From: Veillonellaceae bacterium
Lineage (GTDB): Bacteria; Bacillota; Negativicutes; JAAYSF01
NCBI GenBank assembly: GCA_012523975.1
Contig: JAAYSF010000096.1
Location: 1-49,263, forward strand
Reading direction: 5' to 3'
Length of the DNA: 49,263 nucleotides
The notes under the pieces are model-generated. The model saw nothing but the letters and a program-made list of their open reading frames with translations. It was not told where the DNA came from and searched no databases. The position numbers and the translations under genes were made by a program. Below, piece after piece: positions 1 to 49,263 of the stretch (position 1 is its first letter; each line of letters starts with the position of its first letter).

Positions 1-122
1 AAGAGGCCGATAATCGAAGTGCTGAACAAAATGAATTAATTCAGCTTCGTAAAGAAAATCAACGCCTAAAAATGGAGAATGACATACTAAAGCAAGCAGC
101 GCTGATCTTAGGACGAAAGTAA
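1..122 (+). mobile_element. IS3-family transposase OrfA, C-terminal remnant
   Basis: The frame open from the window edge to TAA at 120-122 encodes about 39 residues with a leucine-zipper-like heptad pattern ending in the motif [19 protein letters not shown] and then LILGRK. This is the usual end of IS3-family OrfA, the DNA-binding and multimerisation subunit. The N-terminal helix-turn-helix lies outside the window. No OrfB catalytic (DDE) frame follows, since the sequence runs straight into REP-like repeats. The element is therefore probably a remnant or was cut by a later insertion. The OrfA assignment rests on sequence pattern only. Confidence 0.75.
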
Positions 123-126
123 CTGT

Positions 127-153
127 GGACAACGAGGACGTTCCTTGTTTGTC
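127..153 (-). repeat. REP-like repeat, inverted copy
   Basis: Read on the minus strand, this segment shares the core AGGAACGTCC-(4-6 nt)-TGTCC with the direct copies at 251-340 and 49234-49261. It lies 4 bases after the orfA stop and faces the two tandem copies downstream, giving the head-to-head arrangement typical of REP/BIME-type elements. Confidence 0.6.
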
Positions 154-250
154 ATCTATCTATCCAACGTACATAGTTAAATTACTGAATACTGAACGTC
201 GTGCTATGATTAAATTGAGAGAGCAACCGGAATATCTCGGCGTAATAGTA

Positions 251-295
251 AAGATTTGAGAGAAGGTGACGAAAAAGGAACGTCCCCTTTGTCCT
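251..295 (+). repeat. REP-like repeat, tandem copy 1
   Basis: This is a 45-base unit repeated immediately at 296-340 with a single base change. It holds an imperfect inverted repeat, AAGGTGACG against CGTCCCCTT, around an A-rich centre. It belongs to the same family as 127-153 and 49234-49261. Confidence 0.75.
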
Positions 296-340
296 AAGAT
301 TTGAGAGAAGGTGACGAAAAAGGAACGTCACCTTTGTCCT
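296..340 (+). repeat. REP-like repeat, tandem copy 2
   Basis: This is the second 45-base unit. The arms AAGGTGACG (308-316) and CGTCACCTT (326-334) are perfectly complementary, so a 9-bp hairpin can form. Its only difference from copy 1 restores this pairing. The minus-strand ORF across the region is a by-product of the repeat. Confidence 0.75.
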
Positions 341-462
341 TGGAGGTTTCAAAGCATACCATCTATTAACCGGGCGATGATTCATCGTACTATAAGCATC
401 AAAGGTCAACGGACGTAAAAATCCCCTTGACATATACTAATTTTGGAAGAAGCGAAAAAACG

Positions 463-491
463 TTTACATAAAAACAAGTTATTGCTATAAT
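463..491 (+). promoter_or_regulatory. Sigma-A-type promoter of the exported protein gene
   Basis: TTTACA at 463-468 and TATAAT at 486-491 are separated by exactly 17 bases, with an extended TGn just before the -10. The next gene starts at 515 behind a TTAGGAGG ribosome site, so the leader is short. This is one of the best promoter matches in the window. Confidence 0.75.
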
Positions 492-514
492 GCACTTATG
501 TTAGGAGGGATATA

Positions 515-1588
515 ATGAAATTTTTTCGATACATACTGCCGGCGGCGGTAGCCTTGGCTTTGTGTGTTAACAGCACAGGCTTGGCCGCTGACGCGGTAAA
601 AGACCGGTTGAACGGTATTGATTTACTCAAACTGCCCGAGTGGCAGGTTAAAGAAACTTATTCGGGCGGTAAATTGTTACTATCAGATAGCCCGGAGATG
701 GTGCCTGAGGATGGTATTACATATCAGGATACGGTAGACGGGAAAGCCAGACTGTTTTTTCATCATGTAAATGCTACTGATGAGCCCAAAAAAATTGTTG
801 TATTGTTCGAGAATGATGGCGATAAGCCGGCTAATATTACAGTAACGCAGTTTGGTTTGGGTGGTCCTGGACTTGATTATTTGGCAATTGGCAAGGAAGT
901 CCAGATGGAGTATTTTGCCGACAACAATTTGTATTTGGTCGAAGTTCCGGCTGGCGGTTCCCGGCAGCTCTCTACTGAACTGGCCGATGCTGTTGTCCAG
1001 ACTAACGAGCTCGTTAACGGCATGTATGACTTTATAACCGACCGCCCGGTAAAGGTTAGTGTTATGATGCTGCCCGTTGACGCAGATGTGAAAGAGTTTG
1101 CAAAAACAGCTAAAATCCTGCCCGCCGATCAATGGCGTTTGCGGGGAACTTTTGAAGGGGCAGACCGTCTGCTGGTAGCTGACCAAGCGTACAGCCCTAA
1201 AAAAGATGGGCCGGTAGCCATTACCCTTGCCGACAATAAGCTTGATAAATATGTGACCGGCATCGATAAAACAGACGGCAGCATGGTGCTTAACTATGGC
1301 AATTATGGTGTTGTCTATAAGATCTTTATTCCATCGCATTACGATGGCAAAATTGCGTATCACCTCAATCCGCGCGGCGGCCAATACGCCGGTGGCATGG
1401 GCCTCAAGTATCAGCATCAGATTCGATCGGTAATTCCGACTCCGGAGAATGCGACCTCCTTCGGCGCAACCGAGAAGGAAGCAGCTTACTTGGGCACCTT
1501 TGACGGCGGTCAATCACTGTGGCTGACCTTTAGCCCGCCGGGCGCATCTAACTTGCCGGTTAGGTTAGTGCTAACTCCAGAACAATAA
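515..1588 (+). CDS. Exported protein of unknown function
   Basis: The 357-residue product starts at ATG 515 behind a good GGAGG site. Residues 1-25 form a signal peptide: MKFFR, a hydrophobic stretch, then a likely signal-peptidase cut after GLAA. The mature part is acidic and rich in beta-strand pattern. It has no cysteines in an obvious motif, no recognised catalytic signature and no anchor, so it is probably periplasmic or surface-associated. A promoter at 463-491 drives it. It lies upstream of the SCIFF genes with a 72-base gap. I do not recognise the family; distant copper-amine-oxidase-like or S-layer-associated domains are possible but unsupported. Confidence 0.8.
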   Translation: MKFFRYILPAAVALALCVNSTGLAADAVKDRLNGIDLLKLPEWQVKETYSGGKLLLSDSPEMVPEDGITYQDTVDGKARLFFHHVNATDEPKKIVVLFENDGDKPANITVTQFGLGGPGLDYLAIGKEVQMEYFADNNLYLVEVPAGGSRQLSTELADAVVQTNELVNGMYDFITDRPVKVSVMMLPVDADVKEFAKTAKILPADQWRLRGTFEGADRLLVADQAYSPKKDGPVAITLADNKLDKYVTGIDKTDGSMVLNYGNYGVVYKIFIPSHYDGKIAYHLNPRGGQYAGGMGLKYQHQIRSVIPTPENATSFGATEKEAAYLGTFDGGQSLWLTFSPPGASNLPVRLVLTPEQ

Positions 1589-1660
1589 CTACTTGATTCC
1601 AAATCCGAAAAGGGATAAAATAGATTAAGTAAAAATGTAGTTGTTCAAGGAGGGGTTACT

Positions 1661-1804
1661 TTGGCTAAGCATATTATGACTGTTAATACAGCTTCATTGC
1701 AAAAAACTGTACATACAGGCGGTTGCGGCGAATGCCAGGCTTCGTGCCAGTCGGCATGCAAAACATCCTGCACTGTTGGCAATCAGGTCTGCCAGAAGCA
1801 ATAG
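1661..1804 (+). CDS. scfA: SCIFF peptide (six cysteines in forty-five)
   Basis: This 47-residue ribosomally made peptide starts with TTG at 1661, five bases after AAGGAGGGG. It carries the family core GGCGECQASCQSACKTSC, with cysteines at 22, 25, 29, 33, 37 and 44, exactly six. In the family, a radical SAM enzyme installs a thioether between a Cys and a Thr five residues on; Cys33 and Thr38 fit here. The maturase gene follows after a hairpin. The biological role of SCIFF is unknown although it is nearly universal in Clostridia and relatives. No protease or exporter gene adjoins it. Confidence 0.95.
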   Translation: MAKHIMTVNTASLQKTVHTGGCGECQASCQSACKTSCTVGNQVCQKQ

Positions 1805-1817
1805 GCCGGAGGAACAG

Positions 1818-1851
1818 CCCCTTGCCGTAAGTTCGGCAAGGGGTTTATTTT
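1818..1851 (+). terminator. Intrinsic terminator or attenuator between scfA and scfB
   Basis: The perfect 10-bp arms CCCCTTGCCG (1818-1827) and CGGCAAGGGG (1834-1843) enclose a 6-base loop and are followed by TTTATTTT. The hairpin lies between peptide and maturase genes transcribed in the same direction. Partial readthrough would make far more peptide mRNA than maturase mRNA. Confidence 0.8.
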
Positions 1852-1873
1852 CATATATGAAAGGTTGTACTTA

Positions 1874-3235
1874 ATGAAAATTCATAAGTTTTATCTCAAT
1901 GACATGTATATAATGCTCGACATCAATAGCGGCGCCGTGCATGTTATTGATAAAATTGTCTATGATATAATGGATGTCTTTACCGGCAATAATGACCAGA
2001 AAGTTCTGGCCGCTCTTGACGGTAAATATGAGCAAGTCGAGCTTAAGGAAGTAATGGCTGAACTGCGCGGCTTGATGGCCGAGGGTCAGCTGTTTGCGCC
2101 TGATATCAATGTGCCGCCGACTTTTAGCGATAAGCCATTGGTCAAATCACTCTGCCTGCATATAGCCCATGACTGTAATTTGCGCTGTAAGTACTGTTTT
2201 GCCGGTACCGGTGATTTCGGTCATGACCGCGGCTTTATGTCCCAAGAGGTCGGCAAGCGGGCGGTAGATTTTATTATTGAAAATAGCGGCGCGCGCCGTC
2301 ACTGTGAAATTGACTTTTTTGGCGGCGAACCGCTAATGAATATGGATACCGTCAAAGCTGTTGTTGAATATGTAAGACAGCGTGAAAGCGAAACAGGCAA
2401 GGTTTTCAAGCTTACGCTGACAACAAATGGCGTACTTCTAAACGATGCGAATATAAAATATCTAAATGATAATAATATAAGCCTGGTACTAAGTATGGAC
2501 GGTCGGCCCGAAGTCCATGACAATATGCGGCCGCATGTTGACGGACGGGGCAGCTTTGACCGGGTTTTAAAAAATGTCCGCAAAACAGTCGATTCTCGTA
2601 ACGGTGAGAATTATTATCTGCGCGGTACTTTCACGGCCAATAATCTTGATTTCGCCGCCGATGTTTTAGCAATGGCTGATTTAGGCTTTAATCTTTTATC
2701 GGTAGAGCCCGTTGTCGCTAAGGACTGTGACTATGCTTTGGAAGAAGAACACCTGCCTAAGCTTTACCAGCAGTATGAAGAGCTCGCCGTTGAATATCTC
2801 AATCGTAAGTTGGCCAGCAATGGTTTTGAGTTCTTCCATTTTAATATGGATATCAATAATGGGCCTTGTGTTGCCAAGCGGCTGAGTGGCTGCGGAGCCG
2901 GTCATGAATACTTTGCTGTTACCCCGGACGGCGAGCTCTATCCTTGTCACCAATTTGTCGGTCGTGAAAAATATCGACTGGGTACGGTTTTTGAGGGCGT
3001 TAAAGAAACTAAAATGCCCGAGAAGTTCCGGCAGGCTCATGTTCTCAACAAGCCGGAATGCGCTAAGTGCTGGGCGCGGTTCTATTGCAGCGGCGGCTGT
3101 CATGCCAACGCTGATTTGTTCAGTGGGGATATTTATAAACCTTATGAAATTGGCTGCAAGCTTCAGAAAAAACGGCTTGAATGCGCGTTGATGATTCAGG
3201 CAAAAATAGCACTTGCCAGTCAGCAGGAAAAATAA
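1874..3235 (+). CDS. scfB: SCIFF radical SAM maturase
   Basis: This 453-residue radical SAM/SPASM enzyme makes the thioether cross-link in the SCIFF peptide. An N-terminal peptide-recognition region (about 1-85) precedes the CNLRCKYC cluster motif at 101-108. The C-terminal SPASM part shows CGAG, the GELYPCHQF stretch and CAKCWARFYCSGGCH, which hold the auxiliary [4Fe-4S] clusters. ATG 1874 is preferred: GAAAGG lies 9 bases upstream and the product begins MKIHKF as in relatives, while an in-frame TTG at 1865 abuts that site. Transcription probably comes through the scfA terminator. Confidence 0.93.
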   Translation: MKIHKFYLNDMYIMLDINSGAVHVIDKIVYDIMDVFTGNNDQKVLAALDGKYEQVELKEVMAELRGLMAEGQLFAPDINVPPTFSDKPLVKSLCLHIAHDCNLRCKYCFAGTGDFGHDRGFMSQEVGKRAVDFIIENSGARRHCEIDFFGGEPLMNMDTVKAVVEYVRQRESETGKVFKLTLTTNGVLLNDANIKYLNDNNISLVLSMDGRPEVHDNMRPHVDGRGSFDRVLKNVRKTVDSRNGENYYLRGTFTANNLDFAADVLAMADLGFNLLSVEPVVAKDCDYALEEEHLPKLYQQYEELAVEYLNRKLASNGFEFFHFNMDINNGPCVAKRLSGCGAGHEYFAVTPDGELYPCHQFVGREKYRLGTVFEGVKETKMPEKFRQAHVLNKPECAKCWARFYCSGGCHANADLFSGDIYKPYEIGCKLQKKRLECALMIQAKIALASQQEK

Positions 3236-3282
3236 GGAATAATGCGGAATTAATAAGCACCCCTCTAAAATAGGAGAACGTT

Positions 3283-5541
3283 ATGAAACGTCTTAAGATT
3301 AATATTGCCGGTATCGTACAAGGGGTGGGTTTCCGCCCCTTTGTTTTTAATTTGGCCAATCATTTTGAGCTTAGCGGCTTTATTCTAAATAACGCTGCCG
3401 GAGTTGAGCTTGAGGTTGAGGGGCGGACTGCAAGTCTAGAAGCTTTTGTAAAGGCTCTAACGACGCAGGCGCCGCCATTAGCTGTGTTGTCCGAAGTTAA
3501 AATAACGCCGGCAGCAGTCGGCGGTGACAGCCTCTTTGTTATCAGAAACAGTGATAGTACAGCGGCTAAAACGGCCTTGGTATCGCCCGATGTTGCAACT
3601 TGCGCTGATTGTCAGCGTGAGCTTAAGGATAGTACCGACCGGCGCAGCGGTTATCCGTTTATCAACTGTACCAACTGCGGACCGCGCTATAGTATAATCA
3701 AAGACATTCCTTATGACCGGCCTTTTACCACGATGGCGGTCTTTCCAATGTGCCCGAGCTGTCAGCATGAATATGATAATCCTGCCGATCGGCGGTTTCA
3801 TGCCCAGCCCAATGCCTGTCAGCAGTGCGGACCATCTTATCAGCTATTGGATAATACCGGTAAGCCGGTAGAACGCCAAGACATATTTGCTAAGACCAAA
3901 AAGCTTGTTAAAGAGGGTTGCATAGTTGCTGTTAAGGGCATCGGCGGCTATCATTTAGCCTGCGATGCGCGAAACGAGCAGGCGGTAACAAAGCTCCGTG
4001 CTCGTAAAACAAGAGAAGATAAGCCTTTTGCCGTCATGGGCGGCAGTATCGAGGCGATACATAGATTATGTTTCATTTCGCCGGTTGAAGAGATTATGCT
4101 TGGCGGAATTGTCCGGCCGATTGTGTTGCTGGCTAAGAAACCTGATTATAATTTGGCGGACAATGTAGCACCAAATAACCCTTGGTTGGGTGCCATGCTA
4201 CCTTATGCCCCTATCCACTGGCTGCTGCTTGATGAGCCGGAGGTTTGGGTTATGACCAGCGGCAATACCAGTGATGAGCCAATTGTGTATGATGATAATG
4301 ATGCCATGGTGCAGTTATCGTCGATAGCTGATTATTTTCTCGTTCATGACCGGCAGATTTATCGTCGGGTGGATGATTCGGTAATGCGGGTGGTTGCTGA
4401 AAAGCAGTATATGCTAAGACGCAGCCGCGGCTTGGTGCCGTCTCCCATCAGTCTGGCTTATCAGATGCCCCAGGTTCTGGCGGCAGGGGGCGAGCTAAAA
4501 AATACTTTTTGTCTGACCCGCGATAAGCAGGCGTTTATGAGCGCCCACATCGGTGACTTAGAGAACTTAGCGACATATAACTCTTATGTCGATTCTATTA
4601 AGCATTTCCAGAAACTATTTACCATTAACCCTGTGGCGGTCGCTTATGATCTTCATCCCGAGTATTTGTCAACCAAGTATGCCCTTACCCTTGATTTGCC
4701 GAAGGTCGGGGTTCAGCATCACCATGCTCATATTGCGGCAGTAATGGCCGAGCATGGCCTGACCGAGAAGGTCATTGGTGTGGCGTTTGATGGGACGGGC
4801 TATGGCCTGGACGGTGCATTATGGGGCGGCGAGTTTATTGTGGCCGATCTCAAAAGCTTTGTACGAGCCGGCCATCTGCGATATCTGCGCTTGCCGGGCG
4901 GAACTAAGGCCATCAAAGAGCCTTGGCGGTTGGCTTTGTGGCTGCTGTACGAGATTTACGGCAAGGGATTGGCCGGAATAGATATTCCGTTTGTCCGCAG
5001 CTTGCCGGGTACGTGGAAATTAGTTGCCGATGCTGCGGCTAAAGGCTTAAATGCCCCGCTGGCATCGGGTGCTGGACGGCTGTTTGATGCTGCGGCAGCC
5101 CTGCTGAATATCCGCAATCAAATAAATTATGAAGGCCAGGCAGCTGTTGAACTGGAACTGGCTGCCGCCGGACAACGGGGCAGTGTACTGCCCTATGATA
5201 TTATAAAAGCAAGCCCCTATCAGCTTGACTTCAAACCAACCTTCGGCGAGCTTATCAGACAACTGCAGCAAGGAACAAGTCCTGCCGAATTAGCAGCGAG
5301 TTTTCATATCACCTTGGCAGCGGCTACTGTAAACATAATCAGCCTAATCAGCCAAGATACCGGGATAAGGAAGGTGGCACTGAGCGGCGGCGTTTGGCAG
5401 AATATTACGCTGCTGAATGAGACGCTTAAGCTGCTGCAGCGAAGCGGTTACGATTGTTATTTACATCGTCAGGTACCGTCTAATGATGGAGGGCTGGCAC
5501 TAGGCCAAGCTGTAATTGCGGCAAGTATTATTGGTAATTAG
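3283..5541 (+). CDS. hypF: Carbamoyltransferase HypF, hydrogenase maturation
   Basis: The 752-residue protein makes the thiocarbamate on HypE that becomes the cyanide ligand of [NiFe]-hydrogenase. The domains are complete: an acylphosphatase domain (1-90, VQGVGFRPF), two zinc-finger pairs (C107/C110/C129/C132 and C157/C160/C179/C182), a YrdC-like domain (about 200-390) and a Kae1-like domain with HHHAH near 480 and GGVWQN near the end. It starts at ATG 3283 with TAGGAGA upstream. It heads the hypFCDE cluster. hypA and hypB are not in the window. Confidence 0.95.
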   Translation: MKRLKINIAGIVQGVGFRPFVFNLANHFELSGFILNNAAGVELEVEGRTASLEAFVKALTTQAPPLAVLSEVKITPAAVGGDSLFVIRNSDSTAAKTALVSPDVATCADCQRELKDSTDRRSGYPFINCTNCGPRYSIIKDIPYDRPFTTMAVFPMCPSCQHEYDNPADRRFHAQPNACQQCGPSYQLLDNTGKPVERQDIFAKTKKLVKEGCIVAVKGIGGYHLACDARNEQAVTKLRARKTREDKPFAVMGGSIEAIHRLCFISPVEEIMLGGIVRPIVLLAKKPDYNLADNVAPNNPWLGAMLPYAPIHWLLLDEPEVWVMTSGNTSDEPIVYDDNDAMVQLSSIADYFLVHDRQIYRRVDDSVMRVVAEKQYMLRRSRGLVPSPISLAYQMPQVLAAGGELKNTFCLTRDKQAFMSAHIGDLENLATYNSYVDSIKHFQKLFTINPVAVAYDLHPEYLSTKYALTLDLPKVGVQHHHAHIAAVMAEHGLTEKVIGVAFDGTGYGLDGALWGGEFIVADLKSFVRAGHLRYLRLPGGTKAIKEPWRLALWLLYEIYGKGLAGIDIPFVRSLPGTWKLVADAAAKGLNAPLASGAGRLFDAAAALLNIRNQINYEGQAAVELELAAAGQRGSVLPYDIIKASPYQLDFKPTFGELIRQLQQGTSPAELAASFHITLAAATVNIISLISQDTGIRKVALSGGVWQNITLLNETLKLLQRSGYDCYLHRQVPSNDGGLALGQAVIAASIIGN

Positions 5542-5624
5542 AAATTAGCTTTGGAAATTGGAGTTACGGGAAGGTAATAAGTTAAAAGTGGTAGTGGTGG
5601 TTTTATGAAAGGAGCTTAGTACCT

Positions 5625-5855
5625 ATGTGTTTAGCGGTTCCGGGCAAGATTGTTGATAAGGTTGATATGCTGGGCACTGTCGATATTAGCGGCATTACCC
5701 GCCAGGTTAGTCTCATGCTGCTTCCGGAGGTCAAAATCGGCGATTATGTATTAGTCCATGCCGGCTTTGCCATTCAAACTGTAGACGAAGAAGAGGCGCA
5801 TAAAACCCTTGAATTATTTAAGGAGCTGGAAATGTATGCAGAGCATGACAGCTAG
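5625..5855 (+). CDS. hypC: Hydrogenase assembly chaperone HypC
   Basis: The 76-residue chaperone begins MCLAVPGKI; the N-terminal Cys2 is the essential residue that carries the Fe(CN)2CO unit with HypD. Its length is typical for HypC/HupF. AAAGGAG lies ahead of the ATG. Its 3' end overlaps hypD by 20 bases, implying translational coupling between these partner proteins. Confidence 0.95.
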   Translation: MCLAVPGKIVDKVDMLGTVDISGITRQVSLMLLPEVKIGDYVLVHAGFAIQTVDEEEAHKTLELFKELEMYAEHDS

Positions 5856-6930
5856 CGAGGTCAAAAAGGCTGCCGACTTTTATATCGCCGAAATCCGCCA
5901 GTTTACTGATCGCCCGCTACGGTTAATGGAGGTATGTGGCACCCATACAGTTGCCATTTTTAAAGCCGGCATCCGCCAACTTCTGCCGCCTGAGGTTGAG
6001 CTGGTAAGCGGCCCGGGCTGCCCGGTTTGTGTGACTCCTAACGAATATCTTGATACGGCAATCGCCTTTAGCCATCAAAGTGATACAATAATCGCCACCT
6101 TCGGCGATATGCTGCGTGTGCCGGGTACCGACAAGACACTGATGGAGGCTAGGACTGAGGGCGGCGATATTAGGATAGTCTACTCTCCGCTCGACAGTTT
6201 AGAGATAGCTAAGACCAATCCGGATAAAAAGGTAATTTTCTTAGCCGTTGGCTTTGAAACAACGGCGCCGACAGCCGCTGCCACAATCTTGACGGCTAAA
6301 CAGCAAGGAATTACTAACTTCTTTGTTTTATCAGCCCATAAATTGGTACCTCCTGCCTTGCGGGGATTATTAACAGAGCCGAAGGTAAAGGTGGACGGTT
6401 TTTTGCTGCCGGGACATGTTAGCGCTATCATTGGTCTAAAGCCATATAAGTTTCTTGAGGACGAGTACAGAATTCCGGCGGTAGTTGCCGGGTTTGAGCC
6501 GCTCGATATTTTAAAAGCAGTGTATATGCTTGTAAAACAGCTTCGTGCAGGCCGGGCCGAACTTGAAAACCATTACCGCCGAATTGTGCCTTTTGCCGGC
6601 AATAGTACGGCGCAGCAGATACTGAGTGAGGTATACCAGCCTTGTGATACTGCGTGGCGCGGGCTTGGGGTAATTGCCGGTTCCGGCTTGGAATTAAAGC
6701 CCGAATACCGATTGTTTGATGCCGCCTGTCTGCCGGTCGAGAAGCCTGTTTCGCATGAAATCAGCGGCTGCCGCTGTGGCGAGGTATTAAGCGGCATTAT
6801 AAAACCTACAGCCTGCCCGCTGTTTGGAACGGCCTGCCGTCCTGAGCAGCCGGTCGGCGCCTGCATGGTTTCGGTTGAGGGCGCTTGTGCAGCTTGGTAT
6901 AAATATGGCGCAGGGAGGTGGCAGCTGTGA
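5836..6930 (+). CDS. hypD: Hydrogenase maturation iron-sulfur protein HypD
   Basis: This is the 364-residue scaffold on which the Fe(CN)2CO cofactor is assembled. It shows the family motifs MEVCGTHT, GPGCPVC and GFETTAP. The C-terminal [4Fe-4S] cysteines lie in CRCGEVLSG, ACPLFGTAC and PVGACMVS. ATG 5836 is chosen because AAGGAG lies about 10 bases upstream, inside hypC. An in-frame TTG at 5809 has no ribosome site. The stop overlaps the hypE start by GTGA. Confidence 0.94.
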   Translation: MQSMTASEVKKAADFYIAEIRQFTDRPLRLMEVCGTHTVAIFKAGIRQLLPPEVELVSGPGCPVCVTPNEYLDTAIAFSHQSDTIIATFGDMLRVPGTDKTLMEARTEGGDIRIVYSPLDSLEIAKTNPDKKVIFLAVGFETTAPTAAATILTAKQQGITNFFVLSAHKLVPPALRGLLTEPKVKVDGFLLPGHVSAIIGLKPYKFLEDEYRIPAVVAGFEPLDILKAVYMLVKQLRAGRAELENHYRRIVPFAGNSTAQQILSEVYQPCDTAWRGLGVIAGSGLELKPEYRLFDAACLPVEKPVSHEISGCRCGEVLSGIIKPTACPLFGTACRPEQPVGACMVSVEGACAAWYKYGAGRWQL

Positions 6931-7937
6931 ACGATAAATATATTCAATTAGCTCATGGCAGCGGCGGAAAACTGAGCCGCGATCTTGTCGAGCAAGTAAT
7001 GTGGCCGGCTTTTGCCAATCCCATCCTTGGTGAAATGCATGATGGAGCGAAACTTGATATAAACGGAATCAAGCTGGCTTTTACCACTGATTCCTTCGTT
7101 GTAAAGCCGTTGTTTTTTAAGGGCGGCGATATCGGGAAGCTTGCTGTTTGCGGTACGGTAAATGACTTAGCCATGACGGGCGCTAAGCCGCTATACTTAA
7201 GTGTTGGAATGGTTATTGAAGAAGGCTTTGCCCTCGATGATCTTAAACGGATTGTTAAGTCAATGCAGGCAGCAGCAATTGAGGCCGGAGTACAAATTGT
7301 CACCGGCGATACCAAAGTCGTTGAAAAAGGGGCTATAGATAGCATTTATCTGAATACCACCGGAGTAGGGGCGGTAATGGACGGTGTTGATATCTCACCC
7401 CAGCGGGTAAAACCGGGGCAGGATATTATTCTCAGTGGCTACTTGGGTGACCATTCACTGGCCGTTATGAGTGAACGGCATGGCCTTATTCTGCCAGAAT
7501 CGGTAAGCAGCGATTGCGCTCCGCTTAATCATTTGGTGGAAGCAGTTTTGGCGGCTGTTCCTGACATTGCCGTACTTCGCGATCCAACCCGGGGTGGCCT
7601 TGCGACTGCCCTTAATGAAATTGCTGCCGCTGCCAAGGTGGGTATCCTGCTTAACGAGACAACTATTCCAGTGCGGGCGGCAGTTAAAGCAGCCTGTGAT
7701 ATTTTAGGCTATGATCCTTTATATATGGCTAATGAAGGTAAGCTGATTGCCATTGTAGATGCCCAATATACCAAGAAGGTACTTGAGATTATGCAAGCAG
7801 ATTGTTATGGAAAAGACGCCTGTGTAATTGGCAGGATAGTCAGTAAGCCGGCGGGGCAGGTCGGTTTGGAAACGGCAATCGGCGGTGTAAGGCTGCTTGA
7901 TATGCTAATTGGCGATCAATTGCCTCGAATTTGCTGA
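6927..7937 (+). CDS. hypE: Hydrogenase maturation protein HypE
   Basis: The 336-residue PurM/AIRS-fold ATPase dehydrates the C-terminal thiocarboxamide to thiocyanate and donates CN to iron. It starts HGSGGKLS and ends in the diagnostic PRIC, whose terminal cysteine is the carrier residue. GTG 6927 is the likely start: GGGAGG sits 8 bases upstream and the start overlaps the hypD stop as GTGA. The alternative GTG at 6918 lies inside that ribosome site. It is the last hyp gene here. Confidence 0.94.
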   Translation: MNDKYIQLAHGSGGKLSRDLVEQVMWPAFANPILGEMHDGAKLDINGIKLAFTTDSFVVKPLFFKGGDIGKLAVCGTVNDLAMTGAKPLYLSVGMVIEEGFALDDLKRIVKSMQAAAIEAGVQIVTGDTKVVEKGAIDSIYLNTTGVGAVMDGVDISPQRVKPGQDIILSGYLGDHSLAVMSERHGLILPESVSSDCAPLNHLVEAVLAAVPDIAVLRDPTRGGLATALNEIAAAAKVGILLNETTIPVRAAVKAACDILGYDPLYMANEGKLIAIVDAQYTKKVLEIMQADCYGKDACVIGRIVSKPAGQVGLETAIGGVRLLDMLIGDQLPRIC

Positions 7938-7951
7938 TGCCAGTCATATTA

Positions 7952-7993
7952 CTGAATAGCCACACTCGTCTGATAATTCAGCAAGTTTTTTTT
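7952..7993 (+). terminator. Weak terminator candidate after hypE
   Basis: A 6-bp stem, CTGAAT (7952-7957) with ATTCAG (7976-7981), has an 18-base loop and is followed after four bases by eight T. It is thermodynamically weak but in the right place to end the hyp operon. Confidence 0.3.
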
Positions 7994-8077
7994 ATTATGT
8001 AGGGTTTTGCCTGTAGGATTTTCCCAATGGCTGTAGAATATGTAAGAATACTCGACCTTAAATACGTGAAAGGCTAG

Positions 8078-9334
8078 ATGGACATGAGTTTATTAAATTC
8101 CTCGCCGACAACCCGCGAGATGGCTTTATACAAAGACCTTTATAAGACTATCTTTGAATACAGCAATGATGGGATTTTGGTATGTCTGTTAAATGATGCT
8201 GTTCCGGGCATGTATATTGAGGTCAACGCTAAAATGTGTTGTATGTTGGGTTATACTAAAGCTGAGATGCTTAAAATGGCGTTTTATGATGTTGTTAGCG
8301 AAGATGCTCTCCAAAAAATCGCTCCTTTTGGTACGACTATAAACGGAAGGCAGACTTGCTTTACGCTGAATTTCAAAACCAAGGGAGGACAGATACTGCC
8401 TTTGGAGATTACGGCGCACATTTTGGCGGTATCCAGCCAACAGCTGCTTGTTGGTTTTGCTCGGGATATTTCGTGCCGCAAAGCTGCAGAGTCAGCAGAT
8501 CAGCTTGGTGGAATGGATAATCAGGCGTTAATCGAAGCGTTACCTGATACTATGTTTCGGCTGAGCCAGGATGGCATTATTCTGGAAGTTAGGGCCGGTT
8601 CCGATGAGAACGTGTTAAAACCAACCGGCGAGGTAGTTGGTAAGCATATTAATGAGGTGCTGCCGCGACGGATTCTCGAATTGACAAGGTACTATATGGA
8701 ACGGGCTTTTCGAACTAAATCGCTGCAGACTTATGATTATGAACTTCCGCTTGGTGGCTGCAGCAGGGTATGGGAAGTTCGGCTTGGCGTTAGCGGCCCA
8801 GCTGAAGTTTTAGCAATAGTTCGGGATATTACTGAAAGCAAAGAACGGGAAAAGCGGCTTAAGTATCTTAGTCTGCACGACAGTCTAACTGGGATCTATA
8901 ACCGAACATATATTGAACAGGAAATGTTCCGTATCCAGCAGGAGGGGAAAGGCCCAGTTGGCGTCATGATGTGTGATATTGACAGGCTCAAACTGGTTAA
9001 CGACACCTTAGGCCATAGCTCGGGCGATAATTTGCTGGTGGTAGCGGCTAATATTATTAAAAAGGCTGTCCGCAAAGGCGATATTGTAGGCCGGATTGGC
9101 GGTGACGAATTTGCAATCCTGCTGCCGCGCGGTGATTTGGCAGCTGCCCAGTCGATATATAGAAGGATTCAAGAGGCGGCTGCTCGTCATAATGATCGTA
9201 ATCCGGAGTTTACGATTAGCATGTCGGTTGGTTATGCCGCTTGTAGCTGCAGCGAATCAGTCTGCATTGCAGACTTGCTGAGAGCAGCTGACTTTAATAT
9301 GTATCAGGAGAAAATGCTGCGCGGTAGAATGTAG
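8078..9334 (+). CDS. PAS-PAS-GGDEF diguanylate cyclase
   Basis: This 418-residue soluble protein makes cyclic di-GMP from two GTP. Two PAS sensor domains (about 20-135 and 150-255) precede the GGDEF domain. The catalytic loop GGDEF is intact at 341-345. RKGD at 332-335, five residues before it, fits the product-inhibition I-site. There is no membrane segment and no EAL domain, so the input is cytoplasmic; no PAS cofactor ligand could be identified. The ATG follows GAAAGG by 5 bases. It stands alone between the hyp genes and the LysR gene. Confidence 0.92.
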   Translation: MDMSLLNSSPTTREMALYKDLYKTIFEYSNDGILVCLLNDAVPGMYIEVNAKMCCMLGYTKAEMLKMAFYDVVSEDALQKIAPFGTTINGRQTCFTLNFKTKGGQILPLEITAHILAVSSQQLLVGFARDISCRKAAESADQLGGMDNQALIEALPDTMFRLSQDGIILEVRAGSDENVLKPTGEVVGKHINEVLPRRILELTRYYMERAFRTKSLQTYDYELPLGGCSRVWEVRLGVSGPAEVLAIVRDITESKEREKRLKYLSLHDSLTGIYNRTYIEQEMFRIQQEGKGPVGVMMCDIDRLKLVNDTLGHSSGDNLLVVAANIIKKAVRKGDIVGRIGGDEFAILLPRGDLAAAQSIYRRIQEAAARHNDRNPEFTISMSVGYAACSCSESVCIADLLRAADFNMYQEKMLRGRM

Positions 9335-9411
9335 CGAGGCGGCATAAAAGCTAGATGGTATAAGAATCCAGATTAGATATGATTCGCAAAATAATTGCGG
9401 ATGGTGACATA

Positions 9412-10314
9412 ATGCTTGATGTTCAATTGAAAGTATTTAAAACAGTCGTAGAAAAAGGAAGTTTTTCATTAGCGGCTCAAGAACTGCACATGACACAATC
9501 ATCAGTAAGTCAGCAGATTCAGAGTCTTGAAAGTTATTATGATATAAAGCTATTCGACCGCATGTACCGTAAGATTATGGTAACCCAGGCCGGTATGGCG
9601 CTTTATCCTTATGCCATCGAATTAGAACGGCTTTACCAAGAATCAAACAAAGCAATGCAAGGCTTAAAAGCGGATATTATGGGACAGCTAAATATTGGCT
9701 GCAGTTTGACAATCGGCGAATACTATATGCCGCGCATTCTTGCATCGTTTAGTTTAGAGCACCCTTTAGTCGAAGCTTCCATGGACGTTTTTAATACTGA
9801 GCAAATTACGGCTATGGTAGTTGGGGGCAGCATTAATTTGGGCTTTATCGAAGGCCATTATGAACCGCTCGATATGTTGGTCGATACTAAATTTGGCGGC
9901 GATGAGCTTATCGTTATTGCTTCACCGCAATATAAGCATCTGTTAAATAGGATGTCATTGGCAGAATTTAAGAGCGTCCGCTGGGTAATGCGGGAAAAAG
10001 ACTCAGGAACCCGCAAGATTTTTGAGGAGTTTATAACTATGCATGGTATCGACCCAAGCAAGCTTAATGTGGTGCTGGAAATGGGAAGTACGCAGGCTGT
10101 TAAAGAAGCCGTAAAGTTGGGAATTGGAATTACTGCTATTTCGGCATTAACAGTAGAAAGTGAACTTCAACGCGGCGAACTTATTGCCATTCCGCTGCAG
10201 GAAGGAGTCATTCCGCGAAAGTTCACCATGATATATCACAAGGAAAGATTCCGAACCCACGCTGTCGAAAAGTTCATGGCATATGTTATGGAAAAAACCA
10301 GGAATGATAGATGA
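9412..10314 (+). CDS. LysR-family transcriptional regulator
   Basis: The 300-residue regulator has an N-terminal winged helix-turn-helix (residues 1-60: SFSLAAQEL, QSSVSQQIQSLE, LFDR) and a periplasmic-binding-like effector domain (about 90-295). ATG 9412 gives the standard LysR length and has GGTGA upstream. An in-frame ATG at 9379 would add 11 residues but lacks a ribosome site. It converges on a YeiH-type transporter gene, and LysR regulators such as YeiE/CysB-type proteins often pair with that family. It could control yeiH or the dsr operon; no operator was identified. Confidence 0.9.
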   Translation: MLDVQLKVFKTVVEKGSFSLAAQELHMTQSSVSQQIQSLESYYDIKLFDRMYRKIMVTQAGMALYPYAIELERLYQESNKAMQGLKADIMGQLNIGCSLTIGEYYMPRILASFSLEHPLVEASMDVFNTEQITAMVVGGSINLGFIEGHYEPLDMLVDTKFGGDELIVIASPQYKHLLNRMSLAEFKSVRWVMREKDSGTRKIFEEFITMHGIDPSKLNVVLEMGSTQAVKEAVKLGIGITAISALTVESELQRGELIAIPLQEGVIPRKFTMIYHKERFRTHAVEKFMAYVMEKTRNDR

Positions 10315-10316
10315 AG

Positions 10317-10342
10317 GAGCCATAAAACGGGCTCTTTTTTTT
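10317..10342 (+). terminator. Intrinsic terminator of the LysR gene
   Basis: The stem GAGCC (10317-10321)/GGCTC (10330-10334) is followed by eight T. It overlaps the end of the regulator gene by a few bases. A second hairpin, GGCTA/TAGCC at 10356-10371, follows. Confidence 0.75.
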
Positions 10343-10421
10343 ATATGACCGGCTAGGCTAGTACATTAGCCTGTGCTTTTTTGTCTTGGTACAAAAGCAC
10401 AAAATTAAGACCTGTCCAAAA

Positions 10422-10457
10422 GCGGTGTGTCAAGTGAACCGCTCCTTGACACACCGC
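10422..10457 (-). terminator. Long hairpin terminator between convergent genes
   Basis: The perfect 13-bp arms GCGGTGTGTCAAG (10422-10434) and CTTGACACACCGC (10445-10457) enclose a 10-base loop. On the minus strand the stem is followed by TTTT, placing it 11 bases after the yeiH stop. The plus-strand side continues CTCTTTG, so it may act in both directions. Confidence 0.75.
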
Positions 10458-10467
10458 CTCTTTGTTA

Positions 10468-11454
10468 TCAAATTAAGTTAAATTGATACTGAATAACAAG
10501 TGACACTACAGCGACGGCTATCCAACAGGATAGGCCGAGCAGTATCGGTCTGATTCCGTTACTGAGCAATTGAACGACATGAGTATTTAAGCCGATGGCT
10601 GCCATAGCCATTATTATAAAAAACTTTCCGGTTGCGCCAAGTAGGTCACAGATTGCTGCAGGTATAATACCGGTTGTGCTTATTATGGTAGTTGCCAGGA
10701 AGCCAAGGACGAACCAGGGAAAGATTTTTACGAGATTAAATTTATTTGGTTCTTGGCTGGCGCGGGAGGTATAGACAGCCAACACGAGGGTTATGGGAAT
10801 AATCATCAAAGTACGGGTTAATTTTACGATTGTCGCAAACTCGCCGGCTGCCGGACTATAAGAATAGGCGGCTGCTACAACTGAGGAAGTATCATTAATA
10901 GCTGTCCCTGCCCATATTCCAAAACCGATGTCGCTCATGTCAAGGAGATGGCCGATAAACGGGAAAATGAACACGGCGGCAATGTTGAATAAAAAAACTG
11001 TTGAGATAGCATAGGCAATTTCCTTATCGTTTGCGGATATCACCGGAGCTGTGGCCGCGATGGCAGAGCCGCCGCAAATTGCTGTTCCTACGGCAATGAG
11101 AATGCTAGTATTGCCAACGAGTTTTAGATAACTGCCCATAAACCAAGCAGTAATGAAAGCTGCCGCAAGCGTAAAAATCATGATAATTAGCGATTGGCTG
11201 CCAACTGCTAAAACATTAAATAAATTCATTTCAAAGCCTAATAGGATAATTGCAGCTTGCAGAACCTTTTTTCCGGTAAATTTTATGCCGGTATCAAACA
11301 CTGTAGGCCGTTTCAAAGCGGCGAGCATGATACCGAGGATAATTCCAAAAACCGGTCCGCCGACAATAGGAAATAATTTGCCCAAAAGCCAAGCCGGTAC
11401 AGCAACAACCGCAGCAAATGCAATGCCTGGCAGTAAAGTACGAATAGTGTTCAT
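10468..11454 (-). CDS. YeiH-family (UPF0324) membrane transporter, putative sulfate/sulfite exporter family
   Basis: The 328-residue protein has about ten membrane helices and the family features GGPVFGIILG, ILLGFEMNL and the glycine-rich CGGSAIAATAPV. The family is annotated as putative sulfate exporter, but its substrate is not firmly established. GGAGG precedes the ATG by 8 bases and a strong promoter lies at 11514-11542. It is transcribed away from the dsr operon and towards the LysR gene. A second, longer family member lies inside the dsr operon at 16852, which argues for a sulfur oxyanion role. Confidence 0.85.
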   Translation of the reverse strand: MNTIRTLLPGIAFAAVVAVPAWLLGKLFPIVGGPVFGIILGIMLAALKRPTVFDTGIKFTGKKVLQAAIILLGFEMNLFNVLAVGSQSLIIMIFTLAAAFITAWFMGSYLKLVGNTSILIAVGTAICGGSAIAATAPVISANDKEIAYAISTVFLFNIAAVFIFPFIGHLLDMSDIGFGIWAGTAINDTSSVVAAAYSYSPAAGEFATIVKLTRTLMIIPITLVLAVYTSRASQEPNKFNLVKIFPWFVLGFLATTIISTTGIIPAAICDLLGATGKFFIIMAMAAIGLNTHVVQLLSNGIRPILLGLSCWIAVAVVSLVIQYQFNLI

Positions 11455-11513
11455 AGTTTGCCTCCAAATTTTTGACAGAATTTGTCGTTCGATGTCATAT
11501 GATTACTTTCATT

Positions 11514-11542
11514 ATTGTACTGTCGCCGCTACATTCTGTAAA
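11514..11542 (-). promoter_or_regulatory. Promoter of the yeiH-like gene
   Basis: On the minus strand, TTTACA (11537-11542) and TACAAT (11514-11519) are separated by exactly 17 bases. It lies about 60 bases before the start codon at 11454. Confidence 0.65.
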
Positions 11543-11597
11543 ATTAGAAAATCTTATACTATTCATCGGTTTTAGTGATAATAAGGTTTTGCGTCGT

Positions 11598-11632
11598 CTA
11601 GTTGTACAAAAGTGCAACTAGAATTTTTTTTT
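11598..11632 (+). terminator. Terminator-like hairpin in the dsr leader region
   Basis: The arms CTAGTTGTAC (11598-11607) and GTGCAACTAG (11612-11621) pair over 10 positions with one G-U around an AAAA loop. Two A and then nine T follow. It has the full form of a plus-strand intrinsic terminator, yet no plus-strand gene lies just upstream. It sits 64 bases before the ferredoxin start, so it may be an attenuator, or it may block transcription coming from the LysR side. Confidence 0.65.
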
Positions 11633-11695
11633 CTGTCATATTCGTAAAACCACCAGAATATCGTTTAGTAAGTAGGACGAAGGGGGAGGGCATTA

Positions 11696-11878
11696 ATGTT
11701 TTTAGTGACGATTGACGCTGACACATGTGTAGGCTGCGGTGAATGCACTCAAGCCTGCCCGGCACAAATTCTTAAAATGGAAGGCGAAAAAGCCGAGGTT
11801 GTTGGCGATGACTGCATGGGCTGTCAAAGCTGTGTCGCAATATGCGAAGTTGGCGCAATCACAGTTGAAGAGTATTAA
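11696..11878 (+). CDS. Two-cluster [4Fe-4S] ferredoxin
   Basis: The 60-residue ferredoxin has both cluster motifs, CVGCGECTQACP and CMGCQSCVAIC. It is bacterial-type and soluble. GGGGGAGGG lies ahead of the ATG. It is the first gene of the dsr operon, 17 bases from dsrA, and could donate electrons to DsrAB or link it to other oxidoreductases. A ferredoxin heading dsrAB is not the classic Desulfovibrio order, where dsrD follows dsrB. Confidence 0.9.
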   Translation: MFLVTIDADTCVGCGECTQACPAQILKMEGEKAEVVGDDCMGCQSCVAICEVGAITVEEY

Positions 11879-11895
11879 TTTCGGAGGTGAAGTAA

Positions 11896-13089
11896 ATGGA
11901 CGAAATGAAAACTCCGCTTTTGGATGAGTTGGAGAAGGGTGAATGGCCAAGTTTTGTTACCCAAATGAAAAAAGCAGCAGCTAAGAACGAAAGTGCTGCC
12001 GATCTGCTGCGGCAATTGGAAACTTCCTATGAAGAAAATGTTGGACACTGGAAGCATGGTGGTATTGTCGGAGTTAAAGGCTATGGCGGCGGGGTTGTTG
12101 GACGTTATTCCGATATTCCTGAAAAGTTCCCCCATGTTAGAGAATTCCATACTGCAAGGGTAAATCAAATAGCCGGCTTCTTTTATACTTCTGAAAAGCT
12201 GCGCCAGTTAGCCGATGTTTGGGATAAGTATGGTAGCGGTCTTTATAACATGCATGGATCTACAGGCGACATCATTTTGCTTGGTACCACAACTGAAAAT
12301 CTTCAGCCATGTGTTGATGAACTGGCAGAGATTGGGTTTGATCTTGGCGGTTCGGGCGGCGCCATGCGGACGTTGAGCTGCTGTGTCGGTAAAGCGCGCT
12401 GCGAAAAAGCTTGTATTGACAGTACTGATATTATTCGTGATTTGACGCTGTACTATCAGGATGTTATCCATCGTCCGCAGTGGCCGTATAAATTTAAAAT
12501 TAAAGTTTCGGCCTGCCCGAATGACTGTGCAGCGGCCTCGGCGCGTTCCGACCTTGCTGTAATTGGTGTTTGGCGCGATACTTTGCGAATTGATATGGAA
12601 GCGGTGCGTGAATACGTTGCTGACGGTTTCAAGATAAATGAACAGTTGATTAATAAGTGCCCGACCCAGGCGCTTAGCTGGGATGCCGATAAACAGGAAC
12701 TCAGCCTTTGTGCCGAGGACTGCACCCGCTGTATGCACTGCATTAATGTAATGCCGAAAGCTATCAGTATCGGTACCGAAACCGGCGCTACTATCCTAAT
12801 CGGTGGTAAAGTCCCGGTTGTCAAGGGCCCAATGATTGGCTGGGTACTAGTGCCGTTTATGAAGACGGAGCCGCCGTATACCGAGCTAAAAGACTTAATT
12901 AATAAAGTCACCGACTGGTGGGCAGATAACGCTAAGAACCGTGAACGGGTGGGCGAATTGATTGAAAGAGTTGGCCTGGCAAACTTCCTTGAAGCTGTTG
13001 GCCTCGAGCCGCTGCCGCAGATGGTTAAGGCGCCGCGCCATAATCCTTATATATTCTGGAACCCGGAGGAGGTAGAGAAACGTGGCTAG
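11896..13089 (+). CDS. dsrA: Dissimilatory sulfite reductase alpha subunit
   Basis: The 397-residue DsrA partners DsrB in the siroheme enzyme that reduces sulfite to a DsrC-bound trisulfide. The siroheme/[4Fe-4S] motif is present: C-x5-C at 163-169 and C-x3-C (CPNDC) at 207-211. The inserted ferredoxin domain (about 250-300) has C255, C276, C279 and C282, with CMHCINVMP as in other DsrA. Its length is slightly below the usual 405-440. GGAGG precedes the ATG. The last 8 bases overlap dsrB. Confidence 0.95.
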   Translation: MDEMKTPLLDELEKGEWPSFVTQMKKAAAKNESAADLLRQLETSYEENVGHWKHGGIVGVKGYGGGVVGRYSDIPEKFPHVREFHTARVNQIAGFFYTSEKLRQLADVWDKYGSGLYNMHGSTGDIILLGTTTENLQPCVDELAEIGFDLGGSGGAMRTLSCCVGKARCEKACIDSTDIIRDLTLYYQDVIHRPQWPYKFKIKVSACPNDCAAASARSDLAVIGVWRDTLRIDMEAVREYVADGFKINEQLINKCPTQALSWDADKQELSLCAEDCTRCMHCINVMPKAISIGTETGATILIGGKVPVVKGPMIGWVLVPFMKTEPPYTELKDLINKVTDWWADNAKNRERVGELIERVGLANFLEAVGLEPLPQMVKAPRHNPYIFWNPEEVEKRG

Positions 13090-14143
13090 AACCGACTTTG
13101 GACCGCCCGATTTTCGGGAAATGCTCCCGCCGATTATTAAAGAAAACTACGGTCAATGGAAATATCATACCATTCCGCGTCCCGGTGTTTTAAGGCATGT
13201 CAGCAATAGCGGTGCTGTGCTGCATTCAGTGCGCGTGGCCTCGCCCCGGTTAGTCTGCAGCGACTTTATTCGCGATATTTCGGATATTGCTGACAAGTAC
13301 TGTGATGGTTTCCTGCGGTTTACTACCCGCAATAATGTTGAGTTTCTGGTTTCGGATGAGTCCAAACTGCAGCCCCTTATTGACGAGCTTGATGCCAAAG
13401 ACTATCTCATCGGTGGTGTGGGGGTATCAATTAGTAATGTCGTCCATACGCAAGGTTGGATTCACTGTAAGAGTGCGGTAACCGATGCCTCGGGTCTTTC
13501 TAAGAATATTATGGATGAACTCCATGACTATTTTACCGGCAAAATCAAAGTCCCGGCCCGGTTGAGAATTGCCGTCGCCTGCTGTGTTAATATGTGCGGG
13601 GCTTGCCACTGCTCAGATATCAGCGTCGTTGGCATTCACCGGACAATTCCACGCGTCAATGACGAAATGGTCAGCAAAATCTGTGAGATTCCAACTACTA
13701 TTGCTGCCTGTCCTACCGGGGCCATCCGTCCCAATCCCAAGGCAAAAAGCGTCATAATAAACCCTGAAAAATGTATGATGTGCGGCAACTGTACAGCTGT
13801 TTGCCCGGCCATTAAAATAATGGATCCTCCTAATGACGGTGTATCAATCTGGGTCGGCGGCAAGCTATCCAATGCTCGTACTGCACCGATGTTCTCGAAA
13901 CTAGCCATTCCTTTCTTGCCCAATAATCCGCCGAAATGGCCGGAAGTTACCGATGCAGTCAAACATTTGGTCGAGGTTTGGGCCGATCATGCTCGTGAAG
14001 GCGAGCGAATGGGCGAGTGGATAGAGCGAATCGGCTGGGAACGCTTCTTCAAGCTGACTGACCTTCCGTTTACTGCTAAACATATTGACGATTTTACTCA
14101 CGCAACAACTACGTTCAGATCGACAACGCAGTTTAAGTATTAA
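13082..14143 (+). CDS. dsrB: Dissimilatory sulfite reductase beta subunit
   Basis: The 353-residue partner of DsrA has family features throughout: the NSGAVLHSVRVASPR substrate-side region, the cluster motif ACCVNMCGACHCSDI around 166-179, and a ferredoxin domain with CMMCGNCTAVCP at 231-242. It starts with GTG 13082 inside dsrA behind GGAGGAGG. No dsrD-like gene follows. An inverted repeat separates it from the dsrM-like gene, so dsrAB may have its own transcript level. Confidence 0.95.
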   Translation: MARTDFGPPDFREMLPPIIKENYGQWKYHTIPRPGVLRHVSNSGAVLHSVRVASPRLVCSDFIRDISDIADKYCDGFLRFTTRNNVEFLVSDESKLQPLIDELDAKDYLIGGVGVSISNVVHTQGWIHCKSAVTDASGLSKNIMDELHDYFTGKIKVPARLRIAVACCVNMCGACHCSDISVVGIHRTIPRVNDEMVSKICEIPTTIAACPTGAIRPNPKAKSVIINPEKCMMCGNCTAVCPAIKIMDPPNDGVSIWVGGKLSNARTAPMFSKLAIPFLPNNPPKWPEVTDAVKHLVEVWADHAREGERMGEWIERIGWERFFKLTDLPFTAKHIDDFTHATTTFRSTTQFKY

Positions 14144-14149
14144 AATATA

Positions 14150-14232
14150 AGATTGCCGCGCTACCGTTTGAGCGACATTTTAAAGGGTTGTCAATCGACT
14201 AAAATGTCATTACGAGCGGAGCGCGGCGATCT
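14150..14232. repeat. Imperfect inverted repeat of a dispersed family
   Basis: Two 33-base arms (14150-14182 and 14200-14232) match at roughly 25 of 33 positions as inverted copies around a 17-base loop. The right arm contains TGTCATTACGAGCGGAGCG, a variant of a widely dispersed intergenic repeat that reads GTCATTGCGAG in many genomes. A related element lies at 47514-47589. Here it sits inside the dsr operon. Confidence 0.7.
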
Positions 14233-14280
14233 CAAGGCGCCTAATTTTGAAAAAAATAGGGTACCGGCGGGGGGATGATT

Positions 14281-15051
14281 ATGCTCTTTTTGATTGGTCA
14301 GGTTCTCCCTTATCTTGCGGCAGGCGTTTTTCTGGCAGGAATGATATGGCGGATTGCAACCTGGCTTAAATGCCCGGTGCCGTTTAAGCTTACAATGTTC
14401 CCTGCCCCTGCCGACACCGCCGGCAGGGTGCTGGCGATAAGTAAGGAGTTAATATTATTCGATAGCCTGAGGCGCAGCGAACAAGGGCTGTGGCTATGGG
14501 CATGGCTGATGCATATTGGACTATTTGCCGTTGTTGGCGGTCATATTGTCGGAATATCACAATTGGGCCTGCAATTTACGGCGCTCGGGATGTCCCCGTC
14601 CCAAAGCGTAGCTATGTCAGCTGCTTTGGGAACAGGGGCAGGCATACTGCTACTAGGAGCGTTAATAGTGCTTTTTTATCGACGGACAGCAGTGCCGGAA
14701 GTAAAGCGGATGTCCAATCCGGCCGATTATTTTGATATTCTCCTGCTGTTGGCCATTGTCATTAGTGGTATGCATATGCGGCTGACAACACTGGAAGTAG
14801 ACTTGGCAGCTATCCGGAGTTATATGGCAGGGCTAATAACCTTCTGCCCGGCTGCCGCGCCGCAAAACTGGATTTTTCTAAGTCATTTTTTCTTAGTTAA
14901 TATTCTCTTGATATACTTCCCGTTCTCTAAGCTTGTGCATCTGGCCGGATTCTTTGTAACGCGGTCGCTCATTGTTGCGCCGCCGCCGGCCTATCCAACA
15001 GCGGGCAGTATTACTAAGGCCGATTTCGGCGCAAGGAGGGCTGCTGAGTGA
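14281..15051 (+). CDS. dsrM: DsrM-like membrane cytochrome b subunit, first copy
   Basis: This protein of about 256 residues has five or six membrane helices of the NarI/HdrE type. Histidines in MHIGLFAVVGGHIVG and SGMHMRL are candidate heme b ligands. It would take electrons from menaquinol and pass them to its DsrK partner. ATG 14281 is chosen because GGGGGGA lies 5 bases upstream; ATG 14275 abuts that site. It is shorter than the second copy at 18734 (309 residues) and than typical DsrM. It overlaps the dsrK-like gene as GTGA. Confidence 0.85.
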   Translation: MLFLIGQVLPYLAAGVFLAGMIWRIATWLKCPVPFKLTMFPAPADTAGRVLAISKELILFDSLRRSEQGLWLWAWLMHIGLFAVVGGHIVGISQLGLQFTALGMSPSQSVAMSAALGTGAGILLLGALIVLFYRRTAVPEVKRMSNPADYFDILLLLAIVISGMHMRLTTLEVDLAAIRSYMAGLITFCPAAAPQNWIFLSHFFLVNILLIYFPFSKLVHLAGFFVTRSLIVAPPPAYPTAGSITKADFGARRAAE

Positions 15052-16382
15052 AGCCTCCTTTACACATAGCCAAAGCCAATGAAGTGGCGGCCCTGGGGTA
15101 TAGGGTAACACCGGAAGCTGAGTTGAAGCTGAGATTTGTTGAAAAACTCGAAGAAATGCTGCCTAAACTGCGCTCGCTCATGACTATGCTTGATACTTGC
15201 ACCAGGTGCGGCAGCTGCATGCAACAGTGTCACAGCTATTTAGGTACCGAAGATTATCATAATATTCCGGCCGTCCGGGCTGATTTGATGCGCAGTATCT
15301 ATAAACGGTACTTTACTTGGGCCGGCAGAACGCTTAATCGGTTTGTCGGGGCTGAAGATTTTGATGAAGACACTGTCGGCAAGTGGTTGACCTATTTTTA
15401 TCAGTGCAATGAATGTCGTCGCTGCGCCAGATTTTGTCCGTTTGGAATTGATACTGCCGAAATAACGATAATGGCCCGTCATATTCTGTCGGAACTGGGT
15501 ATTATGCCGAAATTTATGCAGGGCGTTGCTGCTAATATGGTCAAGACTGGCAATAACATGGGCATCAATCAGCTGGCTACCCTGGATACCGTCGAATTTA
15601 TGGAAGATGATCTTTTGGAAGAAACCGGAGTAAGCATCAAGATACCGGTTGATAAACCAAACTCGGATATTTTGTTTATACCATCATCAGCTGACTTTTT
15701 CACCAATGTTTATACAATGTATGGCACCGCTAAGTTATTTCATAAGCTTAAGGCTAACTGGACAATATCTTCATCAGTGCTCGAAGCCGCAAACTTTGGC
15801 CTGCTGTTTAACTACAACGCTATGCATAGTCATAATTTGCGGCTAAAAGAGGCTGCTGCTGCCGTTGGTGCCAAAACTGTAATTCAAGGTGAGTGCGGGC
15901 ATGGTTGGCGAGCTGCCAAAATGTATACCGAGGGGTTAAACGGTCCGGTGCCCTTTGAACTCATTCACATCCATGAATACTGTGACCGTCATTTAGGCCA
16001 ACTCAAATTTAACAAATTGCCGATTAGGGTGACTTTACATGATCCCTGTAACTTAGCCAGGGCCGGTGATGTTATTGAGCAGCCGCGCCGCATTGTCAGA
16101 GCCTGCGTTGATGAGTTTGTTGAAATGACACCCAATCGCGAGGACAATTTCTGCTGCGGCGGCGGGTCAGGTATTTTGATGGATGAGATGATGGATATTC
16201 GCATGAAATTGGGCCGGAAAAAGGCCGAACAAGTTAAAGCTGTCGGTAAGATTGACTATTTGGCTATTCCTTGCTCTATCTGTAAGGCGCAAATTCCCCC
16301 CGTCATGAAACATTATGGCTTAATCGATTTTGAGATGGGCGGCGTAATGGATTTGGTAGGCAAGGCAATAGTATTGGATTAG
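15048..16382 (+). CDS. dsrK: DsrK-like iron-sulfur subunit, HdrD family, first copy
   Basis: This 444-residue cytoplasmic subunit has two ferredoxin-type cluster motifs (C51/54/57/61 and C120/123/126/130). Two CCG-type domains follow, with C282 in GECGHGW, C333 in HDPCN, C369-C370 in FCCGGGSG and C409/C412 in IPCSICK, which hold the noncubane catalytic [4Fe-4S] cluster. In sulfite reducers this subunit is thought to reduce the DsrC trisulfide. It starts at GTG 15048, with AAGGAGGG 7 bases upstream, and is followed by dsrC. It lacks the N-terminal extension of the second copy. Confidence 0.88.
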   Translation: MKPPLHIAKANEVAALGYRVTPEAELKLRFVEKLEEMLPKLRSLMTMLDTCTRCGSCMQQCHSYLGTEDYHNIPAVRADLMRSIYKRYFTWAGRTLNRFVGAEDFDEDTVGKWLTYFYQCNECRRCARFCPFGIDTAEITIMARHILSELGIMPKFMQGVAANMVKTGNNMGINQLATLDTVEFMEDDLLEETGVSIKIPVDKPNSDILFIPSSADFFTNVYTMYGTAKLFHKLKANWTISSSVLEAANFGLLFNYNAMHSHNLRLKEAAAAVGAKTVIQGECGHGWRAAKMYTEGLNGPVPFELIHIHEYCDRHLGQLKFNKLPIRVTLHDPCNLARAGDVIEQPRRIVRACVDEFVEMTPNREDNFCCGGGSGILMDEMMDIRMKLGRKKAEQVKAVGKIDYLAIPCSICKAQIPPVMKHYGLIDFEMGGVMDLVGKAIVLD

Positions 16383-16421
16383 AAAATTGAAATGGTGAAA
16401 TGGGACTGAGGAGGTGCTCAC

Positions 16422-16739
16422 ATGAGCGTAATTGATATTAAAGGAATGCAGATAGAAATTGATGAGGATGGATTTATTGTCGATCCGTCGGTGTGGAATG
16501 AAGATATCGTCTTTTATTTTGCCAAGGAAGAACATGTTGATGAATTGACCGAAAAGCATTGGAAGGTTATTAATTATCTTCGTGAGTATTACCTGAAATT
16601 CGGCATTGCGCCGATGATTCGCAAGCTTTGCAAAGATACCGGATTTACCTTAAAGGAAATCTATGAACTATTTCCCTCCGGCCCGGCAAAAGGGGCGTGC
16701 AAGCTAGCTGGATTGCCTAAACCGACCGGCTGTGTATAA
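16422..16739 (+). CDS. dsrC: DsrC sulfur-carrier protein
   Basis: The 105-residue DsrC/TusE-family protein has both functional cysteines on the flexible C-terminal arm: Cys in GACKLAG and, 11 residues later, the penultimate Cys of LPKPTGCV. True DsrC carries this pair, whereas TusE-type relatives may lack the upstream one. It forms the trisulfide with sulfite-derived sulfur on DsrAB. GAGGAGGTG precedes the ATG. Its place between dsrMK and the second module fits its role as the shared substrate. Confidence 0.95.
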   Translation: MSVIDIKGMQIEIDEDGFIVDPSVWNEDIVFYFAKEEHVDELTEKHWKVINYLREYYLKFGIAPMIRKLCKDTGFTLKEIYELFPSGPAKGACKLAGLPKPTGCV

Positions 16740-16750
16740 TCACGCTGAAC

Positions 16751-16800
16751 GCTTGGCTTACGCCTAATCCTACTCCAGCAAGCTTGGCGTAAGCCTAAGC
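16751..16800. repeat. Hairpin after dsrC
   Basis: GGCTTACGCC (16755-16764) pairs perfectly with GGCGTAAGCC (16786-16795), extended by GCTT/AAGC across a one-base bulge, with a loop of about 21 bases. No T-run follows. It may stabilise the 3' end of upstream dsr mRNA. Confidence 0.6.
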
Positions 16801-16802
16801 CG

Positions 16803-16826
16803 TCAGGCGGCTCGAATGCTGCCTGA
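16803..16826. repeat. Second hairpin after dsrC
   Basis: TCAGGCGGC pairs with GCTGCCTGA through one G-U around a 6-base loop. It stands directly after the previous hairpin and 25 bases before the transporter start. It lacks a T-run, so it is not a clear terminator. Confidence 0.5.
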
Positions 16827-16851
16827 TATTAAATAAAAAGGAGGAATTCCT

Positions 16852-18216
16852 ATGGCTGGAGTACCACAATCAAGTCTTCCGTTCATTAAGCGGGAAGATA
16901 CCTGGGCCATTATCATTGCGCTATTGCTCACAGTACTTATCACGATTGCATTTTTTGCCGGTGATATTAGCTTTTTTAAGTCCATGGCTGTAAAGATTTC
17001 CAGTTGGTCTGATGATTTTAGTAAAGTTACAGCAGGCTTGAGCAAAAATCCCAGTGGTCTATTTACCTTATTTGGGTTTTTCCTTATCGCCTTTACTATT
17101 GCTGCAAAGGTAATGGGCTACAATGTTCAGCGGTTCGTCACTGGTTTTATTGTCCTCTATATCTTATCAATAATCATTACAATCCTTGGTTCTAATAAGT
17201 TTATGAAAACCTACCAATTAGAAACACCCCTGCTGGCGCTTGTTTTTGGGATGATTGTGAGCAATTGCATAAAATTGCCTAGTTGGTTCCAAGAGGCGCT
17301 GCGAACTGAGTTCTATGTAAAAACCGGTATCGTCCTGATGGGGGCGACCCTTCCGTTTACCATTATTATGACAGCCGGCCCACTGGCCATGCTGCAGGCA
17401 ACTATTGTATCGGTCGTTACTTTCTTTTCGATTTACTTTGCTGCCACAAAATTGTTTAAGCTTGATCCACGCTTTGGTGCAACCCTCGGCGCCGGCGGTT
17501 CGATCTGCGGTGTATCGGGCTCAATCGCTGTCGGCGGCGCTTGCCGGGCCGAGAAGGAACATGTTTCCATGGCAATCTCGCTGGTCGTAATTTGGGCGGT
17601 AGTTATGATTGCCTTCCTGCCGGCCGTAGCTAAGAGTCTCGGGATGGAACCCGGCCCGGCCGGAGCTTGGATAGGTACATCTGAATTTGCCGACGCTGCC
17701 GGATTCGCGGCTGCAGAGCAGTATAATGCAATGGCTAATTTACCGCCTGGCGATGATCGCGCAGTAAAAACTTTCACACTTATGAAGGTTGTTGGCCGCG
17801 ATATGTTTGTCGGACTGTGGGCTTTGATGGCCGCTATTCTATCGGTAACTTTGTGGGAAAAGAAAAGCTTAGCGCAATCCGAGCGGGTTGACTATGGTGA
17901 AGTATGGCGCCGGTTCCCCAAATTCGTTATTGGCTTCTTCGTGGCGTCAATATTTACAACATTAGTAATTGCCAGCCTTGATCCGAAGCTTGGCTCAGTC
18001 TATTCCAAAGATGCCCTGGGGGTAATTAAGACCTTGCGCAGCTGGACCTTTACCTGGACCTTCCTGAGTATCGGCTTCACGACCAGGTTCAGGGATTTGG
18101 CGGCTGCCGGCTGGAAACCGTTTGCGGCCTTCACCATTGGTGTACTGATTAACGTCCCATTGGGCTACTGGTTATCAAATGTTATCTTTGTCGATTACTG
18201 GTTGAATGTAAAATAG
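16852..18216 (+). CDS. YeiH-family (UPF0324) transporter, long form, in the dsr operon
   Basis: The 454-residue protein has about eleven to thirteen membrane helices. It shares GMIVSN, GIVLMGATLPF and GAGGSICGVSGSIAVGGA with the putative sulfate exporter family. Extra helices at the N-terminus and an insert near residues 270-300 make it longer than the 328-residue copy at 10468. Position within the dsr cluster suggests movement of sulfite, sulfide or an organosulfonate; this is inference from context. AAAGGAGG precedes the ATG. Hairpins flank the gene on both sides. Confidence 0.82.
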   Translation: MAGVPQSSLPFIKREDTWAIIIALLLTVLITIAFFAGDISFFKSMAVKISSWSDDFSKVTAGLSKNPSGLFTLFGFFLIAFTIAAKVMGYNVQRFVTGFIVLYILSIIITILGSNKFMKTYQLETPLLALVFGMIVSNCIKLPSWFQEALRTEFYVKTGIVLMGATLPFTIIMTAGPLAMLQATIVSVVTFFSIYFAATKLFKLDPRFGATLGAGGSICGVSGSIAVGGACRAEKEHVSMAISLVVIWAVVMIAFLPAVAKSLGMEPGPAGAWIGTSEFADAAGFAAAEQYNAMANLPPGDDRAVKTFTLMKVVGRDMFVGLWALMAAILSVTLWEKKSLAQSERVDYGEVWRRFPKFVIGFFVASIFTTLVIASLDPKLGSVYSKDALGVIKTLRSWTFTWTFLSIGFTTRFRDLAAAGWKPFAAFTIGVLINVPLGYWLSNVIFVDYWLNVK

Positions 18217-18227
18217 GATAGTGTATA

Positions 18228-18261
18228 GCCAGCCGCTGGGATTAATGATCTAGCGGCTGGC
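18228..18261. repeat. Hairpin after the long YeiH-type gene
   Basis: The perfect 10-bp arms GCCAGCCGCT (18228-18237) and AGCGGCTGGC (18252-18261) enclose a 14-base loop. No T-run follows on either strand, so it is better read as an mRNA-stabilising or processing structure. Confidence 0.55.
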
Positions 18262-18307
18262 CTAATCAATTATAAACAGGTTAACCATCGGAGAAAAGGT
18301 GATATTG

Positions 18308-18664
18308 ATGGAGAAAGTCAGACAAAAGTACGGTCCTCCCGTTGTCACACACCTGACGCGGGTAAAATTGTGGCTAGCGCCGGATGAATCTTACTGGGAA
18401 AATGTCGGCCGGGGTGTAAAAGTCGATGCGGCTGCTGTGAGAGAGGCCGGACGTTTAATGACAAAAAGGGCTAATCGGGTAGCAGCGATGATGGATGTTA
18501 TGGCCTCTAAGGGGTTTATTTTTGAGGCTGATAAGATGGCAATATACTGCTATTCAACCACGGTTGAGGCTTATGAGATAAAACGCGACCTCATCGCAGC
18601 AGGCTTTAAGGATCCGGAGTTTCAGATTTTACTGGAATATACGCGAGGCTGGGGCATGCTGTAA
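18308..18664 (+). CDS. Unrecognised 118-residue protein in the dsr locus
   Basis: This small soluble, basic protein has no signal peptide, membrane segment or metal-binding cluster and only a single cysteine. The centre (about 38-70) is alpha-helical in pattern and rich in Ala/Met/Arg. The C-terminal half alternates strand and helix (FIFEADKMAIYCYS, then VEAYEIKRDLIAAGF) and ends GWGML. ATG 18308 is chosen (AAGG 8 bases upstream); GTG 18299 overlaps that site. It lies between the long YeiH-type transporter and the second DsrMK pair, all co-directional. It does not look like DsrD, DsrC or DsrN. An accessory or regulatory role in sulfite respiration is only an inference. Confidence 0.8.
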   Translation: MEKVRQKYGPPVVTHLTRVKLWLAPDESYWENVGRGVKVDAAAVREAGRLMTKRANRVAAMMDVMASKGFIFEADKMAIYCYSTTVEAYEIKRDLIAAGFKDPEFQILLEYTRGWGML

Positions 18665-18733
18665 GATACGGTATTTGAGAAACTGCGCCTAGCGTTATTG
18701 CTGGTTTAAATATTTAAGGCGGGAGGTGCTGCT

Positions 18734-19663
18734 ATGGTGTCTTTGGGGTGGTTTATTACCGGGCCGTTGATTTATATTGCTATTCTCGTGTTTGTTTCTG
18801 TCACGGCATATAAAGTTCTGGGGTATGCAAAAATGCCCAGACATCTGCGTTGGGATTTATACCCTGTACCGCATCAGGGACCAGAAGGATCTAAGTACCA
18901 AAAGGTTGATTACAGCAAACTGCCGCCGCAGCGCTCAATGCTTCATGAAATGAAGGAAATGAGTCAGGAAATGTTATTTATTAAAAAGGCGTTTGTCCAT
19001 AATCCTAAGCTATGGAAAGGAAGTTTTCCGCTACACGCCGGCCTTTACCTCTGTGGGTTGTGGCTGACTTTCTTAATTTTGGATGCCGGGCTTGCCGTCG
19101 CTGGTTTCAGTGATATAAACAAGGCCGAGACAGCTTTTGATTATGCGCTTGAGTGGCTGGAGTTTTCGAGCGGTGTTATCGGTTTAACTTCCGGTCTTAT
19201 CGGCAGTCTGTTGCTTTTATGGCGACGGCATACCGATGAGGAGCTAAGGTACATGTCTGATTTTGTGTGCTATTTCAACCTATATCTTATGGCACTTTTA
19301 TTTGGCTCCGGTTTTGCCGCATGGCTGGTTGCTGACCCGTCCTTTGCAATTATTAAGCAGCAAATAATGACGCTGCTGGTCTTTAATCCAGGAACTATTG
19401 AGCACCCGCTCATTATCATCCAGTTTCTAGTATTCGGGATTTTTTTGCTGTTATTGCCATTTGGCCGCATGATGCATTTTGCTGTTAAGTATTTCTTTTA
19501 TCACAATATCATGTGGGACGATGAAATGATGAAACCTGGCAGTAAAATGGAACAGGACATTTCCGGCTATTTTAATTACCAAGTTGACTGGTCTGCGGAC
19601 CATGTGCAAACGCAGGCATCTTGGAGTGCGCAGGTATCTCAAGGAAAGGAGGATCCTAAATGA
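18734..19663 (+). CDS. dsrM: DsrM-like membrane cytochrome b subunit, second copy
   Basis: The 309-residue NarI-like protein has an N-terminal helix, a cytoplasmic stretch rich in charged residues (about 35-90), then about five helices. Candidate heme ligands include His in FPLHAGLYL and in GRMMHFAVKYFFYH. GGGAGGTG lies 5 bases before the ATG. It overlaps the following dsrK-like gene as ATGA, so the pair is translationally coupled. It is closer to normal DsrM size than the first copy. It probably oxidises menaquinol. Confidence 0.85.
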   Translation: MVSLGWFITGPLIYIAILVFVSVTAYKVLGYAKMPRHLRWDLYPVPHQGPEGSKYQKVDYSKLPPQRSMLHEMKEMSQEMLFIKKAFVHNPKLWKGSFPLHAGLYLCGLWLTFLILDAGLAVAGFSDINKAETAFDYALEWLEFSSGVIGLTSGLIGSLLLLWRRHTDEELRYMSDFVCYFNLYLMALLFGSGFAAWLVADPSFAIIKQQIMTLLVFNPGTIEHPLIIIQFLVFGIFLLLLPFGRMMHFAVKYFFYHNIMWDDEMMKPGSKMEQDISGYFNYQVDWSADHVQTQASWSAQVSQGKEDPK

Positions 19664-21267
19664 TGAAAAAACGAGTTAGTCTGGGGGATATTGGCTCAGA
19701 CCAACCTGTAGTTTCGCTATTGGGCGCCGAAGATCTGCTGCCTTTGCCGGGCGAAGATAATACGCCGTTTAAACAATTAAAGCCTGATACTATCAGTAAA
19801 TACGACTTTTCACTTGACGGATTCTCAGCCCTTAGTCTGCCTTTACCTAAAAATAAAGAACAAGAGCAGGCTATTGTGAGAGCGTTCCTCAAGGGATTAG
19901 AAAAAATATTTGATCGGCAGAACAATTGGGGGTTCCTCCAGCCGACAACGCTGTCGACTTCTTACTGCATGCAGTGCAATACCTGCAACGAGGCCTGCCC
20001 GGTATTTATCGAAAGCGGACGCAATGATGTTTATCGGCCTAATTTTCGCTCAGAAGTTTTGCGGCGTATCGTCCGTCGTTATTTTACTCCGGCAGGGAAA
20101 TTGCTCGGCAGATGGGTGGGCGCAGATATTGAACTTAACTGGCGGGTAGTTTACCATTTGGCTGAACTAGCCTATCGCTGCACGTTATGCCGGCGATGCG
20201 CATCGGTTTGTCCTTTGGGGGTTGATAATGCTCTTTTAGCCCGAGAACTACGCAAACTCTTCAGTCAAGAGATGGGAATTGCGCCTGATAATGTTCACAA
20301 ATCCGGCACTATCCAGCATCTTAAAACCGGCTCGTCAACCGGGATGAATAGCGCCGCTTTTTTGGATAATATTGAATTCATCGAGGATATTATTGAAGAA
20401 AAGACGGGTAAGCGCCTTAAGATACCTGTTGATAAGAAAAATGCCGATATTCTCTTAATCCACAATGCTGGCGAGTATGTAGCATGGCCGGAAAATCCGG
20501 CAGCTTTTGCGATATTATTTGAAGCGGCCGGTCTTAACTGGACACTTTCAAGTGAATCTATGGGTTATGAAGGCGTTAATTACGGTGTTTGGTATGATGA
20601 TATTCAGTTTGCCCGGATCGCACTGGGTCAGGTTCAGGCCGCCAAGCGCTTAGGGGTCAAAAAGATTGTCGTCGGGGAGTGCGGCCATGCTACTAAGGCA
20701 CTAATCAGTATTGCTGACCGATTAATTACCGGTGATATGGCTATACCGCGCGAGTCCTGCCTGCCATTGTTAGAATCCCTTATAACCGGCGGCGCTGTAA
20801 AATTTGACCCGACCCGCAATAACTTCCCAGTTACCCTTCACGACCCCTGCAATATGGTTAGGCTGATGGGGATAATTTCGCCGCAGCGTAATATAATTAA
20901 TCATATCGTTTCGCCGGGACAATTTCGGGAAATGCCGAACAGCGGCGTTAGTAATTACTGCTGCGGCGGTGGCAGCGGTTTTGCCATTATGAACTCACAA
21001 AATTTCCCCGAATGGCGCAATTCACTGGCTAGCCGCCGTAAAGCGCGCCAGGTAATCGAGGCCTTCAATGATTGTCTGGATCCGGCCATACCTAAGTACT
21101 ACTGCGCTCCCTGCTCCAATTGCAAGGGCGCGGCCCGCGATGCATTAATTGGGCACTACGGATTCAGAGATAAATACAACATTATTTACGGTGGGCTAGT
21201 TGAATTGATGGTTAATGCCATGCCCGATTTGCCGCAGCCGTTCATCAGCTGGGAAGACGAATTTTAA
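19660..21267 (+). CDS. dsrK: DsrK-like iron-sulfur subunit, HdrD family, second copy
   Basis: The 535-residue protein is the size of classical DsrK. About 95 residues precede the cluster motifs (C103/106/109/113 and C174/177/180/184). The catalytic-cluster signatures follow: GECGHATKA, HDPCNMVR, YCCGGGSG and APCSNCKGA. ATG 19660 overlaps the dsrM stop, with AAAGGAGG 7 bases upstream. The first copy at 15048 is about 90 residues shorter and differs at most positions, so this is not a recent duplication. It is the last gene of the dsr cluster. Confidence 0.88.
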   Translation: MMKKRVSLGDIGSDQPVVSLLGAEDLLPLPGEDNTPFKQLKPDTISKYDFSLDGFSALSLPLPKNKEQEQAIVRAFLKGLEKIFDRQNNWGFLQPTTLSTSYCMQCNTCNEACPVFIESGRNDVYRPNFRSEVLRRIVRRYFTPAGKLLGRWVGADIELNWRVVYHLAELAYRCTLCRRCASVCPLGVDNALLARELRKLFSQEMGIAPDNVHKSGTIQHLKTGSSTGMNSAAFLDNIEFIEDIIEEKTGKRLKIPVDKKNADILLIHNAGEYVAWPENPAAFAILFEAAGLNWTLSSESMGYEGVNYGVWYDDIQFARIALGQVQAAKRLGVKKIVVGECGHATKALISIADRLITGDMAIPRESCLPLLESLITGGAVKFDPTRNNFPVTLHDPCNMVRLMGIISPQRNIINHIVSPGQFREMPNSGVSNYCCGGGSGFAIMNSQNFPEWRNSLASRRKARQVIEAFNDCLDPAIPKYYCAPCSNCKGAARDALIGHYGFRDKYNIIYGGLVELMVNAMPDLPQPFISWEDEF

Positions 21268-21340
21268 GCGATAATTTGGTAGCTTTGAAAGCATGGCTGA
21301 AGCTGGGTGATAAAAGAAAATTTAATTTTAAGCAGGAAAA

Positions 21341-21370
21341 TTGTAAATTCCCAAGAACCTAGTTTATAGA
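21341..21370 (+). promoter_or_regulatory. Candidate promoter of the glycerol-phosphate operon
   Basis: TTGTAA (21341-21346) and TATAGA (21365-21370) are 18 bases apart. The match is moderate. A start near 21377 would give a leader of about 110 bases carrying the antiterminator and terminator structures described next. Confidence 0.4.
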
Positions 21371-21387
21371 AACTAAATTAATATTGC

Positions 21388-21410
21388 GGACTGGAGATAC
21401 AGAGTAGTCC
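21388..21410 (+). promoter_or_regulatory. Candidate GlpP-type RNA antiterminator hairpin
   Basis: GGACT (21388-21392) can pair with AGTCC (21406-21410) around a 13-base loop. Its last two bases are also the first two of the terminator stem at 21409, so the two structures exclude each other. The glpP gene lies 4.9 kb downstream. Binding by GlpP is inferred. Confidence 0.45.
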
Positions 21411-21452
21411 AAATATGTTCTGAAATTCAGAATATATTTGGGCTTTTGTTTT
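21409..21452 (+). terminator. Intrinsic terminator ahead of the GlpA-like gene
   Basis: CCAAATATGTTCTG (21409-21422) pairs with CAGAATATATTTGG (21428-21441) with one G-U and a 5-base loop. GCTTTTGTTTTTT follows. It could end the dsr operon, but its position 35 bases before the next start and its overlap with an alternative hairpin suggest conditional termination. Confidence 0.8.
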
Positions 21453-21486
21453 TTCTGTCCGTATAATACAGGGAGGATATTAGGCC

Positions 21487-22956
21487 ATGACCATTACAGC
21501 CAAAGCGGATATAGTTATTGTCGGCGGAGGTATTGTTGGTACAGCAATTGCAAGAGCGTTATCCCGATATGATCTTGATGTAGTGCTTCTCGAAAAAGAG
21601 CCGGATGTCGCAATGGGAACGTCTAAAGCCAACAGCGGCATTCTGCATGCCGGTTTTGACGCTAAACCAGGAACACTTAAAGCGATTACCAACGTTCGCG
21701 GCAATGAAATGTATCGGGAAATTTACCAAGACCTCGGGATAGACATTAAATTCATCGGTTCTCTGGTTGTTGCGACCAGTGAAGAAGAAATGGTAACATT
21801 GCGTGATTTGTTAATGCGCGGCAGCGAGAACGGTGTGCCTGGTCTTGAAATACTGGATAGAGAAACGGTTTTACAGCGGGAACCTAACTTATCTGACAAG
21901 GTATTGGGTGCACTTTGGGCTCCGACCGGCGGGGTTATGTGCCCGTTTGGGGCAACAATTGCCTTTGCCAATAACGCTGTTTTAAATGGGGTAAAAATTT
22001 ATACTGAGTGCCCGGCTGAAGAAATTGTTGTTGCTGATGGTAAAGTTACCGGCGTCAAAACAGCCAAAGGGTTTATTGCCGCTAAGTATGTTATAAACGC
22101 GGCCGGCCTTTTTGCCGATGATCTTAGCCGCACGGCCGGCGATAACAGCTTCAATATTAAGCCGCGCAAGGGGGAATATGTATTATTCGATAAGACGGCA
22201 GCTAATCTAGTAAATACCGTTATCTTCCCAACGCCGAGCAAGGTATCAAAAGGCATCTTGGTTTCGCCGACTGTCCATGGCAACTTATTCATTGGACCAA
22301 ACGCTCAAGATATTGATGATAAAGCAGATATAGCCACCTCACCCGATGGTTTGCAGGAAATTATCGCGGGAGCGGGCAAAACCGTGCCAAACCTGCCGAT
22401 GCATGCCTCCATTACTCAATTCGCCGGGCTTCGGGCAGCAGCCGGTGACGGCGACTTCATTCTAAAAGCATCCGACAGTGCTAACGGCCTTATCCAAGCC
22501 GCCGGCATTCAATCACCTGGTCTGACAGCAGCCCCAGCTATCGCTGAGATTATTGTTGGAATTCTGAAAGATCAGGGCCTTGCTTTGATTGAAAAAGCCA
22601 ATTTTGTTCCAAAGAATCCACCCAAAGTCAAGTTCCATGAACTTAGCAATGCTGAAAGAGCAGAGGTTATTGCGCGAAATCCGCTGTATGGCCGGGTTAT
22701 TTGCCGCTGCGAGACAGTTACTGAAGGTGAGATTGTCGATGCTATTCATTCAGCATGCGGAGCTGTAACGGTTGACGGCGTTAAACGCCGCACCAGAGCC
22801 GGTATGGGCCGATGCCAAGGCGGGTTCTGCGGGCCGCGTGTTACGGCAATTCTTGCCCGTGAGCTCAATATCCCGGTTACTGAGGTTCGCAAAGACACAA
22901 CCCAGTCGTATTTGTTCTTCGACAAGATTTCTGGGAGGTGCAAAAGTAATGACTAA
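21487..22956 (+). CDS. GlpA-like FAD-dependent glycerol-3-phosphate dehydrogenase with BFD-like [2Fe-2S] domain
   Basis: The 489-residue flavoprotein begins with a Rossmann FAD motif (DIVIVGGGIVGTAIA) and a DAO-type oxidase domain to about 370. The C-terminal BFD-like domain holds four cysteines in CRCETV and CQGGFCGP. This matches the clostridial GlpA-like protein that oxidises glycerol-3-phosphate, or a related hydroxyacid, together with the next two gene products. GGGAGG precedes the ATG. It overlaps the next gene by 8 bases. No glycerol kinase or facilitator gene is present here. Confidence 0.85.
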   Translation: MTITAKADIVIVGGGIVGTAIARALSRYDLDVVLLEKEPDVAMGTSKANSGILHAGFDAKPGTLKAITNVRGNEMYREIYQDLGIDIKFIGSLVVATSEEEMVTLRDLLMRGSENGVPGLEILDRETVLQREPNLSDKVLGALWAPTGGVMCPFGATIAFANNAVLNGVKIYTECPAEEIVVADGKVTGVKTAKGFIAAKYVINAAGLFADDLSRTAGDNSFNIKPRKGEYVLFDKTAANLVNTVIFPTPSKVSKGILVSPTVHGNLFIGPNAQDIDDKADIATSPDGLQEIIAGAGKTVPNLPMHASITQFAGLRAAAGDGDFILKASDSANGLIQAAGIQSPGLTAAPAIAEIIVGILKDQGLALIEKANFVPKNPPKVKFHELSNAERAEVIARNPLYGRVICRCETVTEGEIVDAIHSACGAVTVDGVKRRTRAGMGRCQGGFCGPRVTAILARELNIPVTEVRKDTTQSYLFFDKISGRCKSND

Positions 22957-24211
22957 TACTTACGATGTAGTAATTGTCGGCGGCGGTCCGGCCGGAATGG
23001 CGGCTGCGCTGAGTGCCCGTCAAGCCGGAGCAGAAAAAGTACTAATAATTGAACGCGACCGTGAACTCGGCGGCATATTGCAGCAGTGTATCCATAACGG
23101 TTTTGGTCTGCACCGTTTTAAAGAGGAATTGACCGGCCCGGGTTATGCCGGACGTTATATAAAAATGGTCAACGCTGACCCGGCTATTGAGATTATGCTT
23201 GATACTATGGTGCTTAATGTTGAACAGGACAAAACGGTATATGCTGTTAATCCTAAGCAAGGCATGCTTAAGATTGAGGCTAAGGCTGTCATTTTCACGA
23301 TGGGCTGCCGGGAACGGACGCGCGGTGCCATCCGTATTGCCGGCGGGCGTCCGGCAGGTGTATTTACCGCCGGTGCGGCTCAGCGCATGGTGAATATGGA
23401 AGGCTTCCTGCCCGGTAAAAAGATCGTTATTCTTGGTTCTGGCGATATCGGTCTTATCATGGCTCGCCGCCTGACATTAGAAGGCGCGCAAGTTCAGGCT
23501 GTCCTTGAGCTTATGCCGTACTCAAACGGCTTGACGCGAAATGTTGTTCAATGTCTGGAAGACTTTAATATCCCGTTGCATTTGTCCCATACCATTCTTA
23601 AGGTCCATGGCAAAGACCGGGTAACAGGCGTTACCTGCGCCAAAGTTGATGAGACTCGCCGGATAATCCCCGGCTCGGAGTTTGATATTGATTGTGACTG
23701 CCTGCTTTTATCAGTCGGCTTAATTCCGGAAAACGAATTATCCCGGCCGCTTGACATGGAAATGGATAGTCTTACCAACGGGCCGGTTGTTGATCAATTC
23801 CGCCATACTACATTGCCCGGTTTTTTCGCTGCCGGCAATGTTGTCCATGTTCACGACTTGGTAGATTTTGTATCGCAGGAAGGCGAAATTGCCGGAGCTG
23901 CTGCCGCAAAATATGCGCTTGGTCAGCTTAAAGCGGTGCGTAAAGTTGTAGCTGTCGAGGCGAAAAATGGTATGCGTACTGTTGTGCCGCAGCATGTTTC
24001 TATTACTCCGCAAAGCGCTGAACCGGTAAGGCTGTTTATGCGTGTGGCTCAGCCTGAACATCGTGTTACGCTTAATATTGAAAGCGCCGGCAAGAAGTTG
24101 TATAGCCGTAAATTAGCGGTTGCTAAGCCAGGCGAAATGATTGTAGTCGAACTTCCTGCCGAAACTGTCAGTGCATGTGATGATAAAATTACGGTAGCGT
24201 TAGCAAAGTGA
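22949..24211 (+). CDS. FAD/NAD(P)-dependent oxidoreductase, GlpA-partner flavoprotein
   Basis: The 420-residue protein has an FAD-binding motif (DVVIVGGGPAGMAAA) and a second dinucleotide fold (IVILGSGDIGLIMARR at about 160). This is a pyridine-nucleotide disulfide oxidoreductase layout without a CxxxxC redox pair; Cys-containing ILQQCIHNGFG lies near residue 47. ATG 22949 follows GGGAGG and overlaps the previous gene. A longer open frame from 22772 runs through the preceding gene and is not the start. It probably moves electrons from the GlpA-like subunit to an acceptor. Confidence 0.85.
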   Translation: MTNTYDVVIVGGGPAGMAAALSARQAGAEKVLIIERDRELGGILQQCIHNGFGLHRFKEELTGPGYAGRYIKMVNADPAIEIMLDTMVLNVEQDKTVYAVNPKQGMLKIEAKAVIFTMGCRERTRGAIRIAGGRPAGVFTAGAAQRMVNMEGFLPGKKIVILGSGDIGLIMARRLTLEGAQVQAVLELMPYSNGLTRNVVQCLEDFNIPLHLSHTILKVHGKDRVTGVTCAKVDETRRIIPGSEFDIDCDCLLLSVGLIPENELSRPLDMEMDSLTNGPVVDQFRHTTLPGFFAAGNVVHVHDLVDFVSQEGEIAGAAAAKYALGQLKAVRKVVAVEAKNGMRTVVPQHVSITPQSAEPVRLFMRVAQPEHRVTLNIESAGKKLYSRKLAVAKPGEMIVVELPAETVSACDDKITVALAK

Positions 24212-24221
24212 GGTGTAACTA

Positions 24222-24587
24222 ATGGAACAAGTAACAAGACGACTTAGTTGTATCGTATGCCCTATGGGTTGTCTGGGTGAGGTTGAAATAAAGAACGGCG
24301 AAGTCACCGGCGTATCTGGGTTTACCTGCCCGCGGGGTGAGAAATACGCCCGCGAAGAAGTGACTGCGCCTAAAAGAATGCTCACAACCACTGTTAGAAT
24401 CTCAGGCGCCGAGCTGCCGCTGCTGCCGGTAATATCAAAAACCGCGCTGCCTAAGGACAGGGTAATGGATTGCGCCTGTTTTCTGTCGCAAATTGAGACC
24501 AAAGCCCCGGTTAAAGAGGGCGATGTCATCTGCGCGGATATTCTGGGTTTAGGGGTTGATATTGTAGCCGCCCGTGATTTAATGTAA
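24222..24587 (+). CDS. DUF1667 protein, GlpA-associated small iron-sulfur protein
   Basis: The 121-residue protein has cysteines in CIVCPMGC and in GFTCPRG, plus a later CAC, suggesting an iron-sulfur or zinc site. DUF1667 proteins regularly follow the two flavoprotein genes of this type in Clostridia and Negativicutes. Its role is probably that of a small electron-transfer subunit, by analogy with GlpC-like functions, though it lacks membrane helices. Confidence 0.85.
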   Translation: MEQVTRRLSCIVCPMGCLGEVEIKNGEVTGVSGFTCPRGEKYAREEVTAPKRMLTTTVRISGAELPLLPVISKTALPKDRVMDCACFLSQIETKAPVKEGDVICADILGLGVDIVAARDLM

Positions 24588-24638
24588 GTATAATGCAACG
24601 GGGAACAGTACTTTTAAACTGAAATTGGGAGGCTTATC

Positions 24639-25457
24639 ATGCCGCAAAAACAAGCATGGCTGCGCAGCCTTAAATATTTTGCGCTGGATATGGATGGCAC
24701 CATTTACATGGGTCAAAACCTGCTTCCGGGTGCGCTGGAATTTCTGCAATATCTTAAGAGCAGCGGTAGGCAGTACCTATTTTTAACAAACAATTCATCG
24801 AAGAATAAATTAAGCTACGTGAAAAAACTTCAAGGACTGGGCATTCCGGCTACTAGCGATGAGGTAATGACTTCAGGCGAAGCTACGGCGCTATATCTTA
24901 ATTCGGTAAAACCCGATGCCCGGGTATACCTATTGGGTACGCCTGACCTTGAACAGGAGTTTGCTGATCAAGGGTTTACACTTACTGCCGAACAGCCTGA
25001 TTATGTGGTGCTTGGCTTTGATCAGACATTAACCTATGCTAAGCTGGCTGAAGCCTGTCATTTAATTAGGGAGGATGTGCCGTTTATTGCTACCCATCCG
25101 GATATAAATTGTCCTACTGACGAGCGTTCGGGTTACTTGCCTGATACCGGAGCTATGTTAGAACTTATTTACGCTTCAACCGGCAAAAGAGCTAAAATCA
25201 TCGGTAAACCTTATCAGGAGATGATTGATGCCCTTATGACCAAAATGCACTGTCGGCGCCAGGAGACGGCCATGGTGGGTGACCGGGTATATACTGACAT
25301 CAAAATGGCCAAAAACGCCGGCATATGCGGCATATTGGTATTAAGCGGTGAAACCAAGTTGGCTGATTTAGAACATGCCGAGGTTCAGCCCAATTTTATC
25401 TTTGACGATGTCAGTGCTTTGATGAAGGCCTTAAAAGGGGCAGATCATAATGAATAA
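24639..25457 (+). CDS. HAD-IIA family phosphatase (NagD/AraL-like)
   Basis: The 272-residue HAD hydrolase has motif I DMDGT (nucleophile Asp17), motif II LTNNSS, motif III lysine in IIGKPYQEM and motif IV VGDRVYTDI. The IIA cap lies between motifs II and III. Relatives remove phosphate from small sugars, glycerol phosphate, phosphoglycolate or nucleotides; specificity cannot be read here. Its position after the glycerol-phosphate genes hints at a glycerol-phosphate or overflow phosphatase. GGGAGG precedes the ATG. Confidence 0.88.
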   Translation: MPQKQAWLRSLKYFALDMDGTIYMGQNLLPGALEFLQYLKSSGRQYLFLTNNSSKNKLSYVKKLQGLGIPATSDEVMTSGEATALYLNSVKPDARVYLLGTPDLEQEFADQGFTLTAEQPDYVVLGFDQTLTYAKLAEACHLIREDVPFIATHPDINCPTDERSGYLPDTGAMLELIYASTGKRAKIIGKPYQEMIDALMTKMHCRRQETAMVGDRVYTDIKMAKNAGICGILVLSGETKLADLEHAEVQPNFIFDDVSALMKALKGADHNE

Positions 25458-25479
25458 AACGTCATGTACATTAGATTTG

Positions 25480-25504
25480 AGGCCCGTAGGGCCTATCTTT
25501 TTTT
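25480..25504 (+). terminator. Intrinsic terminator after the HAD phosphatase
   Basis: AGGCCC (25480-25485) and GGGCCT (25489-25494) enclose a GTA loop, followed by ATCTTTTTTT. A clear terminator. Confidence 0.85.
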
Positions 25505-25529
25505 GGATTAAGCGACATTGCGGTATATT

Positions 25530-25557
25530 TTGTCTTTCTGTTAATTTGTGTTATCAT
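25530..25557 (+). promoter_or_regulatory. Candidate promoter of the first mgtC-like gene
   Basis: TTGTCT (25530-25535) and TATCAT (25552-25557) are 16 bases apart, directly after a terminator and 29 bases before the start codon. Confidence 0.4.
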
Positions 25558-25586
25558 GGTAATAGAGGCTATCTTGGAGGGGCATT

Positions 25587-26243
25587 ATGATTGCTGACTG
25601 GGAAGTTGCGTTTAGACTGGTTGCGTCGGCATTATTTGCCGGTATCATAGGTTATGAGCGTCAGTCCCGACATAAAGCAGCGGGGCTTAGAACGCATATT
25701 CTGGTCGCGGTGGGATCATGTCTGATTATGGTCCTTTCGATTAATATTTATAGCTCGGTTCAAGGGTTGACCAATGCCGACCCGGCCCGTTTGGCCGCAC
25801 AAGTCGTAAGCGGTGTCGGTTTTTTGGGGGCAGGCAGTATCTTAAAAGAAGGCCCAACAATCAAAGGTCTGACAACTGCAGCCAGTCTTTGGGTAGTTTC
25901 GGGGGTTGGCCTGGCAGCGGGTGCAGGGTATTATTTGGGGGCCCTGATGGCGACGGTACTGGTATTTTTAACATTGACCATTTTGGCGCGGATGGAGCAT
26001 AAAGACAATCAAGCTTATTTGGCCCAGTTGATTGTAAAAACTTTGGACATTCCCGGGCAGATCGGGCAGATTAGCTCAATACTCGGCAATTGTGGCGCTA
26101 GCATTCGTGATATAAAAATAGAGCAGCAAGACACTTTGGCGATAATTACGATTAATTTATTAATGCCCAGTAATATGAGCATGTCCGATTTAACGCAGCA
26201 AATAATCGCAGTCAAGGGTGTTAAAGAAGTTCGACAAGAGTAG
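25587..26243 (+). CDS. MgtC/SapB family membrane protein, first copy
   Basis: The 218-residue protein has four or five N-terminal membrane helices carrying the family blocks GIIGYERQSRHKAAGLRTH, GVGFLGAGSILKEG and GLTTAASLW. A cytoplasmic ACT-like domain (about 145-218) follows. MgtC proteins aid survival at low Mg2+ and inhibit ATP synthase in Salmonella; many family members have unknown function. TTGGAGGGG precedes the ATG. A close paralogue starts at 27330, with glpP between them. Confidence 0.88.
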   Translation: MIADWEVAFRLVASALFAGIIGYERQSRHKAAGLRTHILVAVGSCLIMVLSINIYSSVQGLTNADPARLAAQVVSGVGFLGAGSILKEGPTIKGLTTAASLWVVSGVGLAAGAGYYLGALMATVLVFLTLTILARMEHKDNQAYLAQLIVKTLDIPGQIGQISSILGNCGASIRDIKIEQQDTLAIITINLLMPSNMSMSDLTQQIIAVKGVKEVRQE

Positions 26244-26287
26244 AACCTAAGCTGATGGGCTACACCAATCGATAAGGAGAGTATCAA

Positions 26288-26857
26288 ATGCAGCCTAAGA
26301 ACTTATTAAAACTATTATGCGCAGGTGCGGTAATTCCGGCGGTTCGCAATATTGAAGATTTTAAGTATGCTCTTGAGAAAACCGCTGCGCCTACTCTTAT
26401 ATTGTTGTTTGGTGATATTTTAATTTTGCCGTCGCTGCTGGCGCAAGCTCAAAGTCACAAAAAGCGCCTGCTTGTCCATCTTGACTTACTTGATGGTATT
26501 GGCAAGGATGAAGCGGGGATCAGGTATTTAGCCCGGATGGGTGTTAATGGTCTCATAACTACTAAAGCATATTTGTGCAAAGTAGCTCAGGAAGAAGGTA
26601 TGATCGCTATTCAGAGGTTGTTTTTGATGGACTCCGAAGCTTTGCGTACAGGAATTAATTTGGCTAAAAAATATAAGCCTGATGCTGTCGAGGTACTGCC
26701 TGCGGCCGTTCCGGCCAGTGCTATCGAGCAGTTAAAAGCAGGTACCGGGCTGCCTGTCTTGGGCGGCGGGTTGGTTCACACCCGCGAAGATGTGGAAAGC
26801 GCCATTAAGAATGGTATTTGTGCGATAAGCGCAAGTCAAACTTCACTATGGAATTAG
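26288..26857 (+). CDS. glpP: Glycerol-3-phosphate-responsive antiterminator GlpP
   Basis: The 189-residue cytoplasmic RNA-binding regulator has the GlpP family pattern: VIPAVRN, LFGDI, HLDLLDGIGKDE, GLITTK, DAVEVLPA and GGGLVHT. In Bacillus, GlpP with glycerol-3-phosphate prevents termination in leaders of glp mRNAs. A matching terminator/antiterminator pair lies before the GlpA-like gene at 21388-21452. AAGGAGAG precedes the ATG. It may be cotranscribed with the preceding mgtC-like gene (44-base gap). Confidence 0.92.
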   Translation: MQPKNLLKLLCAGAVIPAVRNIEDFKYALEKTAAPTLILLFGDILILPSLLAQAQSHKKRLLVHLDLLDGIGKDEAGIRYLARMGVNGLITTKAYLCKVAQEEGMIAIQRLFLMDSEALRTGINLAKKYKPDAVEVLPAAVPASAIEQLKAGTGLPVLGGGLVHTREDVESAIKNGICAISASQTSLWN

Positions 26858-26879
26858 ATGATAAATTAATGGAATATAT

Positions 26880-26919
26880 AAAAGCTCTTTTGTGCCGGTT
26901 GGTGCAAAAGAGCTTTTTT
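26880..26919 (+). terminator. Intrinsic terminator after glpP
   Basis: AAAGCTCTTTTG (26881-26892) pairs perfectly with CAAAAGAGCTTT (26905-26916), ending in a run of T. A strong terminator. Confidence 0.88.
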
Positions 26920-26995
26920 GGTTCTCCCAAATCTTCAAACACTCGGTGCAAGCCGGGTTGCTAACAAGTATACAGTATTTGGATGACGATTTGTA

Positions 26996-27024
26996 TTGAC
27001 ATTATCCGATATATTGGCTAAAAT
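26996..27024 (+). promoter_or_regulatory. Strong promoter ahead of the small ORF and second mgtC-like gene
   Basis: TTGACA (26996-27001) and TAAAAT (27019-27024) are exactly 17 bases apart. About 135 bases of AT-rich leader follow before the small ORF; apart from a short AGGAA/TTCCT inverted repeat near 27064-27086, no known riboswitch was recognised in it. Confidence 0.7.
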
Positions 27025-27164
27025 AGTAATTAAATAAAATATTCTAAAAATGAAACAAAAGTTAGGAAAAATGAGAAAAAATTCCTGATATGTTTACACT
27101 TGAGTGGAGGGTGTGTCAGGGGTTTTTGCATTTTATTAAAGTAAAGTAAAGTGAGGTGGGCATA

Positions 27165-27263
27165 GTGCGGCATGTAGAGTGGGGAGATGTTGTCACATTG
27201 CTTATTCAAGCACTGTTAATTTCATCAATTTTTGGGGCGGGTGCGTTTTTGCTTGCTTCGTAA
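27165..27263 (+). CDS. Putative 32-residue membrane peptide
   Basis: GTG at 27165 lies 4 bases after GAGGTGGG and opens a 32-codon frame ending at TAA 27261-27263. The product begins MRHVEWGDVV and then has one hydrophobic segment (TLLIQALLISSIFGAGAFLL), enough to cross the membrane once. It lies 67 bases before the second mgtC-like gene and behind a strong promoter. Small membrane peptides regulate MgtC/MgtA in enterobacteria. Coding status rests only on the ribosome site and composition. Confidence 0.5.
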   Translation: MRHVEWGDVVTLLIQALLISSIFGAGAFLLAS

Positions 27264-27329
27264 TTAGATAAAGCCAGGGCTTTTAATAGCACATGGCCGG
27301 TTGGTGAGGCTTCGTTGGGGGGGAGGAAC

Positions 27330-27992
27330 TTGATATCCGAAGTCGATGTTCTCATGCGTTTGATAATAGCGCTGTTTTTGGGCGGACTCATCGGCTACGA
27401 ACGTCAGGCCTGTAATAAAGCGGCCGGGTTGCGGACCCATGTTTTGGTATGTGTCGGGTCCTGTTTGATAATGGTTCTTTCGATTAATATATATTATACG
27501 GTTCAAGGTTTAACGAATGCCGACCCTACCCGACTGGCTGCCCAGGTTGTCAGCGGTATTGGTTTTTTGGGAGCTGGCACAATCATGAAAGAAGGCACGA
27601 CGGTTAAGGGTTTGACGACAGCTGCCAGTATATGGGTTGTATCAGGAGTGGGGTTAGCTGCCGGCAGTGGTTATTATATCAGCGCTATTATGGTGACCGG
27701 TTTGGTATTTATAACATTATCAGCCCTTACGCGGTTTGAAAAATGGATGGGCCATATTGGTGGGGCTGTGAGTTTACTTATTAATGCAGCCGATAAGCCG
27801 GGACAAATTGGCCGGGTATGTTCGCGGCTAGGCGAGTATGGACTTAATATCAGGGATATCAAGGTTGAAGGCTCCAGTGATCACAATGTTCTTATGGCAA
27901 TCACAATCGATTCGCTAGAAAGACTAGATGCTGCGGTAATTGTTGCTAATCTAATGGAAATCGAAGGTGTCGTTTCTGTTAAGATAGAGTAG
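27330..27992 (+). CDS. MgtC/SapB family membrane protein, second copy
   Basis: This 220-residue paralogue of the protein at 25587 shares GLIGYERQACNKAAGLRTH, GIGFLGAGTIMKEG and GLTTAASIWVVSGVGLAAG and a C-terminal ACT-like domain. TTG 27330 is preferred because it aligns with the first copy (MISEVDVLMRL against MIADWEVAFRL) and a G-rich ribosome site precedes it. TTG 27315 lies at the edge of that site and would add five residues. The C-terminal domains diverge more than the membrane part, suggesting different signals. Confidence 0.87.
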   Translation: MISEVDVLMRLIIALFLGGLIGYERQACNKAAGLRTHVLVCVGSCLIMVLSINIYYTVQGLTNADPTRLAAQVVSGIGFLGAGTIMKEGTTVKGLTTAASIWVVSGVGLAAGSGYYISAIMVTGLVFITLSALTRFEKWMGHIGGAVSLLINAADKPGQIGRVCSRLGEYGLNIRDIKVEGSSDHNVLMAITIDSLERLDAAVIVANLMEIEGVVSVKIE

Positions 27993-28019
27993 GATTGGCT
28001 ATTTCTTGCAGTGTCTTGG

Positions 28020-28727
28020 TCAGCGGATAAATTTTTCGGGGCAGTCAGTAATTATGGCATCGACGCCTATGCTGCAGACTAAGTCAAAATCGTCTTGGTC
28101 ATTAACAGTGTAGGTGTTGATGCCTATTCTATTCGCTCGTGCCGCTTCGGCAAAATTACTATCAAGATTTTGCCAGAAGGGATGGAGGTAATCAGCGCAC
28201 ACATCTTGTGCCAGCCGGCAAATGTGGATAGGGCGCCCTTCGAACAGGACGCCGGTTTTTATTGTTGAGTTTAGCTTCTTAACTTGTAATAATGACGGAT
28301 GATAAAACGACGATATTATCACGCGATCAACTAGGTGGTAACGTTCGACAAGTCTTATGACAAGTTCTTCAATGCCTGGATAAATAACGGGCCCGTTTTT
28401 AATTTCGATATTCAGCAATAGCGGTGTCGTGATGTGCCATTCAAGATACTCGGCTAAAGTTAATAGTTTCTGACCTTTAAACCTTGGGTCGTACCAAGCG
28501 CCAAAATCAAACTCTTTTAATTCACTTAAGGTCAGGTTTTTAAGCAAACCGCACCCGTCACTGGTGCGGTTTATTTTATAATCGTGGCAAATAACGACAT
28601 GGCCGTCCTTGGTAAGCTGAACGTCAAGTTCAATTCCATCGGCGCCACAGGCTAGTGCATTCGTAAAAGCCGCCATTGTATTTTCGGGGCCACCAGCCCG
28701 GCCGCCGCGGTGAGCATATATATACAT
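28020..28727 (-). CDS. Glycerophosphodiester phosphodiesterase
   Basis: This 235-residue GDPD/UgpQ-type TIM barrel has the catalytic signatures HRGG near the N-terminus, PENT, ELDVQLTKDGHVVICHD (metal and acid-base residues) and EIK. It has no signal peptide, so it acts in the cytoplasm and releases glycerol-3-phosphate from glycerophosphodiesters. AGGTGG precedes the ATG. It is transcribed divergently from the ABC transporter genes and stands 4 kb from the other glycerol-phosphate genes. Confidence 0.92.
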   Translation of the reverse strand: MYIYAHRGGRAGGPENTMAAFTNALACGADGIELDVQLTKDGHVVICHDYKINRTSDGCGLLKNLTLSELKEFDFGAWYDPRFKGQKLLTLAEYLEWHITTPLLLNIEIKNGPVIYPGIEELVIRLVERYHLVDRVIISSFYHPSLLQVKKLNSTIKTGVLFEGRPIHICRLAQDVCADYLHPFWQNLDSNFAEAARANRIGINTYTVNDQDDFDLVCSIGVDAIITDCPEKFIR

Positions 28728-28854
28728 AGTCCACCTCGAATGTGATTTTTTTAACTTTGTATATTGTATGTAATATGGCAGGAATGCTGCGAGAAATTTA
28801 GAATATTTTTTAACTAGAAAAATAATTTTCTATATTATCTAAGGAGGCTTTAAA

Positions 28855-29892
28855 GTGAAAAAGCGTTGGCATGTTTTAGTGGCGTTGGTTGCAGCTGTGT
28901 GTATGCTTGGCTTGGTGTTTGCCGGCTGCGGCAGCACAGCTTCGGACAAACCCAAAGCTGGTGGCGGCCCCACTGGTACGGTAATGATTTATACCTCAAT
29001 CTATCCGGATATTATTGAAAAGGTTAAACCGGAAATGGCCAAAGCATTCCCTAACCTTGATATCCAGTGGTTTCAAGGCGGAACAGAAAAGGTTATAACC
29101 AAGATTTCCGGAGAAGTGGAAGCTAACAGAGTGCAGGCCGATCTGCTGATGGTAGCAGACCCTTCGTATTATTTGACTCTTAAAGAAAAGAACCTGCTTT
29201 ATAAGTACGATGCTCCAAACCGCAAAGATGTCGTACTTCCTAAAGACGAAGAAGGCTATTGGACTCCGGTTCGGATTTCCAACATGATTATTGCCTACAA
29301 CACCAAGAAAATTAGCGATGCTGATGCGCCGAAATCCTGGCAGGATTTGCTTGACCCGAAATGGAAGGGCAAAATCGGTATGCCAAGCCCGCTGCTTTCA
29401 GGTACAGCTTATGTAACGGCTGGAGCATTGTCAGACAAATATGGCTGGGACTATTTTTCGGCTCTTAAAAACAATGGTTTAAAAGTTGAAGAAGGCAACT
29501 CTGCGCTTCAGAATAAACTATTGACTGGTGAGTATGATATCGTAATTATCCTGGAAGAAAATATCTTGAAGATGGCTGGTAAGGGTGAACCCGTTAAAGT
29601 GGTCTATCCTGAAGACGGCACTATCATAATTCCAAGTCCGATTGCTATCTTCAATACCAGCCAGAACAAAGAGGCTGCAGAAGCTATCACCAATTGGTGG
29701 CTGTCTAAAGAAGGTCAACAAGCTATCGTTAAAGGCTGGATGCATTCGGTACGTGCTGACGTAGAACCGCCAAAAGGCGCGCCGGCGCTAAAAACATTCA
29801 TGGATAAAGCAGTGAATGCTGATTGGAATAAGCTGGCTAAAAATGCCGAACAAATCAAAGAAACCTTTAGGGCAAGAATACTTGATAAATAA
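28855..29892 (+). CDS. ABC transporter substrate-binding lipoprotein
   Basis: This 345-residue family-1 extracellular binding protein starts with a lipoprotein signal; LVFAGC places the lipid-anchor cysteine near residue 25. The two-lobe fold resembles the FbpA/PotD/phosphonate-binding group. The tyrosine pair typical of FbpA iron sites was not found around residue 200, so iron is doubtful. Spermidine, 2-aminoethylphosphonate or a glycerophosphodiester-type ligand remains possible. GTG 28855 lies 7 bases after AAGGAGG. A hairpin after the gene fits higher expression than the permease. Confidence 0.88.
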   Translation: MKKRWHVLVALVAAVCMLGLVFAGCGSTASDKPKAGGGPTGTVMIYTSIYPDIIEKVKPEMAKAFPNLDIQWFQGGTEKVITKISGEVEANRVQADLLMVADPSYYLTLKEKNLLYKYDAPNRKDVVLPKDEEGYWTPVRISNMIIAYNTKKISDADAPKSWQDLLDPKWKGKIGMPSPLLSGTAYVTAGALSDKYGWDYFSALKNNGLKVEEGNSALQNKLLTGEYDIVIILEENILKMAGKGEPVKVVYPEDGTIIIPSPIAIFNTSQNKEAAEAITNWWLSKEGQQAIVKGWMHSVRADVEPPKGAPALKTFMDKAVNADWNKLAKNAEQIKETFRARILDK

Positions 29893-29899
29893 TAGTTGT

Positions 29900-29927
29900 T
29901 TGGGGTGAAGAGCGATCTTCACCCCAA
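29900..29927 (+). terminator. Intercistronic hairpin after the binding-protein gene
   Basis: The perfect 11-bp arms TTGGGGTGAAG (29900-29910) and CTTCACCCCAA (29917-29927) enclose a 6-base loop, with only TTT following. It is probably a partial terminator or RNA stabiliser giving more binding protein than permease. Confidence 0.65.
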
Positions 29928-29947
29928 TTTAGGGAGGGCGCTTCTAA

Positions 29948-31633
29948 GTGGGATTAAAAGGGGTATTCTCTAGGCTCGACGCCAAATGGCTTGTTATCTT
30001 GGGCGCGGTAGGCGTGCTGGTAATATTTGTCGTCGTCCCCATGGTATACCTAGTAATTAACAGTTTTATTGTAGACGGCTCAGTGAATTTTGAAAATTAT
30101 CGGTCAGTTTATAGCAAGATTGTCAACTGGACAGCCTTGATAAATACCTTTAAGCTATCGCTGCTGGTAATGATTCTGAGTCTGATAATCTCTTTTCCGC
30201 TTGCCTGGCTAGTTGGTCGTACCAATCTTCCGGCAAAAGGATTTTTCCGAACAACATTTGTAGCAACATACATGATTCCGCCGTATGTAGGCGCCATTGC
30301 TTGGACTCAGCTCTTAAATCCCAGTGTTGGATTTGTTAACACCATGCTAGTCCATTTATTCAACTTGTCAGAATCCCCATTTAATATTTATAGTATGGCC
30401 GGTTTGGTCTGGGTTTTGACTTTATTCTATTCGCCTTTTGCTTTCATAACCATATCACGGGCATTGGAGAAAATGGACCCGACTTTGGAAGAAGCTGCTC
30501 GTATTTCCGGCGCATCGCCGCTGCGAGCTCTGATAGATGTAACGCTGCCGCTGATGTTCCCTAGTATATTAGCCGGTGGCCTGTTAGTATTCATCGCGGC
30601 CGGCTCGTGTTTCGGCATACCCTCAATTGTCGGCATGCCGGCCCAGATAGAAGTACTGACAACACGGATTGTAACCTATGTTTATATGGGCGACAGTAAT
30701 GGTATCCGAGATGCAACGGCACTTGCTGTATCATTAATGCTGGTTGCTAACTCAATTCTGTTCATTATGACCATGATGCTTGGCAAAAAGGACTATGTTA
30801 CAATCGGCGGCAAGAGTACGCGCCCCAATATTGTTGACCTTGGGGTATGGAAGTGGCCGGCCGTCGGGGCAGCCGTCACATACGGTCTTGTAACGGTGTT
30901 TTTGCCGATTGCCTCGATTTTTGTTTCTTCACTCATTAGAACATATTCCGAGCCGGTGTCGTTAAGTAACTTGACTTTTGAAAACTGGCTCCCGGTAATA
31001 CAAAGCTCACAATATCTTATTCCGATTAAAAACAGTTTCATTACGGCTACGGCCGCCGCTACTGCATCTACCGTTATCGCCCTGTTTGTCAGCTATCTCG
31101 CTGTAAAAACCCGGGCCAAGGGAAGACTTATTCCCGACGTGCTGTCAACGCTTGGCGGCGCTACACCGAGCGTAGTTATTGCGCTGGCGCTGATTATTGC
31201 ATTCTCGGGAAATTTAGTGCTCAATCTCTACTCGACATTGACCATTCTGGTTGTCGGCTACATGGTTAAATATCTTACAATGTCAGTGCGGACAATCTCA
31301 GCATCATTAAGCCAGGTGCATCCTTCGCTTGAAGAAGCAGCTTTAAACTCGGGGGCAAGTTGGCTAAGGACTTGCAAGGATATTATGCTGCCGCTGATAG
31401 CACCGTCAATTGTCGCAGGTTGGTTTTTAGTCTTTATGCCGTCATTTTATGAACTGACGATGTCGATTATTCTATATGGCGCTAAAACAAAGACTATCGG
31501 TGTTTTGCTGTATGAATTGCAAACATATGCCGACCCGCAAAATGCATCAGTGCTGTCAGTACTAATTTTAATTATCGTTCTTGTAGGAAACCTTATTATT
31601 CGTAAATTAACCAAAGGCAATGTTGGGATTTAA
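29948..31633 (+). CDS. ABC transporter permease, two fused domains
   Basis: The 561-residue protein has about twelve membrane helices in two binding-protein-dependent permease domains. Each domain has an EAA loop that contacts the ATPase: EEAARISGASPLRALIDV (about residue 180) and EEAALNSGASWLRTCKDI (about residue 460). Fused permeases of this kind occur in the FbpB/SfuB and 2-aminoethylphosphonate systems. GTG 29948 follows AGGGAGGG. The next gene starts 13 bases after the stop. Confidence 0.9.
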   Translation: MGLKGVFSRLDAKWLVILGAVGVLVIFVVVPMVYLVINSFIVDGSVNFENYRSVYSKIVNWTALINTFKLSLLVMILSLIISFPLAWLVGRTNLPAKGFFRTTFVATYMIPPYVGAIAWTQLLNPSVGFVNTMLVHLFNLSESPFNIYSMAGLVWVLTLFYSPFAFITISRALEKMDPTLEEAARISGASPLRALIDVTLPLMFPSILAGGLLVFIAAGSCFGIPSIVGMPAQIEVLTTRIVTYVYMGDSNGIRDATALAVSLMLVANSILFIMTMMLGKKDYVTIGGKSTRPNIVDLGVWKWPAVGAAVTYGLVTVFLPIASIFVSSLIRTYSEPVSLSNLTFENWLPVIQSSQYLIPIKNSFITATAAATASTVIALFVSYLAVKTRAKGRLIPDVLSTLGGATPSVVIALALIIAFSGNLVLNLYSTLTILVVGYMVKYLTMSVRTISASLSQVHPSLEEAALNSGASWLRTCKDIMLPLIAPSIVAGWFLVFMPSFYELTMSIILYGAKTKTIGVLLYELQTYADPQNASVLSVLILIIVLVGNLIIRKLTKGNVGI

Positions 31634-31646
31634 GGAGAGGAAACTA

Positions 31647-32690
31647 ATGGCAGAAGTCAGAATTGTATCAGTAATAAAGCAGTTTGGCGAGGTCAAAGCA
31701 GTAAATAACTTTAATGCTACTATCGCCGATGGTGAGTTTGTATCCATCTTGGGTCCGTCAGGCTGCGGCAAAACTACAATGCTGCGAATGGTGGCTGGCT
31801 TTGAACGGCCGACGCAAGGTGAGATTTATATCGGTGACCGGCTAATCAGCTCGGGCAAGAACGGTACCTTTGTCCCGCCGGAAAAGCGGAATATCGGGAT
31901 GGTTTTCCAATCGTATGCTGTATGGCCGCATATGAGTGTTTTTGATAATATTGCCTATCCCTTAAAAATTCAAAAAGTTTCCAAGGCCGATATCCAGGCG
32001 CGTACCAATCATGCTCTTGAACTTGTGCATTTAGATGGCTACGGTGAGCGTTACCCCCACCAATTGTCAGGTGGCCAGCAGCAGCGGGTGGCTCTAGCGC
32101 GGGCGTTGGTTGGCGAACCGCGTTTGCTGCTCCTGGATGAGCCGCTCAGCAACCTTGATGCTAAATTGCGTGAAAGTATGCGGTTCGAGATTAAAGACTT
32201 GCAGAAGAAGCTTAACATCACTGTAATCTATGTGACCCATGACCAGGCTGAAGCCATGGCCATGTCTGACCGGATTGTCGTAATGAATCAAGGTGTTATT
32301 CAGCAAATTGACAAGCCTCAGAATATCTATGAGAATCCGGCCAACAAAATTGTTGCCGACTTTATTGGTTTGGTTAATTTCATACCTGCTGAAATTAAGG
32401 CGGATACAATTGAAATGCCGACCATCGGTTTTACCATGCATCAGAGCAGCAGCTTTACAGGCAAAGGGATGGCCGCTGTCCGCCCTGAGCATATTACAAT
32501 GAGTAAAACGGGTTCGGGCTTGCGTGGTACGCTGCTCCATAAGTTTTATCTCGGTGATTCAACCGACTGCCGTGTGAAGGTCAATGATGAAATTATCAGA
32601 GTAATTGACAAAGCAGGGTCATATCAGGATTATCCTGATGGTTCGACAGTATATCTGGAATTCAATAAGGTAATGGCATTTCCTCAGTAG
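31647..32690 (+). CDS. ABC transporter ATP-binding protein
   Basis: The 347-residue MalK/PotA/FbpC-type ATPase has Walker A GPSGCGKTT (about 38-46), signature LSGGQQQR, Walker B LLLLDEP, an H-loop (YVTHDQAEA) and a C-terminal TOBE-like domain. ATG 31647 is preferred because AAGGAGAGG lies 6 bases upstream. The in-frame ATG at 31620 lies inside the permease gene. It completes a three-gene import system with one fused permease. Confidence 0.92.
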   Translation: MAEVRIVSVIKQFGEVKAVNNFNATIADGEFVSILGPSGCGKTTMLRMVAGFERPTQGEIYIGDRLISSGKNGTFVPPEKRNIGMVFQSYAVWPHMSVFDNIAYPLKIQKVSKADIQARTNHALELVHLDGYGERYPHQLSGGQQQRVALARALVGEPRLLLLDEPLSNLDAKLRESMRFEIKDLQKKLNITVIYVTHDQAEAMAMSDRIVVMNQGVIQQIDKPQNIYENPANKIVADFIGLVNFIPAEIKADTIEMPTIGFTMHQSSSFTGKGMAAVRPEHITMSKTGSGLRGTLLHKFYLGDSTDCRVKVNDEIIRVIDKAGSYQDYPDGSTVYLEFNKVMAFPQ

Positions 32691-32716
32691 GGAAATCATG
32701 ACTGGCAAAAATACGG

Positions 32717-32746
32717 ACCGCGCGATAGTATCGCGCGGTTTAGTTT
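32717..32746 (+). terminator. Intrinsic terminator after the ABC operon
   Basis: ACCGCGCGA (32717-32725) and TCGCGCGGT (32731-32739) form a perfect 9-bp stem with a 5-base loop, followed by TTAGTTT. The T-run is short, but the stem is strong. Confidence 0.7.
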
Positions 32747-32901
32747 GCGCTGGTTCGACGTCTATGCCGTTCCATGTCGCACTAAAGCATGTATTTCCCG
32801 GGCAATATATCAAATTAAGACATAATTTTTAACAACAATAGCAGGAATTATTTTAGCTATAGCGAAATAGATATATGTTGTATGGATTTTTTTGTTAGTG
32901 G

Positions 32902-32940
32902 CGGGACAAAATAAATTACTGGCGGGCAGATTATATCCCG
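32902..32940. promoter_or_regulatory. Candidate CggR operator
   Basis: CGGGAC (32902-32907) is repeated as CGGGCA (32923-32928) with a 21-base period. The Bacillus subtilis CggR operator is a direct repeat built on CGGGAC with a near-20-base period. It lies just before cggR, fitting autoregulation of the glycolytic operon. Similarity is partial. Confidence 0.45.
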
Positions 32941-32955
32941 GAAGGGAATGACAGC

Positions 32956-33975
32956 GTGAAAAATGTTGTTCAAATTCATCGCAAATTAGCGCCCGAACTT
33001 ATAGCGCTAATCGAAGATAGGTATAATATCTTAAGGCATGTCAATTACAGTCAGCCGATTGGCCGACGGGCGCTTGCTCAGAATCTGGGGATTGGCGAAA
33101 GGGTAGTGCGGGCTCAGGTTGAGTTTCTTAAGAATGCCGGGTTTTTAGAATTTTCATCGCTTGGCATGACAATAACAGCTGACGGCGAAAAACTTTTACG
33201 GGATTCCGAAGGATACATAAATGAACTCCACGGTCTTGATATGCTCGAAGCTGAATTGGCTAATAAGTTAGGCGTAAAACAAGTAATTATCATCTCTGGC
33301 GACAGTGAAGCCGATACAACCGTCAAACGTGAACTGGGGCGGGCGGTGGTAAACATTCTCGGACAATATCTGACCGAGGAGATGGTTATTGCTGTAAGCG
33401 GTGGGTCAACAATGGCCCAAGTAGCTGAGGTTACCAGTTTTTCAGCATCGAAGACTACGGTTGTTCCGGCTCGGGGCGGTCTGGGGGAGCAGGTGGAATA
33501 TCAAGCCAATATTATCGCTGCTGTAATGGCGGCAAAACTAGGCGGCACCTATCGTCTGCTCCATATTCCCGATGGTATGAGCGAGGAAGCGTTGGACGTA
33601 ATTCTGGCCAATGATGCGAATGCCAATACTGTTATTGAGATGATAAAACATGCCAACATTCTCATTCATGGAATTGGCCGGGCGTTGGATATGGCCATGC
33701 GGCGCAGTTGTGACGCGCCGATTGCCGATGAAATTGTCAGACGGGGCGCTGTCGGTGAAGCCCTGGGTTATTACTGCACGCTAGAGGGGAAATGTGTTTA
33801 TGTAACAAGCAGCGTGGGGCTGCGACTCGATGACCTGGCCGATATTGGTTTGGTTATTGCGGTAGCCGGCGGACGGAAAAAAGCTGAGGCTATTATCGCG
33901 GTAACCAGCGCCGGCGGACAGGATGTGCTGGTTATTGATGAGGCTGCCGCCAAAGCTATTAAGGCTATCATATAA
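32956..33975 (+). CDS. cggR: Central glycolytic genes regulator, SorC/DeoR family
   Basis: The 339-residue repressor has an N-terminal winged helix (about 30-85: RRALAQNLGIGERVVRAQVEFL) and a sugar-phosphate-binding SorC-type domain (about 90-339). In Bacillus, CggR represses the gap-pgk-tpi-pgm-eno operon until fructose-1,6-bisphosphate binds. It heads the same genes in the same order here. GTG 32956 follows GAAGGGA. A candidate operator lies upstream and a nested hairpin lies between it and gap. Confidence 0.93.
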   Translation: MKNVVQIHRKLAPELIALIEDRYNILRHVNYSQPIGRRALAQNLGIGERVVRAQVEFLKNAGFLEFSSLGMTITADGEKLLRDSEGYINELHGLDMLEAELANKLGVKQVIIISGDSEADTTVKRELGRAVVNILGQYLTEEMVIAVSGGSTMAQVAEVTSFSASKTTVVPARGGLGEQVEYQANIIAAVMAAKLGGTYRLLHIPDGMSEEALDVILANDANANTVIEMIKHANILIHGIGRALDMAMRRSCDAPIADEIVRRGAVGEALGYYCTLEGKCVYVTSSVGLRLDDLADIGLVIAVAGGRKKAEAIIAVTSAGGQDVLVIDEAAAKAIKAII

Positions 33976-33978
33976 ACC

Positions 33979-34018
33979 AGCTTAGGTATGGCAATATTGC
34001 GACATTTGTCGCTAAGCT
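33979..34018 (+). other. Nested hairpin between cggR and gap
   Basis: Outer arms AGCTTAG (33979-33985)/CTAAGCT (34012-34018) enclose inner arms GCGACA/TGTCGC (33999-34012). There is no T-run. In Bacillus the cggR-gapA mRNA is cut near the end of cggR, and a downstream stem-loop protects gapA mRNA; this may serve the same purpose. Confidence 0.5.
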
Positions 34019-34024
34019 AAATAA

Positions 34025-35053
<1,029 letters not shown>

Positions 35054-35079
35054 TTGCAGCCACATAGGTTAATGATACT

Positions 35080-35104
35080 TGAGGGTCACATTTTGTGGCC
35101 CTCA
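35080..35104 (+). other. Intercistronic hairpin between gap and pgk
   Basis: TGAGGGTCACA (35080-35090) pairs with TGTGGCCCTCA (35094-35104) through one G-U around a TTT loop. No T-run follows, so transcription probably continues and the hairpin may protect the gap mRNA end. Confidence 0.6.
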
Positions 35105-35157
35105 GGCTGTTGCTTAGTGAATGTCACGCTTGGCGTGAATGCTTTGGAGGTATGGAC

Positions 35158-36342
35158 ATGAATAAAAAAACCCTCAACGATGTGTGGGTGAATAATAAAA
35201 AGGTATTTGTTCGCGTAGATTACAACGTGCCCATGGATAAGGCCGGCAATATTACCAACGATACTCGGATTAGGGCTACACTGCCGACTATCGAATATCT
35301 TTTGTCACGTAATGCCGCTGTAATATTGGCCAGCCATTTAGGCCGACCGAAAGGTGCTGTTGTACCTGAGTTCTCACTGGCTCCTGTTGCCAAACGCTTA
35401 GCTGAATTGCTCGGCCGCGAAGTTAAATTTGCGTCCGACTGTGTTGGGCAAGCAACAGAAGCTATGGCTGCAGCCTTAAAGCCCGGCGAAATCTTAATGC
35501 TGGAAAACCTAAGGTTTCATAAAGAAGAAGAAAAAAACGACCCGGAATTTGCCCGTCAGCTGGCATTGCTTGCCGAAATTGCCGTTAATGATGCCTTCGG
35601 CGTATCCCACCGGGCTCATGCCTCGGTTGAAGGTATCACAAAACATCTAACAGCCGTTCCCGGTTTTTTAATGGAGAAGGAAATTATCTTCTTAGGCCAG
35701 GCGCTGGCTAACCCAACCCGCCCGTTTGCTGCTATTATCGGCGGTGCTAAAGTGTCTGATAAAATCGGGGTTATCGAAAACCTCCTCGATAAAGTTGATA
35801 CTTTAATAATCGGCGGTGGCATGGCTAATACCTTCTTGGCTGCCCAAGGTTTTAAAATCGGGAAATCGCTTGTTGAAGCAGATAAACTGGATTTAGCCAA
35901 AGCCCTGATCGAAAAGGCGAAACAGCAGGGGGTTAACCTGCTGCTGCCGACCGATGTTGTTATTGCCGATAAGTTCGCGGCTGACGCTGATAACCGGCCG
36001 GTGAGCATTGACTCAATCCCTGATGATTGGATGGCACTTGATATTGGACCCAAGACGGCAGAAGTTTATGCTGAAGCTGTAGCTGCCGCTAAAACAATTG
36101 TCTGGAATGGACCGATGGGCGTTTTTGAAATGGACGCCTTTGCCAAGGGAACCGAACGTGTGGCTAAAGCTGTTGCTGATTCGAAGGCAACCAGTATCGT
36201 CGGCGGCGGCGACTCAATCGCTGCGCTGGAGAAAACCGGTCTTTCGAGTCGCATCAGTCATATTTCGACAGGCGGCGGCGCCTCGTTGGAATTCTTGGAA
36301 GGTAAAGTTCTGCCAGGTATTGCGGCCTTGGCAGATAAATAG
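35158..36342 (+). CDS. pgk: Phosphoglycerate kinase
   Basis: The 394-residue enzyme has [12 protein letters not shown] near the N-terminus, the substrate-binding [20 protein letters not shown] and the nucleotide-binding [14 protein letters not shown] 35158 gives the standard length and lies 7 bases after GGAGG. In-frame starts at 35152 and 35095 lie too close to that site or upstream of it. The stop codon runs into the tpi ribosome site. Confidence 0.97.
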
Positions 36343-36354
36343 GAGGTCTTCAAC

Positions 36355-37104
36355 ATGCGTAAACCGATTATTGCCGGCAACTGGAAGATGCATAAAAATA
36401 TTAGCGAAGCAGTTGCTCTAGTTCGTGATTTAGCCGGTTTGACAGCCGACGTTAAAGCTGTAGATATGGTAGTTTGCCCGCCCTTCACCGCTCTTCATAG
36501 TGTTGGTCAGGTTCTGAAGGATACCAACATTGGTCTGGGTGCGCAAAACATGTACTGGGAAAAGCAAGGCGCGTTTACCGGTGAAATAGCTCCGGAAATG
36601 CTTATCGATGCAGGCTGCCAATATGTCATTATCGGCCATTCCGAGCGCCGCCAATATTTTGCTGAAACCGATGAAACCGTTAATAAGAAGGTAAAAGCGG
36701 CATTAAGCTATAATTTAATACCGATAATGTGTGTCGGCGAAACGCTCGAACAGCGCGAAAACGGCACAACTGAAAATGTTGTTGGTCAGCAGGTTAAGGG
36801 CGGCCTGGAAGGCCTTACTGCCGAGCAAGTAGCTAGTCTGGTTATTGCTTATGAACCGGTTTGGGCGATTGGCACCGGCCGGACGGCTTCGGCTGAGGAC
36901 GCTAACGCTGTCTGCGCCTTTATCCGCAGAACTGTGGCCGAAATGTTCGATAACCAAACTGCTGAAAGTGTTCGAATTCAATATGGCGGCAGTGTTAAGC
37001 CGGCAAACATTGCTGAACTGATGGCAAAAAGTGATATTGACGGCGCATTAGTCGGCGGAGCTGCTTTAGATGCAGCCGGCTTCAGCCAGATAATTAATTT
37101 TTAA
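36355..37104 (+). CDS. tpiA: Triosephosphate isomerase
   Basis: The 249-residue enzyme has the active-site set NWKMHK (Lys11), IIGHSERR (His near 95) and AYEPVWAIGTG (Glu near 167). AGGAGGT overlaps the pgk stop, so translation is probably coupled. It is a normal part of the glycolytic operon. Confidence 0.97.
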   Translation: MRKPIIAGNWKMHKNISEAVALVRDLAGLTADVKAVDMVVCPPFTALHSVGQVLKDTNIGLGAQNMYWEKQGAFTGEIAPEMLIDAGCQYVIIGHSERRQYFAETDETVNKKVKAALSYNLIPIMCVGETLEQRENGTTENVVGQQVKGGLEGLTAEQVASLVIAYEPVWAIGTGRTASAEDANAVCAFIRRTVAEMFDNQTAESVRIQYGGSVKPANIAELMAKSDIDGALVGGAALDAAGFSQIINF

Positions 37105-37123
37105 ACGCTGTGGAGGGAATAGA

Positions 37124-39989
<2,866 letters not shown>

Positions 39990-39999
39990 GCCGTAAAGA

Positions 40000-40037
40000 A
40001 AATCAATAGCCGGCAAAATTGCTAGCTATTGATTTTC
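40000..40037 (+). terminator. Terminator after eno
   Basis: AAAATCAATAGC (40000-40011) and GCTATTGATTTT (40026-40037) form a perfect 12-bp stem with a 14-base loop. The T-run is part of the stem. It is in the right place to end the glycolytic operon. Confidence 0.65.
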
Positions 40038-40136
40038 GATATTTGGCCTCATTTACAAATTTTTTTTAAATAAGGCGTATAATTGCTGCTTTTTTGGGGT
40101 AGAAAAAGTAGGAATAATAAAAATATTTGTAATACA

Positions 40137-40165
40137 TTGCTACCCTATTTTATCTATGTTACAAT
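40137..40165 (+). promoter_or_regulatory. Promoter of secG
   Basis: TTGCTA (40137-40142) and TACAAT (40160-40165) are 17 bases apart, 31 bases before the secG start. Confidence 0.65.
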
Positions 40166-40196
40166 AAATGAGTAAAAGTAGGGGGGTGTTAGAACT

Positions 40197-40427
40197 TTGA
40201 TTACAGGACTGATGATTCTTGAAGCTATCATTTGTATTGCCTTAATTGCCGTTGTGGTACTTCAGTCAGGTAAAAGCGCTGGTTTGTCCGGTTCCATCGC
40301 CGGTGGGGCGGAAACCATGTTTGGTGGCAAGAAAAAAGGATTGGACGAAATCTTATCCAGAGCAACTATGATTTTAGGAACCTTATTCGCAATCGTAACA
40401 ATGATTCTAGCTAAGCTGATGCAGTAG
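40197..40427 (+). CDS. secG: Preprotein translocase subunit SecG
   Basis: The 76-residue protein has two membrane helices (about 2-22 and 52-72) joined by the conserved GKSAGLSGSIAGGAETMFGG loop. It assists SecYE export. TTG 40197 follows AGGGGGGTG; the long upstream promoter region and the following hairpin mark it as its own transcription unit. secG next to eno and rnr is common in Firmicutes. Confidence 0.94.
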   Translation: MITGLMILEAIICIALIAVVVLQSGKSAGLSGSIAGGAETMFGGKKKGLDEILSRATMILGTLFAIVTMILAKLMQ

Positions 40428-40437
40428 TTCTAATATG

Positions 40438-40470
40438 CCTCAATGTAAGGTCATTGAGGTAATATTTTTA
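40438..40470 (+). terminator. Terminator or attenuator between secG and hppA
   Basis: CCTCAATG (40438-40445) and CATTGAGG (40452-40459) form a perfect 8-bp stem, followed by TAATATTTTTA. The T-run is broken, so partial readthrough into hppA is possible. Confidence 0.6.
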
Positions 40471-40516
40471 ACCAAATTTAGTGGACAATTCATCCAACTA
40501 AGGGGGAAATTTACGC

Positions 40517-42517
40517 ATGGAACTGTTGTATATTGCACCTATTGCCGGTATCGTGGCACTAGCTTTCGCAGCTTATTTTATGGCCAGCGTGCTTAAAGAA
40601 AGCCCTGGCAACGCAAGGATGCAAGAACTTTCACAGGCAATATTTGAGGGAGCAATGGCCTTCTTGAATAGGCAGTACAAAACCCTTATTCCGTTTACCG
40701 TGGTTATTTTTGCTGTTTTGTTTTTTGTAACCGGCTATGAGATTGCTGTGTCGTTCCTGGTTGGCGCTGTTTGTTCGGCTTTAGCCGGTTATGCAGGCAT
40801 GACTTCAACTACTAAAGCGAATGCCCGGACCACTGAAGCGGCCCGGAGAAGTCTTAACAGCGCGCTCAGCGTTTCATTCCGCGCCGGAGCTGTTATGGGG
40901 ATGTCGGTTGCCGGTCTTGGACTATTAGGCGTGTCGGTCTTATACATAATCTTCCGTGATCCTGTTGCGATAAATAGTTTTGCTTTTGGCGCAAGCGCAA
41001 TTGCATTTTTTGCCCGGATTGGCGGCGGTATTTATACTAAAGCTGCTGACGTCGGTGCCGACCTTGTTGGTAAAGTTGAAGCCGGTATTCCCGAGGACGA
41101 CCCCCGTAATCCGGCCGTTATTGCCGACAACGTTGGCGATAATGTTGGCGACACTGCAGGCATGGGTGCGGACTTATTCGAGTCCTATGGCGCCACTGCA
41201 ATTGCCGCAATGCTGATCGGCAATACCCTGTTCGGCATTAATGGTGTTATCTTCCCGTTGTTAATTGGTGCAGCTGGAATACTGGCTGCTATCGTTAGTA
41301 TTTTCCTTGTTCGTACCAGTGAAGATGGTGATCCCCAGGCTGCGCTTAACCGCGGTTTATGGGCGACAAATATAATTACTGCTATCTTGTCCTACTTGCT
41401 CGCAGCTCATGTTTTCGGCTCACAAGGTTTTGGCATCTTTGTCGCAATTGTAGCCGGCTTGATTGTCAACGTTGCCATTGGTTCCATTACCGAGTATTAT
41501 ACTTCCAATGCCAAACCTCCGACTCAGCGCATTGCAGATGCTTCTCAAACAGGTCCTGCCACTAACATCATTTCTGGTATTGCAACCGGTCTGAGAAGTA
41601 CCGGCCTTCCGATGCTGGTGTTCGTTGTAGCTATCTGGGTAGCTTATCATTATGCCGGAATTTACGGTATCGCTATGGCTGCTATGGGTATGCTGTGTAC
41701 TGCCGGTATGGTAGTAGCGGTTGACTCGTTCGGTCCGGTTGCCGATAACGCCGGCGGTATTGCTGAAATGGCTGAACTCGAACCTGAAGTTCGTAAAACA
41801 ACTGATAAACTTGACTCGGTAGGCAACACTACCGCTGCTATTGCAAAAGGTTTTGCTATTGGCTCGGCAGCCTTAACGGCTCTGGCTCTCTTCACTGCGT
41901 TTGGTGAAGAAATTGCTAAAAATCCAAAACTTGCGGGGCTCTTGGTTGATGGTCATCTGGTAATCAACCTGACTGAACCTGCTGTTATCATTGGCATCTT
42001 CTTGGGCGCAACCCTGCCGTTCCTGGTTTGCGCATTTACCATGGAGGCTGTTGGTAAAGCCGCCTTTGAAATGATTGCTGAAGTACGTCGTCAATTTAGA
42101 GAAATCCCGGGCATTATGGAAGGCACCGGTCGTCCTGATTATGCTCGCTGTGTTGATATAAGCACTAAAGCCGCTATTCGCGAAATGATGCTTCCCGGTT
42201 TATTCGCGGTTGGCTCTCCGCTGCTAGTAGGCTTTGTCCTTGGGGCTAAAGCTTTGGCCGGTTTCTTGGCCGGTGCTACCGCAGCCGGTGTACTCATGGC
42301 TATCTTTATGGCCAATGCCGGCGGCGCATGGGACAATGCTAAGAAATATATTGAAACAGGTAAATACGGCGGAAAGGGTACACCTACTCATGCCGCTGCT
42401 GTTATCGGCGACACTGTTGGTGACCCCTTCAAAGATACTTCAGGTCCGGCAATGAACCCCCTTATCAAAGTGGCCGGAACAATTTCCCTAATTATTGCTC
42501 CATTGCTTTTCTTCTAG
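40517..42517 (+). CDS. hppA: K+-dependent membrane-bound ion-pumping pyrophosphatase
   Basis: The 666-residue protein has about sixteen membrane helices. Pyrophosphate/Mg-binding loops are present: [21 protein letters not shown] and a C-terminal [29 protein letters not shown] has Ala where K+-independent enzymes have Lys, so this is the K+-requiring class, which pumps Na+ and/or H+. It conserves energy from pyrophosphate, useful in an anaerobe. GGGGGAAA precedes the ATG. Confidence 0.95.
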
Positions 42518-42525
42518 AATCTAGA

Positions 42526-42565
42526 AAAGGCGTCAGGCGTAAAGCCTGGCGCCTTTGGACTTTTT
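42526..42565 (+). terminator. Intrinsic terminator after hppA
   Basis: AAAGGCGTCAGGC (42526-42538) pairs with GCCTGGCGCCTTT (42544-42556) through one G-U and a 5-base loop, followed by GGACTTTTT. A strong terminator. Confidence 0.85.
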
Positions 42566-42615
42566 AGCCATTATCGGCATAAAATCTTAGCATAAAGCTT
42601 AAGGAGAGGATTGTT

Positions 42616-43335
42616 ATGATTAAACCGGTAATTGGCATATCAGCCAATATTTTGACGTTAGATAATGGCGCTGAGCGGGCAGCAGTAAGTACAGAATACA
42701 TCAAAGCAGTGAGTCAGGCCGGTGGCGTTCCTGTTATGCTTCCGGTCATTACCGATCAGGAATCAATACAGCAGCAGCTCAAAATAATCGATGGGCTAAT
42801 TTTGTCGGGCGGCTATGATGTCGATCCGCTGCTGTTTGGTGAGCAGCCGGCTGAGAAATTGGGTTATGTTTGCCCCGAACGTGATTTTCACGAAATTGAG
42901 CTGGTTAGAGCTGCCGCTCTGGCTCAAATTCCTATTCTCGGCATTTGCCGCGGTATCCAACTCATTAATATCGCTTTTGGTGGAACGATATACCAAGACT
43001 TGTCAGACGTGCCCGGAGTTATAAAGCATATGCAAAATGCTAAAAATAATATTCCGACCCATACAATTGAGATTGCTGAAAACTCTCAGCTTGCAAGTAT
43101 CCTTGGGCCCAAAGCCATAGTAAACAGTTTTCATCATCAGGCCGTAAAGAATGTTGCGCCAGGCTTTAGAGTGACAGCGTGGACAGCAGACGGCGTCATT
43201 GAAGCCATTGAAAACTCGGAAAGCGAATTTTTTATCGGCGTACAATGGCATCCTGAAATGATGGCGGCCACCCAGCCGGCTATGCATAATTTACTCGTTA
43301 GTTTTATCCATGCGGCATTATCTAAAAATGCCTAA
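42616..43335 (+). CDS. Gamma-glutamyl-gamma-aminobutyrate hydrolase family protein (class I GATase-like)
   Basis: The 239-residue PuuD-type peptidase C26 has the nucleophile C111 in ILGICRGIQLIN and the His-x-Glu of the triad in VQWHPEM near 218. GGYDVDPLLFGEQP is the usual substrate-side motif. It cleaves gamma-glutamyl amides, but the actual substrate is unknown. No puu pathway genes adjoin it. AAGGAGAGG precedes the ATG. Confidence 0.9.
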   Translation: MIKPVIGISANILTLDNGAERAAVSTEYIKAVSQAGGVPVMLPVITDQESIQQQLKIIDGLILSGGYDVDPLLFGEQPAEKLGYVCPERDFHEIELVRAAALAQIPILGICRGIQLINIAFGGTIYQDLSDVPGVIKHMQNAKNNIPTHTIEIAENSQLASILGPKAIVNSFHHQAVKNVAPGFRVTAWTADGVIEAIENSESEFFIGVQWHPEMMAATQPAMHNLLVSFIHAALSKNA

Positions 43336-43385
43336 TAATGGTATAATGATAATATTAGACAGTAAACGACGAAGGAGGATACCCA

Positions 43386-44120
43386 TTGGCCATAATGAAA
43401 GGTGCCGAACCATTCTTGCTGCCGGGTGGTGAGCATGGTGTAATATTAGTACATGGCTTTACCGGGTCGCCATCCGAAATGCGGTTATTAGGATATCATC
43501 TTAACGATCTTGGCTATACTGTAATTGCGCCGCGGCTAACCGGGCATGGTACTACTCCTGAGGCCATGGCGGCAACAGCTTGGTCCCAATGGTTCGGCAA
43601 TGTCGAAGACGCCTATCTAATGCTTAAGGGAGCCTGCTCTAAAATAGATGCGGTCGGTCTGTCGATGGGCGGCCTACTATCCCTAAAGCTGGCGTCCGAG
43701 TACCCCATTGAACGCGTAGCTTCATTGAGCGCGCCTATATACATTGCTGACAGGCGCCTACCAATGCTGCCGCTATATCGCCTTATCCGCAAATATGCCC
43801 CTAAACGGCGGCGCAAATTTCATGATGTTGACCCGATTTACTCAGTTTCCTATGACCGAACGCCATTGAATTGTATAGGCAGTCTGATTGAGCTTATTAA
43901 GAAGGTTGACAGGCTGCTACCGACTATTAATCAACCGACGCTAATTGTTCAGTCGCGTAATGATCGTACGGTGCGCCCGAAAAGCGCCCGGCATATTTAT
44001 GACCGACTGGGCAGCCGCGAAAAAAAACTTGTTTGGCTGGAGGAATCTGGTCATATTATTACGCTTGATGCAGAACGCGACAGTGTATTTAGACTTGTTG
44101 CTGATTTTATCCGGCGGTAA
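43386..44120 (+). CDS. Carboxylesterase, alpha/beta hydrolase (Est30-like)
   Basis: The 244-residue serine hydrolase has oxyanion-hole HGFTGSPSEM, nucleophile S93 in GLSMGG, Asp in QSRNDRTV near 196 and His in ESGHIITLD near 225. The layout matches Geobacillus Est30-type esterases, often found between secG and rnr in Firmicutes. TTG 43386 is the start: AAGGAGG lies 7 bases upstream, while ATG 43395 is too distant. Confidence 0.93.
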   Translation: MAIMKGAEPFLLPGGEHGVILVHGFTGSPSEMRLLGYHLNDLGYTVIAPRLTGHGTTPEAMAATAWSQWFGNVEDAYLMLKGACSKIDAVGLSMGGLLSLKLASEYPIERVASLSAPIYIADRRLPMLPLYRLIRKYAPKRRRKFHDVDPIYSVSYDRTPLNCIGSLIELIKKVDRLLPTINQPTLIVQSRNDRTVRPKSARHIYDRLGSREKKLVWLEESGHIITLDAERDSVFRLVADFIRR

Positions 44121-44142
44121 AAATAAAATATGAGGTGAGCTT

Positions 44143-44562
44143 ATGACAAATAATCTGGAAAAAGACGAAGTCAATCAATGGTGTTTTGCCTGCGGACGGC
44201 TTAATCCAATTGGCCTAAAGCTCCAGTTTGCCGAGGAAAATGACACTTACATTACAAGATTTACCGCTGGCCCGGAGCATCAAAGTTACGATGGAATAGT
44301 GCATGGCGGAATCATCAGTACACTACTTGATGAAATAACCACCCGTTATGTTTATATAAAGGGCGTAACCGCTGTTACGGCTCGGCTCGAAGTCCGGTAT
44401 CGGCAGCCTACACCGATCGGCGTTGAACTAAAAGTTACCGGTAAAATAACCGGACAGCGTGGTAAAATGTACGAATTGACCGGTACGATAGAACTGCCCG
44501 ACGGTACAGTGACTGCACAAGCCAAAACGACGGCGATAGTAATTGATGGAGGTCAAACATGA
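44143..44562 (+). CDS. PaaI-type hotdog-fold thioesterase
   Basis: The 139-residue protein has the hotdog thioesterase core: CFACGRLNPIGL at the start, then YDGIVHGGIISTLLDE, containing the HGG motif and the catalytic acidic residue. It probably hydrolyses an acyl-CoA; the substrate is not readable. The last four bases, ATGA, overlap the rnr start. Confidence 0.9.
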   Translation: MTNNLEKDEVNQWCFACGRLNPIGLKLQFAEENDTYITRFTAGPEHQSYDGIVHGGIISTLLDEITTRYVYIKGVTAVTARLEVRYRQPTPIGVELKVTGKITGQRGKMYELTGTIELPDGTVTAQAKTTAIVIDGGQT

Positions 44563-46880
44563 CTCTCAAGGAAAGAATATTGTCATTTATGCATACCGAG
44601 GCCTATAAACCGCTGACAGCCGAGGACTTGGCCGAACAATTGGAACTGAAAGGCAGCGAACTCGCTGAATTTTGGGATCTTCTCCAACAACTGGAGAACG
44701 AGGCTGAAATAATAAAAACGCGATTTGACAAATATGGTACGCCTGAGCGAATGAACCTTGTTGTCGGCCGGCTTTCAGCGACCAACAAAGGGTATGGTTT
44801 TGTTATTCCCGAAAATCCGGTTGAAGATGAAGGTGATGTGTTTATCCCGCCGGACGCCATGCTCAGTGCTATGAATAATGATCGAGTAGTGGTCAGAATC
44901 AATCGACCTTCGGGTCGCGGCAGGACCCGTGAAGGTGAGATTATTCGCATTGTCCGGCGTGCTAATACTAAGGTCGTAGGTGTATTTGACTGCAGCCGAC
45001 ATTTTGGGTTTGTCATTCCAGATGATCCGCGTCTGGGCAATGACATTTTTATTCCTAAAGATGAATTCAACGGTGCAAAAATCGGCGCAAAAGTTGTTGC
45101 CGAAATAACTAAATGGCCGGAACGTAAAAAAAGCGCTGAAGGTAAGATTGTGGAAGTACTAGGTCAAAAGGGCGATCTTGGTATCGAAATTTTGTCCATT
45201 ATCAAACGACACGATTTACCTACTGAATTCCCCGCTGCGGTTGAACGAGCAGCTAATAAGGTCCCCCAGGAAGTCAATGAGCAGGAAATTGAAGGCCGCC
45301 AGGACTTAAGGCACTTACCCATCGTTACAATTGACTCAGAAGATGCCAAAGATTTAGACGACGGCGTCTATGTTGAGCGCCTCAAGAACGGCCGCTATCT
45401 CCTTGGTGTGCATATTGCCGATGTTAGCTATTATGTCCGCGAAAACACGCCGCTCGACCAAGAGGCTCGTCAGCGCGGGACAAGCGTTTATTTAGTAGAC
45501 CGGGTGCTGCCGATGCTGCCGCCGCGGCTGTCAAATGGCATTTGTAGTCTTAATGCCGGCGTTGACCGCTTGGCCATGTCGATACACATGGAGATTGATC
45601 ATCGCGGGCAAGTCTTGAATTATGAGATATTCCCCAGTGTAATCAAAGTTCATCGGCGGTTGTCGTATAATATTGTGCAAAAAGTTTTAGTCGAGCATGA
45701 TGAGCAGATGCGCACAGAGTACAGCGACCTAATTGAGCAGCTTGAGGACATGGAGAGGCTCTGCCGGATATTGCGGGATCGGCGGATTCGCCGGGGCGCA
45801 GTTGATTTTGATTTTCCGGAACTAAAGGTTAAGCTTGATGAAAGCGGCCGGCCGGTTGAAATAGTAAAACGAGTCCGGACTCTTTCGGAATCTATCATTG
45901 AAGAATTTATGCTAGTGGCTAATGAAACGGTCGCTGAGCATATGCACGAACTTGAGGTGCCATTTGTCTTTCGGGTACATGAACAGCCGGATCAAGAGAA
46001 GATGGATCGGCTCAATGTGCTGTTACACAATTTTGGCCAAAGTTTACCCAAAACTAATGAGATTAGACCGATGGCCCTGCAAAAGGTGCTTAGCCGCATT
46101 GCCGGCCGTCCTGAAGAACGCATAATCAGCACAGTAATGCTCAGGTCGTTAAAACAAGCCCGCTATGAGGCCGAAAACCTTGGTCACTTTGGCTTGGCAG
46201 CAACCTATTACACCCATTTTACCTCGCCAATCAGACGCTATCCCGACCTAATTGTCCATCGTCTGTTGCGGGAAACCTTCAATACCGGCGATGTATCGGC
46301 TAAACGCCGTCAAAAGCTTGCCGCAATGCTTCCTGAAATTGCTTTTCATGCGTCAGAGCGGGAAAGAGCAGCAGCTGAGGCTGAACGTGAAACAGTCGAA
46401 CTTAAAAAGGTTGAGTATATGACCCAATTCATCGGCGAAGAGTTTCCAGCCATTATCAGCAGTGTTACCGCCTTTGGCATGTTTGTTGAATTGGAGAACG
46501 GCGTAGAGGGTTTGGTCCATATATCAAGCATGGACGATGATTACTACCACTACGTTGAAGATCAGTACTCGCTTATCGGTGAACGCACTAAGAATGTCTA
46601 CCGTCTGGGAGAACCGGTAACAGTACTGCTGACTCGCACTAACCCTGAAGAGCGGACACTTGATTTTGTCCTTGCCCCTAGTAATCAAAAACCAAGACCG
46701 GCTGGAAAAAACAGCGGCAAACCGAAAACCGCCGCTCGAAAGTCACCGCCAAAGCCCACTGGCAGACAAGCAGCTAAACCAGCTGCGAAATCGGCTGGTA
46801 AGCCGGCTGCAAGACCGCCTAAACCAAAGCTTAAAAGTAAGAAAGGCGTCTCTGCAAAACCAAAACGTCGTAAATCTTAA
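44559..46880 (+). CDS. rnr: Ribonuclease R
   Basis: The 773-residue 3'-5' exoribonuclease has an N-terminal winged helix (1-65), two cold-shock domains (about 70-220), a catalytic RNB domain with the metal aspartates in DSEDAKDLDDG, and an S1 domain (about 630-705). The last 65 residues are a low-complexity Lys/Pro/Ala/Arg tail, long for the family. Such tails help RNA or tmRNA-SmpB binding. ATG overlaps the previous stop. smpB and ssrA lie downstream. Confidence 0.96.
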   Translation: MTLKERILSFMHTEAYKPLTAEDLAEQLELKGSELAEFWDLLQQLENEAEIIKTRFDKYGTPERMNLVVGRLSATNKGYGFVIPENPVEDEGDVFIPPDAMLSAMNNDRVVVRINRPSGRGRTREGEIIRIVRRANTKVVGVFDCSRHFGFVIPDDPRLGNDIFIPKDEFNGAKIGAKVVAEITKWPERKKSAEGKIVEVLGQKGDLGIEILSIIKRHDLPTEFPAAVERAANKVPQEVNEQEIEGRQDLRHLPIVTIDSEDAKDLDDGVYVERLKNGRYLLGVHIADVSYYVRENTPLDQEARQRGTSVYLVDRVLPMLPPRLSNGICSLNAGVDRLAMSIHMEIDHRGQVLNYEIFPSVIKVHRRLSYNIVQKVLVEHDEQMRTEYSDLIEQLEDMERLCRILRDRRIRRGAVDFDFPELKVKLDESGRPVEIVKRVRTLSESIIEEFMLVANETVAEHMHELEVPFVFRVHEQPDQEKMDRLNVLLHNFGQSLPKTNEIRPMALQKVLSRIAGRPEERIISTVMLRSLKQARYEAENLGHFGLAATYYTHFTSPIRRYPDLIVHRLLRETFNTGDVSAKRRQKLAAMLPEIAFHASERERAAAEAERETVELKKVEYMTQFIGEEFPAIISSVTAFGMFVELENGVEGLVHISSMDDDYYHYVEDQYSLIGERTKNVYRLGEPVTVLLTRTNPEERTLDFVLAPSNQKPRPAGKNSGKPKTAARKSPPKPTGRQAAKPAAKSAGKPAARPPKPKLKSKKGVSAKPKRRKS

Positions 46881-46929
46881 GACCTTAGCTCCTTGAACAA
46901 ATTCGCATAACTGTAAGCCATTGGCTTCG

Positions 46930-46958
46930 TTGACCCATGTGAGGTTTTTTGATATAAT
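46930..46958 (+). promoter_or_regulatory. Promoter of smpB
   Basis: TTGACC (46930-46935) and TATAAT (46953-46958) are exactly 17 bases apart, 38 bases before the smpB start. Confidence 0.75.
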
Positions 46959-46996
46959 ATGGTAGTTATAGACTATTATCCGGTGAGGTGAAAGCG

Positions 46997-47461
46997 GTGG
47001 AGAAAAGTATTAAAATCGTTGCTGAAAACCGTAAAGCGCGCCATGACTATCATATCCATGAAACATTCGAAGCCGGCATTGCCCTAACCGGTACAGAAGT
47101 CAAATCGCTTCGGGCCGGCAAGGCCAATCTAAAGGACAGCTATGCCCGCATCGATAATAGCGAACTGATGCTCCATAATATGCATATCAGCCCATATGAT
47201 CAGGGCAACCGCTTTAATCATGAGCCGCTCCGCACGCGTAAGCTTTTAATGCATCGCTATGAAATTAATAAACTTGTCGGCAAAACCCAGGAAAAAGGAT
47301 ACACCCTGGTGCCGCTTAAACTGTATTTCACCCGTGGCAGAGCAAAAGTTGAAATAGCCTTAGCCACCGGTAAGAAAAATTATGATAAACGTCAGGACAT
47401 AGCCGAACGCGATGCCAAACGGGAAATTGACCGGGCTTTTCGCGATAGACAAAAGATGTAG
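46997..47461 (+). CDS. smpB: SsrA-binding protein SmpB
   Basis: The 154-residue RNA-binding protein brings tmRNA to stalled ribosomes. Family blocks are [31 protein letters not shown], the EINKL region and a basic C-terminal tail ([14 protein letters not shown]). GTG 46997 is preferred because GAGGTG lies 6 bases upstream; GTG 46988 overlaps that site. Its RNA partner ssrA starts 1.2 kb downstream. Confidence 0.96.
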
Positions 47462-47469
47462 TTAACTAA

Positions 47470-47493
47470 AAAATCCCTCATAAGAGGGATTTT
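47470..47493 (+). terminator. Terminator after smpB
   Basis: AAAATCCCTC (47470-47479) and GAGGGATTTT (47484-47493) form a perfect stem with an ATAA loop. The T-run is inside the stem. Confidence 0.65.
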
Positions 47494-47513
47494 CATTCTG
47501 TTAACAAAAGGCT

Positions 47514-47589
47514 GAGATTGCAGTGCTTTGTTTGCGATGATTTCTTGGTTTTACTGTCATTGTGAGTGCCGAAGGGAAGTGGCAATCTC
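47514..47589. repeat. Dispersed intergenic palindrome, degenerate
   Basis: The outer arms GAGATTGC (47514-47521) and GCAATCTC (47582-47589) are perfectly inverted. The right half contains TGTCATTGTGAGTGCCGAAG, a variant of the dispersed TGTCATTGCGAG-type repeat found between genes in many anaerobes. It is related to the element at 14150-14232. The left half has decayed. Confidence 0.55.
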
Positions 47590-47599
47590 TGTTTCTAGC

Positions 47600-48508
47600 T
47601 TATATACGGTCCAACTGTTCATTCTCCATGTAAGGCGCCTGTTCTTTTGCCCATACCTGAAGTACAATTATTCCGGCTATAATCAAAAGTCCGCCTATGA
47701 CCTGAAGTAAAGTTAATTCTTCGGCCAGCAGCAATACCGAAAGGATTACGGTAATTACCGGCTCGGTTATGCTTATTATTGAAGCATTAGCGGCTCCGAT
47801 TCTGCTCATGCCGGCAAAAAGTCCTAAGATGCCAACGATTGTTCCCAGTAAAGCCATTCCGAATATATCGGCCCAGCCATGCGGGTCGAAGTCTAAAGAC
47901 TGATAGCCGGCGGCCCAGCCCCCCACCAATAGCGCTATCCCGGCGGCAGAGCATACATAAGTAGTAGCTAGAAGCGGATTGATTGATTTAAGTACGCGAT
48001 TACCGACAACAATATAAACCGAGTAAACCAGCGCTGCACTTAGCCCGAGCATAATGCCGATCGGTTGGAGGCTGCTAAAGGATACTCCTAACACTAAAAA
48101 TAATCCGAGAAAACATATAACGAGAGCGATACCTTTATTCCAACTGAAAACTTCATCGCCTATGATAAAAGCTATTAGCGTGACTAGCGCCGGATACGCA
48201 TACAGCAGCATAGCCGCTAACGAGGCAGGAAGATAATATAGTGTCGAGGTAAACAGGATAGACACTACACAGTAGCCTAAAATCCCCATAAGACAAAGCT
48301 TGATAACGATTTTTTTATCGGTAACGATAGGGATCTTCCGCATTATTACTACTGCCCATAATGCTAATGCGGCCAGCAAAAAGCGGCCGGTAAGCATTGT
48401 GACTGTAGTAACGCCTGCGGCATAGGCGTATTTCACAAAGATGGCTAAAGTCGCGAATCCAGCAGCTGATGCCAATACCATTAATGTACCTGAAGTGCGT
48501 TGTGTCAT
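47600..48508 (-). CDS. EamA/DMT family transporter
   Basis: The 302-residue membrane protein has ten predicted helices in two EamA repeats (about 10-140 and 155-290). It matches the drug/metabolite exporter superfamily, whose members move amino acids or other metabolites; the substrate cannot be told. AAGGAGA precedes the ATG on the minus strand. It is transcribed convergently with smpB, and its start faces away from tmRNA. Confidence 0.9.
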   Translation of the reverse strand: MTQRTSGTLMVLASAAGFATLAIFVKYAYAAGVTTVTMLTGRFLLAALALWAVVIMRKIPIVTDKKIVIKLCLMGILGYCVVSILFTSTLYYLPASLAAMLLYAYPALVTLIAFIIGDEVFSWNKGIALVICFLGLFLVLGVSFSSLQPIGIMLGLSAALVYSVYIVVGNRVLKSINPLLATTYVCSAAGIALLVGGWAAGYQSLDFDPHGWADIFGMALLGTIVGILGLFAGMSRIGAANASIISITEPVITVILSVLLLAEELTLLQVIGGLLIIAGIIVLQVWAKEQAPYMENEQLDRI

Positions 48509-48612
48509 ATAAGTCTTCTCCTTGAGTTATGTCGCTATCATCAAACTTAATATATTCATTTAGGCCGTCATAATCTCCTTTAAAATTCCTGAAGCCTGCG
48601 GTGAAAAATATT

Positions 48613-48640
48613 TTGCATATAGTTGATTTTGTGATATAAT
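48613..48640 (+). promoter_or_regulatory. Promoter of ssrA
   Basis: TTGCAT (48613-48618) and TATAAT (48635-48640) are 16 bases apart, with an extended TGa before the -10. The mature RNA begins 33 bases further, leaving a short precursor. Confidence 0.7.
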
Positions 48641-48673
48641 TATATGACAATTGAATAGCGTAATCATAATTAT

Positions 48674-49021
48674 GGGGGCGTACTGGTTTCGACAGGGGTA
48701 GTTGTGGCATAGGTAGCGAGTCGGGGTTCCATTAGCCCGTTAAAACGGTGGACCTTTAAGTAAACGCAAACGAAGATTACGCTTTAGCAGCTTAATGCTA
48801 ACGTCCTACTCTCCTTTGCCTGCGAGGCGGGATAGGACGTCAAAAAGCAGGATACCTGAAGCCTTATTCTCGGTGGGCTGACTGGGAAAAATAGTCGAGA
48901 TAGCTCCGAAGAAGCCTGTCTGTGGGCATCAACTGAGCGAAAACTAAAACACAGAATGCGCTCGGAGAAGCCTCTGTGGCAATACCTTTGGACAGGAGTT
49001 CGATTCTCCTCGCCTCCACCA
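48674..49021 (+). ncRNA. ssrA: Transfer-messenger RNA (tmRNA)
   Basis: The 5' end GGGGGCG pairs with CGCCTCC near the 3' end, allowing one G-U, to form the tRNA-like acceptor stem, and CCA is encoded. The T-arm (GGAGTTCGATTCTCC) is intact. The resume codon GCA at 48766 opens the tag ANEDYALAA, which stops at TAA 48793-48795. The ALAA end is the usual protease signal. Pseudoknot-like paired segments fill 48800-48960. It acts with SmpB encoded upstream. Confidence 0.97.
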
Positions 49022-49040
49022 TAGTTTGGAAATCTTGTTA

Positions 49041-49066
49041 AACCCGCGAATTTTCGCGGGTTTTTT
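49041..49066 (+). terminator. Intrinsic terminator of ssrA
   Basis: AACCCGCGA pairs with TCGCGGGTT around an ATTT loop and is followed by a run of T. A clear terminator. Confidence 0.9.
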
Positions 49067-49233
49067 GCTATGCATTTTTGATAGGTGATTCGGATGGTTC
49101 TACCAACAAAGATTTCTTAAAAAAGTAGAAAAAGTGGAGACTGCACAATAGTTTTGTCCTGCTTAACTAGAAAAATTTAATATTATAGTATATTTTAAAA
49201 GAATTAGATCGTTCTTTTTTTGTCTAAAAAGTT

Positions 49234-49261
49234 GTCAAACTAGGAACGTCCCCGATGTCCT
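49234..49261 (+). repeat. REP-like repeat at the right edge
   Basis: This copy keeps the core AGGAACGTCCCC and the TGTCCT end of the 45-base units at 251-340, with an altered left arm (GTCAAACT in place of GTGACGAAAA). It follows about 165 bases of AT-rich DNA downstream of ssrA in which no gene is seen. It may be the edge of a further repeat array outside the window. Confidence 0.6.
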
Positions 49262-49263
49262 AA

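Follow-up and report, generated by a model that had tools for sequence, protein, structure and literature searches.

The window, the whole 49,263-nt stretch of Veillonellaceae bacterium DNA analysed here, carries a compact run of plus-strand genes starting at 11896 (dsrA), 13082 (dsrB), 14275 (dsrM-like), 15048 (dsrK-like), 16422 (dsrC), 16852 (long YeiH-type transporter), 18308 (a small protein gene, hereafter the orphan), 18734 (second dsrM-like) and 19660 (second dsrK-like). The first four genes of the orphan's own run occupy 11896-16382 and are followed by dsrC (16422-16739; PF04358, TIGR03342) and by the gene for a 454-residue PF03601 protein (long YeiH, 16852-18216). Downstream of the orphan (18308-18664) lie the second dsrM-like gene (18734-19663), identified with Pfam/NCBIfam models and encoding a cytochrome b subunit, and the second dsrK-like gene (19660-21267), encoding an iron-sulfur subunit that matched NF045796 below the cut-off of that model.

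Upstream of dsrA, a YeiE-like LysR regulator (9379-10314, plus strand) and a short YeiH of 328 residues (10468-11454, minus strand) form a classical YeiE-YeiH sulfite-response pair; this short YeiH belongs to a different subfamily and is not the partner of the orphan. The LysR gene was conserved upstream of dsrA in three related loci (L177, L179 and L185; 48-57% identity). No match to aprA was found in the genome of the window, so that its Dsr system, judged by the known pathway, probably reduces sulfite and not sulfate.

In the ORF calls for the window, the orphan is a frame of 118 codons and a stop, beginning 91 nt past the stop codon of long YeiH and ending 69 nt before the second dsrM-like gene. 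An alternative in-frame GTG at 18299 would yield a product of 121 residues; ATG 18308 was preferred because the Shine-Dalgarno-like sequence AAAAGGTGAT, read on the plus strand at 18294-18303, suits it. The existence of diverged homologues in several phyla, together with five residues invariant in an alignment of 33 sequences, argues against a chance reading frame. The preliminary description of a real, well-translated protein of 118 residues located between a long YeiH-type transporter and a second DsrMK pair was thus borne out. The 91-nt gap that follows YeiH also contains a plus-strand hairpin (18228-18261) with a perfect 10-bp stem, GCCAGCCGCT/AGCGGCTGGC (z = -3.2 versus shuffled sequences). 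It has no T-run and is therefore not a typical terminator; a role in mRNA processing or differential expression is perhaps conceivable.

Conservation and predicted fold of the orphan

The orphan matched no family in Pfam or NCBIfam at E <= 1, models of Dsr subunits included, in agreement with the preliminary description, which had recognised no Dsr component in it. Its 33 homologues gave nothing convincing against the same collections, and a sequence search of the PDB with both orphan profiles returned no meaningful match. A single-sequence search of genome contigs with the orphan found no homologue; an alignment-based scan of these contigs did recover some. Homologues originated from Negativicutes, other Bacillota, Anaeromyxobacter, a Nitrospiraceae metagenome-assembled genome (MAG) and Lonepinella koalarum. 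No orphan match was obtained in a search of plasmids. Weak matches within the class, to dehydrogenases in L018 and L020 and to a binding protein in L035, were rejected as chance matches. The orphan is therefore a member of a new, unnamed family, currently annotated as hypothetical.

In the 33-sequence alignment (A3), R57, L95, Y111, R113 and W115 were invariant and G99, F100, E104, E110 and G116 nearly so, the strongest conserved block being the C-terminal LEYxRxWGxL. Cysteine occurred in at most 9 of 33 sequences at any column, and no conserved cysteine is present in the family. Members from Anaeromyxobacter, Lonepinella and genome G028 were just 77-85 residues long and missed most of the stretch from the first strand to the end of the first helix, which places the conserved core in the first strand and the second half of the protein.

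An AlphaFold2 model built from alignment A1 (mean pLDDT 84.6) predicted a ferredoxin-like β-α-β-β-α-β domain, with β1 at residues 12-22, α1 at 41-67, β2 at 71-75, β3 at 78-83, α2 at 88-97 and β4 at 106-114. The end of the conserved tail was modelled with low confidence, as might be expected of a segment that becomes ordered only on a partner. Fold matches in the PDB were generic (best Z = 7.1 for eIF4E5; 5.5 for SbtB), and no family was assigned to the orphan from structure. The profile search and structure prediction that the preliminary description had called for consequently led to no known family, and only to a generic ferredoxin-like fold.

Long YeiH and its association with the orphan

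Long YeiH exceeded the gathering cut-off of PF03601 (E = 2.7e-43, 148.5 bits against 24.5). Against TIGR00698 (YeiH putative sulfate export transporter; cut-off 232.6) it scored 93.7 bits, and the short YeiH of the window, at 162, was also below the cut-off. PF03601 is shared with the transporter of the YeiE-YeiH sulfite stress system. However, the classical YeiH is a short form and the partner of the orphan a long one, and their core motifs differ (GTSEFADAAG...TLMKVVGRDM in long YeiH versus GTAINDTSSV...IVKLTRTLMI in short YeiH). A sequence search of the PDB with long YeiH gave no meaningful match. Its structural model (pLDDT 83.4), with helices predicted at residues 15-35 and 67-87 ahead of the Pfam domain start at residue 98, aligned with elevator-type transporters: SbtA (Z = 14.3, 252 aligned residues), NapA (13.7) and NHE1 (13.6), which count as ties given that Z differences below 1 are not distinguished, as well as a bile-acid-transporter homologue (12.8) and CitS (12.2). 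Long YeiH is accordingly predicted to be an elevator transporter. These matches agree with published work that assigns PF03601 to the CPA/AT superfamily, with 9-TM and 11-TM forms (PMC8396727), and long YeiH is probably the PSE_2 of that paper.

A neighbourhood survey found long YeiH beside nearly every orphan homologue, whether dsr genes were present or not. Co-occurrence was assessed by scanning one set of 250 class genomes with both the orphan profile (A3) and a long-YeiH profile (A4), long YeiH being defined by more than 400 bits with A4 (other PF03601 proteins scored at most 250 bits). The orphan was present in 30 genomes and long YeiH in 29, all of which had both (Fisher p = 4e-37, uncorrected for kinship, which inflates counts of co-inheritance; genomes were sampled one per species and some are MAGs). 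The thirtieth orphan genome (G044) held a short orphan fragment beside YeiH fragments, and YeiH and orphan seem to have been lost together there; these decayed remnants lie side by side at about 9701-10097 of locus L036. Class genomes containing only other PF03601 proteins (at most 250 bits) lacked the orphan. Of 14 long-YeiH genomes in the broader sample of the phylum, 12 also had the orphan.

The two genes were adjacent in 28 of the 29 genomes. The exception, G009, has retained both, with the orphan inside its dsr operon and long YeiH on another contig, where (L180, 2321-9580) the unlinked transporter gene follows genes for a PhsA-like molybdoenzyme, an iron-sulfur subunit, a NiFeSe hydrogenase and a delta-type chaperone. 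Where the orphan directly followed YeiH on the same strand (35 fetched loci), the gap never exceeded 289 nt, and ten loci showed a stop-start distance of -4 to +2 nt.

A tree of 68 YeiH sequences placed every orphan-linked YeiH in one clade with 98/98 support, and YeiH homologues outside it had no orphan. For 44 of the 46 clade members the orphan was found in the genome, in 40 cases within the fetched locus and in four (G304, G328, G065 and G009) at a distance of some kb or on a different contig. No orphan was detected with the long YeiH of G106 and G179, and not every such transporter would thus require it. Pairwise distances of YeiH and orphan proteins were strongly correlated (r = 0.89), a value that shared descent alone could produce. 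Taken together, it is strongly supported that the conserved partner of the orphan is long YeiH and not dsrMK; the preliminary description had envisaged an association with either, and the dsrMK half of this proposal did not hold.

Some loci of the pair had further neighbours. Three (L070, L071 and L074, in G397, G436 and G211) carried a tandem pair of long YeiH genes with a single orphan, placed between the two or next to them, and a two-component system came after these genes. In L071 this system comprised a Cache-domain histidine kinase together with a sigma-54 response regulator; for L074 the component tested was the regulator. In Pelosinus propionicus (L046, 8638-15640), YeiH and orphan were followed by nifH, nifB and an ABC transporter whose binding protein is NMT1/THI5-like.

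Sulfite reductases around the pair

Taking DsrA as present when a protein scored above the curated cut-off, the class had 15 dsrA genomes, of which 13 contained the pair (p = 6e-12); in the phylum sample, dsrA was present in each of the 11 orphan-bearing genomes not belonging to the class. Within the class, dsrA was absent from 17 of the 30 orphan-bearing genomes, and one dsr operon (L185) had the same layout with neither YeiH nor orphan; the orphan is therefore not specific to Dsr. Two dsrA genomes lacked the pair: in G514 dsrC is directly followed by dsrM2, and in G023 a YeiH of another subfamily takes that place. At this place (L179, 5331-8036) the YeiH, 584 residues long, carries a large N-terminal insertion, and a 91-residue ORF with a hydrophobic stretch stands in the position of the orphan. 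This ORF was compared with the orphan and rejected as a homologue.

The pair also adjoined siroheme reductases of other kinds. In G522 (L171) these were AsrABC, with AsrA at 529 and AsrB at 440 bits exceeding their cut-offs; in Lonepinella (L053) the neighbour was a CysI-CysG-CysJ operon; and G461, G547 and Anaeromyxobacter had genes of the Sir/NirA type (loci L172, L174 and L050-L052). In G007 the pair was followed by an SsuA-like ABC system and a rhodanese-repeat protein. Sulfite is the substrate common to these reductase families, although the NirA type includes nitrite reductases as well. About half of the loci had no sulfite reductase within 10 kb, making the evidence from neighbours recurrent rather than universal. 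AsrC was present in 8 of the 17 orphan-bearing genomes without dsr and in 8 of 44 genomes without the orphan; it did not track the orphan across genomes, and Asr is hence an occasional neighbour and not an obligate partner.

These results bear on the proposal, made in the preliminary description, of an accessory, sensor or regulator of sulfite respiration. The connection with sulfite survives, given the 13 of 15 dsrA genomes and the Asr, CysI and Sir neighbours. A role specific to Dsr largely does not, as homologues are widespread without dsr, which the preliminary description had itself named as the finding that would speak against it. As a Dsr subunit the orphan was rejected, having no profile match and occurring in dsr-free genomes.

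Possible roles of the pair

Sulfite is a toxic and reactive anion whose entry into and exit from sulfite-respiring cells are poorly known, and PF03601 proteins still carry the name 'putative sulfate exporter'. Our preferred reading, to which we assign a probability of roughly 60%, is that the orphan is a small cytoplasmic partner acting with long YeiH to control sulfite transport. Long YeiH would most likely move sulfite, and the orphan would dock on its cytoplasmic face through the conserved C-terminal tail, controlling transport much as SbtB controls SbtA in the cyanobacterial pairing of a bicarbonate transporter with a PII-like regulator. In the genome of the window, the pair would keep sulfite flux through the membrane in step with what the Dsr sulfite reductase can process, and in other genomes it would serve reductases of the Asr, CysI-CysG-CysJ or Sir type.

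As to direction, we lean slightly towards import over export. Export is favoured by the link of YeiH proteins with sulfite resistance and excretion (PMC12880088, PMC12423496); the former paper describes YeiH-mediated sulfite resistance in Salmonella. Import is favoured by the presence in the window of a short YeiH with its YeiE-like LysR regulator, and by the fact that the linked reductases consume intracellular sulfite. A more specific version, in which sulfite reductases, respiratory and assimilatory, would be supplied by the pair acting as a dedicated importer, gated by a new ferredoxin-fold sensor of a cytoplasmic signal (sulfite or a nucleotide) and thereby a sulfur counterpart of SbtA-SbtB, is offered tentatively and is rather doubtful in its full form.

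The best surviving alternative, though an unlikely one, makes the orphan a structural or assembly subunit on which long YeiH depends to fold, stay stable or oligomerise, with no regulatory function. Tight gene coupling, with overlapping or abutting stop and start codons in ten loci, and the restriction to one clade would be expected of such a subunit; however, G106 and G179 manage without it, and the closest characterised analogues, SbtB and YeeD, act as regulators or as functional partners (PMC8352866, PMC11073785). Considerably less probable is an orphan that acts in sulfite metabolism on its own, as a cytosolic sensor or enzyme, inherited along with YeiH for reasons of pathway but not bound to it: ferredoxin-like folds include many ligand-binding domains, and the conserved Arg57, Arg113 and Lys92 could bind an anion, but the one-to-one restriction is to a single YeiH clade and not to any one reductase.

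It is slightly less probable still that the orphan is a Dsr component working with DsrC or the second DsrMK and merely co-transcribed with YeiH. Its position between dsrC and dsrM2 in many Negativicutes, and its persistence in the dsr operon of G009 away from YeiH, would fit such a role, but more than half of the orphan-bearing class genomes are without dsrA, in dsr-free genomes the orphan still adjoins long YeiH, and the dsr operons of G514 and G023 do without it. Least probable is a sulfur-carrier or sulfite-handling protein that receives substrate from the transporter as YeeD does with YeeE (PMC11073785), since this layout of sulfur-anion transporter and small α/β partner is the same but 33 homologues without a conserved cysteine leave no thiol carrier chemistry, and Pfam/NCBIfam profiles gave no convincing rhodanese or TusA match.

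The family now annotated as hypothetical is thus defined together with an unusually clean genomic partner, and a near-obligate small partner of one PF03601 clade offers a handle on substrate, direction and regulation. In the passages available from the open-licence literature, no partner protein was found described for PF03601/YeiH; two better-known systems invite comparison. In the YeeE-YeeD (TsuA-TsuB) thiosulfate uptake system, as in the pair described here, a sulfur oxyanion carrier has an adjacent small α/β partner, and YeeE requires YeeD (PMC11073785). YeeD belongs to the TusA family and has an essential cysteine, whereas no cysteine is conserved in the orphan family; on this ground the orphan was rejected as a TusA/YeeD-type sulfur carrier.

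The likeness to SbtA-SbtB lies in an anion transporter of related elevator architecture, as predicted, combined with a small ferredoxin-fold partner. The structure of that complex has been solved (PMC8352866), with SbtB bound on the cytoplasmic side of SbtA and its T-loop entering the cleft between the core and gate domains. The β-α-β-β-α-β fold typical of PII and PII-like proteins (SbtB, GlnK) is present in the orphan model (pLDDT 84.6). However, a two-residue turn joins β2 and β3 where PII proteins have the T-loop; having neither a T-loop nor a sequence-profile match, the orphan was not accepted as a PII or PII-like protein. No sequence similarity was detected between the orphan and SbtB, and the conserved C-terminal tail distinguishes it further; if it works in an SbtB-like manner without a T-loop, this tail would be the natural candidate for docking. 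Should the preferred reading of a small partner controlling sulfite transport prove true, the carrier-plus-small-partner design of SbtA-SbtB and YeeE-YeeD would reach a third transporter family.
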